A stretch of DNA of 64,000 bases, from NCBI GenBank assembly GCA_945898055.1, contig CAMDGV010000017.1, positions 1 through 64,000 of the forward strand, written 5' to 3'. The stretch comes from Akkermansia muciniphila (GTDB lineage Bacteria; Verrucomicrobiota; Verrucomicrobiia; Limisphaerales; UBA9464). This document shows positions 1-64,000 of the stretch, in pieces. The notes below the pieces were generated by a model. It was not told where the DNA came from. It made no database searches and saw only the letters and a program-made list of their open reading frames with translations. The translations under genes were made by a program, and so were the position numbers. How positions within the stretch are numbered: the stretch's first letter is position 1; each line of letters starts with the position of its first letter.

Positions 1-11
1 CACCAGCACGG

Positions 12-332
12 TCAACCGGAGCAAGGAAGTGAGGCCGTCGCGGGTCCAAAATTGTCCACAGCCTCGAAGTCTGCCTTGAAGCTGTTTACCCAAGGACTCG
101 ACAGCACCGCTTCCCATGGGAGCTCCTGCTTTTTCCATCTGTTGATAATAAAAGGGTCAGTTCTTGTATTGGCTACTCCCCGCCCAGCATCCTCCGGCGA
201 GACACTGAGAGGAATTTGCTTTTTGAGGCGGAGTTCAAAGGCTTGGTGCAGCAGCGACTTCTTCAACGCCTCCAGCGCGGCGTGCTTTTGTTGGTAGATG
301 GCGGCGAGGCGTTGGGTTTCAATGGTTCTCAT
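12..332 (-). pseudogene. Type I R-M specificity subunit (HsdS) C-terminal fragment fused to unrelated sequence
   Basis: ETQRLAAIYQQKHAALEALKKSLLHQAF is typical of HsdS C-termini; it then runs into ELRLKKQIPLSV.. encoded by the repeat. The sequence after the repeat (DPFIINRWKKQ) weakly resembles IS3 OrfA. Confidence 0.65.
203..233 (+). repeat. Dispersed direct repeat, copy 1
   Basis: cactgagaggaatttgctttttgaggcggag; sits where an hsdS C-terminal fragment (..LHQAF) leaves the expected TGEL* ending. Confidence 0.75.
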
Positions 333-344
333 TTGAAGTAACTA

Positions 345-1172
345 TCAACTCTCTCTTTGCATTTTGATTTGACTACGCAGTTGTTCGACCTCCCGCTCAG
401 CGTCCCTCAGTCTCGATTCCAACTGATTCAGATATTGATGCTGCCTCTTCTTCTTTGCCTCCGTGACGAGGATCTTTACGCATTCTGCCGCGACTGGTGA
501 GGCTGCCACGTAGTTGACTCTCTCCACCTTGATACCTACGAACATTAGTAACTCGGCCAGATTCTCATCATAGACAAACGAGCCAGTGGTTACACCAGTC
601 TGGAAACCACCAATGGCGCTAAGTCGCACCTTGCCCTCGACAGCCGAAAGGTAACTGCATTCAAAGCGTTGATGTGCTGCGGCATTCACTACCATCTCAG
701 CGCCCACGTCCGAGCCGGGCAAAGGTGAATAAAACTGATTGATCGTTTTAACTAGCCAACCGCGCTGATCCTCACCCGGGATGGCTTCGGCCAACAATTC
801 CAACGACCATCCCTCTAAACCTTGGGAGTCGATCCCATCCTTAACCCCCTCTGGTGTCGCACCATAATTTCCACATAAGGAAATCCCATCTGAATCCTCG
901 GTGCCGGTAACCTTGCACAGAAGCAGCGCCCGACCTTCCAGACGAATCGTCCTGTATTCCGCTGACGCGGGGCCGCCGGAATCATGGCCGGGGTATTCGG
1001 GTTCATGGCGGCCCCATGATTGGATCGCTATCGGAATCGCACGCTTCCAGAATGTTTTCCAAAATCTGTCACAGTCAAATTTGGTCGGTGTCCAATTCGA
1101 CGCAGAATGCTTCTGTGACACGTGAGGTTGGCGTGAGACCTTCTCATTGGAGTTTGATTCCTTTGTACTCAT
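345..1172 (-). CDS. Uncharacterised 275-aa protein with C-terminal coiled coil, directly downstream of an hsdS 3' end
   Basis: Long ORF; ATG about 11 bp after the HsdS TGA; C-terminal ESRLRDAEREVEQLRSQIKMQ heptad-like region; no family recognised. Confidence 0.6.
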   Translation of the reverse strand: MSTKESNSNEKVSRQPHVSQKHSASNWTPTKFDCDRFWKTFWKRAIPIAIQSWGRHEPEYPGHDSGGPASAEYRTIRLEGRALLLCKVTGTEDSDGISLCGNYGATPEGVKDGIDSQGLEGWSLELLAEAIPGEDQRGWLVKTINQFYSPLPGSDVGAEMVVNAAAHQRFECSYLSAVEGKVRLSAIGGFQTGVTTGSFVYDENLAELLMFVGIKVERVNYVAASPVAAECVKILVTEAKKKRQHQYLNQLESRLRDAEREVEQLRSQIKMQRES

Positions 1173-1182
1173 AACAAGTGGC

Positions 1183-1379
1183 TCACAGTTCCCCGGTGAA
1201 GGCTTGGTGCAGCAGCGACTTCTTCAACGCCTCCAGCGCGGCGTGCTTCCGCTCGGAGAGGCGGGCGAGGCGTTGGGTTTCTTCCGATAGGGCGCCAAAC
1301 TTCGCCACGGCTCGCCGCAGTTCTGGCAATGGCGGCACGGGAATCGGGAAACGCGCAAGGACTTCGCCGGTGAAATACT
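1183..1379 (-). pseudogene. hsdS: Type I R-M HsdS C-terminal fragment
   Basis: Frame reads YQYFTGEVLARFPIPVPPLPELRRAVAKFGALSEETQRLARLSERKHAALEALKKSLLHQAFTGEL*; no start codon, truncated at repeat copy 2. Confidence 0.75.
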
Positions 1380-1410
1380 GATAGGAATTTGCTTTTTGAG
1401 GCTGAGTTCA
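1377..1410 (+). repeat. Dispersed direct repeat, copy 2
   Basis: actgataggaatttgctttttgaggctgagttca. Confidence 0.8.
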
Positions 1411-1673
1411 TGAGGGAGAATTGAATTTTTGGTCTACAAGGGGATCCTACGCGGCTCAAAGATGAAATCTCAATGTGTCGATTGAAGGTTTTTTTCCTGA
1501 TGATTTCAACGACGCCATCTCCGTAGTTGTGGTCAGTTCTGCACCCACTTCGGTCGTACCCCACCTTTGGAACTGAACTTTGCCAACAACATCGGGATGC
1601 AGCGTTTGAAGATTTACACTTATAATTGGCCTTTCCGCAAACCGGTGTAGCAAGTAATTTCTCAAGTTTCCTA

Positions 1674-4544
1674 ATGACTTTGCATCAAATCATCTCTGAA
1701 ATCCAAGGCTCACCGGACCCCCTTTCATTGTGCGAGGTGGCTGATGACGCTTGTTGTCGAGAGCGTCTTGTGGAGTTGCAACAGGCGCAAGACGGCGAGG
1801 TGACTGTCGCTTTGCAGCAGCAGCGACAGGAGTTTGGTCTGCGGTTTCTTTTGGCGGTTGTATATGTGGCACGTCGGCAGGCGAGCGAAGGGCAAATCTG
1901 GCCAGCAGTGCGTGAGGGGATTCAGCTTCCTTCCTCAATCGCTGATCTGATGTTTCTCGAGAGCGATCAGCCGCGCCCTGAATTGAAAGCATTGCTGGAG
2001 AAGTGCTGTCGGCACTATCGCTTGCGGTACATTTTTGAGAATGAGGGGGTGCAGAAATGGATTGGCTCAATCTACCTCCAATTTGGGTTCACCCAACAGG
2101 GATTTTCCAAAATGCTGCCTGAGTGGCTGATGGGCTACAGCCAGCCGAAGACGATTTCTCGGTTGCTGGAAGACCCGCACCTTAAAAGCGAATCGTTCGG
2201 CAAACTTTGGGATGGCCTGCTTTCTTTTCGGCGAGGAAATGTAACGGAGAATCAGGCGCGGAGTGTCATCACAGATAGCCCGTGGATATTGCCGGAATGG
2301 AGCGAAGAGCTATTGCTGGCAGCGAAGAAAAAGCCGCATCTTTCGCCCGCTTCTGGTAGCGGGGGCGTAAGTTGGGAAAACGCCCCGCGCACTTTTTTGT
2401 CCGAGCCTGTTCTGATTGTCGAAAATCATTTGAATGAAGCTTTTTGGCGTTTGAGCCTTGAAGGATTGGATAACTTTAAGCTTACGGGGAAGAGTTATGG
2501 AGTGACGCTCATCTGTGGCGAAATGCCTGCACGCAAGACGGTCTTACGCAAACAGCCGGACGATTCGTTTTCTAACAGCAACGAGTCTTTTGATTTCCCT
2601 CTGTCGCTGGTCAGGCAGGCACAAATCGCAGCGTCTATCACGGATGAGCATGGGCTCGAGATAGCGGCTCAGGATGTCCGTCTGTTTGACCCGGAGGCAA
2701 CCATCATGGCATTTGGTGAAAGAGGTTACCCCGTGGATGACTTTGTGAAGAAAGGACCGAGAGCGAGTTCCCTCTACCATCTACTGATCAGGGATGATTT
2801 GAGCGTCGTCCCTTCCGCCTCTGAGTGGCATACGCACAAAGGGCTTGGCTACACGCTCCTGCGCTTTCGCTTTGAATCGGGGCAAAGTCTGCGTGTGCTT
2901 TTTGAGCATGGTGATGAACTATGGTCGAGTGTAACGTGCGTTCTGAATAATCGAACTTATTTATCCGCAGGCTGTGCCCCAAAATGTGAGATGTCCGCAG
3001 TGGAGAATCCCAGCCTTTACGGTCCAACGGTTAACGAGATTACCTTGAGAGTCACTGGTGTTGAGGGGGCTGAGATCGTTGCCGCGAGATGGCGATCACA
3101 GCGACTCCGTATTGAAGCGCCTGACGAGGCTTTACAGCTTCCGTGGAGGCTTGCTGGCATCTCGAAGATGGATGCGCTTCTTGCTCAACGGGTGGCAATA
3201 CAGGTCACTTTGCGAGTTTCTGGGGCCACGTATAGGACCGTGATCCCGTGGGTTCCAAGTTGCCCCGGCATCCTTGAGCAGCCGCTTGAGCAGTCGCGTG
3301 GTAAGTCCACGTTTGGAGAGAAGTTCAAAACACGAAACTGTGACCAACTCAAACGCGGTCGTTATACGCTCATCCCGAAGTCGCTTTCCGAATGTGAGCG
3401 GCAACGCGACATGAAATGGTGCATTTTTGAAGGGGACCGTTTTGCTTCGCTCCTCCGAGAGGGGGTGGCGCAATCGTTTTCCAATCTCGGAGGTTACGGA
3501 CAAGCACTAACCCTTCGTCTCGGACAGTTTAATTGCGAGAGACAGCCGACCGCAGTGATTGATGAAGTTGTGGATAAAGGGCTGTTTAATATTTACGCCG
3601 TGAATCCCTTCCTCGGGAGGGATTACACATTCGAGACTTGGGCATCGCCTGAACTGGGAGCAGATCACCAGCTTTTCCATGGATTGATGCAGGGGCAAGC
3701 AACGAAAGAGACTGCTGATACGCGCCTGGATTTCAGTGAAGGGCAGGCCATATTTGCGCCGTTCCCGATAGAGGATCCTGACTATCTCGTGCTTGCATAC
3801 GCGGGTATGCGCTTGGCTTCTTGGTGGCGAGTGGCGAATTATCCCAATGTCAATTCGTGGAGCAGCAATCTCGAACAAATCCACGAAGAACCGGATGCCA
3901 GACACGCCGCCTTCACTATCCGCTGGGCGAAACTTCCCATTCTCAGCAGGGATCACTATCGCGGCGTTAAAGTGTTCTTCCGGCGCTTTCCTGATGCGGT
4001 CATGGGGGAGTGGCTTTGCAGTCCCAAAGAACGAACTGACGGACGAAAGATCGTCGGCGAAAATACCGAGGCTTGGCATGACGCGGTGAGGGCCATCATT
4101 CAGGGATACCAGATTGAGCATCCAGAAATCTCAGGTGGAGTGAAACTAAAACTCCTGCATTGCCTTGGCGCAAATGGCACCGGCAACGTTCACGCAAAGG
4201 TATTGGATACTTTTCGGGGAGTTGGGAAATGTGACCCGGTTCTGATGGGGAGGATGATTCAGTTTTGGCTGACCACGAATCCGGATGCGAAGGTAAAAGG
4301 CCAGATGAGCGGGCCTCTACTTAAAGACATTCAGCCAGAGGAACGGTTGATGAAAGACTTGGTTTATTTGACGCAGGGCACCGATGAAGAGTTCCTCAAC
4401 GGCATCGTGAAGATTGGCGTAAAAGCGGTCACTCAGCCGGTTTCGGAAGACCGGGATAAGGTAAACATCAAATCAGCCCTCACGCTTGCTCCGTTTCGCC
4501 AGCTTCTTTATCGGCGAATTGTCACCAAATGGCTTCCAACATAA
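1674..4544 (+). CDS. druH: Druantia type III DruH-like protein
   Basis: ~960-970 aa protein directly upstream of, and overlapping, a DruE-like helicase gene; N-terminal RYIFENEGVQKWIGSIYLQFGFTQQGF...LPEWL region resembles the STY4851/DruH family. ORF opens at 1626; ATG at 1674 is an alternative start. Confidence 0.7.
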   Translation: MTLHQIISEIQGSPDPLSLCEVADDACCRERLVELQQAQDGEVTVALQQQRQEFGLRFLLAVVYVARRQASEGQIWPAVREGIQLPSSIADLMFLESDQPRPELKALLEKCCRHYRLRYIFENEGVQKWIGSIYLQFGFTQQGFSKMLPEWLMGYSQPKTISRLLEDPHLKSESFGKLWDGLLSFRRGNVTENQARSVITDSPWILPEWSEELLLAAKKKPHLSPASGSGGVSWENAPRTFLSEPVLIVENHLNEAFWRLSLEGLDNFKLTGKSYGVTLICGEMPARKTVLRKQPDDSFSNSNESFDFPLSLVRQAQIAASITDEHGLEIAAQDVRLFDPEATIMAFGERGYPVDDFVKKGPRASSLYHLLIRDDLSVVPSASEWHTHKGLGYTLLRFRFESGQSLRVLFEHGDELWSSVTCVLNNRTYLSAGCAPKCEMSAVENPSLYGPTVNEITLRVTGVEGAEIVAARWRSQRLRIEAPDEALQLPWRLAGISKMDALLAQRVAIQVTLRVSGATYRTVIPWVPSCPGILEQPLEQSRGKSTFGEKFKTRNCDQLKRGRYTLIPKSLSECERQRDMKWCIFEGDRFASLLREGVAQSFSNLGGYGQALTLRLGQFNCERQPTAVIDEVVDKGLFNIYAVNPFLGRDYTFETWASPELGADHQLFHGLMQGQATKETADTRLDFSEGQAIFAPFPIEDPDYLVLAYAGMRLASWWRVANYPNVNSWSSNLEQIHEEPDARHAAFTIRWAKLPILSRDHYRGVKVFFRRFPDAVMGEWLCSPKERTDGRKIVGENTEAWHDAVRAIIQGYQIEHPEISGGVKLKLLHCLGANGTGNVHAKVLDTFRGVGKCDPVLMGRMIQFWLTTNPDAKVKGQMSGPLLKDIQPEERLMKDLVYLTQGTDEEFLNGIVKIGVKAVTQPVSEDRDKVNIKSALTLAPFRQLLYRRIVTKWLPT

Positions 4545-7500
4545 ACACACAAACCATGCAATCCACGCTCAACGAGTCTGCGCAAATCGACGCCATTGCG
4601 ATGAGCCAGCAAATCAAGGAAAGGCTGGTTGACCTCGCGTTGTCGGACAACTTCGTCAGCGATTCGGCTGTCGCAAAAGCCTTGCGAGAAATGTGGGAAG
4701 ATACTCCGGTCAACGGGGGCTTAGTCGGTGATCTTTGGGTGGAGGGCGTCTTTCCTTCCGTATCGTCTGGCGAGTCGCTGCGGTCGCTTGTGGAGAGCGG
4801 AGTTGTTGCTGAGAGCATCATGCGATTGCTGGACGGAAACGGTCAGCTTCCGGGTGACCGCATGCTTTATACGCACCAAGCTGAGTCGGTGAGTCATGCG
4901 GCGGGATTTCAGGGGCGGGACGAAAAGCCTGCCATCGTCGTGACGGCAGGGACGGGCGCGGGCAAGACGGAGAGTTTTCTTCTTCCCCTGCTGAACCTGC
5001 TGGCATCGAACCCGAAGCGTGAACCCGATCAAGGCATCCAATGCCTGATTCTTTACCCGATGAATGCGCTGGTGAATGACCAAATGGAGCGCATTTACAA
5101 GTGGCTGCAAGGACAAGGGGCGAATCCATCCATCTCTTGCTTTCATTTCACGAGCGAGACGCCCGAATCTCGCGCTCGTAAAGATAAGCGGGACTTCCGT
5201 GCGTATGATTCTTGCCGAAAGCAGACTCGTCAGGAGGCGCGAGGATGGGAATCGCACGACGGCAGGAAACTGGAAGGCGAGCAGCGCGGGAGTGTGCCGG
5301 ACATCGTTATCACGAACTACTCGATGCTCGAATACATGCTGTGTCGTCCGCAGGATCAGTGTTTCTTTGGGCGAAATCTCCAAGTCGTTGTCCTCGACGA
5401 GGCGCATCTTTACAGCGGCACCCTCGCTGCCGAGATGACGTTGCTTTTGCGACGGCTCTACGAGCGATGTGGGGTCGGAAGCGAGCGGGTGTTACAGCTT
5501 GCGACCTCCGCCACGATTGGCGACGACTCGGCGGGCGAGGCAGGGCATTTGGAGCAGTTTGCATCCACCTTGTTCACAAAGCCGAAAGCTTTGGTGAAGG
5601 TCATTCAGGGGCAAAAGAGAGATACCCGACTCGCGCCTTTGGCTGTGGCGAAACGAGTGTCGCTGGAAAAATGGCTAGCCGTGCTGTGGGGAGATAAACC
5701 GACTTTGGAATACGATGAATTCGGTAAAGCACAGCTCGCCGAGTGGACGATGGATGAAATGAAGCGGCTTCGCGAGAGCTTGGCTGTGGGTTCTGATCTA
5801 GCGATAGCTTCTTGCCGTCACCCATCGGTATTTTTACACGCGGCGCTGCCTTTTGATGAGACCGTCTGCCGTCTGTCCGCCATCCTCTACGAACGAAAGC
5901 ATCTCTGCATGTCTGAGCTTGCCAAATTACTTTGGAATCGCGCTGACGATGCAGCGTTGCAAGCCACTCGCCGCATCCTTCAGCTTGCTGCGTCCGCGCG
6001 CCAAGCTGCCGATGAGTTTCCGCTGGTGCCGCACAGACTGCATTTGCAAGCGCGCGGCAGTAGCAGAATCAGCGTTTGCCTCAACGGTGCGTGCGGCGAT
6101 GGGTACAAGCTGCCGGGTCTTGGCTCGCTGAATCCGAGGGGCAATGGAGTTTGCCCAAGCTGCACACACGCTTGCCTCTCAGTAGTCCGCTGTGACAACT
6201 GCGGCACTTGGGCCGTCGCTGGAATGAAGGATGCAGATACTGGACGATACTTGCCGCTCTACCGAAAAGAGGATTGGGAGAAAAAAGAGGTTCGCGCATA
6301 TTCCCTGAGTGGGCATGGGAAAAGTTCTAAAGAAGAAGTATTGAATACCAAAACGGGCGCGCCTGCACACGGCGGCGTCAGCCTTTATTTCATCCCGGAT
6401 AATCGCTGCTCTTGTTGCGACGAGAAGTTGCGAGCTGAGGGCCGATTACTCGGTCAGTCAGCTGACTTAGCCATTTCCGTTTTGACCGAAACCGTGCTCA
6501 CGCAACTCCCGCCGCTCCCGGTTAAATACAATCAATGGTTGCCAGCAAAGGGGCGGCGCTTGCTGGCCTTTAGCGATAGTCGTGGAGCGGCGGCACGGCT
6601 TGGCCCAAAGCTCGGCTTTCAGCACGAGGTGCAACTCTTCCGCGCTGCTTTGGTGCAGTGTATCGGGTTGGAGTCACCGGCCAAAGCTGAGGAGTTGGAG
6701 GAAGACATCGCCCGAGAGCAACAACGCTTGGAGAAAGACCCAAGCAACGCCCGTTCAAAGCAAAAGCTGATGGAGTATCAACGTGACCTTGCCGCGCTCC
6801 AGCAAGGTGGAAAGGTGGGCGATTGGGCAGCGAAGCTGGCGCAATCAACGATCATCCAACAAATCATAGATCGTGGTGAGCCGGGCTGCGACTCTGACAA
6901 TGACCCTTCCACGAGGCACAAGACGATTGCCGACGATCCAAGCAAGCCGTCCGGCTGGGACCATGCGCCCCAACGCAATTGGGAAGATAACAGCAAAGGC
7001 ACGCGCAAGTTTATCGAAGCCATGCTGGGGCGAGAATTGGCCCGCTTGTCCTATGGCGGAACCAATCTCCAAATGGCGGTGATGGTGGAAGTCAACTATC
7101 CTGGCTTGGACGGAATCAAAGCCCCCGACGCACTACTCGGAACATTGCCCACGGAGGCGATGCGCACACAGTTGCGAAGTCACTGGGCGACTCTGCTGGC
7201 CCTTTTGCTCGACACATTGCGGATGGACGGTGCTATCACGCTCGGCAGCGAGGAGTATGACGAGTCCTTCCCATACGGAAGCCAGTACATCGGTCATTGG
7301 ATGTCGCTGGACGGTATCGGCTACAAACTGTTGCGATTTCGCGGAGTGGAAGGAGAGCCGGGAGAGCCGGATTATGAAGAAGCACGCCAGAGGCGAACAC
7401 GGTTTATGGAGCGTGTGCTCCTGAAAATGGGATGCCCGCAGAGTGATGTTACCTCATTGGCAAGAAGCGTGATGGAAGCGGTTTTTCAACAGATGACCAG

Positions 7501-9898
7501 CTTCACCTTTGACTGGCTGAAGTGTGAAGAGCGGCAAACCAGAGACAAGGCATCAGTGAAAGCGATACGGCTGCATTTCCCCGCCCTCACGCTGCGACGC
7601 CCACCGCAACTGTTTCGCTGCAAAAATACGTCCTCAATTTGGACCCGGCACTTGTGCGGAATCGTCGCAACCAAAGGGAAATTAGATTTGGATCAGATTG
7701 ACCATGCTGCGGCTGACTTGGACTTGAGAGTTGGCAGGCATCGTCGTGGCTACCAGTCCGATTTTTACAACACGGGCCTTTGGGCTGAGGAACACAGCGC
7801 CCAACTCTCGCCGGAAGAGAACCGGAGGCTTCAAAATCTCTTTAAAGCCGGTGCGCGCAACGTGCTGAGTTCGACCACCACAATGGAGCTGGGTATCGAC
7901 ATCGGCGGGCTCAACGCAGTGCTGATGAGCAATGTCCCGCCCGGAAAAGCGAACTACCTCCAGCGTGCAGGCCGTGCTGGGCGACGTGCTGATGGCTCGT
8001 CCATCGTCGTCACCTTTGCCCGCAACACGCCATACGAGCGGGAAGTCATTCAGCGTTTCGGCGACTACCTCGCCAAACCGCTTCGCAATCCAACGGTTTC
8101 GCTGGAGCGCGAACGCATCGTCCGGCGGCACTTTCACGCCTACTTGCTGGGGTTGTTCTTCCGGAGCATTACAGCCGAGGGCGCGAAAGCTGGGGCGATG
8201 GATGTTTATGGAAGGATGGGGGATTTTTGCGGGCTGGCCCGCTCCCAATACTGGAAGCCAACGAACAACCCCCTGCGGCCAGAACCCATCTTGCAAAGTA
8301 GAGGGACAAAGATTATCGCGAATCAATATTTGGAGTTTCTCGAATCACTGGCGGACACGGATGAGTGGCACGTATCAGCAAGAGCACTGATTGCCGATAC
8401 TGCCCTGGCGTCAGGGGACTTGCAGATATTGTTGGCTGACGCGAGCAGCCGCTTCACTGCATTGCGCGACCGATGGAAAAGCTCATATCAGCCCGTTTTG
8501 AAAGCGTGGGAAGCGATCCCAAATGGAGACACTGACCGTGCCGCCTTTGCCAATAGACTTCACTACGAACTCGTCGCAGCCCATCAAATCACCGTCGTCG
8601 CAGCCTTGGCAGAAGAGCAATACCTGCCGCGCTATGGATTTCCGATTGGCACAATGAAGCTCAAAGTAGTCGGCACCGATGAAAGGCACCGCGCAGAGGA
8701 ACAAGAGCAGTATCGGCTGGCACGCGGCGGTATTCAGGCGCTCCGCGAATATGTGCCGGGGTCGGCGTTGCTCGTAGGCGGCAGATTAGTCATTTCGAGA
8801 GGCTTGCTGAAAAACAGCATCGGCATTGGCGATGGCCCCGAGAAGACGCGGAGCTTCGGAGTGAGCGGATGGTTTTCAAAATGCACGAGAGGCCACTTCA
8901 TGCACGGCCCTGGCGGCGGTGCTTCCGCAAAATGCGAGGTCTGCAATGGGGATGCAGTAGGAGCAAAATCCGACTTCCTGATTCCCCAGCATGGCTTTGT
9001 CACTGCGGCGTGGGAGAGCCCACAGCGTCACTTGGGGACGGAGCGTATCGGCTCGGCTGTCGTGCAGGCGATAAACCTTCGAGAAACCGCAGTCAGCGAC
9101 CCAGCTTTCGCGGGGAATCCTGCTTGGGCGGCCTACTACAAAGAGAGCGGCGAGATATTTGTTCACAATCAGGGAGAAAAAGACCTCGGATACGCCATCT
9201 GCATTGCCTGTGGAATGACCGAGAGCGAATGCCGCCCTGTAGCGATTGACAAAGATAAGAGCCTCCCTCGCGAGTTATTGCACCACAGTGGCCTGCACTC
9301 TCCGAAACCAAGACAAGGCTTTCATCGTCCCAAAGCCTGCGATCACCAAAACAGCTTCCTGCGACACCAATCTCTTGCCAGCAAAGTCATAACCGATGTC
9401 CTTCTCCTTGATTTCGGCCCGCAGGCATCCGATCTAGCCGAGACGCTCGCATTAGCCCTAAAGATTGCGGGCGCACGTTTGCTCCAACTTGATAGCCGTG
9501 AACTTGGACACACCGTTGCACCATCTCCAAATGGCGGACACCCCACGGCTGTGGTTTACGACAATGTTCCCGGCGGGGCAGGCCATGTCCTTGAGTTGAT
9601 GAAGGGCAATGCCGATTGGGATAGCGCAGCTTGGGTGAAAATGGCGGCAGAAGTGATGCGCGGAACCGACGCGCACCACGAATCTTGTGAAACCGCGTGC
9701 ATGGATTGCATTCTCAGCGCCGACATTTTTGATGATGCCGACATTAAAAAGCTCCACCGGAAGCGAGCATACGACTGCATTTCACAATCAGAAACTTATC
9801 GCGAAGCACTGGGTAGTTGTGGTGAGAACCACACTGAATCGAGGCCCTCTCGCTCAAACGCAGACCGAAAATCCCGCCTATCCAACTGCGGTTTTTAG
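4529..9898 (+). CDS. druE: Druantia DruE-like DEAD/DEAH helicase with C-terminal DUF1998-type domain
   Basis: Walker A VTAGTGAGKTESFLLPLL; Walker B VVLDEAHLYSG; SATIGDD; STTTMELGIDIGGLNAV; RAGRAGRRADGSS; C-terminal DNVPGGAGHVLEL and CETACMDCILS; 1789 aa; 16-bp overlap with the upstream gene. Confidence 0.8.
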   Translation: MASNINTQTMQSTLNESAQIDAIAMSQQIKERLVDLALSDNFVSDSAVAKALREMWEDTPVNGGLVGDLWVEGVFPSVSSGESLRSLVESGVVAESIMRLLDGNGQLPGDRMLYTHQAESVSHAAGFQGRDEKPAIVVTAGTGAGKTESFLLPLLNLLASNPKREPDQGIQCLILYPMNALVNDQMERIYKWLQGQGANPSISCFHFTSETPESRARKDKRDFRAYDSCRKQTRQEARGWESHDGRKLEGEQRGSVPDIVITNYSMLEYMLCRPQDQCFFGRNLQVVVLDEAHLYSGTLAAEMTLLLRRLYERCGVGSERVLQLATSATIGDDSAGEAGHLEQFASTLFTKPKALVKVIQGQKRDTRLAPLAVAKRVSLEKWLAVLWGDKPTLEYDEFGKAQLAEWTMDEMKRLRESLAVGSDLAIASCRHPSVFLHAALPFDETVCRLSAILYERKHLCMSELAKLLWNRADDAALQATRRILQLAASARQAADEFPLVPHRLHLQARGSSRISVCLNGACGDGYKLPGLGSLNPRGNGVCPSCTHACLSVVRCDNCGTWAVAGMKDADTGRYLPLYRKEDWEKKEVRAYSLSGHGKSSKEEVLNTKTGAPAHGGVSLYFIPDNRCSCCDEKLRAEGRLLGQSADLAISVLTETVLTQLPPLPVKYNQWLPAKGRRLLAFSDSRGAAARLGPKLGFQHEVQLFRAALVQCIGLESPAKAEELEEDIAREQQRLEKDPSNARSKQKLMEYQRDLAALQQGGKVGDWAAKLAQSTIIQQIIDRGEPGCDSDNDPSTRHKTIADDPSKPSGWDHAPQRNWEDNSKGTRKFIEAMLGRELARLSYGGTNLQMAVMVEVNYPGLDGIKAPDALLGTLPTEAMRTQLRSHWATLLALLLDTLRMDGAITLGSEEYDESFPYGSQYIGHWMSLDGIGYKLLRFRGVEGEPGEPDYEEARQRRTRFMERVLLKMGCPQSDVTSLARSVMEAVFQQMTSFTFDWLKCEERQTRDKASVKAIRLHFPALTLRRPPQLFRCKNTSSIWTRHLCGIVATKGKLDLDQIDHAAADLDLRVGRHRRGYQSDFYNTGLWAEEHSAQLSPEENRRLQNLFKAGARNVLSSTTTMELGIDIGGLNAVLMSNVPPGKANYLQRAGRAGRRADGSSIVVTFARNTPYEREVIQRFGDYLAKPLRNPTVSLERERIVRRHFHAYLLGLFFRSITAEGAKAGAMDVYGRMGDFCGLARSQYWKPTNNPLRPEPILQSRGTKIIANQYLEFLESLADTDEWHVSARALIADTALASGDLQILLADASSRFTALRDRWKSSYQPVLKAWEAIPNGDTDRAAFANRLHYELVAAHQITVVAALAEEQYLPRYGFPIGTMKLKVVGTDERHRAEEQEQYRLARGGIQALREYVPGSALLVGGRLVISRGLLKNSIGIGDGPEKTRSFGVSGWFSKCTRGHFMHGPGGGASAKCEVCNGDAVGAKSDFLIPQHGFVTAAWESPQRHLGTERIGSAVVQAINLRETAVSDPAFAGNPAWAAYYKESGEIFVHNQGEKDLGYAICIACGMTESECRPVAIDKDKSLPRELLHHSGLHSPKPRQGFHRPKACDHQNSFLRHQSLASKVITDVLLLDFGPQASDLAETLALALKIAGARLLQLDSRELGHTVAPSPNGGHPTAVVYDNVPGGAGHVLELMKGNADWDSAAWVKMAAEVMRGTDAHHESCETACMDCILSADIFDDADIKKLHRKRAYDCISQSETYREALGSCGENHTESRPSRSNADRKSRLSNCGF

Positions 9899-9915
9899 AG
9901 TAGTCGTCACTTCGG

Positions 9916-10556
9916 TCAGTTTTTTGGAATCTTGTTCACCGTGTAGTAGGCCTTTTTGTGCAAAAGGCGCTGGCCGTCTGGTGCGGTGATTTTGCCGAGG
10001 TCGAAGTCGTGGATGTGGTCTTCGGTGATTTTGTCGAGATGGACATAGACGGAGAGGCCGTCGGCGGATGGCACGGCCTCAGTGACGCGCGGGGTGGTCT
10101 GGTCCACTTCGGGCTGCCATAGGCGCCGTGGTAGATGTGCGTGTAGGTGGTGATGTTGTAGGTGCCGGAACGCGCGGCGGTTTGTTTGTCCACGGGCTTG
10201 GTGAAGGTGATGAGGAAGCCGTCTTTGCGGATGTTGATTTCTTTCACCTCGAAGGGGACGCCGCCGCTCCAATCAATACGCTGGAGGGCGAAGGGCTCGG
10301 TGCTGCGGACGGGCCACTGGCGGTTGGTGGTGAAACCGCCGGCGACGAACTGGCCTTTCGGCGAAAAATCGACGTTCATGATGCCGGTGGCGAGTCCTTC
10401 GCGGAATGGGTAACACGCACCCTGCCACACGCCGTTCACCTGCTCGGTCGTGGCGCGCAGGATGATGCTCTGAGTGTAGTCGCCGAGGAAAAGCTGGCCG
10501 TCGAATGGGCCGAATTTGCCGCCGGTTTTGTTATTGATCGGAATTTGCTGTTTTGA
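9916..10556 (-). pseudogene. C-terminal fragment of a PVC-type glucose/sorbosone dehydrogenase-like or heme-binding-domain protein, frameshifted
   Basis: KTGGKFGPFDGQLFLGDYTQSIILRATTEQVNGVWQGACYPFREG...YTHIYHGAYGSP then shifts frame to EVDQTTPRVTEAV...LLHKKAYYTVNKIPKN*; 5' end truncated at repeat copy 3. Confidence 0.7.
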
Positions 10557-10568
10557 CGCGGAGGGTAA
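10533..10568 (+). repeat. Dispersed direct repeat, copy 3
   Basis: attgatcggaatttgctgttttgacgcggagggtaa. Confidence 0.8.
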
Positions 10569-10650
10569 ATGACCCCTTACCGAGAATGGTTACATTAAAA
10601 TCAACTGGCCGAGCCTTGATCGACGACGGCCGGCGAGCAAAACCCTCCCG

Positions 10651-12243
10651 TTATTCTGCTGGCCCGCCGCCACCCACGAGCGCATGGATTTCTTCTTCTA
10701 GCTGGAGCGCTTGTGTGCGGAGTTTCGCAATTTCCTTCTCCAGCCGATCAAGGATGTCGCGCGCCACTTCCTCTAGGTAGCCGGGTTGTTTGGTTGCCAA
10801 CACGTGCAGTTCATAGCGCGGGTCTTTCCGCAGTTGGTTGGTGGCCTCTAAGGTCGCCACTATTTCTAGGCGCAAGGTATCGAGCAGCTTGTTGAGGCTC
10901 GAGAGCTCCTCAGCATCTCCAAAATTTAACGCGCCCAACCCGCGTTTTTGTAGGTAGCCGCTGGGATCGTTGGCAATCTCGCGCAACTGATCGAGGTCGC
11001 CACTGTCGCGGGCGCTGTTTATCGCGCTGGTGAGTTGGGTATAGCTTGCGAGTTTCTCGGGGTCGGTAGCAAAGCGGTCTGGGTGGTACAGGCACACCAG
11101 TTTTTTCCATAGGGCTTGAAGCTCCAGCGTTTGCGTTTCACTTAAGTTTTTGCGCCCTGCTGCCTGCGCAGCACCCTCAGCATATTCATTAGCCGCACGC
11201 TGCTTGGCTTCCTTATACTGTTCAACGACGGTTTCGGCCTCCTCTTCACCCACTCGCACCACCACCGCCAGATATTTCTGGCGGTACGTCACGACAAGCT
11301 GTAAGCGGTCGCGCTGCTGGTAATGCGCGTGCAGCAACCCAAACAGCACGGCTTGGGTAACTTCTACCGCGTGCCGTTCGCTGGTGTACTGGGCTTCCAC
11401 CTCGGCCAACTGGGCGCGGGCGGCCGCGATCAAAATTTTGAGCGCGGCGACCGCCGGATCGCTGAAAATCATAACCTCCGTGCCCGGATTGGCCGCGGCG
11501 TGCGCCGGTGCTGCAATCTGCGCCAGATACCAAGCGCCCATCTCAGCGGTCTGCGTATTGGCGCTGCCGGCCAACCAGTTTAGCCAACCCCGCAACGCGG
11601 TATCCCCGCGCGCCTCTTGGAAGAGGCGGCCTTTATATTTGCCGAAGGCAATGCGCGAAGGGAACCACGGCGCCGCCGCATATGCGGTTAACTGAGCCCA
11701 GGTCTTTAAGCCAAGGCGCTCGGCCAGCGGCCGCAGGACCTGCCCTAATAGGTCAACCACCGTGGTTACGTCACCCAGTGCGGTGTGGGCCCCCCGCTCG
11801 GGCAGGCGGTAGAACTGGCGCAGCGTCTGGAGTTTGCAGTTGCCCGCTGGCACTGGATCTAACAGCCGTTGCGCTAGCCGCAACGCGCAAAATCCAGCGC
11901 TACCGATGGGGGCTACGCCTAGCCGGGCCCATTCCGGCCACAGCACTTCGTCCAAGTCGTAGGATAGATTAAACGCCACCAACGGCCGCCCCTGGACGTA
12001 GTCGGCAAATTCACGATAGACCTCTGGGGCTGGGCCCCCGTCGCGATCCAGAATCTCGCGAGTATAGCCGTGGACGCGGGCCGCCTCGGGAGGAATATCA
12101 GCGTTTTGGTTAAGTAGGCGGCGAAACGGCGGCCCGACCGGCTGCCACCCGCGCATGCACTGCGCGGCCAGTTCCACCACATAAATCGGCGCGCTAAGTC
12201 CGGTGGTTTCGGTGTCCAGGAGTATCCATTCGGTGGTGTCCAT
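10651..12243 (-). CDS. DEDDh 3'-5' exonuclease (ExoX-like) with coiled-coil region and C-terminal J-domain
   Basis: Exo motifs DTETTG, SYDLDEV, HTALGDVTTVVDLL; FGKYKGRLFQEA..LRGWLNWLA resembles an ExoX-like C-terminal domain; HPD motif in LWKKLVCLYHPDRFATDPEKLASYTQLTSAINSA. Confidence 0.8.
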   Translation of the reverse strand: MDTTEWILLDTETTGLSAPIYVVELAAQCMRGWQPVGPPFRRLLNQNADIPPEAARVHGYTREILDRDGGPAPEVYREFADYVQGRPLVAFNLSYDLDEVLWPEWARLGVAPIGSAGFCALRLAQRLLDPVPAGNCKLQTLRQFYRLPERGAHTALGDVTTVVDLLGQVLRPLAERLGLKTWAQLTAYAAAPWFPSRIAFGKYKGRLFQEARGDTALRGWLNWLAGSANTQTAEMGAWYLAQIAAPAHAAANPGTEVMIFSDPAVAALKILIAAARAQLAEVEAQYTSERHAVEVTQAVLFGLLHAHYQQRDRLQLVVTYRQKYLAVVVRVGEEEAETVVEQYKEAKQRAANEYAEGAAQAAGRKNLSETQTLELQALWKKLVCLYHPDRFATDPEKLASYTQLTSAINSARDSGDLDQLREIANDPSGYLQKRGLGALNFGDAEELSSLNKLLDTLRLEIVATLEATNQLRKDPRYELHVLATKQPGYLEEVARDILDRLEKEIAKLRTQALQLEEEIHALVGGGGPAE

Positions 12244-12249
12244 GAAGGG

Positions 12250-12969
12250 TTAGTTCTGCTTTAAGCGAGCCTGCCCGCGAACTTTGACCGAGCCGTCGCA
12301 GGAGAAATCGTCCAGCGCTGGAATGCCCGACAGGTCGAGCTCGGTCAGCTGGTTCCACCTGCAGTCGAGCTTAGTCAGCGCCGGAATGCTCGACAGGTCG
12401 AGCTCGGTCAGCTGGTTCTTGCCGCAGGAGAGAAAGGTCAGCGCCGGAATGCTCGACAGGTCGAGCTCGGTCAGCTGGTTGTCGGCGCAGGAGAGCTTGG
12501 TCAGCGCCGGCAGGCTACCGGAGAATATCTTGGCCGACGCTTCGCCGCCATTTTTGACCCCCAACTGCCGAAGCTGCAACCCCGGCACCCACTCGAAGCT
12601 CCGCAGCGGCAATGCCTTGAGGTCTAGCACCGCGGTGCGAATAGTGCCGTCTACAACCTGCAAGCCGAAGTCAGGTTTGTCAGGATTCCAAGGCAACATA
12701 ATAGTGGCGCTCATCAGCCGCTCGAGCACTGTTTCCAACGACAGATTGAGGGCCCGCGCCCACAGGCCAAGTTGTGCGTAATCCGGGCTGCAGAACTCGT
12801 GGTCACCTAAGGTGTGCCGCTGCGCCGGTACAAGGCCTCGAGCAGGCTGCGCGGCCGCGAGCCAAGCCTGCGTCATGCGCGCCATCACGCCCGTTACGTT
12901 GCCGCCGGCGGGGATGAGCGCGCTCGTGGGGCGCACCGTGAGCCCGACGCTTTTATTTTTATCCGCCAT
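12250..12969 (-). CDS. Leucine-rich-repeat protein with uncharacterised N-terminal domain
   Basis: Tandem 21-aa units ALTKLSCADNQLTELDLSSIP; stop lies 4 bp from the exonuclease start on the same strand. Confidence 0.75.
   Translation of the reverse strand: MADKNKSVGLTVRPTSALIPAGGNVTGVMARMTQAWLAAAQPARGLVPAQRHTLGDHEFCSPDYAQLGLWARALNLSLETVLERLMSATIMLPWNPDKPDFGLQVVDGTIRTAVLDLKALPLRSFEWVPGLQLRQLGVKNGGEASAKIFSGSLPALTKLSCADNQLTELDLSSIPALTFLSCGKNQLTELDLSSIPALTKLDCRWNQLTELDLSGIPALDDFSCDGSVKVRGQARLKQN
12308..12496 (-). repeat. 63-bp tandem repeats encoding LRR units (three full units)
   Basis: gacaggtcgagctcggtcagctggtt.. recurs with a 63-bp period. Confidence 0.85.
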
Positions 12970-13235
12970 GGTGCGCGCCCGTTAGGTGAAACATTGTGCA
13001 CTTAAACTAACAGGGGCCACCGCAACAGGCTACTCCTATCGGACGGCGCACCTGGAGGGTCTGCACACTGGGCGCTTCACGGGCTTAAAGCGCTGCTAGC
13101 ATTACGATGACGGGCGTCGCTCCGACTTACGCGCCACTTGGATTAGGCCGCTTGGAGGACCCGAGGAAGGAACTGCAATCCATGCGCCACGTCACCAACG
13201 GCACGCCCGTGGTGCTCTGCAGCTATCCGCCACGT

Positions 13236-13272
13236 CACTGATAGGAAATTGCTTTTTTGACGCGGAGGGTAA
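13236..13272 (+). repeat. Dispersed direct repeat, copy 4
   Basis: cactgataggaaattgcttttttgacgcggagggtaa. Confidence 0.8.
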
Positions 13273-13333
13273 GGCCTACGCTGACGTCTACCTTCTGGCG
13301 ATAGTTGAAACAATCGAACGCTTTGAAAACCTA

Positions 13334-14917
13334 CTACTCCGACCTCCGCAACTTCCAGAACCGGTTGGCATGGTCGGCTTCGACCAACTGCGATTGCTTG
13401 GCCCCGGTTCCGTCGAAAGCGGCCCCGAAGTCGGTCCACTGGACTAGGTCGGTGGAATACTGGAGCTGGTAGCGACGGCCTTGCGCGGTGCCGAAGTAGA
13501 TTTGCACAGCCGCCCTGACCTCCATGATCTCCGGAAGATCGGAGGCCAACTTCGGATTGCTGCCGTTCTGAACCTCAACTAGGTCCGAGTAGCCATCACC
13601 GTCGGTGTCCACCTTCAGCGGGTCGGTGCCGTAGTTCAGGCGTTCCTCGGTATCGGTTAGACCATCCCCATCGGTATCCTCCAAGGATTGCTCTCGGTAC
13701 GAGTCGAAGTTGTCGCCGGTGCTCCGAGGCCAAGGGCTCAGCGCAAGCCCACCCACGGAGCTGGTGGCGATGGCGTGGATGGTTCCGGAGCCAGATCCAG
13801 AAATGGCCATGCTTGCCACCAAAAGAACCCCGGATTTAGTGATGATCGGCGGGGCTTCCACGGAGTTGATAACGTTGCCGATCAGCGCGGCCTCTCCGGT
13901 CGCTGGATTAACCCGGGCGACGCCTCCGCGATAGTTGGGACCCGTGGAAAGAGTTCGCTCGCTCAACGAGCAGTATACGAACCCATCGCGCCCTACCGCC
14001 ATCCCAGTGACCCGCATCGGTCCGAACGGTAGTTCAATAATCCGCTGAGGTCTCACGCCGTCCGGATCAATCAGGATCAACCCTGCGGCCGCAGGGTCTC
14101 CGGCTTCGGAAGCTCCCCTAGGCGTTTTGATGGCGGAGATCACGATCAGGCCGTCGGCAGTAGTTACGACGATGTTGATCTGGGGGTTTTCCGGTCTGAA
14201 TTGTGTCCAGTTGAGGTCCCAGGAGATGATTGAACCAAGCTTCAGAGTCTCGGGGTTCGCGAGGTATAGAGCGTTTCTACGGTAAACACCGTCGAGCACT
14301 CGATCCTCTGCAAAGAATATGGCATCGCCATTCGGAGCAAATCCAAAAGGGGGGCCCCAAAGTTTAGATGGCGGAAGGTTGCCAATTTTGTTGGTTCGCA
14401 CAGTTCCACTGCTCCCATCGATCTCGATCAGGAATTCGAGCGGCAAACCATTCAAGCGCCCCGACCTTCCACTCGTAATGACCGTGTTTTTCTTGGTCGC
14501 TAAGAATCTGCTTGGCTCCGGGCTGAGAGAGTATCCGCCAAGCCTTATCCGCCACCCTCCAACCCCGGTTCTGGCAATCTCCCGTTCGTCATTTACCAAC
14601 ACCGGCTGCCTCACCACCCCACCATCCGAAAGAGTTACGAGGTTCCCAGCGAGTCTCTCCGAATCGCCCAAGGTTCCGAAGCTCTGGGTCAAGAGGTCGA
14701 TGCTCAGAGGCGTAAAGATCGGACCGCTAAACGTAGCAGTGACCACCGATCGCTCATCCGCGGTAAGGTACAGAGCAGACCGGTAATCTATGTTTGTCAC
14801 GGTCTTGGTCCACAGCACCGCACCTGGCCGTGGTTTGGGAATGATGATCTGACCCCACGTTTGCATGGCAACCAAGGCTGCCAGTATCCAGCCGAACGAC
14901 AAAAAGCGGGTCCTCAT
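13334..14917 (-). CDS. Secreted beta-propeller-like protein with TSP3-type Ca-binding repeats
   Basis: Signal-like N-terminus; DTDGDGLTDTEERLNYGTDPLKVDTDGDGYSDLVEVQNGSNP; C-terminal YSTDLVQWTDFG. Confidence 0.6.
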   Translation of the reverse strand: MRTRFLSFGWILAALVAMQTWGQIIIPKPRPGAVLWTKTVTNIDYRSALYLTADERSVVTATFSGPIFTPLSIDLLTQSFGTLGDSERLAGNLVTLSDGGVVRQPVLVNDEREIARTGVGGWRIRLGGYSLSPEPSRFLATKKNTVITSGRSGRLNGLPLEFLIEIDGSSGTVRTNKIGNLPPSKLWGPPFGFAPNGDAIFFAEDRVLDGVYRRNALYLANPETLKLGSIISWDLNWTQFRPENPQINIVVTTADGLIVISAIKTPRGASEAGDPAAAGLILIDPDGVRPQRIIELPFGPMRVTGMAVGRDGFVYCSLSERTLSTGPNYRGGVARVNPATGEAALIGNVINSVEAPPIITKSGVLLVASMAISGSGSGTIHAIATSSVGGLALSPWPRSTGDNFDSYREQSLEDTDGDGLTDTEERLNYGTDPLKVDTDGDGYSDLVEVQNGSNPKLASDLPEIMEVRAAVQIYFGTAQGRRYQLQYSTDLVQWTDFGAAFDGTGAKQSQLVEADHANRFWKLRRSE

Positions 14918-15034
14918 CTGCTATCAGCCTACGTCGGTCATCCCGTTACGAGCAAGGACGTTTGACGGTCATAACGGTGATGCTTTTACCCAAGCCTCAA
15001 AGACACGCGATCGGCGCACCGGTTGGGTTCTTAC

Positions 15035-15772
15035 CTAAACTCGAACATCGGCTTTCAATCCGCCCTCAAAGCAGGAAGCGAGCAAGCGGAGCAGCGGGTG
15101 TGCAGTCCTAATTTTTTCGAGGTTTAGGCGCACGTAGGCGATGGGGTCTCCCGTTCTCCTGCTTCTGGAAGGGTCTAAGGAGACTTCCTGACGACCGGCG
15201 ATGGTAGCTCGGAGGTGTTCAGGGGTGGCGTATGGGGGTAGAAGTAGCGTCTGCCTACCTAGGTATGAAAAGAGAAGATGAAAGACTGTACAACGACGAT
15301 TATTATTCCCAGGGGGAAGAATAATTGTCGTTGTACAGTAGTTGGCGCTCTGGAGGCCCGCGATGTAGGCGCGAGCATCCTGGGGTTGGAGGGCGGCAAT
15401 GGGCAGCGCAGCCTTCTTGCCGGCCCAAGTGAGAAAGCCATCGATCGACTTTTGGTAGCTCCAGGCTGATCCCTTAGCCAAGGCCGAGAGCTTTGAGGCC
15501 AGCCAGGCTTCCAGGAAGGCTTCGACTGCCTGGCTCTTGATGCTGTGCGACTCGACGTTGGCCCGTTTTAGGATCCCGGCTATGACATCCCGGGTCTGCT
15601 GTTCGATGTGGGTGCCGGCTTCGGCCTGATGGGCGATCTGTTCCCACTCGTCGGCGATGCGACGGGCGACAGCCTTGTCGGTCGACCCTGTGGACCTGAG
15701 CACGAGTTTACCGGCCTGACGGAAGGCTCCGTGCCAGTAGGGCGACCTGGGTCTGCGGTGGATGCTAGCCAT
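15035..15772 (-). pseudogene. Tyrosine recombinase/integrase, N-terminal part, disrupted
   Basis: MASIHRRPRSPYWHGAFRQAGKLVLRSTGSTDKAVARRIADEWEQ...SYQKSIDGFLTWAGKKAALPIAALQPQDARAYIAGLQS then interrupted by a palindrome; no catalytic R-H-R-Y domain follows. The ORF opens at 15841. Confidence 0.7.
15285..15339. repeat. Near-perfect 27-bp inverted repeat (55-bp palindrome)
   Basis: actgtacaacgacgattattattccca g ggggaagaataattgtcgttgtacagt; 24/27 arm positions match. Confidence 0.9.
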
Positions 15773-15776
15773 GCAA

Positions 15777-15799
15777 GTGCTAACGTTAGTGCTAACACT
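15777..15799. promoter_or_regulatory. Possible integrase operator or arm-type binding sites
   Basis: gtgctaacgttagtgctaacact: direct repeat GTGCTAAC x2 with a 12-bp period, including a GCTAACGTTAG(t) partial palindrome, immediately upstream of the likely integrase ATG. Confidence 0.35.
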
Positions 15800-15870
15800 T
15801 TGGGTGTCCAGCGAAGTTTGACTGTGAAAAAAAACCTGCAAAACACATCCGTGAATGTTCTAACCTTAGT

Positions 15871-15893
15871 CAAGAGTTCGATTCTTCCCGCTG
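15871..15893 (+). other. tRNA 3'-end-like att site remnant
   Basis: agagttcgattcttcccgctggcacca: TTCGATTC T-loop and terminal CCA; antisense translates MVPAGRIEL, a typical tRNA-att signature; adjacent to the integrase. Confidence 0.55.
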
Positions 15894-16389
15894 GCACCAA
15901 TCCGTTTTTATTGAGGGTTTAGAGGAAACCTGACCGTTGGCGCCAAGACCGGTGGTGGCGTCGTGCGAATTCCAACTCCGACTGCCTATCCAGCCTGGCT
16001 ACTGCGGATCACGGCATCGATTAGTTCCGTGTTCCCAAGCGCCGGGAGAGGGGGAGAGGGGAGGCTACCGCTGTCGAACCAGCAACGACGACGGATTCCG
16101 GTGGGAAAAAAAATGAACAAACATCCAAAGCCTAATCCGGATGAATGTGACCATTCGGTTGGGAGCGTAGTGAAACATCCTCTTTGCCTCTGACCGTGAG
16201 GTCAGCACTGGCCGGCAGCGCTGGATGGAATGTGCCAAGAATAATCCTAACATTTCCCAACAGTCTGAGTGCCTTTTGATTCCTTTTCCTTCCACTCGAC
16301 AAGGGCGATCTGCGACTTAAAAAATGCAATTTACTCAATAAAACAGGGTATTAATGCCTTTTCAGCATGAATCGTGATTTATTATGTAA

Positions 16390-16406
16390 ACGGTTTCCCA
16401 AACCGT
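16390..16406 (-). terminator. Possible hairpin downstream of the amidohydrolase gene
   Basis: ACGGTTT-CCC-AAACCGT immediately after the stop codon on the minus strand. Confidence 0.35.
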
Positions 16407-16407
16407 C

Positions 16408-17253
16408 TTAAATCGGGGAAGTTTCAGTTTTGCTCAAATAAAAACCGCGACAATTTCCACCCCAGAAAGCTTCCGAGTCTTTCTCGGTCAGATGACGGGA
16501 ATAATCGCGAACAAGTCCCTCGACCTGCTCATAGCTTCCGGCCAGAAGGCAGACCGGCCAATCCGATCCAAACATCAACCGACGCGCGCCGAAGGCTTCA
16601 AAGACAACGTCTAAATACGGACGAAAATCAAGAGCCTTCCAACTTTGATGATGCGCCTCGGTCACCATTCCTGAAACTTTGCAAAGCACATTTTCATACC
16701 GAGCAAGCTCCCGGATCTGGCTTTCCCAGGGCACCAAACTCGCCTGTCGGATTAGTGGTTTAGCTAAGTGATCCAAGACGAAGGGTTGCTCTGGAAAACG
16801 AGCGACCAACTCGATCGCCGCGGGAAGTTGTTGAGGATAAATTAGAATATCGTACGTCAAACCGAACTGTCGTAATCGGTTAATGCCACGAAGGAAATCC
16901 GGTTGAACAAGAAACCGGTGATCTGGTTCATCTTGGGCGATATGTCTCACTCCAACAAACCGAGGATGTCTCGCGAGAGGCGCGAGGTCTTCTTCGACTC
17001 GATCTGACTTTAGATCTACCCAACCGACCACCCCTTGAGTCCGAGGATCGGCGTCAGCCAATCCGAGCATCCAATACGATTCTGCTAGCGATTGGCGGAC
17101 TTGAACCGCAATAGATCCACTAAAGCCTAATGACCGATGAAGAATGGCTAAGTCTGCTGGCAACCAGTCTCGTTGAAGCGGCGAACCCGTTGGGATCCAA
17201 GAATACTGAGTGGCGTCGTAGCGCCAGAAGTGTTGATGAGAATCCAAGTGCAT
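16408..17253 (-). CDS. Amidohydrolase family (COG3618, fuconolactonase-like)
   Basis: HLDSHQHFWRYD..YSWI; FVGVRHIAQDEPD; FVLDHLAKP; LMFGSDWPVCLLAGSY. Confidence 0.85.
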   Translation of the reverse strand: MHLDSHQHFWRYDATQYSWIPTGSPLQRDWLPADLAILHRSLGFSGSIAVQVRQSLAESYWMLGLADADPRTQGVVGWVDLKSDRVEEDLAPLARHPRFVGVRHIAQDEPDHRFLVQPDFLRGINRLRQFGLTYDILIYPQQLPAAIELVARFPEQPFVLDHLAKPLIRQASLVPWESQIRELARYENVLCKVSGMVTEAHHQSWKALDFRPYLDVVFEAFGARRLMFGSDWPVCLLAGSYEQVEGLVRDYSRHLTEKDSEAFWGGNCRGFYLSKTETSPI

Positions 17254-17369
17254 TTGCGGAGTAAGTCAGAGATTTAGAAAGGAGGAAACCTTGGAAACCT
17301 CGATCGACTTGGAAATAGCCCTGTTTCAAGGGTTGCTCCCGACTGTGGTCAGAGGCTACCCTGAATCCG

Positions 17370-17888
17370 ATGTCGAGTGTCGCAGACCAGTTGAAATCCG
17401 AGCGTGAACGCTTAACTAGGACAATTCACGACGTAGCCAATTCGACCAACATCAAAACGGACCATATCCGAGCCCTTGAAGCCGGTGATTGGAGAGCCTT
17501 TGGAGCTTTAGTCTATATTCGAGGATTTACTCGAACTTACGCCAAAGAACTCCGGATGGATGTACCGAAACTTATGGCCCAACTTGAGGCTGAACTGGGT
17601 GAGTCAGGTGAGTTCATAGACCCCCCCAGTTTAAGCGGCAATCGTAAAGGACCTTTAGATTTTATTACGCTGTGGCTTTCACGAATGAAATGGCAATGGC
17701 TTCTTCCGATTGTCCTCGGGTTAGCCCTCCTTTCCGTTGTTTGGATCGGCTACAAGACGTTCCGGTCAAATCAGGTAGCCAACAAGATCAGCCTTAAGGC
17801 GAGTATTATCACCAATCGAAGTTCGAATCTTCTTCCGCCAATTCAGGCCCTGCCTCGGGCTACCAATAGCACCCGATCCAATCGCTGA
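17370..17888 (+). CDS. RodZ-like HTH and TM protein
   Basis: LKSERERLTRTIHDVANSTNIKTDHIRALEAGDWRAFGALVYIRGFTRTYAKEL followed by a TM segment. Confidence 0.75.
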   Translation: MSSVADQLKSERERLTRTIHDVANSTNIKTDHIRALEAGDWRAFGALVYIRGFTRTYAKELRMDVPKLMAQLEAELGESGEFIDPPSLSGNRKGPLDFITLWLSRMKWQWLLPIVLGLALLSVVWIGYKTFRSNQVANKISLKASIITNRSSNLLPPIQALPRATNSTRSNR

Positions 17889-18216
17889 CTTTGAACTCCG
17901 GCTGAGCTCTGACGAGGTCGCTAAATTTTCTGAATTGAAGCCTTCTTCGGTTGGCACAGAGCGCCAGAGGGTAGAGTTCAATGAAGGTTGACGTCGAAAG
18001 AGACGGGACCACGGTTATTGGATGCGAATCGGAGTCCCCAACTGTCCCAGTAACCACTCCTCTTCTGGTAAAATGACCACAGCGATCTGACGGCTTCGAG
18101 CACGTCCTTCGAGCGTCAGGTTCGAGTCAATTGGGCGGTGTTCTGCACCCTATTAGTGGACCGCCCCGTTGCGCGTCGGACTGCGAGTTTCAAATTATTG
18201 GTAGATTTGTGCTGCT

Positions 18217-18993
18217 TTATAACCCGAATCGAGACAACTGATCCCGGTGGCTCCGACTTAACCTGACCGTCATGCCTCCCTTCAAAACCACGGAATACTC
18301 GCCGTGCTGCAAGGCCTGCAATTCTTGAACGCGTTGGATATTTACGATCGCGGTCCGGCTCACTCGCACAAAAAACTTCGAGGGCAAACGCTGATCGATG
18401 GAAGTCAGCGTCTCCCTTAACAAATGCGATCGGGTGCCGACGTGGATTTCTACATAATTATCCGCACTCGCAATCCAGTCGATCTCCTGAGCGCAAACAA
18501 AGATGACCTTTCCATTGTTCCGAATGGGAATCCGTTCCGGAGAAGACGCGCCAGCCTTTATATCCTCGAGCATTGCGCCCACTTTGGCCTGCAGTTCCTC
18601 CGACTCAGGATTCCGAACTCGTTTGATGACACGATCTAACGCCTGCAGAAACCGCCCACGATCCATCGGCTTCAAAAGATAATCGACCGCATGAAATTCG
18701 AAGGCTTGCACCGCATAGTGATCGAAGGCCGTGACGAAAACAACGGCGGGCGGCAAATCTGACCCCAACCTTTCCAACACCTCCATCCCATTCAGTCCCG
18801 GCATCTGGATATCTAAAAAGACGACATCGGGTCGATCGCGTCGAACGGCGGTGAGAGCTTCTGCGCCGTCACCGCACTCTCCAACGACATCAAATCCTTC
18901 CGTCCCCAGAAGAAGACGACGAATCCGTTCTCGGGCTAAAGGTTCATCATCGACGATAAGAGTGCGCAGACCCTGCATGGGTTGAAGATGCAC
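18217..18993 (-). CDS. LytTR-family response regulator
   Basis: TLIVDDEPLARERIRRLL; VVFLDIQMPGLNGMEVLE; C-terminal LytTR domain DWIASADNYVEIHV...FVRVSRTAIVNI. Confidence 0.9.
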   Translation of the reverse strand: MHLQPMQGLRTLIVDDEPLARERIRRLLLGTEGFDVVGECGDGAEALTAVRRDRPDVVFLDIQMPGLNGMEVLERLGSDLPPAVVFVTAFDHYAVQAFEFHAVDYLLKPMDRGRFLQALDRVIKRVRNPESEELQAKVGAMLEDIKAGASSPERIPIRNNGKVIFVCAQEIDWIASADNYVEIHVGTRSHLLRETLTSIDQRLPSKFFVRVSRTAIVNIQRVQELQALQHGEYSVVLKGGMTVRLSRSHRDQLSRFGL

Positions 18994-19015
18994 GCAAGCC
19001 GCACCCTGTCTAGGT

Positions 19016-20125
19016 TCAAGCTAAAGCCGAAGTGGATTGAGCAGGAAACTCTAACAGGGCTCGGGTTCCACCACCCTCCATTGATTCCAAGCGGAAGACT
19101 GCGCATTCGCCGTAAATCTGCGCTAAACGCGCACGACAATTTGACGTCCCAATCCCGGATCCGACCCCTCGATCGAGGCTGAGTTCACCTCCAGTGTCCT
19201 CCACTTCAAGACGGATCCGACCTAGTGATAGCAACTGCGTCCGGATAAGAATAGTACAAGGACCCATTGTCGGTTCTAGGCCGTGTTTAATGGCATTCTC
19301 AACAAGGGGTTGGAGCAAAAAACTAGGAATCTTTACTTTCTCGGTACCCGGACCCAGTTGATGGCGAATCTGCAATCGTTCTCCAAACCTCATTTTTTCT
19401 AAGGCTAGATATCGGTCGATAAAAGCCATTTCCTCGGCCAACGGGACTAGAGGATTGCCTGACTGATCCAAGGTATGACGCAACAACCCCGCCAAAGCGA
19501 CTAGCATGGTGTCCGCGGCCTCCACGTCGCGGTACATTAAAGTACTAATTCCGTTCAGCGCATTAAAAAGAAAATGCGGATTCAACTGCATTTGAAGAGC
19601 GTACAAACGTGCTGAAGTGAGTCGATTTTCAAGTTCCAAGAGCCGTCGTTCGCGTTCTTCAAGACTTCGGAAATAAACCAACGCATGGGCGGTTGTCACG
19701 ACCACCCAATAAACAAGGACATTAAAGAAAAAGGTAGCGACCAAGACATAACGAAGAACGTCGTTGATTGGTTTTCCTACCCCTCGCCCCGGCAGAATAG
19801 GTTCGACAACTAGGGTCCGTAGAAGAATCCAAACCAAGGAAAAAACCACTCCAGCGACACCGTGTAAAACGACCCGGAGTCGCCAATGCGATCCGTCTAA
19901 AGGGAACAAACGAGTCAATCGGAAAGCCGGCAAAGAGAGCACAGCAAAAAGAAACCAATCGGCTAAAGCTCCAGAAATTGCCGACACCCAGAGCACTCCA
20001 TCGCCGAGTTTTGCTGCTTTCAGATAATATTGTCCGGCAAAAGCGAGAGCGATGAGCAACCAGACGAATCCATAGAGCAGGATTCTTTTATAAAATTGTA
20101 TTTGAGACGGGTTCAGCACCTGCAC
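19016..20125 (-). CDS. LytS/YehU-type sensor histidine kinase
   Basis: ALQMQLNPHFLFNALNGISTLMYRD; LLQPLVENAIKHGLEP; GSGIGTSNCRARL. Confidence 0.9.
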   Translation of the reverse strand: MQVLNPSQIQFYKRILLYGFVWLLIALAFAGQYYLKAAKLGDGVLWVSAISGALADWFLFAVLSLPAFRLTRLFPLDGSHWRLRVVLHGVAGVVFSLVWILLRTLVVEPILPGRGVGKPINDVLRYVLVATFFFNVLVYWVVVTTAHALVYFRSLEERERRLLELENRLTSARLYALQMQLNPHFLFNALNGISTLMYRDVEAADTMLVALAGLLRHTLDQSGNPLVPLAEEMAFIDRYLALEKMRFGERLQIRHQLGPGTEKVKIPSFLLQPLVENAIKHGLEPTMGPCTILIRTQLLSLGRIRLEVEDTGGELSLDRGVGSGIGTSNCRARLAQIYGECAVFRLESMEGGGTRALLEFPAQSTSALA

Positions 20126-20325
20126 ATACCAAGACTTAAGTGCGATTCTGGATTGGGGAAGGACGAATCTCGCGCGGGCGGGTTAGAAAATTAATTCAAG
20201 AAAAGTCTCATCTAGTTCCTCTGCTCGAGATCTCTGCCCGAAAAGTCTTTAGTTTTAGCGGAGAGCAGGTGAGGTGCGTGATTTAACACCTCACCGAGCG
20301 AACGATATTCAACTTGAAAAGGAGC

Positions 20326-22020
20326 TTAGACAGGTTCGGCCATCAAATCGTAGTCGGTGTGGCCGATAATCCGGACCGTAGCAAATCGCCCCAGAGGCAG
20401 GGTGCCTCGAACGTAAACTCGGCCATCAATATCTGGGGCGTCGGCTTCACCCCGAGCCATTAGGTACCGACCCTTCAACTGGGCCAACGAAGCGTCTTCA
20501 CCTCGGATCAATCCGTGTTCCCAAGAACGGACATTTGCCTTGTTCAAATCTTTGGCCGATGCCTCACCTTCAATTAGAACTCGGAGAGTGCGACCCATAA
20601 AGGATTCCGATACACCCACCGCGACGGTATGCTGAGCAGCCATAGCCAAATCACGACGCTTCTGACGCGTCTTTGGTGACAGCTGTTTTTCCATCTTCCC
20701 AGCGATGGTTCCATCCTCTTTGGAATAAGCGAAAACACCGAGTCGTTCGAAGCGCGTTTCTTCAATGAAGCGGAGCAGGGTCTTAAAATGAGTTTCGGTT
20801 TCACCCGGAAAACCAACGATAAAGGTCGTCCGCAAGGCGATGCCGGGAATACCAGCACGGATCCGCTGGATTAGTTCTCGGATATATTCCCCTGAGGTTT
20901 CGCGGCGCATCCGCGACAACATATCGTCGTGGATGTGTTGTAAGGGCATGTCCACATAGCGAGCCACCTTGGGGCATTCGGCGATGGTTTGGATCAATTC
21001 ATCGGTCCAATGAGCTGGATGCGTATAGAGTAAGCGAATCCAAAAGTGCCCCTCGAGTGCGTTTAGTTCCCGCAGAAGAGTACAGAGCGTCGTGGCATCG
21101 ACTGGTAAAGCTTTCGTGGCGGCGGTGAAACGATCCGGTGAGGCAATGGCCCGGCTGTGGTTGGGTCGTAGATCTAGACCGTAATAGGTTGAATCTTGAG
21201 AAATGAGATTTAGTTCTTTGACCCCATCCGCAATGAGAGCTTTGGCCTCCGCAACAATGTCTTTCTGAGTTCGACTACGGTGCGAACCACGCATCCGAGG
21301 GATGATGCAGAAACTGCAAGGATGGTTACACCCCTCGGCGATCTTGACGTAAGCAAAATGCTTTGGGGTCAGTCGGAAGCGGGGTGTCTCAAACTGAGGA
21401 ATATAGAGCGGCCGAGCAGTGACATCGACCGAAGGGGCGTCCGCCTCGGCGCGGGTTAAAGCGATCCGAGTTTTGCCAAACCGATCCGTTAGACGAAGAG
21501 ACTCTTCATGATCGTGAGTGACGGGAGTTTTTCCCTCGAGTTCCTGAAGTCGACCTTTGACTTTAGAACGAATCAACTTACTGGAATCGGCACTGACGGA
21601 AAGAGTCTCGATTCGAGCGGCTCGTTTGGCGATGGCATCTTCGACCAAAGCGCCAACCTGTTCCACCTGATCAATCCCCATAAAGACATCCACTTCCGGC
21701 ATAAGCTTGGGGAGTTCATCGCGAAAGCGCTGTGGCATACACCCTGAAACAATGAGGGCTTGCCCACGGTTGGAGGCTTTGCGCAGTTCATTTTGCTCGA
21801 GAATCGTATCAATTGATTCCTCCTGAGCGGCATCAATAAACGAGCAGGTATTGACGATGACAGCATCAGCGAGGGAAGCGTCATTGACGATTTCGACTCC
21901 CGCTTTTAGCAGAGAGCCCAGCATAATTTCGGCATCGACCAAATTCTTGGCGCAACCGAGGGAAATTAATCCGACTCGTCGTGGAGGTGGAACTGTTCCC
22001 GCTGACTTCATCTTGATCAC
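20326..22020 (-). CDS. rimO: Ribosomal protein S12 methylthiotransferase RimO (extended)
   Basis: VGLISLGCAKNLVDAEIMLG; KIAEGCNHPCSFCIIPRMRGSHRSR; C-terminal TRAM-like region. Confidence 0.9.
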   Translation of the reverse strand: MIKMKSAGTVPPPRRVGLISLGCAKNLVDAEIMLGSLLKAGVEIVNDASLADAVIVNTCSFIDAAQEESIDTILEQNELRKASNRGQALIVSGCMPQRFRDELPKLMPEVDVFMGIDQVEQVGALVEDAIAKRAARIETLSVSADSSKLIRSKVKGRLQELEGKTPVTHDHEESLRLTDRFGKTRIALTRAEADAPSVDVTARPLYIPQFETPRFRLTPKHFAYVKIAEGCNHPCSFCIIPRMRGSHRSRTQKDIVAEAKALIADGVKELNLISQDSTYYGLDLRPNHSRAIASPDRFTAATKALPVDATTLCTLLRELNALEGHFWIRLLYTHPAHWTDELIQTIAECPKVARYVDMPLQHIHDDMLSRMRRETSGEYIRELIQRIRAGIPGIALRTTFIVGFPGETETHFKTLLRFIEETRFERLGVFAYSKEDGTIAGKMEKQLSPKTRQKRRDLAMAAQHTVAVGVSESFMGRTLRVLIEGEASAKDLNKANVRSWEHGLIRGEDASLAQLKGRYLMARGEADAPDIDGRVYVRGTLPLGRFATVRIIGHTDYDLMAEPV

Positions 22021-22289
22021 TGTTGGAGGAGCTTAGAGCGATTGAATAGGCAGCGGCAATCCTTCAAACCAAGAGATACGTGACCGACCGAACTCTATCG
22101 GTGATAAAATGACCTGCGATTGAGGTCTAAACTGAGCGAGACCTACTACTTTTGGCGGCATCAGGTTAACCTGCATGAGTACTTAAGTTTAAGGAGAGAG
22201 AAAAACCAGTCACACCTTCTATCCCTTGATCCAGCGTACTTTGATCACTCGGAAATTGTAGGTCGCGCGCCCGAAATGGACTGAGCGGA

Positions 22290-23522
22290 TTAGGAAACAT
22301 TTCCAGAACCCCGAAGGTCGAGGCAAAGGAGTTCACCCTTCCAATTGCGGATGTAGAGACGCCCATTCGAAAGCACTGGTGCGGTCCAAAATTTGCCGCC
22401 AGAAACTTGGGCTCGAGCTATCTCTTCGTACTTGTCTGGAGAACCCTTGACCACGACCAACTCCCCACGACCTGTCAACCAAAGGATTTTACCCTCTGCG
22501 GCAGAAAGTGCCCCCGTCTCTGCTTTTGAACTTTCCCAGTGCAATCGACCGGTAGCGAGGTCGAAACATTTAAGGCGTGAATCTCCATCCCCGCCATCTC
22601 CATCGAGGCCATAGACCCGCCCCTCTAGAACGACCGGGGACTGCATGTGGGCCCTGAGCAATTTGTGTTTCCACAGTTCAGTGGCTGAGGAGTCAGTAAA
22701 GCGGATCGCTGTTGCTCCGGTGCCGTAACCAGAAGTGAGCAGCATTATATCCCCAGAGATCACTGGGTCAGCGGCGTTGACATCATATTTCGTTTTCCAG
22801 GGATGTCGCCAGAGTTCTCGTCCAGTGCCGGGTTCGATGGCGATAACATGGCGGAAGCTAAATAAGGCGAGAGCTTGTTGGTTGCCGATTTGGAAGGGGA
22901 CTGGTGTACCGTATCCACTGGGTCCTTGGCCATTTAGCCAGACCTTTTTACCGGTTGTTTTATCGAGCCCCACCCCTGCATCGCCGGCATTAAAGATAAC
23001 TAGTCCCTTGTGAATATAAGGAGCACCTGCGAAGCCCCATTCCGGAGTCTTTGCACCCAGATTTGAGGAGAGTTCTTGTTGCCAAACGAGCTCGCCGGTG
23101 GAGGCATTAAGGCAGAGCACTCGACCGGATTTAGAAACTGTGTAGAGGCGATCGCCATCCAAGGTGGGGGTGGCACTCGTGCCGCCTTCGTAATAATGAT
23201 CCGCCAAGGGTTGAGGGTAGGAGTAGCGCCAGAGTTCCTTACCGCTCATGCTGTCTAGGCAAAGGACACTGTCGTTACCTTTGCTTTTTTGACCATCGTG
23301 GCCGGTCGTGAAAAGCCGGTTTCCAGCGACGACCATTCCGGAAAATCCAGCGCCAACAGCACTCTTCCAAACTTGTTTAGGCTGTCCAGCGGGCCAAGCC
23401 CCTAGCCAGTTTTTCTCCTTAGAAACACCGTCGGCGTCCGGACCACGGAAGCGTGGCCAATCTGCACCGTAAGCAGAGCTAAGAAGTCCGGTGCTAAGAA
23501 TGAGACAAGCAAGTGAGCGCAT
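22290..23522 (-). CDS. PQQ-binding-like beta-propeller repeat protein
   Basis: DWPRFRGPDADGVSKEKNWLGAWP; repeated LYTVSKSGRVLCLNASTGELVWQQ units. Confidence 0.85.
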   Translation of the reverse strand: MRSLACLILSTGLLSSAYGADWPRFRGPDADGVSKEKNWLGAWPAGQPKQVWKSAVGAGFSGMVVAGNRLFTTGHDGQKSKGNDSVLCLDSMSGKELWRYSYPQPLADHYYEGGTSATPTLDGDRLYTVSKSGRVLCLNASTGELVWQQELSSNLGAKTPEWGFAGAPYIHKGLVIFNAGDAGVGLDKTTGKKVWLNGQGPSGYGTPVPFQIGNQQALALFSFRHVIAIEPGTGRELWRHPWKTKYDVNAADPVISGDIMLLTSGYGTGATAIRFTDSSATELWKHKLLRAHMQSPVVLEGRVYGLDGDGGDGDSRLKCFDLATGRLHWESSKAETGALSAAEGKILWLTGRGELVVVKGSPDKYEEIARAQVSGGKFWTAPVLSNGRLYIRNWKGELLCLDLRGSGNVS

Positions 23523-23539
23523 AAATAAGAAAGGTATGC

Positions 23540-26158
23540 GTGAAGCTTAAGACGTCAATGCAGCGTCTTGATCGAATGGAAAAAGTGAGGCAGAGGATTT
23601 CTTTCTTCCTTTTGATTTTTGCGCCTTTGACCTTCATCTTACAAGCGTCTGAGCGTGCGTGTGCCACCGTCAGACCTTTGATTATGGATTTTGTGTTTTC
23701 TTGTCCCAGGCTCAGTCGAACTTTTCGATGGCACCTTGTTTTGGTCAGTCTTTTGATGGGTGGAATCAACGGTCTTTTCGGGGCGTCGATGGGTGAGATG
23801 CCCTCGAGGATCCAGACAGAGATCGAGGTTGTCCCTTCTTCGCCTGATCCAAAGATGGCGCATCATGGGTTGCCGTTGGCGCGTAATATCGGACTTCCAG
23901 CACCCGATCTCAGCGCTATTTTTCTCGAAGATCAATCTGCCGAAAAAGTAACCCAAGCCAAGTCACCTCGACGCCTTGGTATCAAGCGTCCCCTCAGTGA
24001 GGTTAAACCGGCCGCTGCTGAGTGGACTCTTTTGGGGGATGGGAGTCGGGTCTGGGCGGGGCAATTTGAGTCGGCTGGGGCCTTAGGCATTCGATTGCAT
24101 TTTACTTCTGTGACCCTTCCTCCTGGGGGCGTGCTCATCGTTTATGATCCGGAGAACCCAGATCAAGCGGAAGGCCCCTTCGATCGAGCCTATCTAGCGG
24201 GCCGCGACAGTTTTTGGTCGTCCACCGTTTTTTCTGGAGTGGTGATTGTGGAAGCGCAGGTTCCCGCGGGCAGCCGTTTAGCCGAATTCAGTCTCAAGGA
24301 ACTCACGCACAACTATCGTCAGTTAGCGGTTGGCGAAGCTAAATCAGCGCAATCTTGCGAGTTAGACTTCGGATGTGAATTGGCCCAATGGGGAACTGCA
24401 GGTGCGGCGGTCTCGGGGGTTGGAGTTGTCTCGAAGAGCGGGGCTATTTTTTGCACGGGTTGCCTGTTAAATGATAAAGATCCAGCCCCTTTATCTAACT
24501 ATTATTTGACGGCGGCCCATTGCATTCGAGACCAAGAAGAGGCTGATTCGGTGGAACTTTATTGGTTGTACCAAACAACCTCTTGCGAGGGCCTGAAACC
24601 GAATATGTCCACCGTTCCCCGGACGCGTGGCGGAGGCGAAATTTTGTCGCGCCGAGCAGAGGGTGAACAACGCCATCGAAATGATCATGTCTTTCTCCAG
24701 TTGCGCGGCGCAATTCCGCTGGGGGTCACTTATGCCGGATGGTCGACAAATAGCCCAGCAGTCAATGAAATTGCCACCTGTATTCACCATCCCAGTGGCG
24801 ATTACAAACGGATTAGTCACGGGACGATCGATTCAAGATATTCAACAGACAATTTTTGGGAAGTTCTTTGGTTACCCAATCGAGGTGTTACAGAAAAGGG
24901 GAGTTCTGGAGGGCCACTTTTCAATGCAAAACAGCAGGTAATCGGACACTTATGCCATGGAGCGTCAAATTGTAATGACAGTAACCCTGAGAATCAATTT
25001 GACTATTTCGGGAGGTTTTCGATCACCTTTGAGTTTGTGCATTATTGGCTGCTGAATGAAGAGTTACCCGCTGTTCCGGTTAACGATGCCTTTGAGTCTC
25101 CCAAGATTTTAAAAGGTTTTTCTGGGACACTCTCTGACAATAATCTCCGAGGATCTCGGCAAATGGGCGAACCCTCGATTGATACAATCGTGGGCGGGAC
25201 CTCGTTATGGTACAGTTGGATTGCTCCAGCAGCGGGGCGGGCCACCTTTGATACACTTGGCAGTGCCGTTAACACCCTTTTAGCGGTTTACACGGGAACA
25301 ACTCTCGGTGCGATCACCTTAAAAGCGGAGAATGACGATTGGGTCTTTGGGGAAGTGTTACAGAGTAAGGTTGAGTTGACCGTGGTGGAGGGAACTCAGT
25401 ACAGCATTGCGGTCGATAGTTACGATGCAAGTTTCGACCCCGCACGGTCGCCGATCATTTTGCATTGGTTTCTGCCAGAAGGGCCACCAGGAGGTGAAGG
25501 CAACGACAGTTTTAGCAAACCAATAACCTTGACCGGAAGTCGTGGGCAAGTTCGTGGGGCTAACCTCAATTACAGCCGAGAAATAGGGGAACCATCCCAT
25601 CAACCGGTTGGGTTTTCAGCGGCCCGAATTGGGCGACGATCCGCTTGGTGGTCTTGGACGGCGCCGGCATCTCAAAGAGTAACCTTTGATACTTTGGGCA
25701 GCGACTTCGACACCGTGATGGCTGTTTACACTGGGAGTGACTTGGTCTCGTTGATTCCTGTGATCCAGAACGATGATATTAATCTCGGCACCGTGCAGAG
25801 TCGAGTCACCTTCGATGCGGAGGCTGGCACGGTCTACTGGATTGCGGTGGACGGATTCCGTTCGGCAACCCCTCTTCAAGTGGATCAGAGGGAAGGTACC
25901 ATCGTCCTTAATTGGAGTCGGGAAGCTCCACTGATTATCGAAGGGCGTTGGAACGGCAAGCTGTTGGTAGAAATTAGTTATGCATCAGAGGTCGGGCGTT
26001 CTTACAGACTCGAGTCGACGACAGATTTAGGTCAAGTGCCGGTGGTGTGGACCGCATTGGAGGAGCAAATTGGTAATGGAACGTCGATGATATTTGTTGA
26101 CCGTTCATCAAATCGTCTGGAAGTGCAGCGGAAATATTATCGGGTGGTTACGTTCTAA
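23540..26158 (+). CDS. Secreted trypsin-like serine protease with C-terminal repeat domains
   Basis: YYLTAAHCIRD; KGSSGGPLFNAKQQVIGHLCHG; two WYSWIAPA/WWSWTAPA..VTFDTLGS domains. Confidence 0.8.
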   Translation: MKLKTSMQRLDRMEKVRQRISFFLLIFAPLTFILQASERACATVRPLIMDFVFSCPRLSRTFRWHLVLVSLLMGGINGLFGASMGEMPSRIQTEIEVVPSSPDPKMAHHGLPLARNIGLPAPDLSAIFLEDQSAEKVTQAKSPRRLGIKRPLSEVKPAAAEWTLLGDGSRVWAGQFESAGALGIRLHFTSVTLPPGGVLIVYDPENPDQAEGPFDRAYLAGRDSFWSSTVFSGVVIVEAQVPAGSRLAEFSLKELTHNYRQLAVGEAKSAQSCELDFGCELAQWGTAGAAVSGVGVVSKSGAIFCTGCLLNDKDPAPLSNYYLTAAHCIRDQEEADSVELYWLYQTTSCEGLKPNMSTVPRTRGGGEILSRRAEGEQRHRNDHVFLQLRGAIPLGVTYAGWSTNSPAVNEIATCIHHPSGDYKRISHGTIDSRYSTDNFWEVLWLPNRGVTEKGSSGGPLFNAKQQVIGHLCHGASNCNDSNPENQFDYFGRFSITFEFVHYWLLNEELPAVPVNDAFESPKILKGFSGTLSDNNLRGSRQMGEPSIDTIVGGTSLWYSWIAPAAGRATFDTLGSAVNTLLAVYTGTTLGAITLKAENDDWVFGEVLQSKVELTVVEGTQYSIAVDSYDASFDPARSPIILHWFLPEGPPGGEGNDSFSKPITLTGSRGQVRGANLNYSREIGEPSHQPVGFSAARIGRRSAWWSWTAPASQRVTFDTLGSDFDTVMAVYTGSDLVSLIPVIQNDDINLGTVQSRVTFDAEAGTVYWIAVDGFRSATPLQVDQREGTIVLNWSREAPLIIEGRWNGKLLVEISYASEVGRSYRLESTTDLGQVPVVWTALEEQIGNGTSMIFVDRSSNRLEVQRKYYRVVTF

Positions 26159-26383
26159 GAGTGTGGGTGATCAACCTGAAGGATCGAAGGGTCAATAAAT
26201 GACCCATTCCACGAGTTTAAAGAGAGATTTCGCCCTTCTCTTCTGACTTTTTTGACGGGCAACAGGATCCATCGGTAGTTTAATTTCCACCGTATCTGCG
26301 AAACCCTTTTAGGGAAGATGGACGATCAATCGATCATCGCCGCTTGCTCCGCGGGGAGTTGCGCCGTTAGCCTAACCCTAAGG

Positions 26384-27754
26384 ATGCATTCTGTACTTAT
26401 TTCAGGAGGACGGGTGATTGATCCGGCCAACAGGGTGGATGAGTTGACTGACGTCCTGTTGACCGACGGTCGGATTGCGGCGCTCGGACTGGGCTTATCA
26501 GCACCTCTGGGAACGGAGCGGGTGGATGCCACCGGTTTGGTCGTCGTCCCTGGGTTGATTGATCTTCATGTTCACTTTCGGGAGCCAGGCCAGACGACGA
26601 AAGAGACCGTATTAACTGGATCACAGGCGGCGGCACGCGGTGGATTTACCACTGTCGTTTGCATGCCCAATACTTCACCCAGTATTGATTCAGCGGCGAC
26701 CGTGGCATTGATCCAAGAACGCGCTAGGAAATGTCCCGTGCGAGTCGAGATAACTGGGGCTTTGAGCAAGGGGATTTCCGGTGAAGAATTAGCCCCGATC
26801 GGTTCATTAGCGAAGGCAGGGGTCGTCGCTTTATCGGATGACGGTCGCTGCATTCAGGATAATGATTTAATGCGACGCGCTCTAGAATACGCGCGTCAGT
26901 TTGGCTTGCCGGTAATGGACCATTGTCAGGACTATAGTCTGGTGAAAGACGGGGTCATGCACGAAGGGTTGCATAGTCTTCGACTAGGTCTGCGCGGATG
27001 GCCCTCAGCCGGTGAAGAAATGATTGTGGCGCGGAACATTCTTCTGGCGGAGCAGACCGGTACCCCGATTCATTGCCAGCATGTGAGTGCGGCAGGAAGT
27101 GTCCGATTGATTCGGGAAGCGAAGAAACGTGGCGTGCCAATTTCGGGCGAAGCGTGTCCGCACCATTTTACTTTAACTGACGCCTGTGTGGCGGGCAGTA
27201 CTGTGTTTTGGCAAACGGACGGAGCCGAGTTACTGGGGCGAGGAGTGGGTGGAAACGGGCAGCCGGAATGGCCGGTGTACCACACTCATTTTAAGATGAA
27301 CCCGCCGCTCCGTTCAGCCGCAGACCGAGAAGCCATCTTGGCTGGATTAGTGGACGGCACCCTAGAAATTATTTCTAGCGATCATGCGCCCCATACCGAG
27401 TCGGAAAAAGATATGGAGTTTGATTACGCGCCCTTCGGCATTACGGGATTGGAAGTCGAATTGGCTTTGACCCTGATGCAACTTTTCCACACTGAGCGAA
27501 TGGAACTTTCCGACATCATCGCCAAGTTAACTCTCAATCCCGCTCGTTTTTTGAATCTCTCTGGGGGACGAGGCACGTTGTCGATTGGAGCATTGGGCGA
27601 TGTGACACTGATCGATCCCTCGGCTGAATGGGTTTGCGATCGAGCCAACACCGCAAGCAAGTGTCGCAACAATCCATTTCACGGTTGGACTATGAGGGGT
27701 AAAGTTATTCGGACAATCGTGGGTGCCCAGACGGTGTATGAAAGCAGTTCTTGA
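26384..27754 (+). CDS. pyrC: Dihydroorotase
   Basis: GLIDLHVHFREPGQTTKETVLTGSQAAARGGFTTVVCMPNT; ISSDHAPHTESEK; ORF opens at 26318, likely ATG at 26384. Confidence 0.9.
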   Translation: MHSVLISGGRVIDPANRVDELTDVLLTDGRIAALGLGLSAPLGTERVDATGLVVVPGLIDLHVHFREPGQTTKETVLTGSQAAARGGFTTVVCMPNTSPSIDSAATVALIQERARKCPVRVEITGALSKGISGEELAPIGSLAKAGVVALSDDGRCIQDNDLMRRALEYARQFGLPVMDHCQDYSLVKDGVMHEGLHSLRLGLRGWPSAGEEMIVARNILLAEQTGTPIHCQHVSAAGSVRLIREAKKRGVPISGEACPHHFTLTDACVAGSTVFWQTDGAELLGRGVGGNGQPEWPVYHTHFKMNPPLRSAADREAILAGLVDGTLEIISSDHAPHTESEKDMEFDYAPFGITGLEVELALTLMQLFHTERMELSDIIAKLTLNPARFLNLSGGRGTLSIGALGDVTLIDPSAEWVCDRANTASKCRNNPFHGWTMRGKVIRTIVGAQTVYESSS

Positions 27755-27799
27755 AGGGTTTATGCTGGATACCAAGAGAGATTAAAGATACTTTTATCC

Positions 27800-29809
27800 G
27801 TGTTTTTGAGGGCTTTTCTTCCGATTTCATTAGTTTTGTCGAGGGGTATTCTTGGAGATTTACCACAATCGGCTCCCCCTGTTTTCTTGGCGGAACGAAA
27901 CGTCACTCGTTCCCCTCTTCCGGCGAAATCTAACCCTGTTTCGTCTTGGCTGGAGTACGACATGGGGGATCCAAGCCCAGAGGAGCAGGCTTATTTAGAA
28001 CGAATTAATCGGGCGCGACTGTGGCCAACTGAGGAGGGTGTTATTTTGGCTAATAGCTCCGACCCAGATTTGTTGAAAGCCTACCAATTTTTCGAAGTCG
28101 ATCTGCAGCGGGCGGTCAATGAAATTGCAGACTATCCCGCCGTGGCCCCACTGGTATTCGAACCGAGACTTATTACCGCTGCTCGACGGCACACCGAGTA
28201 CATGTTGGAGAATGCGGTCCAAGAACATGAGGAGCATTCGCCGGAGACCGGACTCGTTCTCAATACCTCAGCCTCTCGGGTGACGGCAGTGGGTTATCCT
28301 TGGACAACACTCGGGGAAAGTATTTTTTCTTATGCGACTTCGCCCGATCACGGTCATGCTGGCTTCGAAATTGATTGGGGACCGGGTGATGGCGGGGTTC
28401 AGAGGCCGCCTGGTCACCGAAACAGCAATCACACGTCCGCCTATCGAGAAATCGGGATTGGGGTAACCAACGCCAGCAACACCCGAGTTGAAGATGGGAT
28501 CAGTCGAAAAGTAGGGCCGCAGTTAGTAAGCATGAGTTTTGCCGATCGAGCTCTTTCGATGGCCCGCATCACTGGGGTTGTTTACTATGACCTCAATACC
28601 AACGGGGTCTACGATGCAGGGGAAGGGGTTTCTGGGGTTCATGTTGAAGCACCCGAGGGGCAATCATCAGCCATGACTCGGCGTTCTGGCGGGTATGCCG
28701 TCCGGGCGGCGGTTGCTCCAAACACTCTGAGATTTCGTGCCGGAGCTCGAGACTTGGCGACAAATACCATCGTGGGAATATCGGAATCGACGGTGAAACT
28801 AGACCTGATGCTCCCCCTAGTGGTGAGCCGAGTTCATGGGCCGAATAACGCTTCGGTCCGGTCGGGGACCCTGTACTTTCCGACTCAAATGCCAGGGGCT
28901 GAAAGGTATCACTGGTCGTCGGTTCGCTTGGAGGGAACGCGAGGAATCGAGGGAGCCGAAACAGGAACAGACGCTTTTGACGTCGAGGTGAGTTCCGGTT
29001 GGAATCCCATCCGCAGTGGAAGTGCTGCCGTGGGTTTAAATTCGTTTCACCTTGTTCACGGCACTCCAAGCCTTCAGGTGTTAACCTACAGAAACCAGAT
29101 TCGGCCGAGTGCTACAGGTCTTCTACGGTTTCGCTCTCGATTAGGATTTTCCACCAGCACCCAGGTTGCTTTGGTGGAGGTAGCGGAGAGTGGCAGCGAC
29201 GAATGGCAACCGGTTTTCACTCAACGCGGATGGGGTATTGGTGGAACCTCGCAAACATCCTACGTGTCGGCCGAAGTCTCCTTGGCCCGCTACGCTGGCC
29301 GGAATATTCGAATCAGATTTTGTTATCGGGTTGAATCGGGATCTTATTTTAATCAGGAAACAGCGTCCTTTGGTTGGCACTTTGATGAAATTCAGTTTGC
29401 CTCCACCTCATTCTTGGTGAATGACCTCGCTGGAGACAGCCCAGCGGACGGTGGCTTTGTCTTTCAACCGAGTCGCTTAGGCTCTTATGAGTTGCGCTCG
29501 CAGCCGATATTTAATGGCCGTGCTTTGGCGTGGTCACCCCCTTTGCCAGTGACAGCAGTGGAGAGCAGTCCGTTGGGAAGTGTGGTGGTGATCGGAGCGC
29601 TGCAACAACTTTCGGAGGGGCGACACCGGTTGGGATTTGATCTTCGCAGCGGTGTGGGCGGCGTGTGGAAACTGGAATCGGCTTCGAGCCCATCGGGACC
29701 TTGGGTTGAGGTTTCCGGAGCGACTTTGTCCTGGGAAAGTGCGAACCGCTGGGACTTCACTTTCCCTTCACCCGCAGCCTCAATCTTCTACCGAATTCGA
29801 GTTAATTAA
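27800..29809 (+). CDS. CAP/SCP-domain secreted protein
   Basis: YLERINRARLWP; AARRHTEYMLEN; NHTSAYREIGIGV. Confidence 0.75.
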   Translation: MFLRAFLPISLVLSRGILGDLPQSAPPVFLAERNVTRSPLPAKSNPVSSWLEYDMGDPSPEEQAYLERINRARLWPTEEGVILANSSDPDLLKAYQFFEVDLQRAVNEIADYPAVAPLVFEPRLITAARRHTEYMLENAVQEHEEHSPETGLVLNTSASRVTAVGYPWTTLGESIFSYATSPDHGHAGFEIDWGPGDGGVQRPPGHRNSNHTSAYREIGIGVTNASNTRVEDGISRKVGPQLVSMSFADRALSMARITGVVYYDLNTNGVYDAGEGVSGVHVEAPEGQSSAMTRRSGGYAVRAAVAPNTLRFRAGARDLATNTIVGISESTVKLDLMLPLVVSRVHGPNNASVRSGTLYFPTQMPGAERYHWSSVRLEGTRGIEGAETGTDAFDVEVSSGWNPIRSGSAAVGLNSFHLVHGTPSLQVLTYRNQIRPSATGLLRFRSRLGFSTSTQVALVEVAESGSDEWQPVFTQRGWGIGGTSQTSYVSAEVSLARYAGRNIRIRFCYRVESGSYFNQETASFGWHFDEIQFASTSFLVNDLAGDSPADGGFVFQPSRLGSYELRSQPIFNGRALAWSPPLPVTAVESSPLGSVVVIGALQQLSEGRHRLGFDLRSGVGGVWKLESASSPSGPWVEVSGATLSWESANRWDFTFPSPAASIFYRIRVN

Positions 29810-29956
29810 TCGAGGCAAAGCCTTTTTTATTCTGCTCAACCTGCTTACTTATGTTGATAGTTTTGCTAATATTCAAAGGGAACGTTTGACGCAGGTTTAG
29901 TTAGGGCATTATCTATAGCAACGCGTGAGTTTCTAAAAGCATCGAGCTTTCCTGAA

Positions 29957-30730
29957 TTGCGTTTGAAAAAGATGAATTTGCTGTTGCGTCTCTGGCGATC
30001 CTCCCTCGGGAAGAAATATGTGATGGCCCTCACTGGCATTGCGCTTTTTGGGTTTGTGATTGGCCATTTGGTCGGCAATCTTCAGGTTTTTGGCAATCCT
30101 GATCTGATAAATACCTACGCTCATTTTTTAAAATCCAAGCCCGGTTTGATTTGGGGCGCTCGGATTGGGTTGTTGCTGATGGTTAGCTTACACTTTGCTG
30201 CGGCAGTGACCCTCACCTTGGCCAACCGTGCTGCCCGTCCGATCCCTTATGCTGGTGGTTCCTCGCCCGGTTCCACTTGGAAATCCCGACATGCGATGCT
30301 CTCGGGATTAGTGATCTTGGCCTTCGTGGTTTATCATTTGCTGCATTACACCGCTTTGATTAGTGGCATTAATGGAACCGGTAGAGATTTTTCCTTACTG
30401 AAAACGACTTTGTCCGGATCTAATGATGTCGTCCCCGATGTTTATGCGATGATGATTCTAGGTTTCAAGGTTTGGTGGGTTACTGCCTTTTATTTAATCG
30501 CCCAAGCCTTGCTCTTTCTCCACCTCGGGCACGGGCTTGCTTCGATGTTTCAATCACTGGGCTTAAGGAACCACACGTGGTGGCCTCGCATCAGCGCTTT
30601 CGCTCGGGCTGCAAGTTTGGTGATTTTTCTGGGGTACGCCTCGATTCCGATTGCGGTCCTCGTCGGGGGAATGGGATCGGAGTATGCTCAAAGGGCCCTC
30701 GCCCAAATGTCAGTTAAGGAGGCCAAATAA
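29957..30730 (+). CDS. sdhC: Succinate dehydrogenase/fumarate reductase cytochrome b subunit
   Basis: [30 protein letters not shown]; followed by sdhA and sdhB. Confidence 0.88.
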
Positions 30731-30731
30731 T

Positions 30732-32693
30732 ATGGCGACACTGAATTCTAACATCCCTTCGGGTCCCCTCTCGCAGAAGTGGGAAAACCACAAGTTTAGT
30801 TCGAAACTAATCAATCCCGCCAACAAACGAAAATACAAGATCATCGTAGTCGGAGCGGGTTTAGCCGGTTCGAGTACTTCGGCGACTCTGGCGGAGTTGG
30901 GGTATGAGGTGCATAATTTTGTGTTTCATGACTCCCCCCGTAGGGCCCATTCGGTCGCTGCCCAAGGGGGGATTAATGCGGCCAAGAATTACCAGAACGA
31001 CGGCGACTCCGTGCATCGATTATTTTATGATACGATCAAGGGTGGCGATTACCGCGCACGTGAAGCTAATGTGCATCGTCTAGCGGAGGTTTCAGTTAAC
31101 ATTATTGATCAGTGTGCAGCTCAAGGAGTGCCTTTTGCCCGTGAATATGGCGGTTTACTTGATAATAGATCTTTCGGTGGAGCGCAGGTTTCTCGAACTT
31201 TCTACGCCCGTGGTCAAACCGGCCAACAACTCCTTCTCGGTGCCTATTCGGCTCTGAACAAAATGATCGGTGCGGGTGGGGTAATTTCTCACACGCATTC
31301 AGAAATGCTGGATCTGGTGGTGGTGAATGGGCACGCAAAGGGAATCATTGTGCGGGACCTGCAAACCGGCGTGATCCATCGTCACAGTGCCGACGCTATT
31401 GTGCTCGCGACCGGCGGCTATGGAAACGTCTTCAATCTATCCACCTACGCGCGAGGTTCCAATGTCACCGCCAGTTGGCGTGCTTACAAGAGGGGAGCCA
31501 CCTTTAGTAATCCTTGTTACACGCAGATTCATCCGACCTGCATCCCTGTCTCGGGCGAGTATCAGTCTAAGTTGACTCTGATGTCGGAATCCCTTCGAAA
31601 CGATGGAAGGATCTGGGTTCCGAAACGGAAAGAAGACGCCCAGAAAGCACCTGCAGATATTGCCGAAAGCGACCGCGATTACTATCTGGAGAGAATGTAT
31701 TCGGCCTTCGGCAATTTGGCCCCGCGCGATGTGGCGAGCCGAGCCGCCAAAACGGTTTGTGACGAAGGACGCGGCATAGGCAGTACAGGTCTCGGGGTCT
31801 ATCTAGACTTTGCAGAATCTATTAAACGTCTCGGTGAAGATAAAGTCCGTGAGCGATATGGTAATCTCTTCTCCATGTACCATGAGATTACCAATGAGAA
31901 CGCTTACACCAGTCCAATGCGGATTTATCCCGCAGTCCACTACACGATGGGCGGACTCTGGGTGGACTATAATTTGATGAGTAATCTTCCGGGACTGTTC
32001 GTGCTGGGTGAAGCGAATTTCTCCGATCATGGCGCCAACCGCTTAGGCGCGAGTGCCTTAATGCAAGGGTTGTCCGATGGATATTTCGTGTTACCGAGCA
32101 CCATTGCGACCTATCTATCCACGGTGAAAACAGGGGGGCGACCCGGCACTGCGATCGGTGAATTCAAGGAGGCAGAGGAGAACGTTCAAGGATTTATTCG
32201 GAGGGCAACCTCCGGTAAAGGCAGTCGGACACCGGATAGTTTTCACAAGCAGTTGGGTAAACTCATGTGGGAGTACTGTGGGATGGCCCGTAACAAAGCC
32301 GGACTCGAAAAGGCTATTGGGTTAATTAGTGATTTGCGTGAGGAATACCGGACCAATCTCCGCGTTTTGGGCGACTCTGATAATTGGAACCAGCAACTCG
32401 AGAAGGCCGGTCGGGTGGGCGATTTTATCGAATTGGGTGAACTGATGTGTCGCGACGCGCTCATGCGTGAAGAGAGTTGTGGTGGGCATTTTCGTGAAGA
32501 GTACCAGTACACAGCCGCCGATTCGGAAGTGCAGCAGGGGATTGTCAATGCCGGCGATGTGAAGCGTCGCGACGAACAATTTGCTTTTGTGGCAGCTTGG
32601 GAGTTCCCAGGATCTGCGGATAAAGCCCCCATCTTAAATAAGGAACCTCTCGTTTATGAAGAAGTTGAAATGGGAACGCGCAGCTACAAATGA
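30732..32693 (+). CDS. sdhA: Succinate dehydrogenase/fumarate reductase flavoprotein subunit
   Basis: [53 protein letters not shown]; start adjusted to 30732. Confidence 0.92.
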
Positions 32694-32829
32694 TGTTGGA
32701 TTGACCCTTCACCGATCAATATGAGGCGTTGACCTCACCGTTGAGAGGTGGACCCCGCGAGCAGACAAAGCACAATTTTCAGACGGGCCCTTAGGTCTCC
32801 GTCTATAGATCAAATTTGAAAATTCTCTC

Positions 32830-33570
32830 ATGAAAGTGACCCTCAAAGTCTGGCGGCAGAAGAACGCGAAAGCCGCCGGTGCATTCAAAACCTATACCTC
32901 CCCTGAGCTGAATCCGAACATGTCCTTTTTGGAGATGCTCGATGTGCTCAACGAAGAGCTTTCGAACCGTGGAGAGGAACCTATTGCCTTTGACCATGAC
33001 TGTCGTGAGGGCATCTGCGGGACCTGTGCGTTGGTGATTAACGGTACGCCGCACGGTCCGCAGAAGGGAGTGACCACCTGTCAGACCTATATGCGGAGCT
33101 TCAAAGATGGCGACCAATTGGTTATTGAACCGTGGCGGGCGGGTCCCTTTCCTATTATTAAAGATCTTGTTTGCGACCGAAAATCCTTTGATCGCATCCA
33201 GCAAGCGGGTGGGTTCATTACCGTCCGAACTGGTTCAGCCCCCGATGCGAACAGCCTTCCAGTGCCCAAAGAAGACTCCGATCTGGCGATGGATGCTGCC
33301 CAATGCATTGGATGTGGTGCCTGTGTGGCCGCCTGCAAAAATGCGAGCGCAATGCTCTTTGTCGCAGCAAAAGTATCCCATCTGGGACTCATGCCCCAAG
33401 GGCAACCAGAGCGGTATCGTCGGGTAAAAGCCATGGTAGAGCAGATGGACACCGAGGGATTTGGGGCCTGCACCGTAACCGGAAGCTGTGAAGCGGTTTG
33501 TCCCAAGCAAATTAGCCTCGATTTCATTGCGCGATTGAACCGAGACTATGCGGTTTCTCTCTTAAAGTGA
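32830..33570 (+). CDS. sdhB: Succinate dehydrogenase/fumarate reductase iron-sulfur subunit
   Basis: [41 protein letters not shown]. Confidence 0.92.
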
Positions 33571-33678
33571 GGATGCAAGAAGCTCCAAAGGGGCGGAGCG
33601 GGATATGGCTGGGAGTCTCTCTGCGGGTTTGATCCTCAGAGTTGTACCCAAAGCACGGCCTATGATTTACTTTCAAAC

Positions 33679-33999
33679 GTGAACGATCCCTTCTCCCGTC
33701 AGCGGGACTTGGTCTTAAAGCATCCCCTCAATGAGTTAGCGCGATTCTCCCTAGGTCGAGCACTTTACGAGGCTGGCGACCTAGTTGGAGCCCGTGAAAA
33801 CTTAGATGTGGCACTTTCCCTTAAGCCTGATTGGATGGTGGTGCAGATTCTTTTGGGAAAATGTTCTTTGGCGGAAGGTCATTTAATCGAGGCGAAAGCG
33901 GCCTTTGAGCGTGCCCTGCAACTCGCCGTGGAGCAAAATCATCAAGGCCCCAAAGAAGAACTCGAAGATCAGCTTTCGCAGTTGAAGATTGAAAATTAA
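33679..33999 (+). CDS. TPR-repeat protein
   Basis: LGRALYEAGDLVGARENLDVALSLKPDW; LAEGHLIEAKAAFERALQLA. Confidence 0.75.
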   Translation: MNDPFSRQRDLVLKHPLNELARFSLGRALYEAGDLVGARENLDVALSLKPDWMVVQILLGKCSLAEGHLIEAKAAFERALQLAVEQNHQGPKEELEDQLSQLKIEN

Positions 34000-34029
34000 G
34001 AGGTGATACTTTTGGTCGTATTCCCACGT

Positions 34030-34890
34030 ATGATCCCTTTTTCACCTAAATCTCCTCACCAAGGGTTTACCCTGATCGAATTGCTCGTGGTGATTGCTAT
34101 TATAGCGATTCTTGCAGGGATGCTTTTACCCGCGTTGGCTCGGGCCAAACAAAAAGCATCATCAATCTCCTGCATTAACAACGAGAAACAACTGATGACG
34201 GCTTCGCTGGTCTATTCGGTGGATTTCCGTGATTATTGGCCGCCGAATGGGCAGGGGGATCCGACGGTCAATTTGGCCAATCCTCCCGCCAATTATGTCG
34301 CTAAATACTGGGTCGAAGGTCGCGATGGCTCGAATCTTTCGGATACAACCGCCGACAGTTTGATTAATCCACGAGTCTCGTTGCTGGCCTCGTTTCTTCC
34401 CGCCAAAGGGTGCTTCAAATGTCCGGGCGATAAGTTTTCTGAGAGAGTCAATGGGGTAAGACAATCGAACCCGCGTAGTTACGGCCAAAATCCATGGATT
34501 GGGTGGAGTGATCCCGTCCCTTATGGTTCCGGCGATTTAGGCAACAACACCCTTTATACCGTCTACAAGCGGACTGGAGATGTTACCGCTCCGACGGACA
34601 CCTTCGTTCATGGCGAGATTCATCCTTTGGGTATTTGTCGACCTTTCTTCGGAGTTCTGATGAGCGCCTCGGCAGCTGGCGCCTATCATGTTCCGGCGAA
34701 CTATCACGGCCGTTCCTCTAACTTTAATTTTGCAGACGGTCATGCCGAATCACATCGCTGGGTGAGTGCGACCTTCAATAATCCAACATCGAAGATTGAC
34801 CATCATTCGGTTCATGGAGAGGGGTTTCCAGGAACGGGAAGTCGCCCAGATCTTCAGTGGCTGAGGGAACATACCGCGTTCCGTCGATAA
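34030..34890 (+). CDS. Prepilin-like protein, PVC type II secretion/DUF1559-like
   Basis: [33 protein letters not shown]-terminal [14 protein letters not shown]. Confidence 0.85.
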
Positions 34891-34990
34891 GCTAATTAGG
34901 ATGAATCCTGTTGCATCTTGGCCACTGGCTTATTGGATCCGCAGTGATGACCGACATCTTGTTAATCTCGGCTGATTTTAGGTTTACTTT

Positions 34991-35638
34991 GTGATGCGAT
35001 TTCGACCCCTTGCGGAGTGCCGGCTCTATACTTTTGTTGACACAGCTTACCTTAGAGGCCGTGACCCGATTGATATTGCACGGCAGTTGTGTGACGGCGG
35101 TTCGGATTTAATCCAACTTAGGGCCAAGGGAAGTTCTCTAGAGGAGGTTCGACAGTTAGCCTTGCAGCTATTGCCAATTATGTCGGCAGCGGACGTTCGC
35201 TTGGTGATCAATGATCACCCTGAAATCGCCAGTGAGATCGGAGCCCCCTGTTTACATTTAGGTCAGGAAGATTTTTTTGATGCTGGGCATCAACAGGTAG
35301 AGGAATTACCTCAAAAGAAACAAGGTATCGAAATCGGACTCTCGACGCATACGCCCGATCAGTGTGCGAGAGCCGTCAATGCGGGAGCAGATTATGTGGC
35401 AATTGGCCCTGTTTTTGCGACGGACACCAAACCGCTGGCGGTGCCTGTTACCTTGGAGTATGTCCGGTGGGCCGCTAGTTCAGTGCGTTTACCTTGGTTT
35501 GCGATTGGTGGGATTAACCTCGAAACGGTAGAATCCGTGGTTCAAGCCGGAGCCCGACGGATTTGCGTGGTCAGCGCCATTCTAAATAGCCGGAATATTA
35601 CCGAAGCCTGTCGCGAATTTCGCCGCCGAATCGACTGA
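34991..35638 (+). CDS. thiE: Thiamine phosphate synthase
   Basis: GSDLIQLRAKGSSLEEVRQLA; LVINDHPEIASEIGAPCLHLGQED; DYVAIGPVFATDTK; FAIGGINLE. Confidence 0.88.
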   Translation: MMRFRPLAECRLYTFVDTAYLRGRDPIDIARQLCDGGSDLIQLRAKGSSLEEVRQLALQLLPIMSAADVRLVINDHPEIASEIGAPCLHLGQEDFFDAGHQQVEELPQKKQGIEIGLSTHTPDQCARAVNAGADYVAIGPVFATDTKPLAVPVTLEYVRWAASSVRLPWFAIGGINLETVESVVQAGARRICVVSAILNSRNITEACREFRRRID

Positions 35639-35659
35639 TTCAACTTTCAGAAATTGTCT

Positions 35660-36049
35660 TTAGGTATAAGTACTCCACGCGGTAGCTGAGACCGGAGCAT
35701 ACGAACGAATTTGGCGAAGTGAACGTTGACTTCGATCCAGTTCGGCCTGTTCGGCGCGGGCGAGTTTCTTGACCGAGTAGAGGATCTCCCCGTTTTTGTT
35801 TTCTAATTCAATCAAACCGGCCACCTCACGGCGCAAAGCGAGTTCTAAGACCTCCCAACTCTCACCGGATTCTAAGGTTTCAGATTTAGCGGCCGTCGTT
35901 GTTTCAACGATCTTTGGTTGAAGTGCGCGTTTCGCGGATTGACAAGAGTGCATGCGGGGCCAATCGGATTGGCGGATGGCATTCCCTTCTTCAAGGCTCC
36001 ACTGCTTCCAGTCGGCGTAGATTGCAAACAAGTGTTGTCGAAAGCTCAT
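35660..36049 (-). CDS. Possible FliT/FlgN-like flagellar chaperone
   Basis: Small helical protein next to fliS; DWKQWSLEEGNAIRQSDWPRMHSCQSAKRALQP. Confidence 0.4.
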   Translation of the reverse strand: MSFRQHLFAIYADWKQWSLEEGNAIRQSDWPRMHSCQSAKRALQPKIVETTTAAKSETLESGESWEVLELALRREVAGLIELENKNGEILYSVKKLARAEQAELDRSQRSLRQIRSYAPVSATAWSTYT

Positions 36050-36112
36050 GAGTACAGCGAAGAATTGAGTCCGTTTTAGATCAAGTCGGGTGCTCTCGGC
36101 GTGATCTTGGCA

Positions 36113-36559
36113 TCAGGCCGCCGCTGTCACTAATTCCGCGCCTGAAATATTTGAAGTTCCTTTGGAAACCATTTCAAACCAGGCATCACGGAGGCCAGTA
36201 ATCAGTCGGATGATCGTCCGAATACCCACGGATTCCTTCTCTATATTACTTCGGGTCAACTCTAAATCAAAGTAGCGGTAAAGCCGATGCATGGTCGCTG
36301 AAAATTCTCCGCCGATTTCCATGTTCAAGGAATGATCGAGCTCTCGGATAATTTCTTGAGCTCGAATGATATTGTTGTTAATCGCAGAATTGCATTCAGC
36401 GGGATCCTCTAATTCAAAACCTTGAAGAGAACGCTCCAAGAACCGGATAGCTCCATCGTATAACATCAGCACCAGTTGTCCAGGTGACGCAGTCTGGGTG
36501 GCGGCTTTTCTATAACTTTGCCAAGGATTTAAGGGAGGATGCATTGTGTTTGAAATCAA
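36113..36559 (-). CDS. fliS: Flagellar export chaperone FliS
   Basis: NPWQSYRKAATQTASPGQLVLMLYDGAIRFLERSLQGF; IIRELDHSLNMEIGGEF. Confidence 0.9.
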   Translation of the reverse strand: MISNTMHPPLNPWQSYRKAATQTASPGQLVLMLYDGAIRFLERSLQGFELEDPAECNSAINNNIIRAQEIIRELDHSLNMEIGGEFSATMHRLYRYFDLELTRSNIEKESVGIRTIIRLITGLRDAWFEMVSKGTSNISGAELVTAAA

Positions 36560-36603
36560 GTTTTAGGGGCGAGCTCAAGAAGGTCTACGGAGGCCGGTTA
36601 AAT

Positions 36604-36867
36604 TTATTCTCGGGTCAGATGTATCGCTAGCAACGTCGAAAGACGTTTAATGGTTTCAGATGGCGGGTAATCAGATTTCGCCACGAGTTCTTGTCCCTTT
36701 TTGATCCTCTCAGATCGGCTGTCGGGAAGTTGGTTTAACGAATCCCTTATCTCGTTTGAGGTCCCAAACTGAGCGGTGTCCACTCCCAAGGAGGACGTGG
36801 TTTTCGAGGTGACTTTGCCCGCAATTGTAGGCACTTGTTCTGGCTTGCTTGACGATCTAATTTCCAT
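36604..36867 (-). CDS. flgM: FlgM-like anti-sigma-28 factor
   Basis: SERIKKGQELVAKSDYPPSETIKRLSTLLAIHL plus flagellar context. Confidence 0.6.
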   Translation of the reverse strand: MEIRSSSKPEQVPTIAGKVTSKTTSSLGVDTAQFGTSNEIRDSLNQLPDSRSERIKKGQELVAKSDYPPSETIKRLSTLLAIHLTRE

Positions 36868-36974
36868 GGTGTCTCAACTTCGTTTGTAGGCTGAGTGATC
36901 GTCCGTTATCCCTCCGGAACGACACGAATATCATCGGCGAGAGTCTGAATAGCTTGAGACAAAAGATTAAAAAT

Positions 36975-37664
36975 TTATCGGAGTGGAAGCGTCGCGGTCA
37001 CTGCTTGGGCTGCGTAGCGAGAGAAAAGTCCGGGTGATCGCATATCGGCTTGGGGATCGCCCAATTCAACATGGCCGGTGTGGTGGCTTCGAAAATAGTC
37101 TCTAGCCGCTCGCGCAACATCCGCTTGGGCCGAATCAAAGGTCTCATCAACCGACCAGAGAGATTGCCCGGTCGAGGTCGTGACTAGCTTGAGATCCCAT
37201 CCGATGGAAATCGGCGGATAGGGTCTGTAGGAATGGACCCGTACGAAAAGAATACCATCCGCCAAGAGGTTCGTCTTAATGTGACTTAACAAATCAGCTG
37301 GCACCGATTCGGTAGCCAAAATTCTTGGGCGACCAAACCAGCGTTGAAGGTTTGCTGGGCTGACCGAGATCACTTCAAATCGCTGTTGCTTGCGCAACTC
37401 TTCTTCAAAGAGAGAGGTAATGGAATCGATCCGGTCCATGGCTGCCAAGTTGTCGAGTTCTACAGTTAAAGGGAGGACGGCGATCCGTTTCAGCTCTTGA
37501 GGAAGCGTCAGGACTGTTTTTTGTACATTTGACGGAATAAAGCGGGGACCAAATTCGGGCAGAGTCAGTTTTGGCGAAGAACAACCGAATCCAACGAGGC
37601 CAAGAACCAACCAACTCGTAAGAACCCAGACAGGGGGGCGGCAAGAGGGAAACGGAGGTTTCAT
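36975..37664 (-). CDS. Lipoprotein
   Basis: Lipobox-like LVGFGCSS; RIAVLPLTVE; no further family. Confidence 0.55.
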   Translation of the reverse strand: MKPPFPSCRPPVWVLTSWLVLGLVGFGCSSPKLTLPEFGPRFIPSNVQKTVLTLPQELKRIAVLPLTVELDNLAAMDRIDSITSLFEEELRKQQRFEVISVSPANLQRWFGRPRILATESVPADLLSHIKTNLLADGILFVRVHSYRPYPPISIGWDLKLVTTSTGQSLWSVDETFDSAQADVARAARDYFRSHHTGHVELGDPQADMRSPGLFSRYAAQAVTATLPLR

Positions 37665-40600
37665 GCGAGAAGTTCAGTGGATTGGAGTGCCTGCTTCAAA
37701 AGACCAGCTGCGGAGGGTAAGATCGGATCCAGAAGAGCGAGATTCTGATTTAGTTTAACGACAGATTTTTCAGCGCCGAAATCAACAAGCTGGCGATAGC
37801 GTTTTAAGAACTGTTGACTGACGGCTAATTCAATCGATGGAGCGAAAGGATGCAACGGTTCGTCAGCCAGAATGCGGCAGAGAATAAAAGAGGCAAGATC
37901 CGCCGGATCATGAGGATTAGCTGTTTCAGAGAAAATTTTAATCGTTTCACTCCCTCGGTCATTGAGCAGAAGGGCTTCGGCATATTGGCGACGGATCACT
38001 TTTGAATCCGGCAAGTTGCCCACGGCTGCCTGAGTCCAATCGAGTGCAAATTCTGCGGTCTCTGGCTTTTCGAGTGCGATGCAAGCTCCAACCTCCCATG
38101 CTTTTGCATGCTGAGGATTTAAACCAATCAGTTCATTGAGCTGAGTCAGAGCTGGAATAGTCTCCCTTTGCTGAGCGAGAAAAAAGGCGTAATCGAGCCG
38201 GATACCCTCAGACTTGGGGGAGTCCTTCATGGCTTGTTCATAAGCGGATTGGACTTCGTCTATTTTACCCAATTTATTTAAAGAATTTGCAAGACAATGG
38301 GCGGGACCTCCCAATCGGACTTCCGGATGCACAGGGGTTAAAGTCGGTTTGCTGCGAGTCTCCAAACAAGAGCGCATCGCGGTGACGCACTCAGCCCACT
38401 GTTTCAGTTCATAGTGCGCCACGCCCCTTAGAAAGGTATGTGATGCTGTAAGATCACTCGCCTGTAGACTCGGATGACTGAGCATAGCGATGACCTCGGT
38501 AAACCGATGGAGATGGAGCAAATGAGTGGCATACTGCGTCACCAAAACCTGGCGTAATTCGGGAGGGGTTTCTTGATGAGGGCGGAGCGTTAGTATTTTG
38601 AAAGCTTGATCATAATAGCGAATCCCAAAATTTTGCTGACCCGCTCGCCAAAGTTCTAATCCAAGATTCATCAACAAGTTGACATCGTTGGTGTATTCTT
38701 CGTTGGCAACTTCGAGCAACCGGAGGTTGCGATTAATCTTGTCGCGACTTTTTACCACAGCGGCTTGGTAGCCATAGTGCAGCAATTGAGCTGAACCGAA
38801 TTTATTTTCAAGCCCCCACTGTTCGCGTCGGGTCTCCAGACTTGCATAAACCTGTTCGTGAATTCGGCTAACGTAGAAAATCGCGGGTGCATTACAAAAC
38901 AGTCGCGGCACCTGACTGACGCCGTCGGATTCGCATCCAATATCTTGCAAAGGTAGCCGCCAAGCAATTACCCCAGGTTCGATGAGATGTTGCCTCAATT
39001 GCGCGTGCTGTTCCTTGGGGAGCTCCTCGTCGGCATCTAAGATCAAAATCCATTCGCCACGCGCATGTCGTAGTGCTTCATTGCGAGCTGCACTAAAGTC
39101 GTGATCCCAGGCGCGGAAATAAACCTCAGCACCATAACGACGGGCGATTTCCACAGTCTTATCGGTTGAGCCAGTATCGACCACCACAATTTGGTCAGCG
39201 AGTCCACCAATCGATTCCAAGCAGCGCCCTAAAAAGGCTTCTTCATTACGAGCGATCAGGCAAACGCTGAGCCGAGGTGCTTGCCCAGTTCGGAACGGTG
39301 CTGCGGGCAAGAGGGGCGACGGAATCCCTGGACGATTGGGAATAGAAGAAGTGAAGCGTTTGGCTCCTTTCCACTTAGGAGTTAATTGGAGAACTTTACG
39401 GGCACAACCACGAGCGAGATTGAAATCACCGACCTTGAGAGCGATTTCGCCGAGTAGAACCCATGCTTCCGGATTAAAGGGGCGTTCCTCAATCGAGGTA
39501 ATTGTAGCGGCCCAAGCACCTTGATTATTGCCACTATTAAAAAGTGCGGTTGCCGTTTGGATAGACCCCAGATGAGCGATAGCCGGAAGAACAAAAAGCG
39601 GGGCATGAGATTGTTTTAATGCCTCGTGTTCAGCCCGTTTTTTGGCATAAGCAGCGCGGGTTTCTTGCAGTAAAAAGGCAGCAGTTGCGGCGGTACGGGC
39701 CCAAGTCCAGTGGGTACGAACGTGCTCGGATCCACGACGTGCCCTCTCTTTCCAAAGGATCTGAGCGGTGATGGCCTCTTTCATAGCGAGGACCAAAGAA
39801 TCGATTGACGGTTCTAAAAACCACCCGCGATTATCCAGTTTAAGTCCGCTTATTTCGGTGCCGAGAAAGACGCGTTGTGCAGGAAGGCGGTGGACAAATT
39901 CATCGGTAGCAAAGTCGTCCGTGGCCCCACCGCCCGTTACAATGACTGGCAGAGCAGCAGCCATCGCCTCAAGGACAGGAAGACCAAAGCCTTCCCCGCG
40001 ATACGGATGAACGAGGCAGTGGCAGGCAGTGTAAAGCCCCGCTATTTGAGTGCTCGAGAGTTCCCGATCGATATGAATAATCTCGGGTGCTAAAGGATCG
40101 GCTTGGGCAGCACGGATCGCTTCAGTTTGAGTCTGCCCGGCATAAACAGAACCGCCTCCAAAGTCCTTAATAACGAGGCAAACATCGTCCGATCGACGAA
40201 AGGCTTTTAGATAGGCTTGGACCAATAAATCAGCGCCTTTGCGTTGGATTGTTCCGCCGACAAAGAGGAATCGAAACGCTTTGGAACTTGGGATAGGGAA
40301 GGGGGGGGCCTCGGGTGTGCTTAGCTCAGGATTGATGCCGAGCGGCAAGATTCGCAGCTTCGACAGAGGAATTCCAGCATTGCAATAGAGGTCTCGGACA
40401 TAGCGAGTATAGCACCAAATTTGGTCGACTGATTCGGCTCCCTTTACCCAATCACGAGGAATGGATCCAAATTCCCACGGTTGCATTTGAACCCACGCTC
40501 CTTGTGCCGGAGGCGTCCAGCGCGGGGGCCATTCGTGGCGGACGGTAACTTCAGTGTTAGCGGAAGCGCGCGCGGTTATATTTCTTGAGAAAGCGAGGAA

Positions 40601-43369
40601 ATCAGGGTGGATCGTTTGCCCGCGGGTGTCGTTAAGACAGACCGGTGTGCAGCGTATTCCCTGTTGCTGACGAAGTGCACCTACAAGATCTCGGTTCACA
40701 TTGGAAAGAGAACCGAAGTCGAGGAATGAACCCTCAACCGCCATGACCACTGGGGTGCTTTGGCTCATCGGCGGGGGAAGATGAAGCTCAGTGATCGGTG
40801 CGGGGGGCAGGACGGCCGTGGTCACTTTCTGCTGCGCAGCGAGCAGTCGTTGGGAGACGATATTGCAGACCGCATCCTGACTATAACGAGCGGCCATTTG
40901 TTGTCGCGCGGCACGCCCTTTTGCCGCTGCCTCTTGCGGTTGCAAAAGGACCTGACGCATCAAAGATCGAAGATGCGACTCAGAAGGGTTTGCCCACTTA
41001 TGCCCCTTATAACGCCATAAATCAGGCTCTAAACCTCTAGCTTCCACTAACTCGTAGTCGAGAAGATAGCTTGTCTCCTCCGACATAAACTCGGTGTTCG
41101 CGCTCCAGTTTGTGGCAATGACTGGTCGTTCCATGAGCATCGCCTCGTGCTGCGGACGTCCCCAGCCTTCGCCCCGGCTGGGAGCGACATAGCAGTCGCA
41201 AGCCAAGTAGAGAGAAGGCAGTTGGCTAGTGGGAATCTGCTCGAAGATGAGTTCAATACGGGGAAGCGCCTTATCTCCCAATCGAAGTGAAGCAGTAAAT
41301 TCGCTAATTCTTTGGCGGATTATTTCAGTGGGATCACCGTCAGGTTGGGCAATTGGATTGGTGCGCAGCCAAAGGCAAACATCGTCGGCACTCGAGAATT
41401 CCCTCAGGTAGGCCGTAAGGAGGACATCCCAACCTTCGCGAGATGACCCTTCAAAGAGAGAGAGGAAATTGAATTTTGCAGGATTTAAAAGGGGGTAAGG
41501 TTGATGCCGAGCGGGATCGAAGAATTTAGAATCGACGGCACTTGGAACCACGAAAAGTTTGGACCGTTCGACACCGCTAGCGGCAAAGGATTCCACATTA
41601 AATTGGGAAGGAACCCAAACCTCATCCATGCGATTGCAAGCGGACACCCAGTCTGGCGCGATCCGATCTGTCTCGAACAGGGTTCGGCCGATATTAAAAT
41701 CGGCGTCCGAAAGCCGCAGAAAGTCATTGGCTGGGCTTTGGATGATAACGATTCCATTGGGTAACGTTTCGTAACGGTCTCGCATCCGGAACAACGTCTG
41801 ACGATCGCCAGTTGGAAGACCCTGTATAAAGGCTTCGGAAGAGATCCCATTCTGATGCTCAATCCCGAGACGACAGCGTTTTGCCAGTGGTAAGACGAAG
41901 TTGATTGCCTCGCTCGCGTTATCGCTCGAATTGAAGAAGGGCCCTCGCCAGCGAACCGCGAGCGCAAAACTATCCGCTAGTTGAGTGCTTGCAGACTGAA
42001 CTTCCGAAGCTTTCTTGAGACGACGATGGGATTGGTGGATGACCCCGAACCGTGTAGGTGTGATCGCAAACTGAACTTCCAAAGCTTTTTTGAGACTGTA
42101 CTGGTAAAGTCCACCGTCACGAGCACAGATTTCGGGCTTTGCAGAGTGAACTTCCGAAGCTTTCTTGAGACCTTCCTTGGCTCGTTCGAAAAGAAGTTTC
42201 GTCAGAGAATTAGCAGGGCCTAGCGAGAGTGCGAGTTGATGTTGAGTCAGAGCCGTGTGGAAATCGTCTCGATCTAAAGCCTTCAGCCCAGTTTGGATTT
42301 CTGTTCTCTGCAAGGGGTCGCCAACCGGCCCAGTTGAATTCTCGGGTATGCTTAAATGACTGAGAGCATTGGGAGCGAGAGCGATTCCTGCTTGCTCCAC
42401 AATCGGGAAGAGTAATTCCGCGAGAAAAGAAAAAAAACCGGGCTGATTTGACTCTTGGAAAAAAGCTAAGTTCTCTTGGATTAGAATTGGTTTCCAATTG
42501 GGGTTCGGTCCTCGTGGCTTCATAAAAGCCAAAGTTCCCACAAAGTCCGCGAAAATATTCCGTTTGTCCTCAGCAGATAGATCCGATCCTAAGTAAGTCC
42601 TGAGCCATTCTTGAGCCAACCCCGTGTAGGGTTGCTTCAACTGAAAAGGCTTATCGTAAAACTGCTCTAGGGTAGTCTCAAGATTTCTGGATTTGACTGT
42701 TCGGAGGCCGGACTGGAAAAGAGGTTCCTCAACCTTGCAGAAGTCGCCCAAGAGCGAGAGTTTTGCTGACAAAATCACATGTGTACCCCAGACATCCTTC
42801 CAAGGGAGACAGAGGTTCAGGGCTTCTCTCCGTATCATCCCCACCATATCAACCCAGTGCATGTGGTCATAGAGACGATGTACCCTCTGCAGGATAGAAT
42901 CACCGATCGTACTAAAATTATAATCCGGCCAGTCGTGGTAAATTCGACCGTCCTCATCGATGAATTCGACAGCTGAATTACAAAGAACCGCCGTTGGATT
43001 CTGCAGGAGTGCAGCAACACATTTAGATGTATAGTCGGGCTTGCGTATGTCATCGTGTGCATGCCAGAAAAAAAGAGGTCCTGAGGTATTAAAAAAAACG
43101 TAATCGAAATTTTTAATCTGCCCTAGATTCGTCTCCTGTCGGACATAGCGGATCCGAGAGTCTCGACGCGCAAATGATTCACAAATTTCTTGGGTGGAAT
43201 CGGTGGAAGCATTATCTGAAATGAGAATCTCAAGATTCGGATAATCCTGAGTGATTAGAGATTCCAAGGAGCGACTCAGAAGGACGTCACCATTCCAGAC
43301 GGGAAATCCGATGCTGACCAGTGGATGACGGCCGATAGTCGACGGCGATGCAGGAGATGGGCGGGTCAT
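37661..43369 (-). CDS. Giant multidomain glycosyltransferase (GT2, GT4-like x2, GT2, TPR)
   Basis: N-terminal GT2 VSIGFPVWNGDVLLSRSLESLITQDYPNLEILISDNASTDST; two GT4-like regions with ..SRGEGWGRPQHEAMLMERPVIAT and ..YRGEGFGLPVLEAMAAALPVIVT; second GT2 LSVCLIARNEEAFLGRCLESIGGLADQIVVVDTGSTD; C-terminal TPRs. Confidence 0.88.
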   Translation of the reverse strand: MTRPSPASPSTIGRHPLVSIGFPVWNGDVLLSRSLESLITQDYPNLEILISDNASTDSTQEICESFARRDSRIRYVRQETNLGQIKNFDYVFFNTSGPLFFWHAHDDIRKPDYTSKCVAALLQNPTAVLCNSAVEFIDEDGRIYHDWPDYNFSTIGDSILQRVHRLYDHMHWVDMVGMIRREALNLCLPWKDVWGTHVILSAKLSLLGDFCKVEEPLFQSGLRTVKSRNLETTLEQFYDKPFQLKQPYTGLAQEWLRTYLGSDLSAEDKRNIFADFVGTLAFMKPRGPNPNWKPILIQENLAFFQESNQPGFFSFLAELLFPIVEQAGIALAPNALSHLSIPENSTGPVGDPLQRTEIQTGLKALDRDDFHTALTQHQLALSLGPANSLTKLLFERAKEGLKKASEVHSAKPEICARDGGLYQYSLKKALEVQFAITPTRFGVIHQSHRRLKKASEVQSASTQLADSFALAVRWRGPFFNSSDNASEAINFVLPLAKRCRLGIEHQNGISSEAFIQGLPTGDRQTLFRMRDRYETLPNGIVIIQSPANDFLRLSDADFNIGRTLFETDRIAPDWVSACNRMDEVWVPSQFNVESFAASGVERSKLFVVPSAVDSKFFDPARHQPYPLLNPAKFNFLSLFEGSSREGWDVLLTAYLREFSSADDVCLWLRTNPIAQPDGDPTEIIRQRISEFTASLRLGDKALPRIELIFEQIPTSQLPSLYLACDCYVAPSRGEGWGRPQHEAMLMERPVIATNWSANTEFMSEETSYLLDYELVEARGLEPDLWRYKGHKWANPSESHLRSLMRQVLLQPQEAAAKGRAARQQMAARYSQDAVCNIVSQRLLAAQQKVTTAVLPPAPITELHLPPPMSQSTPVVMAVEGSFLDFGSLSNVNRDLVGALRQQQGIRCTPVCLNDTRGQTIHPDFLAFSRNITARASANTEVTVRHEWPPRWTPPAQGAWVQMQPWEFGSIPRDWVKGAESVDQIWCYTRYVRDLYCNAGIPLSKLRILPLGINPELSTPEAPPFPIPSSKAFRFLFVGGTIQRKGADLLVQAYLKAFRRSDDVCLVIKDFGGGSVYAGQTQTEAIRAAQADPLAPEIIHIDRELSSTQIAGLYTACHCLVHPYRGEGFGLPVLEAMAAALPVIVTGGGATDDFATDEFVHRLPAQRVFLGTEISGLKLDNRGWFLEPSIDSLVLAMKEAITAQILWKERARRGSEHVRTHWTWARTAATAAFLLQETRAAYAKKRAEHEALKQSHAPLFVLPAIAHLGSIQTATALFNSGNNQGAWAATITSIEERPFNPEAWVLLGEIALKVGDFNLARGCARKVLQLTPKWKGAKRFTSSIPNRPGIPSPLLPAAPFRTGQAPRLSVCLIARNEEAFLGRCLESIGGLADQIVVVDTGSTDKTVEIARRYGAEVYFRAWDHDFSAARNEALRHARGEWILILDADEELPKEQHAQLRQHLIEPGVIAWRLPLQDIGCESDGVSQVPRLFCNAPAIFYVSRIHEQVYASLETRREQWGLENKFGSAQLLHYGYQAAVVKSRDKINRNLRLLEVANEEYTNDVNLLMNLGLELWRAGQQNFGIRYYDQAFKILTLRPHQETPPELRQVLVTQYATHLLHLHRFTEVIAMLSHPSLQASDLTASHTFLRGVAHYELKQWAECVTAMRSCLETRSKPTLTPVHPEVRLGGPAHCLANSLNKLGKIDEVQSAYEQAMKDSPKSEGIRLDYAFFLAQQRETIPALTQLNELIGLNPQHAKAWEVGACIALEKPETAEFALDWTQAAVGNLPDSKVIRRQYAEALLLNDRGSETIKIFSETANPHDPADLASFILCRILADEPLHPFAPSIELAVSQQFLKRYRQLVDFGAEKSVVKLNQNLALLDPILPSAAGLLKQALQSTELLA
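41991..42171 (-). repeat. Three 31-bp repeats at exact 75-bp spacing inside the glycosyltransferase ORF
   Basis: gcagactgaacttccgaagctttcttgagac at 41991, 42066 and 42141 with unrelated 44-bp intervals; encodes LKKASEVxSA in frame. Confidence 0.9.
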
Positions 43370-43773
43370 TTTAGAGTGACAACTCCAAATCTAATTCCGT
43401 GGACCGAGTTGTCGAACCCAAGGGAAGCGAGTGGGATGCCAAACAGGAAATTAGGCCAAAATCTTGAGTTTTAGCCTCGGAAGTTGGGGGTGGTATTTAG
43501 CCAGTGGAAAATTTTGCCTAGACGCGGCTTGGAGGATTCTGCCGAGCGCCGGACAGCAACAAACAAAATGAGCAGTCATAAATAGAGCCTTGAATCGGCA
43601 ATCAAGTCTGAGTCTGCCGATTAGGAAGAGACTGTAACGAAGCGAATTCGACCGAACCTTGGTTGATCTTTGATTTAACCGGTCGTCAGGGGAAGAGAAG
43701 TTCCTCAGATTTCGTCCTGAATCCCAGCTAGTGTTCTGGCACTTTATCCCGTCAAGGGGCGCTGAGGCGACAG

Positions 43774-44511
43774 TTAAGCAGGATCGTGTAACCGAGCCGA
43801 CAGGGCTCCATCCAACCCGAAGCAACTGCCGGTCAGGAATCCTGAGGATTCTGAGGCTAAAAAGACAGCCAACCGGGCCACCTCCTCAGGTTCACCAATC
43901 CTGCCTGCTGGATGGAATGTGTCCAGTAACCGGCGATCTTCACTCTGTCCTGCAAATCCAGCCTCCAACATCGGCGTCCGAATGGCGGCCGGATGGATGG
44001 CGTTCACCCGAAGTCTCCCACCTAAATCCACTGCCAATGCCCGGGTTAGCCCTGCAATCGCGGCTTTGCTGGTCGAATACGCAACGAATCTAGGCTTGGT
44101 CTGCGTTGCATGAATACTCCCAATATTAACCACCGCACCCCGCGCTTCTTCCAGTCGCGAAAGAAATGTCTGCACCATCAGAAACGGGGCCACCACATTG
44201 ACCGAAAGTGTCTGCTGCCATTCTTCGGCAGTAGCCGCTTCTGTCGAGTTTAGACATTGAATAGCCGCGTTGTTAATGAGGGCCTCTAGGGTGTCACCAC
44301 CCAGACACTGTGTTACATTAGCGAAAAAGGTCTCTCGGACGCTTGCCTCTGCCACAAATACCTCCAAATCCAACGGCAGAAAATCGTCAACTGAGGTCAC
44401 CGAGGGTTGAGTTCTGTCCGTGCCTAAAACTCGCCACCCCGCCAAGCGGAACTCGCGACACAAGGCTCTCCCAATCCCACCTGTTGCTCCAGTAACTAAA
44501 ACAGCCTTCAT
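43774..44511 (-). CDS. SDR-family oxidoreductase
   Basis: VTGATGGIGRALCREF; INNAAIQ; YSTSKAAIAGLTRALAVDLGG. Confidence 0.88.
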   Translation of the reverse strand: MKAVLVTGATGGIGRALCREFRLAGWRVLGTDRTQPSVTSVDDFLPLDLEVFVAEASVRETFFANVTQCLGGDTLEALINNAAIQCLNSTEAATAEEWQQTLSVNVVAPFLMVQTFLSRLEEARGAVVNIGSIHATQTKPRFVAYSTSKAAIAGLTRALAVDLGGRLRVNAIHPAAIRTPMLEAGFAGQSEDRRLLDTFHPAGRIGEPEEVARLAVFLASESSGFLTGSCFGLDGALSARLHDPA

Positions 44512-44702
44512 TTGATCGTTTGGTTCGTTCGATCGAAGATGACGTTTTGTTAGTCAGCCTCGCAAGCACCGATCAAAATCATCCTTGAGACCTGAAGTTT
44601 GCTGAGGTTCCTCATCGTAGTAAAAGTGGATCAACGATTGTTTTAAACTGAGGGCTTGTACGGGTACTTGCATTCCATGACGATTATGTACTTATTAACC
44701 CT

Positions 44703-47120
44703 GTGTCCCGCCTCAATCCCCTTGATCTTCGATCCGTTATATTTAGCGGGTGGAGTCGGTGGCGATATTTTTGGGTTAAGCTGGTTGTTTCGGGGGCCAT
44801 TTTTGCGGTTCTGCAGTCCGCTTCTGCCGATCCTGCGGCAAAATTGGCCTCCAGTGTTCGAGCGATCCCTTCCTTCAATCTGGACATCCTGCCCGTGCTA
44901 ACTCGGTTTGGGTGCAACCAAGGCGGCTGTCACGGGAAACTCTCCGGACAAAACGGATTCCGATTGAGTCTGCGAGGCTACGCGCCGAATTGGGATTATG
45001 ACTGGATCACCAAAGAACTGAACGGACGCCGGCTTGACTTCGCGGTTCCTGAGGAAAGCCTGCTCCTGCTCAAAGCCACCGGAGCAATCCCTCACGAGGG
45101 CGGCGCCCGTTTTCGCAAAGGGTCCCCAGCTTGGCAGTCATTGGTAGACTGGATTAAAGCCCGCGCACCCGGCCCTATTCCGGACGAGCCCAAGGTAGCA
45201 GGCATCGAACTAGTGAATCGGACTGGAAAATTCAAGCCCGGCGACCGAGTGGAGCTTGCGGTCAAGGCCCGTTACACCGACGGCACGGATCGTGACGTGA
45301 CTTGGTTGGCGCAGTTTTTCTCAAATGACGAAGCCATCGTCCAAGTCAGCCCGCAAGGTCGTGCACGCCTTAAATCGTTTGGGCAAGGATCGGTGCGGGC
45401 TCATTTCATGGGTAACGTCGCGGTGACGATTTTCACCCTACCGTACCTTGGGCGGGTGAATGTTGGGGGCTATGCGAGACGATTGAATCCGATCGATGGG
45501 CCGGTGTTCGACCAGCTTCAACGGTTGAATCTGCCTCCGTCGGGACCGTGCAGTGACCAAGACTTCATTCGCAGAGCTTTCCTTGATACTCTAGGGATCC
45601 TTCCAACTCCCGAGGAATCTATCACTTTTTGCGCGGACAAAACGCCCAGTAAAAGGGCTCAATTAGCTAGCCGCCTTCTTGATCGGCCCGAATGGTTAGA
45701 TTACTGGGCTTTGCAACTGGCCGACGTGCTTCAAAATCGCAAGGAACGCGACCATGATGTTCGTGGTGCGAAAGGGGTTCGAAATTTTCACGCTTGGATC
45801 CGCCGCCAGTTGGCAGCGCAACAGGGATGGGATTCCATCGCACGAGCTGTGCTGCTCGCCGAGGGCAACACTAGAGAGCATCCGCAGATCGGTTATTACG
45901 TCACCGTTGTGGGCGAAAATAAACATGTGGAGCAGAGTGAGCTACCCGATTCTGTCGCGCAATCGTTTCTCGGGACTCGGATTGGCTGCGCCCGCTGCCA
46001 CAACCATCCCCTAGAAAAATATACCCAAGATGACTTTTACCATTTCTCCGCTGCCTTCGCCCGGATGGATATGGAACGGATCAAGTCGGAAAACGCCCCC
46101 ACGATGTTACGAATCGAAACCTCGGAGATGCGCGAGCAGCGAAAGGGGGTTGAAGCCGTTCGGAAGAAGCTTTCAGCGGCGGCTGCGGAGGGCAAATCGG
46201 ACAAGGAGCAAGGGGAGCTGAAGAGGGATATCGAGCGGCGGGATAAAGGTCTCGCTGAGATTTCCTTGCGGCCCACGACGGTGCTTCAACCGCGGACGGG
46301 CCAACAAATGGTGGCGAAAGTACTCAACGGAACCGTCCTCGAGGTGACGCCTGGCGAGGATCCACGGCGAGCCTTTGCTGAATGGATGGTCCAAAGCCCT
46401 GAGTTTTCGGGATCCATGGCTAATCGTATCTGGAAGCATTTCATGGGCGTCGGCCTCGTGGAGCCAGTGGACGATCTACGCGCCTCCAACCCGCCCAGTA
46501 ATGCTGCATTGTGGAGTTTACTGCAGAAGGAGTTCCGCGGATCTGGGTTTGACCTGAGGCACCTGCAACGATTGATTCTCACCAGCCGCGCCTACCAGCT
46601 TTCGTCACACAGCCTCCCCAGTAACGCCACCGATACTAAATTCTACAGCCACTACCAAGCCCGCCGATTACCCGCCGAAGTCCTCGTGGATGCCATCAGC
46701 GCCGCAAGCGGAGTGCCGGTGGCCTTCGAAGGTTATCCTGTAGGACTGCGTGCCGTCCAATTACCGGAGCCGCAAGTTTCCTCCTATTTTCTGACGCTCT
46801 TCGGACGATCCGAACGGGTAACGGCCTGCGCCTGCGAGCGCAAAGGAGAGGTGACCTTGCCTCAAATGCTCAACCTCAGAAATGGGGAGGAGTTGCAGCG
46901 TCAGTTGGAGGCGCCGGAGGGGCGTCTGTCCGCTTTGCTGAAGCAGTCGGACGACCGAGTGGTAACCCAGGCTTTATTCTCCGCAGCTTTTGGCCGTGAT
47001 CCTTCTGCAAAGGAATCTATGGCCGTTCAGGAAAGCCTCCAAGGCGGTCCACGTGAAGAGGTTTTCAAGGATCTCTTCTGGGCGCTGCTCAATTCCGCTG
47101 AATTCACCTTTAACCACTGA
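44703..47120 (+). CDS. DUF1549/DUF1553 (PSD1-type) protein
   Basis: GCNQGGCHGKLSGQNGFRLSLRGY; FIRRAFLDTLGILPTPEE; FLGTRIGCARCHNHPLEKYTQDDFYHFSAAF; MANRIWKHFMGVGLVEPVDDLR. Confidence 0.88.
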   Translation: MSRLNPLDLRSVIFSGWSRWRYFWVKLVVSGAIFAVLQSASADPAAKLASSVRAIPSFNLDILPVLTRFGCNQGGCHGKLSGQNGFRLSLRGYAPNWDYDWITKELNGRRLDFAVPEESLLLLKATGAIPHEGGARFRKGSPAWQSLVDWIKARAPGPIPDEPKVAGIELVNRTGKFKPGDRVELAVKARYTDGTDRDVTWLAQFFSNDEAIVQVSPQGRARLKSFGQGSVRAHFMGNVAVTIFTLPYLGRVNVGGYARRLNPIDGPVFDQLQRLNLPPSGPCSDQDFIRRAFLDTLGILPTPEESITFCADKTPSKRAQLASRLLDRPEWLDYWALQLADVLQNRKERDHDVRGAKGVRNFHAWIRRQLAAQQGWDSIARAVLLAEGNTREHPQIGYYVTVVGENKHVEQSELPDSVAQSFLGTRIGCARCHNHPLEKYTQDDFYHFSAAFARMDMERIKSENAPTMLRIETSEMREQRKGVEAVRKKLSAAAAEGKSDKEQGELKRDIERRDKGLAEISLRPTTVLQPRTGQQMVAKVLNGTVLEVTPGEDPRRAFAEWMVQSPEFSGSMANRIWKHFMGVGLVEPVDDLRASNPPSNAALWSLLQKEFRGSGFDLRHLQRLILTSRAYQLSSHSLPSNATDTKFYSHYQARRLPAEVLVDAISAASGVPVAFEGYPVGLRAVQLPEPQVSSYFLTLFGRSERVTACACERKGEVTLPQMLNLRNGEELQRQLEAPEGRLSALLKQSDDRVVTQALFSAAFGRDPSAKESMAVQESLQGGPREEVFKDLFWALLNSAEFTFNH

Positions 47121-47127
47121 ACGCACC

Positions 47128-48456
47128 ATGTTCGACATTCAACTTGCCCCAGTTAACCATCACCTGTGCAACGGTCAAACTCGGCGCGACTTCCTCCGTG
47201 TCGGTGCGCTCGGCGCACTTGGGCTCTCACTGCCAACTCTGCTCGCCGCTGATCAAATTAGGACGCGCTCTAACCTAGGTGCGCCACGGGCAAAGTCGGT
47301 AATCTTAGTCTTCCTCGGTGGTGGGATTTCCCATCACGATAGCTTCGATATGAAGCCTGACGCCAAGGAAGAAATCCGTGGTAAATATAGCAGCATCCCC
47401 ACGTCCGTTACTGGCCTGCGAATTTGCGAGCTCATGCCTAAGATGGCCAAAATCATGAACAAAGTGGCACTCGTCCGGTCGGGTACGCACGAGAATGATC
47501 ATCACGAGACCGCTACGAACTGGGTCTTGAGCGGGCGGTTCGGAACCCCCTTCGGCGATCACCCCTCCATCGGGTCCGTGGTGGCTCACGAAACTGGCTT
47601 TTCAGGGGTTGTCCCTCCCTACGTCGCCGTCCCTAAGAACCCCTCCTTCACTTGGGAGCTTGGAAAAAGTGCTTGGATCGGGGGCCGTTACGAGTCCTTC
47701 AAATGCGGAAATCCCAACGACTCAAAATTCAAAGTGCGAGATCTCTCGGTCCAAGGCATGAGCTCTCGCACCCTTGAACGTCGCCGCACCCTTCTCAAGG
47801 CGGTCGATCATCTTGCCGCCCAAGTCATAGGTAATGATCAGATAACCACCTACGATGAGTTCGGCCAGAAAGCCGCTGAGATGATCCTCTCTCCTCAAGC
47901 ACAAACGGCCTTCGCCATCGACCAAGAAACTCCGGCCATCCGCGATGATTATGGCCGTTCAGAGTTCGGTCAAAGCTGCCTGATGGCTCGGAGATTAGTC
48001 GAGAATGGAGTACGGTTTGTGACCGTCAATTACGGAGGGTGGGATCATCACGAAAAGATCTTCCCCGCACTCGACAAAAAGCTGCCAGATTTTGACTCTG
48101 GATTCTCCGCCCTCATTCGCGATCTTCACTCTCGTGGGCTGCTGAAAGACACCCTTGTGGCCTGCTTCGGTGAGTTTGGGCGAACCCCAAAGTTGAATGC
48201 TAAGGCGGGTCGAGATCACTGGGGCCGAGCTGGAAGCTTGCTGTTCGCCGGTGCCGGAGTCCATCCAGGTCTGGTCCTCGGAGCTTCCGATAAGAACGGT
48301 GCCTTTGTTACTGAACGTCCGGTGCGCCCCGCCGACGTCGCTTGGACTCTCTATGAGGCGCTTGGGATCGATCCGGCCAAGCACCTCGTTACTCCGGAGG
48401 GACGACCGGTGAGCATCCTCGCCGAGGGCGCGTCTGTGACAGAATTGTTCGGCTGA
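47128..48456 (+). CDS. DUF1501-family protein with Tat-like signal
   Basis: RRDFLRVGALGALGLSLPTL; VILVFLGGGISHHDSFDMKPDA; FGRTPKLNAKAGRDHW. Confidence 0.88.
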   Translation: MFDIQLAPVNHHLCNGQTRRDFLRVGALGALGLSLPTLLAADQIRTRSNLGAPRAKSVILVFLGGGISHHDSFDMKPDAKEEIRGKYSSIPTSVTGLRICELMPKMAKIMNKVALVRSGTHENDHHETATNWVLSGRFGTPFGDHPSIGSVVAHETGFSGVVPPYVAVPKNPSFTWELGKSAWIGGRYESFKCGNPNDSKFKVRDLSVQGMSSRTLERRRTLLKAVDHLAAQVIGNDQITTYDEFGQKAAEMILSPQAQTAFAIDQETPAIRDDYGRSEFGQSCLMARRLVENGVRFVTVNYGGWDHHEKIFPALDKKLPDFDSGFSALIRDLHSRGLLKDTLVACFGEFGRTPKLNAKAGRDHWGRAGSLLFAGAGVHPGLVLGASDKNGAFVTERPVRPADVAWTLYEALGIDPAKHLVTPEGRPVSILAEGASVTELFG

Positions 48457-48460
48457 AATC

Positions 48461-49261
48461 ATGCTCTTCGTCTTTCTTAAATCGTGGCCTCGGTTGTCAC
48501 TCGTGGCGTCCCTGTTAGGCGGGGGATTGGGCAGCTGGGCGGCTGAGGAACAAAAACCCATGCAACCGCCGAAGATTGCTGCGATCAGCCCTCTGTCTCT
48601 TTTTGTCGATCGTACTAATACGCTCTCCATCCGGGGTTTTAATCTCAAGGACACCACCGAAGTGCGATTGTCCTTGGGTGCCTTCAACCTGATTGCCCGG
48701 ATTAAAGACAAGAAGGACGCCGTTACGATCAAAGGCCTGGAGGCCAAAGATACGGGGGACCATTGGCTGACAGCAGAGGTGTTCATTCCCACAGATCGAG
48801 GGCCGACGAATGGAGTGGTTTCGTTGAGTGTAAAAAACTCCGCCGGTGAGACTGCGCCCCTCTCGCGACGGTTGATTGATCCCTCGATGCTATCGCTAGA
48901 GCGAGAGCCCAACGGCGGATTTAAGACGGCACAGAAACTCACGTTCGATTCGCAAATCGTGCTGGTTGCCTCCATTCAGCCTGAACACGATGTTGACGTT
49001 TTCGAAATCACCGGGAGGAGAGGTCAAAGCCTCGCATTGAGCTTCCGGCCCGCAGACTTCAGTTCCTTCCTCGATCCGATTGTCACCGTTTACAACGCGC
49101 GACTCGAGCCCTTGGCTGCTCTCGACGACACGGGCCCAAAACCGGAGACTGAGCGCATCGTGGGATGGAGTGAGGACGGCTCGATCTTCGTCGTGGTTCA
49201 GGATGCCAATGAACACGCGAGCGACTGGCACGGTTACGAACTAAAGATGAACCGCCAATGA
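48461..49261 (+). CDS. PPC-domain secreted protein
   Basis: EREPNGGFKTAQKLTF..ASIQPEHDVDVFEITGRRGQSL. Confidence 0.7.
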   Translation: MLFVFLKSWPRLSLVASLLGGGLGSWAAEEQKPMQPPKIAAISPLSLFVDRTNTLSIRGFNLKDTTEVRLSLGAFNLIARIKDKKDAVTIKGLEAKDTGDHWLTAEVFIPTDRGPTNGVVSLSVKNSAGETAPLSRRLIDPSMLSLEREPNGGFKTAQKLTFDSQIVLVASIQPEHDVDVFEITGRRGQSLALSFRPADFSSFLDPIVTVYNARLEPLAALDDTGPKPETERIVGWSEDGSIFVVVQDANEHASDWHGYELKMNRQ

Positions 49262-50610
49262 CTCGGGTTCGAAACATTCCATTCTTCGTCGCCGCATGGA
49301 TCCTGACTGCGTCTCACCCGCTTTCGGCTGCTCCAGTCTCCTATCGGCAGGATATTGTTCCCATTCTCAAGGCTAACTGCGTGTCATGCCACCGGCCGGC
49401 CAAGCTCAAGGGAGGGCTTGATCTCAGCTCGTTTGAAAGCTTTAAAAAAGGAGGCAAGCATGGATCGCCGTTTCAACCCGGAGCCCCCTCGAAAAGTCGA
49501 GTCATCCAAGCGGTGTCTGGACCCGAGCCTGAGATGCCGCTCGAAGGCGAGCCTTTAACGCGGCTGGAGATCAAAACGCTGACAGCATGGATCAAGCAAG
49601 GGGCTAAAGACGATTCTTCATCCGATAACAAACCTGATGAATCTTCACAACCGCCCGACTACGCCGCCCTGCCGGCCATCTCCTCCTTGGCCTTTTCGCC
49701 CGATGGCACCCTCCTCGCCGTCGCTGGGCGCGCCGAGGTTCTGCTGTATTCTGGGGATGGCACCGAACTCCGAGCGAGGCTTTCCTTTGGGGCCCCGCGA
49801 ATTGAATCACTGTGCTTCTCCAAGGACGGCGCTCAGCTTGCGATCTCTGGCGGATCGCCTTACATCTTCGGACAGATCCAACTCTGGAGTACTGCCACCC
49901 GGCACTGTCTCCAAACCATTCGAGCGAGTACCGATGTTTTCCACGGGATTTCCCTCAGTGATGACGCGACTAAGGCGGCCGTGGGAGGGAGCGATAAACG
50001 GGTTTACGTGTTCAACAGTCTTGATGGCAAGGTTTTGTCAATCTGCGACAACCATTTCGATTGGGTCTTGGCGACCGCTTTTTCGCATGATGGCAAGCAC
50101 CTAGCATCGGGCGGGCGCGATAAGGCGGTGAAGTTGGTGGATACCTCCACCGGCCGACTGATCGACGACCTCGCCCGTCCCCGTGATGTCGTCTTGGCGA
50201 TGGCTCGGCATCCGAGCGAGGACTGGGTGGCCTACACAGGCGAGGAAGGGCGAGTACGCCTCCACAAGATCGCTCCCCGGGGAGGTCGACTGAAGGAAGG
50301 CGACGATCGTGAGGAAAGCGCTCTTCGAGAATTTGAAAGTATGGGCACAAAACTGCACGCCGTGGCTTTCAACGCGACTGGTTCGATCTTAGCTTGCGGT
50401 GGCGAGAACGGTGAAATTCGAGCCTTCAACACCGCCAACGGTCAACGAACCTTTAACGCCAAACTCAACAACTCAGTCTTTGCCCTCGCCTTCCATCCTG
50501 ACGGCAAAACCCTTGTCGCTGCAGGCATCGACGGCCGCCTCCATTTCCTCGAAACCGTCCAAGGCAAGACCCTTAAATCCATCGATAGCGTCCCCCTGAA
50601 AAAGCATTAG
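49258..50610 (+). CDS. Cytochrome-c-type (planctomycete-type) and WD40 repeat protein
   Basis: IVPILKANCVSCHRPAKLKGGLDLSSF; WD40 repeats such as LATAFSHDGKHLASGGRDKAVKLVD. Confidence 0.88.
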   Translation: MTRVRNIPFFVAAWILTASHPLSAAPVSYRQDIVPILKANCVSCHRPAKLKGGLDLSSFESFKKGGKHGSPFQPGAPSKSRVIQAVSGPEPEMPLEGEPLTRLEIKTLTAWIKQGAKDDSSSDNKPDESSQPPDYAALPAISSLAFSPDGTLLAVAGRAEVLLYSGDGTELRARLSFGAPRIESLCFSKDGAQLAISGGSPYIFGQIQLWSTATRHCLQTIRASTDVFHGISLSDDATKAAVGGSDKRVYVFNSLDGKVLSICDNHFDWVLATAFSHDGKHLASGGRDKAVKLVDTSTGRLIDDLARPRDVVLAMARHPSEDWVAYTGEEGRVRLHKIAPRGGRLKEGDDREESALREFESMGTKLHAVAFNATGSILACGGENGEIRAFNTANGQRTFNAKLNNSVFALAFHPDGKTLVAAGIDGRLHFLETVQGKTLKSIDSVPLKKH

Positions 50611-51056
50611 ATCACTGAAGGGTGGCTGGCCTTCGCTGCGGGCTTTTTAGAGCTTCTGTAAGGTCTTTCGGAAAATCACTTAACCCACCGTACCTTCAAG
50701 GTCAGACCTCAGCCCTCTCGTTGCAGTCATTTTTCTATTTCTTACCCCACCATTGGCCAGGTAAAGCCGGCCCGAAAAGTGTCGGAGCGGTGGACCAAAA
50801 ATCCAAGAGGGTTCCCACCTTTCGGACCGTGATTGATCGAGGGAATTTGCAAGTTCCTGAGGAACGACGAATTGGATGGCCTGCCCACCCAGTGTTCAGC
50901 GATGCAATCCGGTAACCAGATTCTCTAGAAAAAAAGGGAGGGGCTGCCGCCTGATCCTGAGTTAGAACCATCCCATCTCCCAAAGGTAAATTGCTAGTTA
51001 AGCACTTGCCAAAGAGTCTGCCGGAAGGCATCTGAAGTTCTGAATCACCGACCGTC

Positions 51057-54000
51057 ATGCGCCTTCTCTTTTTGCTTTGCTGGGTCGCCAGCCTCTTTCT
51101 CTCACTTCGGAGCGGTCAGGCGGGTAGTTATCCACTCGGGGCTGGATTAGTCAGGCAAACCTTCGACCTTCCCGATCAGACCACCGATCTCAACGACGGA
51201 ACCACACTCGGTTCTGATCCTCCCCTCGGATTTCAACCCCCCGTCACGGGTGTTTTCGGGGCGATGCTCCAATTGATTGATAAAGGAGCAACTAACGTGG
51301 TTGGGTCCTTCAAACTCTACGATTTAGATCCAGGAAACGTGGTTCGGAGTTTTGATATATCCTTCAATGTTGCCATGGATTGGCAGGTGGTTGGGCAACC
51401 CGGAGAGGGGTGGTCAGTCAACTTTGGTCCACTCCCTACGGACAACGGTACCGGGGAAAGTGGATTCGTTCCACTTCGACGCGGATTGAGCGTTGGTTTT
51501 AATACTCGGAATGGCGGCGACGATCCATCGTCAATTCAAGTCATTATTGACGGCGTCGTCGTTGCAAAATTTCTCAAAACCTTCCTCTTCGATCCGAATC
51601 AACGGTTGGTCAGTCTTCACTGGGACGAGGCGGGGTTGGATCTTAATTTTGATAATCGAGTGATTTGTGTGGACCTGCCGACGCCCGGATTTACTCCCAG
51701 CCCAGGAAGTGCTTTTGGCTTCAGCGCACGTTCGACCCACGCTGGAATGAGTGTGTTGCTTGATAATCTCCGTGCAACAACCCAGGTCCTACCCATCTTG
51801 GATACAGGTGGAGTCATTATTTCTGAGTTTGTTGCTAATAACACCAGTTTTGAGGATGAATATGCTGACAAACCGGGATGGCTAGAACTGCTCAATGGAT
51901 CTTCCGAAGTCGTCGATTTAGGGGGTTGGTACTTGACCGATTCTAAGTCGAATTTAACTAAATGGAAAATCCAGTCTCTGAGGTTGAATCCCTATAATTA
52001 TAAGCTAATTTTTGCCTCGGGAAAGGATATTCAATTTAGCTCTTCAAACTTTGTCCATACCAGCTTTACCTTGGCTAAAAACTCAGGTTATTTAGCTTTA
52101 GTAAAGCCGGATGGAAGATCAATTGTTAGTGCCTATACTTATGGGATTCAGGATAAAAATATTGCTTATGGCGAGACTGGCACAAATCGCGTTCGTGGGT
52201 ATATGTTTCCTGCAACTCCAGGATTAATAAATACTCAGGAAATAGCGGATCAATCACGGAGTTCGGAGATACTTTTTTCGCATCTAGGAGGTTTTATCTC
52301 TGAGAAAGTTGAAGTCACACTTTCTGCGGACAGACTGCCTGGCCTGCAAATTCGCTATACTTTAGATCGAACCGAGCCGGGTCCTAATTCACTCATTTAT
52401 TCAAATGCGATTTCAGTAACTGGATTCACAACGATCAAAGCACGATCGTATGCGCCAGGTCATCTTCTCGGGGCGATCAGCAGTCGTACTTTTATTTTCG
52501 CAGATAGTTCGATGACCCAGTACGCGGGAACTACCAACGTCTTTAACTCTAATCTACCCTTCCTTTTTGTGGATAGCTTTGGGTTTTCAGTGGATGCCTC
52601 TAGTGGCGGGGTTCGACCCTTTCGCCCGGGATATTTGGTGGTCGTGCGACCCGATTTAGTGACGGGACAGGCGAGCCTATCCACCGCTCCAGAGTATGCC
52701 GGTCCCTGTGGTGTGCATTTGCGGGGGGAAAGTTCGGCTGGGTTCGATCAGCATAGTTATTCCCTCGAACTTTGGGACGACACCGGTAGCGATCAGAAGG
52801 CGAGTCTGCTCGGGATGCCAGCGGACTCCGATTGGGTTCTTTATGGCCCTTGGTCTGAAAAGACGCTAATGCGGAATAAGTTAATCTTTGACTGGATGCG
52901 CACTTTGCGAGGTCAGGATGGACTTTCAGTACGCTGCGATTTTGTCGAACTTTTTTTCAATCAGAGTAAGCCGGTCAATGGAAGAATTGGCTACAGTACT
53001 TACCGCGGAATTTATGTCCTTATGGAGAAATTAAAGCGCGGCAAAGATCGTCTTCCTATTGAGAATCTAAACGACAAAACGACTTCTTCAGACCTTATAA
53101 GCGGCGGCTATATTATTCGAAAAGATAAAGACGATTCTTTTAAAAATAATTGGGTGTCGGGTTCGTTAGGTATTCCTTTGCAAAGTTATGATCCGGATCG
53201 AATGAATACGGTCCAGTTTAACTACATTAAAAAATATACCGCTGATCTAGAGAAATCTTTAACCAGCGCTACATATCGAAATAACAGGACCGGTTACCCA
53301 GCGTATCTGGATGCCGATACATTTATAGATTTTCAATGGTTCACCGAAATTGCCAAGCAGGTAGATGGTTATGTCTTCAGTACCTACTTCCATAAAAACC
53401 GAGAGGGTCGAATGCGGGCCGGACCTTTGTGGGATTTTAATATTTCTCTTGGAAATGCAGATTACGGATCAGGAGAAACTCCGACCGGTTGGCTTTATGA
53501 TGTTCCGGGCGGTGTTGGTCAGTTGTGGTATCCGCGCCTCCACAGCGATCCTGACTATAAACTGGCAACGTGGGATCGGTATTGGCAAATGCGTCGAACC
53601 TTCTTGTCAACCGATGCGGTGATGGCAACGATCGAGCGCCATCGGTCAACCTTGTTGAACGGATATACTGGCTTAGTAAGTAACCGAGCGCCGGCCAGTA
53701 TACAGAACCCGGTCGCTCGGCATTTTCGACGATGGCCGCAACTCGGGACTCGAAATTGGCCGAATCCAGCCGCGGCGACCAAGGTCCGTACTTGGCAAGA
53801 TGAGGTGAACTCTCTGCGGACTTGGATTAGTAACCGTCTTGATTGGCTCGATGACCAAAGCCTTCGAGTGAGTAAAACCGTTCTGAGGCCTCCGATGTTT
53901 AGTTCTTCGGATCGAGCCATTAGTGAGCCGCTAACTTTGAAAATCGCGGCTTTCAGTGGTGGAGCTACCAATGCAATTTTCCCAACCGGCGAACTTTACT

Positions 54001-55094
54001 TTACGACGGACAATTCGGATCCCCGCCTCTTGGGAGGAGCGATTAGTCTGAACGCGCAAAAGTATTCAGCGGCAATGACCATCGATCGATCTCTAACGGT
54101 GAATGCGCGCCTTCTGGTCAAAGGACAATGGTCCCCACTTGCAACGGTCACCTTTTGGCATGAAATCATTCCTGCCAGCGTTTCCAATCTGGTGGTGAGC
54201 GAATTCCTGTATCAACCGGCTCCTCTCTCTGCAGAGGAAAGATCTGCTCTGCTGACTGATTCGGGCCAGTTTGAGTTTGTGGAGCTACATAATCGAAGTC
54301 GTCAAACCCTTGATCTAAAAGGGGTGGCCTTTACGGAGGGTATCGAGTTTGACTTCAGCCATTTACCCTCGTCGACCCGGCTATTGAAGTCAGGTGAATC
54401 AGTGTTGCTGGTGTCGGATCCTCGTGCATTTCAAATACGAAACCCAAGAGTACCGGTCTCCAAAATACTGGGTCAGTATCGAGGTCGACTGAACAACGGC
54501 GGTGAACACCTCGTGCTAAAGGCCGCAGACGGGGGCGCGATTACTGACTTCGACTACGACAATAAGGCTCCTTGGCCCGATGCGGGTAACGGCGTTGGCT
54601 CTAGTTTGGTTCGGAGAAGTTTTATTAAGCAGGACGGTGCTAATTCTGCCGAGAGTTGGGCCGTCAGTGCCAAGCCTGGGGGAACACCGGGCGTTTCTGG
54701 GTTGGGATTAGACCGCTTTAACGGTGATCCAAACCGTGATTCGGATGGCGACGGCGTTGTTGACTTTCTAGAGTTTGTTGCCGGATCAGATTCAGAAGAC
54801 CCGCAATCGTTCTCCAAGCCACAGGTGGCTCTTTTGGCTCTCCGGGTTAATGGTGCAGAAGAGGGATATTTGACCTATGCACTGAGACGAAATCCGGCCA
54901 TCACTGGCCTTCATTTAGTGATCGAGATCGCGAGCCAATTAGGGGTGTGGCAATCTGCTGATTCCTTTTTGGTCTTGCATACGTCGACCGTAAACTCTGA
55001 TGGAACTCTGACCGATCTTTATCGTTCAGGCACACCTTGGCCGCTCGATTCTGGTCAGACTAAGTTTCTGCGACTTCGAGTAAGTCAGCTTTGA
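51057..55094 (+). CDS. Lamin-tail and CotH-kinase-like secreted protein
   Basis: LTD WLELLNGSSEVVDLGGWYLTD; IRYTLDRTEPGPNSLIYSNAI; CotH DTFIDFQWFTEIAKQVDGYVFSTYFHKNREGRMRAGPLWDFNISLGN. Confidence 0.85.
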   Translation: MRLLFLLCWVASLFLSLRSGQAGSYPLGAGLVRQTFDLPDQTTDLNDGTTLGSDPPLGFQPPVTGVFGAMLQLIDKGATNVVGSFKLYDLDPGNVVRSFDISFNVAMDWQVVGQPGEGWSVNFGPLPTDNGTGESGFVPLRRGLSVGFNTRNGGDDPSSIQVIIDGVVVAKFLKTFLFDPNQRLVSLHWDEAGLDLNFDNRVICVDLPTPGFTPSPGSAFGFSARSTHAGMSVLLDNLRATTQVLPILDTGGVIISEFVANNTSFEDEYADKPGWLELLNGSSEVVDLGGWYLTDSKSNLTKWKIQSLRLNPYNYKLIFASGKDIQFSSSNFVHTSFTLAKNSGYLALVKPDGRSIVSAYTYGIQDKNIAYGETGTNRVRGYMFPATPGLINTQEIADQSRSSEILFSHLGGFISEKVEVTLSADRLPGLQIRYTLDRTEPGPNSLIYSNAISVTGFTTIKARSYAPGHLLGAISSRTFIFADSSMTQYAGTTNVFNSNLPFLFVDSFGFSVDASSGGVRPFRPGYLVVVRPDLVTGQASLSTAPEYAGPCGVHLRGESSAGFDQHSYSLELWDDTGSDQKASLLGMPADSDWVLYGPWSEKTLMRNKLIFDWMRTLRGQDGLSVRCDFVELFFNQSKPVNGRIGYSTYRGIYVLMEKLKRGKDRLPIENLNDKTTSSDLISGGYIIRKDKDDSFKNNWVSGSLGIPLQSYDPDRMNTVQFNYIKKYTADLEKSLTSATYRNNRTGYPAYLDADTFIDFQWFTEIAKQVDGYVFSTYFHKNREGRMRAGPLWDFNISLGNADYGSGETPTGWLYDVPGGVGQLWYPRLHSDPDYKLATWDRYWQMRRTFLSTDAVMATIERHRSTLLNGYTGLVSNRAPASIQNPVARHFRRWPQLGTRNWPNPAAATKVRTWQDEVNSLRTWISNRLDWLDDQSLRVSKTVLRPPMFSSSDRAISEPLTLKIAAFSGGATNAIFPTGELYFTTDNSDPRLLGGAISLNAQKYSAAMTIDRSLTVNARLLVKGQWSPLATVTFWHEIIPASVSNLVVSEFLYQPAPLSAEERSALLTDSGQFEFVELHNRSRQTLDLKGVAFTEGIEFDFSHLPSSTRLLKSGESVLLVSDPRAFQIRNPRVPVSKILGQYRGRLNNGGEHLVLKAADGGAITDFDYDNKAPWPDAGNGVGSSLVRRSFIKQDGANSAESWAVSAKPGGTPGVSGLGLDRFNGDPNRDSDGDGVVDFLEFVAGSDSEDPQSFSKPQVALLALRVNGAEEGYLTYALRRNPAITGLHLVIEIASQLGVWQSADSFLVLHTSTVNSDGTLTDLYRSGTPWPLDSGQTKFLRLRVSQL

Positions 55095-55119
55095 TTTGGA
55101 GTGACCTCTCTCTCCGCAC

Positions 55120-55631
55120 TTTGAGCCGGATGAGTTCCCTGTTCTTCGAGCCCGTTCGGTGCGGATGGAAAGAGGGTCCAATGGAAGCGAACTGCGAACC
55201 ACCCCGGCCAGCGGATCGAAGGACTTGCGAAGATCCGTCGCACTGGCCGCGAGATAGACCCGAGGGTTGGAGAGAAGGCTCAGCATCTGGGAAGAAGATC
55301 AAGAATGGATCGCAAGGTTGAGGGGGGCCAAACCCGGAGGTAGTCGAAGGGCCCAACCGGATGGGGCAACACTTTCCGGCCCGTCGGCAGAACTCGCCGA
55401 GGCTGACGGCGTGCAGAGCACGGGAACGAAGGCCCGGCTGATTTGGGAGGCGATGGACTGGGTGGACTGCGGTAACTGAGTTGGATGAGTGATCCGGAGC
55501 CCGCGATCCATCGAAAGAGGGTCAAAACCCAATCTCGCAGCAATCTCAGCCTTCGAGAATCCCGAGTTGTTAAATTCAGTCATCCGCAATTGGATTTCAG
55601 CCAGACCACGACGATTCCGAGACGGTACCAT
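55120..55631 (-). pseudogene. IS66-family remnant (tnpA-like then truncated tnpB-like)
   Basis: MTEFNNSGFSKAEIAARLGF...FVPV...LRLPPG then a frameshift to LRSILDLLPRC; then MLSLLSNPRVYLAASATDLRKSFDPLAGVV, a typical IS66 TnpB start; the transposase gene proper is absent. Confidence 0.65.
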
Positions 55632-55769
55632 TGAGTTTATCGACGTAGGCTACACCCAAGTAGGACGAATTGGGAACCCTGGGGTTGGGCGTACTCTTAC
55701 CTTTCACCCGTCAGCCCCTCCCGCGCTATCCAATTGAATCCGCTAAATCCTAGTGAAATTTTGCCTCAG

Positions 55770-56555
55770 CTAGGGGGCTAATTTGGGAGTAGGCTTTTGT
55801 GCAACGATCCAGATTTGGCTCGACCAACCGAGAGGAATCCAGCTGAGAGGCGATCCAAAGAGTCGTTCGATGGTAAAGGAGCGGGTGAGTAGTTTACGGA
55901 GTTGGCGCCAGTTAAAACCCTTGTGACAGTGAAAGGTAAATTGTCCGGTTTCGTTCCAGTAGGAGGTTCGAAGCACATGTTGGGTTTCCCCAGCGAAGAC
56001 GCTGCGGAGGAGTTCCATCCAAGTGTAGGAGGCCATTCCAGGATAGTCACCAATTCCACGCCAACCTGCAATGGCTCGCGCCGTTTGCTTAACCAAGACA
56101 CCGAGACCGGTTTCGTTCGGAACGCTGATTAAAAATCGGCCGCCGGGTCTTAAAAGGCTATGCATTTGACGGAGAAGCTCCGTGGGATCTGGGATATGTT
56201 CAAGAACCTCCATGCAGATTACCGCATCAAAAGTCCCTGCGGCCGCTGCAAAATCGAATTCTGCATAAAGTTTGAAGCCAATTTCTGGATGATCAGCGAA
56301 ATCCTTGTCGTTGTCGGCGATCACGCGTGGATCTACTTCTAACCCGATCGCTGACGAGGGGCATTCGCCTGATTCAATCAGCATGCGGAAGTAGGTCCCA
56401 TCGCCACAGCCGAAATCTAAGATCCGTTTGCCGCCGAACCCCTTCGAAGATTCGACCCCGACCACAAAACGCCGCGCGTGACTCCAACGGATAAGTCGGG
56501 AGGCAGAAAAAATCTGTTTCTTGGCAAAGTGCCCAGATTGGGACGGGCTCGACAT
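55770..56555 (-). CDS. Class I SAM-dependent methyltransferase
   Basis: ILDFGCGDGTYFRMLIE; FDAVICMEVLEHIPDPTELLRQMHSLLRPGGRFLISVPN. Confidence 0.88.
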   Translation of the reverse strand: MSSPSQSGHFAKKQIFSASRLIRWSHARRFVVGVESSKGFGGKRILDFGCGDGTYFRMLIESGECPSSAIGLEVDPRVIADNDKDFADHPEIGFKLYAEFDFAAAAGTFDAVICMEVLEHIPDPTELLRQMHSLLRPGGRFLISVPNETGLGVLVKQTARAIAGWRGIGDYPGMASYTWMELLRSVFAGETQHVLRTSYWNETGQFTFHCHKGFNWRQLRKLLTRSFTIERLFGSPLSWIPLGWSSQIWIVAQKPTPKLAP

Positions 56556-56680
56556 TATTTGGAAAATCTATCGGTCACCGAATCTGAGACAAGGACGAAG
56601 TCCAATAACCCAATGAACAGAGCGAGAGCGTTGTTTTTCTGAACTTATTCCGCTTATTTTGATTCAAGATCGAACTTTGC

Positions 56681-59431
56681 CTAGTCGACGTAGAGAAACT
56701 CATTCGCACTAAAAAGAGTTTGAGAAAGGTCGGTCAAGGCTTGTAATTCGGGGGTTATTTTTGATTCGGGCTGATTCTTAATCTCCTTTTTTGCTTTCGC
56801 ATCGATCTGGGGCGGGGGGAGTGACAGCAGATAAGCCGCTTGTTTTTCAAGAAAGGAGACTGAATCGGTTATCTCGCGGGCGTCGGGGTTGCGATTAAAG
56901 GCGAGTTGCCATGCCCGTTGAATTTGCTGCAATCGATTCGTCCCAACTTCGCGAACTAACCGTTGAGCAAATCGGGCCGATTGATCGAGTAAGAACTGAC
57001 TGTTCATCATCATCAGAGACTGGGTGGCGACCGTGCTATTTTGGCGACGTTCGCAGTTCACCTCCATCACTGGAGCATCAAAAGCATGGAGGAGAGCCAG
57101 CGGTCGACTTCGTCGAACCTGAACATAAACGGAGCGGCGAAACTCCTCTCCATTGAGGGTAGTTTCTACCGGCATTTTGTTGTCGCCCTGTGTTTTGTCT
57201 TCGCCGACTACGATCTGGCCATAGACATCGGGTCGCACCGGCACAGGTCTTCCAAACATGGTTTCATTGAGGGCACCGCTGGTGGCGAGAATCGCGTCAC
57301 GAACGGCTTCGGCATCGAGACGCTGGATGGGTTTGCGCCAATAAAGACGATTTTCCGGATCGCGACGTTCCTGCTGGGGATTGCGTTGTGACGATTGCCG
57401 ATAAGCGGTCGAGGTGAGGATCAGTTTGTGCAACCGTTTCAGCTTCCAACCGTGTTGCATGAAATCACTGGCGAGCCAGTCGAGCAGTTCTGGATGTGAG
57501 GGACGTTCACCCATCGCGCCAAAGTCGGCAGGGGTATTGACAAGTCCGCGCCCGAAGTGGTGGAGCCAGATGCGGTTTATCAGCACTCGAGCAACGAGAG
57601 GATGAGTGTTGCTGGTCAACCACTGAGCGAAGGCGAGTCGTCGTCCGCTGGTGGAGAAGTTAGGATTCTTTGCTGGAAACTGGATAGGTTGACCCGACGG
57701 ATTCAGCACGGTGAGACCGCCTGGCAGAACAGTCGATTTAGGCTGATGATAATCGCCACGGTGAAAGAGGGAGGTTATTGGAAGATGATCGGCAGGTTCA
57801 GTCAGAATACTGATAAAGTCCTCAATCGGTTTTTGGCTGCGAATTGTCGCAATTTTTGCGTCGATGGACTTCAGGTCATCGGCCGCCTTTGCATTGTACT
57901 GGTAGAGAACTCCGGGGCTGATATTGACGCTAGGATGAGCAGCCAAGAGCGCCTTCTGTTCAGACGTTCTTTGGGTAAGAGGGGTGTCGTAGGCGGCCCG
58001 AAGCGGTTTGCGCAACGCGGCGTCGAAGGTCTCGAGATGCTTGGTCAGCGCCTCGGTGAGATATCCCATTTGCTTCGTTTCTTTTTCCCTGGTGATTCTC
58101 TGAGCCTCCGATTCGATCTCAGCCGATTTCTTTTGGTCGAGGTCGGTTGCAAGTGACACCAAACGCTGCGTTGGGGTGCGCCACTTTTTGTAATCGTAAG
58201 CGGGCTCGAACACTGCTCGAAGTCGATAGTAGTCAATCTGCGGAATCGGATCATAACGATGATCGTGGCATTGGGCGCAACCGACTGAGAGGCCGAGGAG
58301 CGAAGTGGAGACAATCTTGAGCGTATCCGCGACCACTTGATTACGGACGGCATCCGGATCGCTCAAGGCATCGGTCGCCGAACCGTCGACCCCCATCCGC
58401 AGGAAGCCGGTAGCTATCAGTAAAGTGCGAGATTCGGGAGTAGCCACCGCAACAGATGCGGCGGTTGCCTCGGTCGCTTTGGCTAACTCATCACCCGCGA
58501 TTTGCTCGGTAATAAAACGGTCGAAGGCTTTGTCGTCATTAAAAGCGCGAATGACATAATCGCGGTACTTATAAGCGTAATCGCGTGGTGGATCAGCATC
58601 ACTGTAGCCGTCGGAATCGGCATAGCCGGCAACATCAAGCCAGTGCCGGCCCCAACGTTCGCCGTAGTGCTTTGAGTTAAGCAATCGATCGACGAGCTGT
58701 TCGTAGGCGTTGGTGGAAGAATCCCCGAGGAAGGTGACTCTCTCCTCAGGCGTGGGGGGTAATCCAGTGAGATCAAAGCAGGCACGGCGGAGCAAGGTCA
58801 CTTTCTCGGCTTCGGGCGAGAAATGAAGTTTTTGCTTCGCCATCGATCCGATGAGGAAAGCATCGATGGGGGTCCTGACCCGATTGCTGGCCTTTGTTTT
58901 TGGTGCTTTAGGTGTGCCAATGGGCTGAAAGGACCAGAAGGTGCGTTCCTCCTCGGTGATTCCAGCGCCTTGGCTTAATTCGGTCGGTTCGGGGCGAGCG
59001 GTTGAGGCCCCGGTAGCAATCCATTTGCGAATCAAGGCTGACTCCGCTGGACTAAGTTTTTTATCCCGCTTGGGCATCTTCCCGCTTTCAATCATCTTCA
59101 GTAATTTACTTCGGTCAGGCTTACCCGGCACCAACGCAGGTCCGTCGTCACCGCCAACTAGTAAGAGTCGACGCAACCTGACATCTAACCCGCCTTTGAG
59201 GAGATCGCCTTCTCCGTGACACTCGAAGCAATGAGCTTTAAGAATTGGGCGGATGTCTTTCTCGAAAGTGGGAACCGGAGCAGCGTCAGATCGGACGTTG
59301 CAGAAGATTAGTAAGACCAGTCCAAAAAGAGCTGCGGTACCGCGAGGTAGACCCAAAATTGAGATCGCTTTCACCGCAGTCTGAGCACGGAGTGGAGGGG
59401 CATCGGCTTGTTTGATCTCGGCAGTTTTCAT
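56681..59431 (-). CDS. Planctomycete-type cytochrome c, DUF1549, DUF1553 protein
   Basis: DIRPILKAHCFECHGEGDLLKGGLDV; RWGRHWLDVAGYADSDGY; GCAQCHDHRYDPIPQIDYY; RVLINRIWLHHFGRGLVNTPADFG. Confidence 0.9.
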   Translation of the reverse strand: MKTAEIKQADAPPLRAQTAVKAISILGLPRGTAALFGLVLLIFCNVRSDAAPVPTFEKDIRPILKAHCFECHGEGDLLKGGLDVRLRRLLLVGGDDGPALVPGKPDRSKLLKMIESGKMPKRDKKLSPAESALIRKWIATGASTARPEPTELSQGAGITEEERTFWSFQPIGTPKAPKTKASNRVRTPIDAFLIGSMAKQKLHFSPEAEKVTLLRRACFDLTGLPPTPEERVTFLGDSSTNAYEQLVDRLLNSKHYGERWGRHWLDVAGYADSDGYSDADPPRDYAYKYRDYVIRAFNDDKAFDRFITEQIAGDELAKATEATAASVAVATPESRTLLIATGFLRMGVDGSATDALSDPDAVRNQVVADTLKIVSTSLLGLSVGCAQCHDHRYDPIPQIDYYRLRAVFEPAYDYKKWRTPTQRLVSLATDLDQKKSAEIESEAQRITREKETKQMGYLTEALTKHLETFDAALRKPLRAAYDTPLTQRTSEQKALLAAHPSVNISPGVLYQYNAKAADDLKSIDAKIATIRSQKPIEDFISILTEPADHLPITSLFHRGDYHQPKSTVLPGGLTVLNPSGQPIQFPAKNPNFSTSGRRLAFAQWLTSNTHPLVARVLINRIWLHHFGRGLVNTPADFGAMGERPSHPELLDWLASDFMQHGWKLKRLHKLILTSTAYRQSSQRNPQQERRDPENRLYWRKPIQRLDAEAVRDAILATSGALNETMFGRPVPVRPDVYGQIVVGEDKTQGDNKMPVETTLNGEEFRRSVYVQVRRSRPLALLHAFDAPVMEVNCERRQNSTVATQSLMMMNSQFLLDQSARFAQRLVREVGTNRLQQIQRAWQLAFNRNPDAREITDSVSFLEKQAAYLLSLPPPQIDAKAKKEIKNQPESKITPELQALTDLSQTLFSANEFLYVD

Positions 59432-60903
59432 GCGTTACGAAGGATTTCCTTGATCACTCGGCAGGGCTTGCCATCGGTGAGATGTTGACTTTGGCCATTT
59501 TGATAAAAGGCCAAGTGGGTATGGTCCATTCCGAATAAGTGCAGCAAAGTGGCCTGATAATCATTCGGACTCACTGGATTAATCACTGCTTTGTGACCGA
59601 ATTCGTCGGTTTCTCCGTAGCTTATTCCTCCTTTGAAACCACCCCCGGCGACCCAACTCGTGAAGCCTTGTCCATTGTGATCGCGTCCCGCTTTTTCGGC
59701 AGCACCGTGATTTTCGGTGACTGGTAATCGGCCAATTTCGCCGCCCCAGTGGACGATGGTTGTGTCGAGTAAACCACGGGCTTTTAAGTCTTTTACCAGA
59801 GCAGCCGACGGTTGATCGGTCTTTCGGCAACAGCTAGCGAGATTGGTCTTTATACCTTCGTGATTGTCCCAGATTTGGCCGTTAACAAAAAGCTGCACGA
59901 ATCGCACCCCTCGCTCGACTAGACGTCGCGCAATGAGGCAGCGGGTGCCGTATTCGCGAGTCTCCGGTTGATCGAGCCCGTAAAGCTTCTTGGTTGAGAG
60001 GCTTTCGCCGGAAATATCGAGTGCCTCCTTGGCGGAAGTCTGCATCCGCGCCGCAAGTTCATAGGTGGCGATGCGAGCTTCGAGATCGGTTTCCCCCGGA
60101 TGCCGAGTGAGATGCGCCTGATTGAGTCGAGCGAGAAAGTTTAGATTCTGTTCCTGAAGCGTGCCTTTCAGGTGAGAGGGCGGGTCCAGATTGAGGATAC
60201 GCGGTTCGGCTGAACGGACGACCGTGCCTTGAAACAAGGGCGGCATAAATCCGTTGGACCAGTTACGGACGCCGTCCACTGGATGGCCGCCAGGATCGGT
60301 CAATACCACGTAGGCGGGTAGTCTTTGGCTTTCCGAACCGAGTCCGTAGGTGAGCCAGGAACCGAGTGCCGGTCGCCCAGGTTGTGCTCGCCCAGTGTTC
60401 ATAAACCAGATGGAGGGCTCATGCCCATTGATGTCGGTGTGCATCGATCGGATGACGGTAACGTCGTCGACGATGCTGGCGAAGTGGGGCAGGAGTTCTG
60501 ACACAGGGGTGCCGCTTTGACCGTGCTGACGAAACTTCCAAGGACTACCAAAGAGCTTTTTACTCGCGCGATCGACGAAGCTAAAGGTGATATCGCCTTG
60601 GTAATCTTGACCGCTTCGTTTGGTGAGTTCTGGCTTTGGGTCGAACAGATCGATGTGACTGGGCCCTCCGTGCATGAAGAGCGAGATCATGGCCTGAGCT
60701 CTAGGTGGAATCGATGAGACCTTTTGCTTGAGGTCAAATGAGCGAGGGTTGCGCGGCACATTTGGCGGAGTGGCCAGCAACTTTTCCTCACCGAGCATCC
60801 AAGCGAGGGCGACACTTCCAACGCCCATGGCATTGCGTGCGAGGAATCGGCGGCGCGAATGAATTCCTAGTGCTTCGAAGGGAAGATTCGAGGGCTCTAT
60901 CAT
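59428..60903 (-). CDS. DUF1501-family protein
   Basis: SRRRFLARNAMGVGSVALAWML; SLFMHGGPSHIDLFDPKPEL; GGEIGRLPVTENHGAAEKAGRDHN. Confidence 0.9.
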   Translation of the reverse strand: MIEPSNLPFEALGIHSRRRFLARNAMGVGSVALAWMLGEEKLLATPPNVPRNPRSFDLKQKVSSIPPRAQAMISLFMHGGPSHIDLFDPKPELTKRSGQDYQGDITFSFVDRASKKLFGSPWKFRQHGQSGTPVSELLPHFASIVDDVTVIRSMHTDINGHEPSIWFMNTGRAQPGRPALGSWLTYGLGSESQRLPAYVVLTDPGGHPVDGVRNWSNGFMPPLFQGTVVRSAEPRILNLDPPSHLKGTLQEQNLNFLARLNQAHLTRHPGETDLEARIATYELAARMQTSAKEALDISGESLSTKKLYGLDQPETREYGTRCLIARRLVERGVRFVQLFVNGQIWDNHEGIKTNLASCCRKTDQPSAALVKDLKARGLLDTTIVHWGGEIGRLPVTENHGAAEKAGRDHNGQGFTSWVAGGGFKGGISYGETDEFGHKAVINPVSPNDYQATLLHLFGMDHTHLAFYQNGQSQHLTDGKPCRVIKEILRNA

Positions 60904-61059
60904 AGGGTGATACCTTCATCATGAACTGAAAAAACTGACAGGGGAATTCTAGAGTTCGGTTCTCTTATTTTTACTCTTCTAATCACTTGTCAAAAAGCTC
61001 TGCCTGTTTCGTCCAAACTCCTGGTCCTCAGAATTTGCGCTCCATTTTATCAAACCACG

Positions 61060-61197
61060 CACCGCCGCCGCTCCCGAAACCAAATCCCTCGACATCGCGA
61101 ACGAAAACGTCGCCTCGCTCCGGGCGCTCTTCCCCGAACTCCTCACCGAGGTACCGGACGGACTAGCCGTGAATCTCGATCTGCTCAGCAGTTATTG
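61060..61197 (+). pseudogene. Type III R-M Mod (site-specific DNA methyltransferase) N-terminal fragment
   Basis: PETKSLDIANENVASLRALFPELLTEVPDGLAVNLDLLSSY*; resembles Mod N-termini; ends inside repeat copy 5. Confidence 0.6.
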
Positions 61198-61232
61198 ATT
61201 GGTAGGAAATTGCTTTCTTGAGGTGGAGGGAA
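61194..61232 (+). repeat. Dispersed direct repeat, copy 5
   Basis: ttgattggtaggaaattgctttcttgaggtggagggaaa. Confidence 0.7.
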
Positions 61233-61377
61233 AAAAAGTCCTGCTGGCCCTCGGCGCACGCGCCTCCCCAGAGTCTCACGGATCGATAGGCAGGGGCATT
61301 CGCCGGCCAAGGGTGTGCTGGTTTGCGGTGAGGCACTCGCAGTCTTATGGGTGACTCTGCGGACGTGGATCGAGCTG

Positions 61378-63990
61378 TTATTCGTGCAACGCAAACGCCA
61401 CCCAGCTATCACCGGTCGGCCCGCCGAGCTTGCCGCCCCCCGTGGCCGCGATGACGACGAACTGACGCCCGCCAACCGCATAGGTCGCCGGTGGCGCGGT
61501 GCCATGGAAAGGAAGTTTGTGTGACCACAGTTCCTCGCCGGTCTTCGCATCGAAGGCGCGAATCAGGTTGTCGCGGGTGCCGGAACAGAAGACGAGTCCA
61601 CCCGCCGTCACCATTGCGCCGCCGAAATTCTCGGTGCCGGTCTTGGGAATGCCCTGCGCGGTGAGTTCAGGATACTCGCCGAGGGGACTCTTCCAGCGGA
61701 GCTTCCCGGTGTTGAGGTCAAGGCAATTGAGCGTGCCCCAAGGCGGTTTGTTCCCGGGATAATTCTCGTGGTCGAGCAGCTTGGGATAACCGTTGTGCGT
61801 GTAGGCGGGGCGCGCCGGCTTCGTGTTGCTCACCGGTTGGGTCCGGTCGCGCAGGAAGATGTAATCGAGCAACGCCTGCTGTTCTGCGTCCGTCATCGGC
61901 GGGGCAGGGGGCATAAGGTTTCGCCCGGTCTTGAGTAACTCCAGCACGTCCGCGTCCTTCGCTCGATGGCGCAAGCCGCGTAAGGGAGGCGCGGTGCCGA
62001 TGCCGATCCGATCGGGCCCGTGGCACGAAGCGCAGAGTTGTTGGTACAGCTTCTCGCCGAGCGTCGGCTTATTCGGATCGCTCGGAGGTTCGTTGTCATC
62101 GCGGAAAACCGTGACGATCCACGGAATCTCATTCGCACTCACGTAAAGGCAGCCGCTCGTCGGATCGAACGCCGCGCCTGTCCATTCGGCTCCACCGTGG
62201 ATGTTGTACAAGACCGTCGGCTTGCCTTCCTCAAACGGCTCGAACCAGCCGGAGTTCACATTCGCCACGCGCTTCTCGATGTATTCGCGTGCCTCTTCGC
62301 TGCGCGTGGTCAGGTCGGTCCGGTTGAACTGCTGCCGCGCGAACGGCTCGGGGATCTGGAGGTCCGGTTGATACGGCGCAGTTTGCTCGCCGGGCAGTTT
62401 CGAAGTCGGTGCCCGGCGCAGGCGGACCGGAAACAGTGGCTGCCCAGTCACGCGATCAAGGAGCAGGGTGTTGCCGAGCTTGGTGACCTGGGCAACGGCG
62501 TCCACGCGCTTGCCGTCGTGATTCAAGGTCACCAAGTTCGGCGGCGCGGGAATGTCCCAGTCCCAGATGTCATGGCGAATCTCCTGAAAATGCCAGAGCC
62601 GTTTTCCGGTCAGCGCATCCAGCGCTAGGAGGCAATTGGAGAACAGATTGTCGCCATGATGTCCGGTCCCGACAAAGTTTGGCTTGGGCGAACCGGTTGC
62701 GACGTAGGCGATGCCGCGTTGTTCATCCAGCGCCATGCCGCCCCAACAATTCGCACCATCGTCAACCCGGCTCCAGGTAGCGTGCCCAAATTCGCCGGGC
62801 TGCGGCAGCGTGTGAAAGGTCCAGTGTAACTTTCCGTTGCGAACGTCGTAGCCGAACACATCGCGGTTGAAGCCGGGCACCACGAGGACGTTCTTGAACA
62901 CCGCGCCCGCCACCGTGCCGCCTGTCAGAAGAACCGTGCGGCCTTTTTCTCCGAAGCTGTCGATCAATTGGCCTGTTTCCGGATCGAGCGCGTAAATCCA
63001 ATTGCCGCAAGTGAAGAGAATCCGCGCGGGCGCTTCCCCATCACCGGGCCAGAAGACCAGTCCGCGGCGTGCTGGGAAATCTTCGAGCCGCATTCCACCC
63101 TTGCGAATCTCCGGCTTGAACCGCCACAACTCCACGCCAGTGGCAGCGTTGAGCGCGACGAGGTGATGGCCCGCCGTCGGCGCAAACATCACGCCGTCCA
63201 CGATGATGGGATTGCACTGAACGTTCCCGACGCCGTCCTTCGAACGATAGGTCCATGCGACCGCGAGGCGCTTCACGTTCTCGCGGTTAATTTGCGCGAG
63301 GGCCGAGAAACGGCTCGAGGTCGCATCCCCAAGCGATCGATGCCAGTTGGTCATGGACGAAACGCGCGGCCAGTTCGCGGCGGCGGTGAGCTCGCTGACT
63401 TTGGCGGCCGGGATCTCTTGGAACTCGGGCAACGCGGCGCGAGCCTTCGCATCCTCCACCGCCCACGGATCCGGTGGCGGACTCGTGGACGCTTTCAAGT
63501 CATCGAAGTCCCAGAGGCCGATGGTCTGCGCGTCGCGTTTGAGAGGCTCGATGGAGACACCCGAAATCTCCCGCACGCCGCGCGAGATCCGCACGTTGTC
63601 GACTACGCCCTCGCAGCCAATCTCGCCTTCCACCAGGGTCCCGAACGCAAGCCCACCGGGAATCGGCGTCCCGGTCAACGGTTTGGCCGCTGCGTCTTTC
63701 ACCCGTTTGCCGTCGACGTAGAGACGCACCCGTTCCGGCTCGATTACCGCAGCAAGGGAATGCCATTGGCCATCACAGACGTTCACGTCCGTTCGAAAGT
63801 CACTGCCGCGCCCCGGTTGATAAAGGCTCAGCACCCCGCTGCCTGCGTGGGTATAAAGCTCCCAGTGCTCCGCCGACGCCTTGGTGTCGCTGGCTACCAA
63901 GATGTTGAAACCGGCTGTGCCTTCGAGCTTCGTGCGGCATTCGACGGTGATCGGCCGCGAGCGATACTCGGGCAGGCCCTCGACGACCAT
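61378..63990 (-). CDS. PQQ-dependent quinoprotein dehydrogenase-like protein with LamG-like N-terminus and cytochrome c domain (possibly partial at window edge)
   Basis: AWTYRSKDGVGNVQCNPIIVDGVMFAPTAGHHLVALNAATGVELWRF; YQQLCASCHGPDRIGIGTAPPLRGL; AFDAKTGEELWSHKLPFHGTAPPATYAVGGRQFVVIAATGGGK. Confidence 0.88.
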   Translation of the reverse strand: MVVEGLPEYRSRPITVECRTKLEGTAGFNILVASDTKASAEHWELYTHAGSGVLSLYQPGRGSDFRTDVNVCDGQWHSLAAVIEPERVRLYVDGKRVKDAAAKPLTGTPIPGGLAFGTLVEGEIGCEGVVDNVRISRGVREISGVSIEPLKRDAQTIGLWDFDDLKASTSPPPDPWAVEDAKARAALPEFQEIPAAKVSELTAAANWPRVSSMTNWHRSLGDATSSRFSALAQINRENVKRLAVAWTYRSKDGVGNVQCNPIIVDGVMFAPTAGHHLVALNAATGVELWRFKPEIRKGGMRLEDFPARRGLVFWPGDGEAPARILFTCGNWIYALDPETGQLIDSFGEKGRTVLLTGGTVAGAVFKNVLVVPGFNRDVFGYDVRNGKLHWTFHTLPQPGEFGHATWSRVDDGANCWGGMALDEQRGIAYVATGSPKPNFVGTGHHGDNLFSNCLLALDALTGKRLWHFQEIRHDIWDWDIPAPPNLVTLNHDGKRVDAVAQVTKLGNTLLLDRVTGQPLFPVRLRRAPTSKLPGEQTAPYQPDLQIPEPFARQQFNRTDLTTRSEEAREYIEKRVANVNSGWFEPFEEGKPTVLYNIHGGAEWTGAAFDPTSGCLYVSANEIPWIVTVFRDDNEPPSDPNKPTLGEKLYQQLCASCHGPDRIGIGTAPPLRGLRHRAKDADVLELLKTGRNLMPPAPPMTDAEQQALLDYIFLRDRTQPVSNTKPARPAYTHNGYPKLLDHENYPGNKPPWGTLNCLDLNTGKLRWKSPLGEYPELTAQGIPKTGTENFGGAMVTAGGLVFCSGTRDNLIRAFDAKTGEELWSHKLPFHGTAPPATYAVGGRQFVVIAATGGGKLGGPTGDSWVAFALHE

Positions 63991-64000
63991 TCCTCCGCGC

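Follow-up and report, generated by a model that had tools for sequence, protein, structure and literature searches.

The nuclease-bearing, NLR-related defence protein bNACHT25 depends on host DnaJ for phage sensing (PMC12169576), and predicted conflict systems include DnaJ and FGS domains (PMC7159879). Phages can themselves carry such functions: the late operon of one phage includes, as a moron, a gene for an anti-phage protein that can protect lysogens (PMC10884400). Here we analyse a two-gene locus in the window, the whole 64,000-nucleotide stretch of contig CAMDGV010000017.1 that was examined, in which an LRR gene precedes exoJ, a gene whose product, by its sequence features, joins a DEDDh exonuclease to a J-domain flanked by coils.

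ExoJ shares with the DnaQ/ExoX-type DEDDh exonucleases (Pol III epsilon, exodeoxyribonuclease X) the RNase_T fold, the five DEDDh residues and the FGKxKG segment, but contains about 300 further residues forming a coil, the J-domain and another coil and, unlike those enzymes, is spread horizontally together with an LRR or FGE-fold partner and occupies no housekeeping locus. The J-domain and C-terminal coil are homologous to those of free-standing coil-J-coil proteins of Gammaproteobacteria (for example P0003, L013 and L050-L056; hhalign E 1.4e-7, HPDR kept), which are mostly about 380 aa long and have a different N-terminal half, with no exonuclease in those examined. The parallel to bNACHT25 would lie in coupling phage sensing to Hsp40/Hsp70 and in having a nuclease as the output (PMC12169576), whereas exoJ lacks a NACHT NTPase, has a built-in J-domain rather than a borrowed DnaJ, and belongs to another nuclease family. 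The late-operon prophage defence morons of the Tab type resemble one of the exoJ loci in being accessory genes in a phage late operon, but Tab is an 83-residue inhibitor of tail assembly, unrelated to exoJ in protein and mechanism (PMC10884400). PADLOC-DB 2.0 contains no specific model for exoJ, only the generic DEDDh and PDC-S48 profiles, and no match to the partner proteins. PDC-S48, a candidate single-gene defence system, matches the exonuclease and ExoX-like part of exoJ (1e-16) over profile positions 1-222 of 411, and the match stops before the coil and J-domain. We rejected PDC-S48 as the family of exoJ because this profile also finds matches in 200 of 210 genomes of Gammaproteobacteria, among them DnaQ epsilon-like and UvrC-type proteins. 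None of the searched libraries describes the exonuclease-J architecture as a unit.

The exoJ gene (10651-12243, minus strand) is intact and encodes 530 aa. Its putative DEDDh 3'-5' exonuclease domain (aa 8-165; 11749-12222, minus strand) is recognised by Pfam RNase_T (2e-11), and a profile of the exoJ family matches the solved structure of DnaQ at 3.5e-10. The DxE, NxxxD and HxxxxD motifs, together with the RNase_T fold, place the domain in the DnaQ/ExoX superfamily, and the catalytic residues D10, E12, D96, H153 and D158 are unchanged in three divergent full-length members. The ExoX-like C-terminal segment (aa 193-245; 11509-11667, minus strand) scores below the Pfam threshold in the window copy (0.069); its FGKxKG/WLxWL core (F200-G205 and W220-L224; FGKYKG in the window copy) is invariant in four members. 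Next comes a helical or coiled linker (aa about 263-362; 11158-11457, minus strand), modelled at low confidence as helices only, and then the predicted J-domain (aa 369-433; 10945-11139, minus strand), comprising helix II, the HPD loop, helix III and a further helix. In the window protein alone, the J-domain is sub-threshold (Pfam DnaJ 0.11); the corresponding values for two distant homologs are 1.3e-4 and 1.2e-3, and the family profile of this region matches solved DnaJ J-domains at 2e-4 as well as genomic J-domain proteins. The arrangement of helix II, HPD and helix III with an invariant HPD is that expected of a J-domain (Hsp40). The HPD motif (H387-P388-D389; 11077-11085, minus strand) is invariant across the family (four members) and nine free-standing coil-J-coil proteins, and HPD, FGKxKG and the five catalytic positions are retained by every exoJ member that covers them. 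The fusion described in the earlier note, an exonuclease with an ExoX-like segment and a J-domain bearing HPD, is thus real. A C-terminal coil (aa 436-523; 10675-10938, minus strand), the part homologous to the coil-J-coil proteins, completes the predicted product. Structure prediction yielded low-confidence models for the two proteins of the module (mean pLDDT 43.6 and 51.8), and for the 350-aa C-terminal half of exoJ the model is likewise of low confidence.

Upstream of exoJ on the same strand, separated from it by 6 bp, lies the LRR gene (12250-12969, minus strand; LRR_4, 1.8e-11), so that the close coupling of the two reading frames claimed earlier is confirmed. The 239-aa product consists of an N-terminal domain (about aa 1-140) and LRRs (aa 154-224), and at the DNA level three 63-nt LRR units (12297-12516, minus strand) are 78-81% identical. 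Scans for promoters and terminators gave no clear excess over shuffled sequences, and an Rfam search returned no match.

The exoJ family sample consists of four known loci: the window and three others. Single-sequence searches recovered only one close relative of exoJ, in a gammaproteobacterial MAG from Lake Baikal (L003, contig SHZJ01000002.1), where the gene is cut by the contig start; it is 89% identical to the window exoJ in protein and 92% in DNA over 1179 bp. A profile of the J-coil region added the IMG/VR contig IMGVR_UViG_3300013004_006699 (L108/L110), and a full-protein exoJ profile added IMGVR_UViG_3300042691_049199 (L111). Two other candidates, L034 and L109 (the second IMG/VR match of the J-coil region search), were discarded as canonical DnaJ or another J-protein. 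In L110, a 549-aa exoJ (51% identical to that of the window) follows a 428-aa LRR protein (37% identical to the window LRR protein) in the same order and on the same strand, with the two genes overlapping by 4 bp. In L111, the gene order is GNAT, a protein of the FGE-sulfatase (formylglycine-generating-enzyme) fold (8.2e-32) and, after a 24-bp gap, a 544-aa exoJ (47% identical to that of the window), with the FGE-fold protein holding the position of the LRR protein; the GNAT and FGE-fold genes occupy 7582-9071 of that contig. The partner thus always lies upstream of exoJ, and both its fold and its size vary among the loci (239, 335 and 428 aa). The N-terminal domains of the window and L110 LRR proteins are related (score 56, against 23.8 +/- 3.9 for shuffles), and the number of LRRs differs widely between the two. 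A possible 'ALIPxGG' N-terminus common to the LRR and FGE partners is borderline (shuffle p 0.009, sixth of 495 ORFs). A search for the LRR N-terminal domain in the class of the Baikal MAG (369 genomes) gave two weak matches, which we judged to be chance because they are located in unrelated genes.

The settings of these relatives are those of phages and mobile elements. The L111 contig encodes, in order, the small and large terminase subunits, an M15 peptidase, portal protein, protease and major capsid protein, then the GNAT-FGE-exoJ genes and a head closure protein; a very strong hairpin is predicted 3' of the capsid gene (-27.5 kcal/mol, z -5.2). Directly before the pair in L110 are a serine recombinase (Resolvase, 4e-38) and a recombinase-associated small ORF, and the contig also carries DUF2924 and an S24-type phage repressor. 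In L003, exoJ is directly followed by the gene for an Sf6-type terminase small subunit, and a tRNA-Arg lies 2.7 kb beyond with its 3' end facing these genes; we infer a prophage inserted at this tRNA. Near the window pair, the only recognised phage gene is a fragment of a tyrosine recombinase (15035-15841). A 55-nt palindrome inside this fragment (15284-15340) has a 96% identical copy within an RHS-like ORF on another contig (L016, 812-862) and is probably a mobile palindromic element able to insert in frame. Given the head operon of L111, the recombinase and repressor of L110, the terminase gene of L003 and the sparse distribution, exoJ and its partner behave as moron or cargo genes, that is, accessory genes in or beside the core genes of phages or mobile elements and absent from most relatives.

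ExoJ is rare within the sampled collections. It was detected in one of 388 genomes from the phylum of the window, namely the window's own, and in one of 369 from the class of the Baikal MAG, namely that MAG; 144 relatives of the MAG yielded no further strong match. The C-terminal half of exoJ has no match in 72,556 plasmids and 50,697 phage records, searches of plasmids, phages and IMG/VR with single proteins found no close homologs, and profiles recovered two IMG/VR contigs. The 92% DNA identity between distant lineages indicates a recent transfer of exoJ. The homology with the Baikal contig stops roughly 20 bp beyond the stop codon of exoJ, about 60 bp inside the left repeat (see below). GC3 of the two module genes is 68 and 79%, compared with 46-62% for most genes of the window (TSP3 and one PQQ gene are exceptions), and resembles that of the Baikal contig (72-77%). 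The dN/dS between the window and Baikal exoJ genes is 0.27 overall and ranges among segments from 0.16 in the C-terminal coil, the most constrained part, to 0.40 in the linker, the least conserved one; the covered part of exoJ, including the J-domain, is therefore under purifying selection. The LRR-exoJ pair is thus a real, rare and mobile two-gene module, intact and under selection, and the identical two-gene operon in the distant L110 shows it to be a conserved unit.

In the window, the module is flanked by two direct 39-nt repeat copies (10530-10568 and 13234-13272, both plus strand), which are 87% identical, as the earlier note had seen. Such close flanking does not mark out the module, because the repeat belongs to a host-wide dispersed family of about 35 nt, TGATAGGAAWTTGCTTTTTTGACGNGGAGGG, non-palindromic, with 68 copies in the genome (0 for the reversed-pattern control), including one at 61200-61230 of the window and 65 at other places in the genome. 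Close pairs of copies are more frequent than expected (16 against 4.7), and 14 of the 16 are direct. We considered integron-like cassette boundaries defining the module and rejected them, as direct pairs enclose ordinary genes in both orientations. A search for the repeat in G388, L110 and L111 gave no match. A PQQ-dehydrogenase-like remnant (9936-10530), frameshifted as judged by eye from its translation, ends at the left copy, and this cut suggests a past rearrangement at the site. The neighbouring Druantia-like locus is genuine (DruE3 profile, 3.6e-197), and no restriction-modification remnants, which had also been reported nearby, were seen among the ORFs scanned. A 972-aa ORF (1626-4544) that overlaps the DruE3-like gene by 16 nt has no match in Pfam, PADLOC, NCBIfam or PHROGs and could be either a diverged DruH or a new partner of Druantia. 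The ORFs listed for L003, L110 and L111 include no DruE-like gene. Co-location with Druantia is seen in the window alone, and the pair is not a conserved part of Druantia loci; it is mostly phage cargo rather than part of a Druantia island. Of the co-location proposed for homologs, the link to LRR genes holds, with the same operon in L110, but that to classical defence islands does not, phage and mobile settings being found instead.

The earlier suggestion of an undescribed defence module therefore remains plausible, as phage or prophage cargo. Temperate phages or related mobile elements would carry a two-gene accessory module, and horizontal transfer would have brought a copy to the window. 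Our preferred reading, to which we assign a probability of about 45%, is that the pair is a module carried by prophages for defence, by superinfection exclusion: the partner would detect infection, and host Hsp70 (DnaK) would switch or position the exonuclease. We infer both the defensive function and the involvement of the chaperone. With this module, the carrying element would shield the lysogen from rival phages. An infection cue would be recognised either by the partner, whose fold is of a repeat or ligand-binding type (LRR or, in one phage, FGE/C-type-lectin-like), or by the two proteins in complex. The J-domain would bring host DnaK to the complex, remodelling it and thereby freeing or positioning the exonuclease; alternatively, the J-domain link may allow a phage-induced change in chaperone load to be sensed. 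The exonuclease would then degrade 3' ends of nucleic acid, either phage replication intermediates or the cell's own. A more specific proposal for such a phage-borne defence module, which we offer as speculative, is that a nuclease with its own Hsp40 domain has host Hsp70 built into activation or sensing and works with an interchangeable sensor, LRR in two loci and FGE/C-type-lectin in one. Against the preferred reading, the known loci number only four and one of them has a non-LRR partner, PADLOC offers no match beyond the generic DEDDh and the non-specific PDC-S48 profiles, the window is the only case in the family in which a known defence gene (DruE) lies nearby, the C-terminal half of exoJ is modelled with low confidence, and a nuclease expressed from a late operon might just as well act in DNA metabolism of the phage itself.

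The last point leads to the main rival, in which exoJ is an enzyme of the phage life cycle, acting in replication, recombination, end processing or nucleotide recycling and recruiting DnaK and DnaJ as in lambda replication, with an auxiliary or unrelated partner. Lambda replication needs DnaJ (PMC12169576), the best PHROG match of exoJ is 'DNA polymerase exonuclease subunit' (2e-27), and one exoJ copy is within a head operon while another adjoins a terminase gene. We nonetheless consider this explanation doubtful: the PHROG match does not extend beyond the exonuclease domain and the ExoX-like segment, exoJ is extremely rare in phages (no C-terminal-half match among the 50,697 records and two IMG/VR contigs), it lies in a moron-like cassette with accessory GNAT and FGE-fold genes, and the window copy has been kept under selection without phage genes. 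Somewhat harder to accept is a cellular maintenance or stress factor for nucleic acids, steered by DnaK to damaged or aggregated complexes and spread horizontally as a fitness gene. The repair roles of DEDDh/ExoX enzymes would fit such a factor, as would the free-standing coil-J-coil relatives in 8 of 274 gammaproteobacterial genomes, at least one of which is beside an ordinary chromosomal gene (bcp-like, L050), but the patchy distribution, the phage and recombinase neighbours and the tightly coupled LRR or FGE-fold partner make it unlikely.

The tight two-gene coupling with the partner always upstream would also suit a toxin-antitoxin-like or abortive-infection pair, in which a toxic nuclease is kept in check by the LRR or FGE protein until DnaK drives the two apart and the cell dies. 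The partner nevertheless varies in fold and size, unlike a dedicated antitoxin, and DEDDh exonucleases are, to our knowledge, seldom toxic alone, so that we regard this possibility as very improbable. Finally, the generic flanking repeat and the gene and integrase remnants around the locus could indicate chance neighbours, transferred debris trapped between host repeats beside Druantia and forming no module; this extremely remote reading is largely refuted by selection (dN/dS 0.27), by the intactness of both ORFs and by the same operon on the unrelated L110 contig.

Chaperones are emerging as components of bacterial antiviral sensing, with the dependence of bNACHT25 on DnaJ as an example. If the prophage-borne defence reading is true, exoJ, with its covalently joined J-domain, and an exchangeable recognition partner would constitute a compact two-gene system moved by phages, whose link to Hsp70 could be severed by a single point mutation in HPD.
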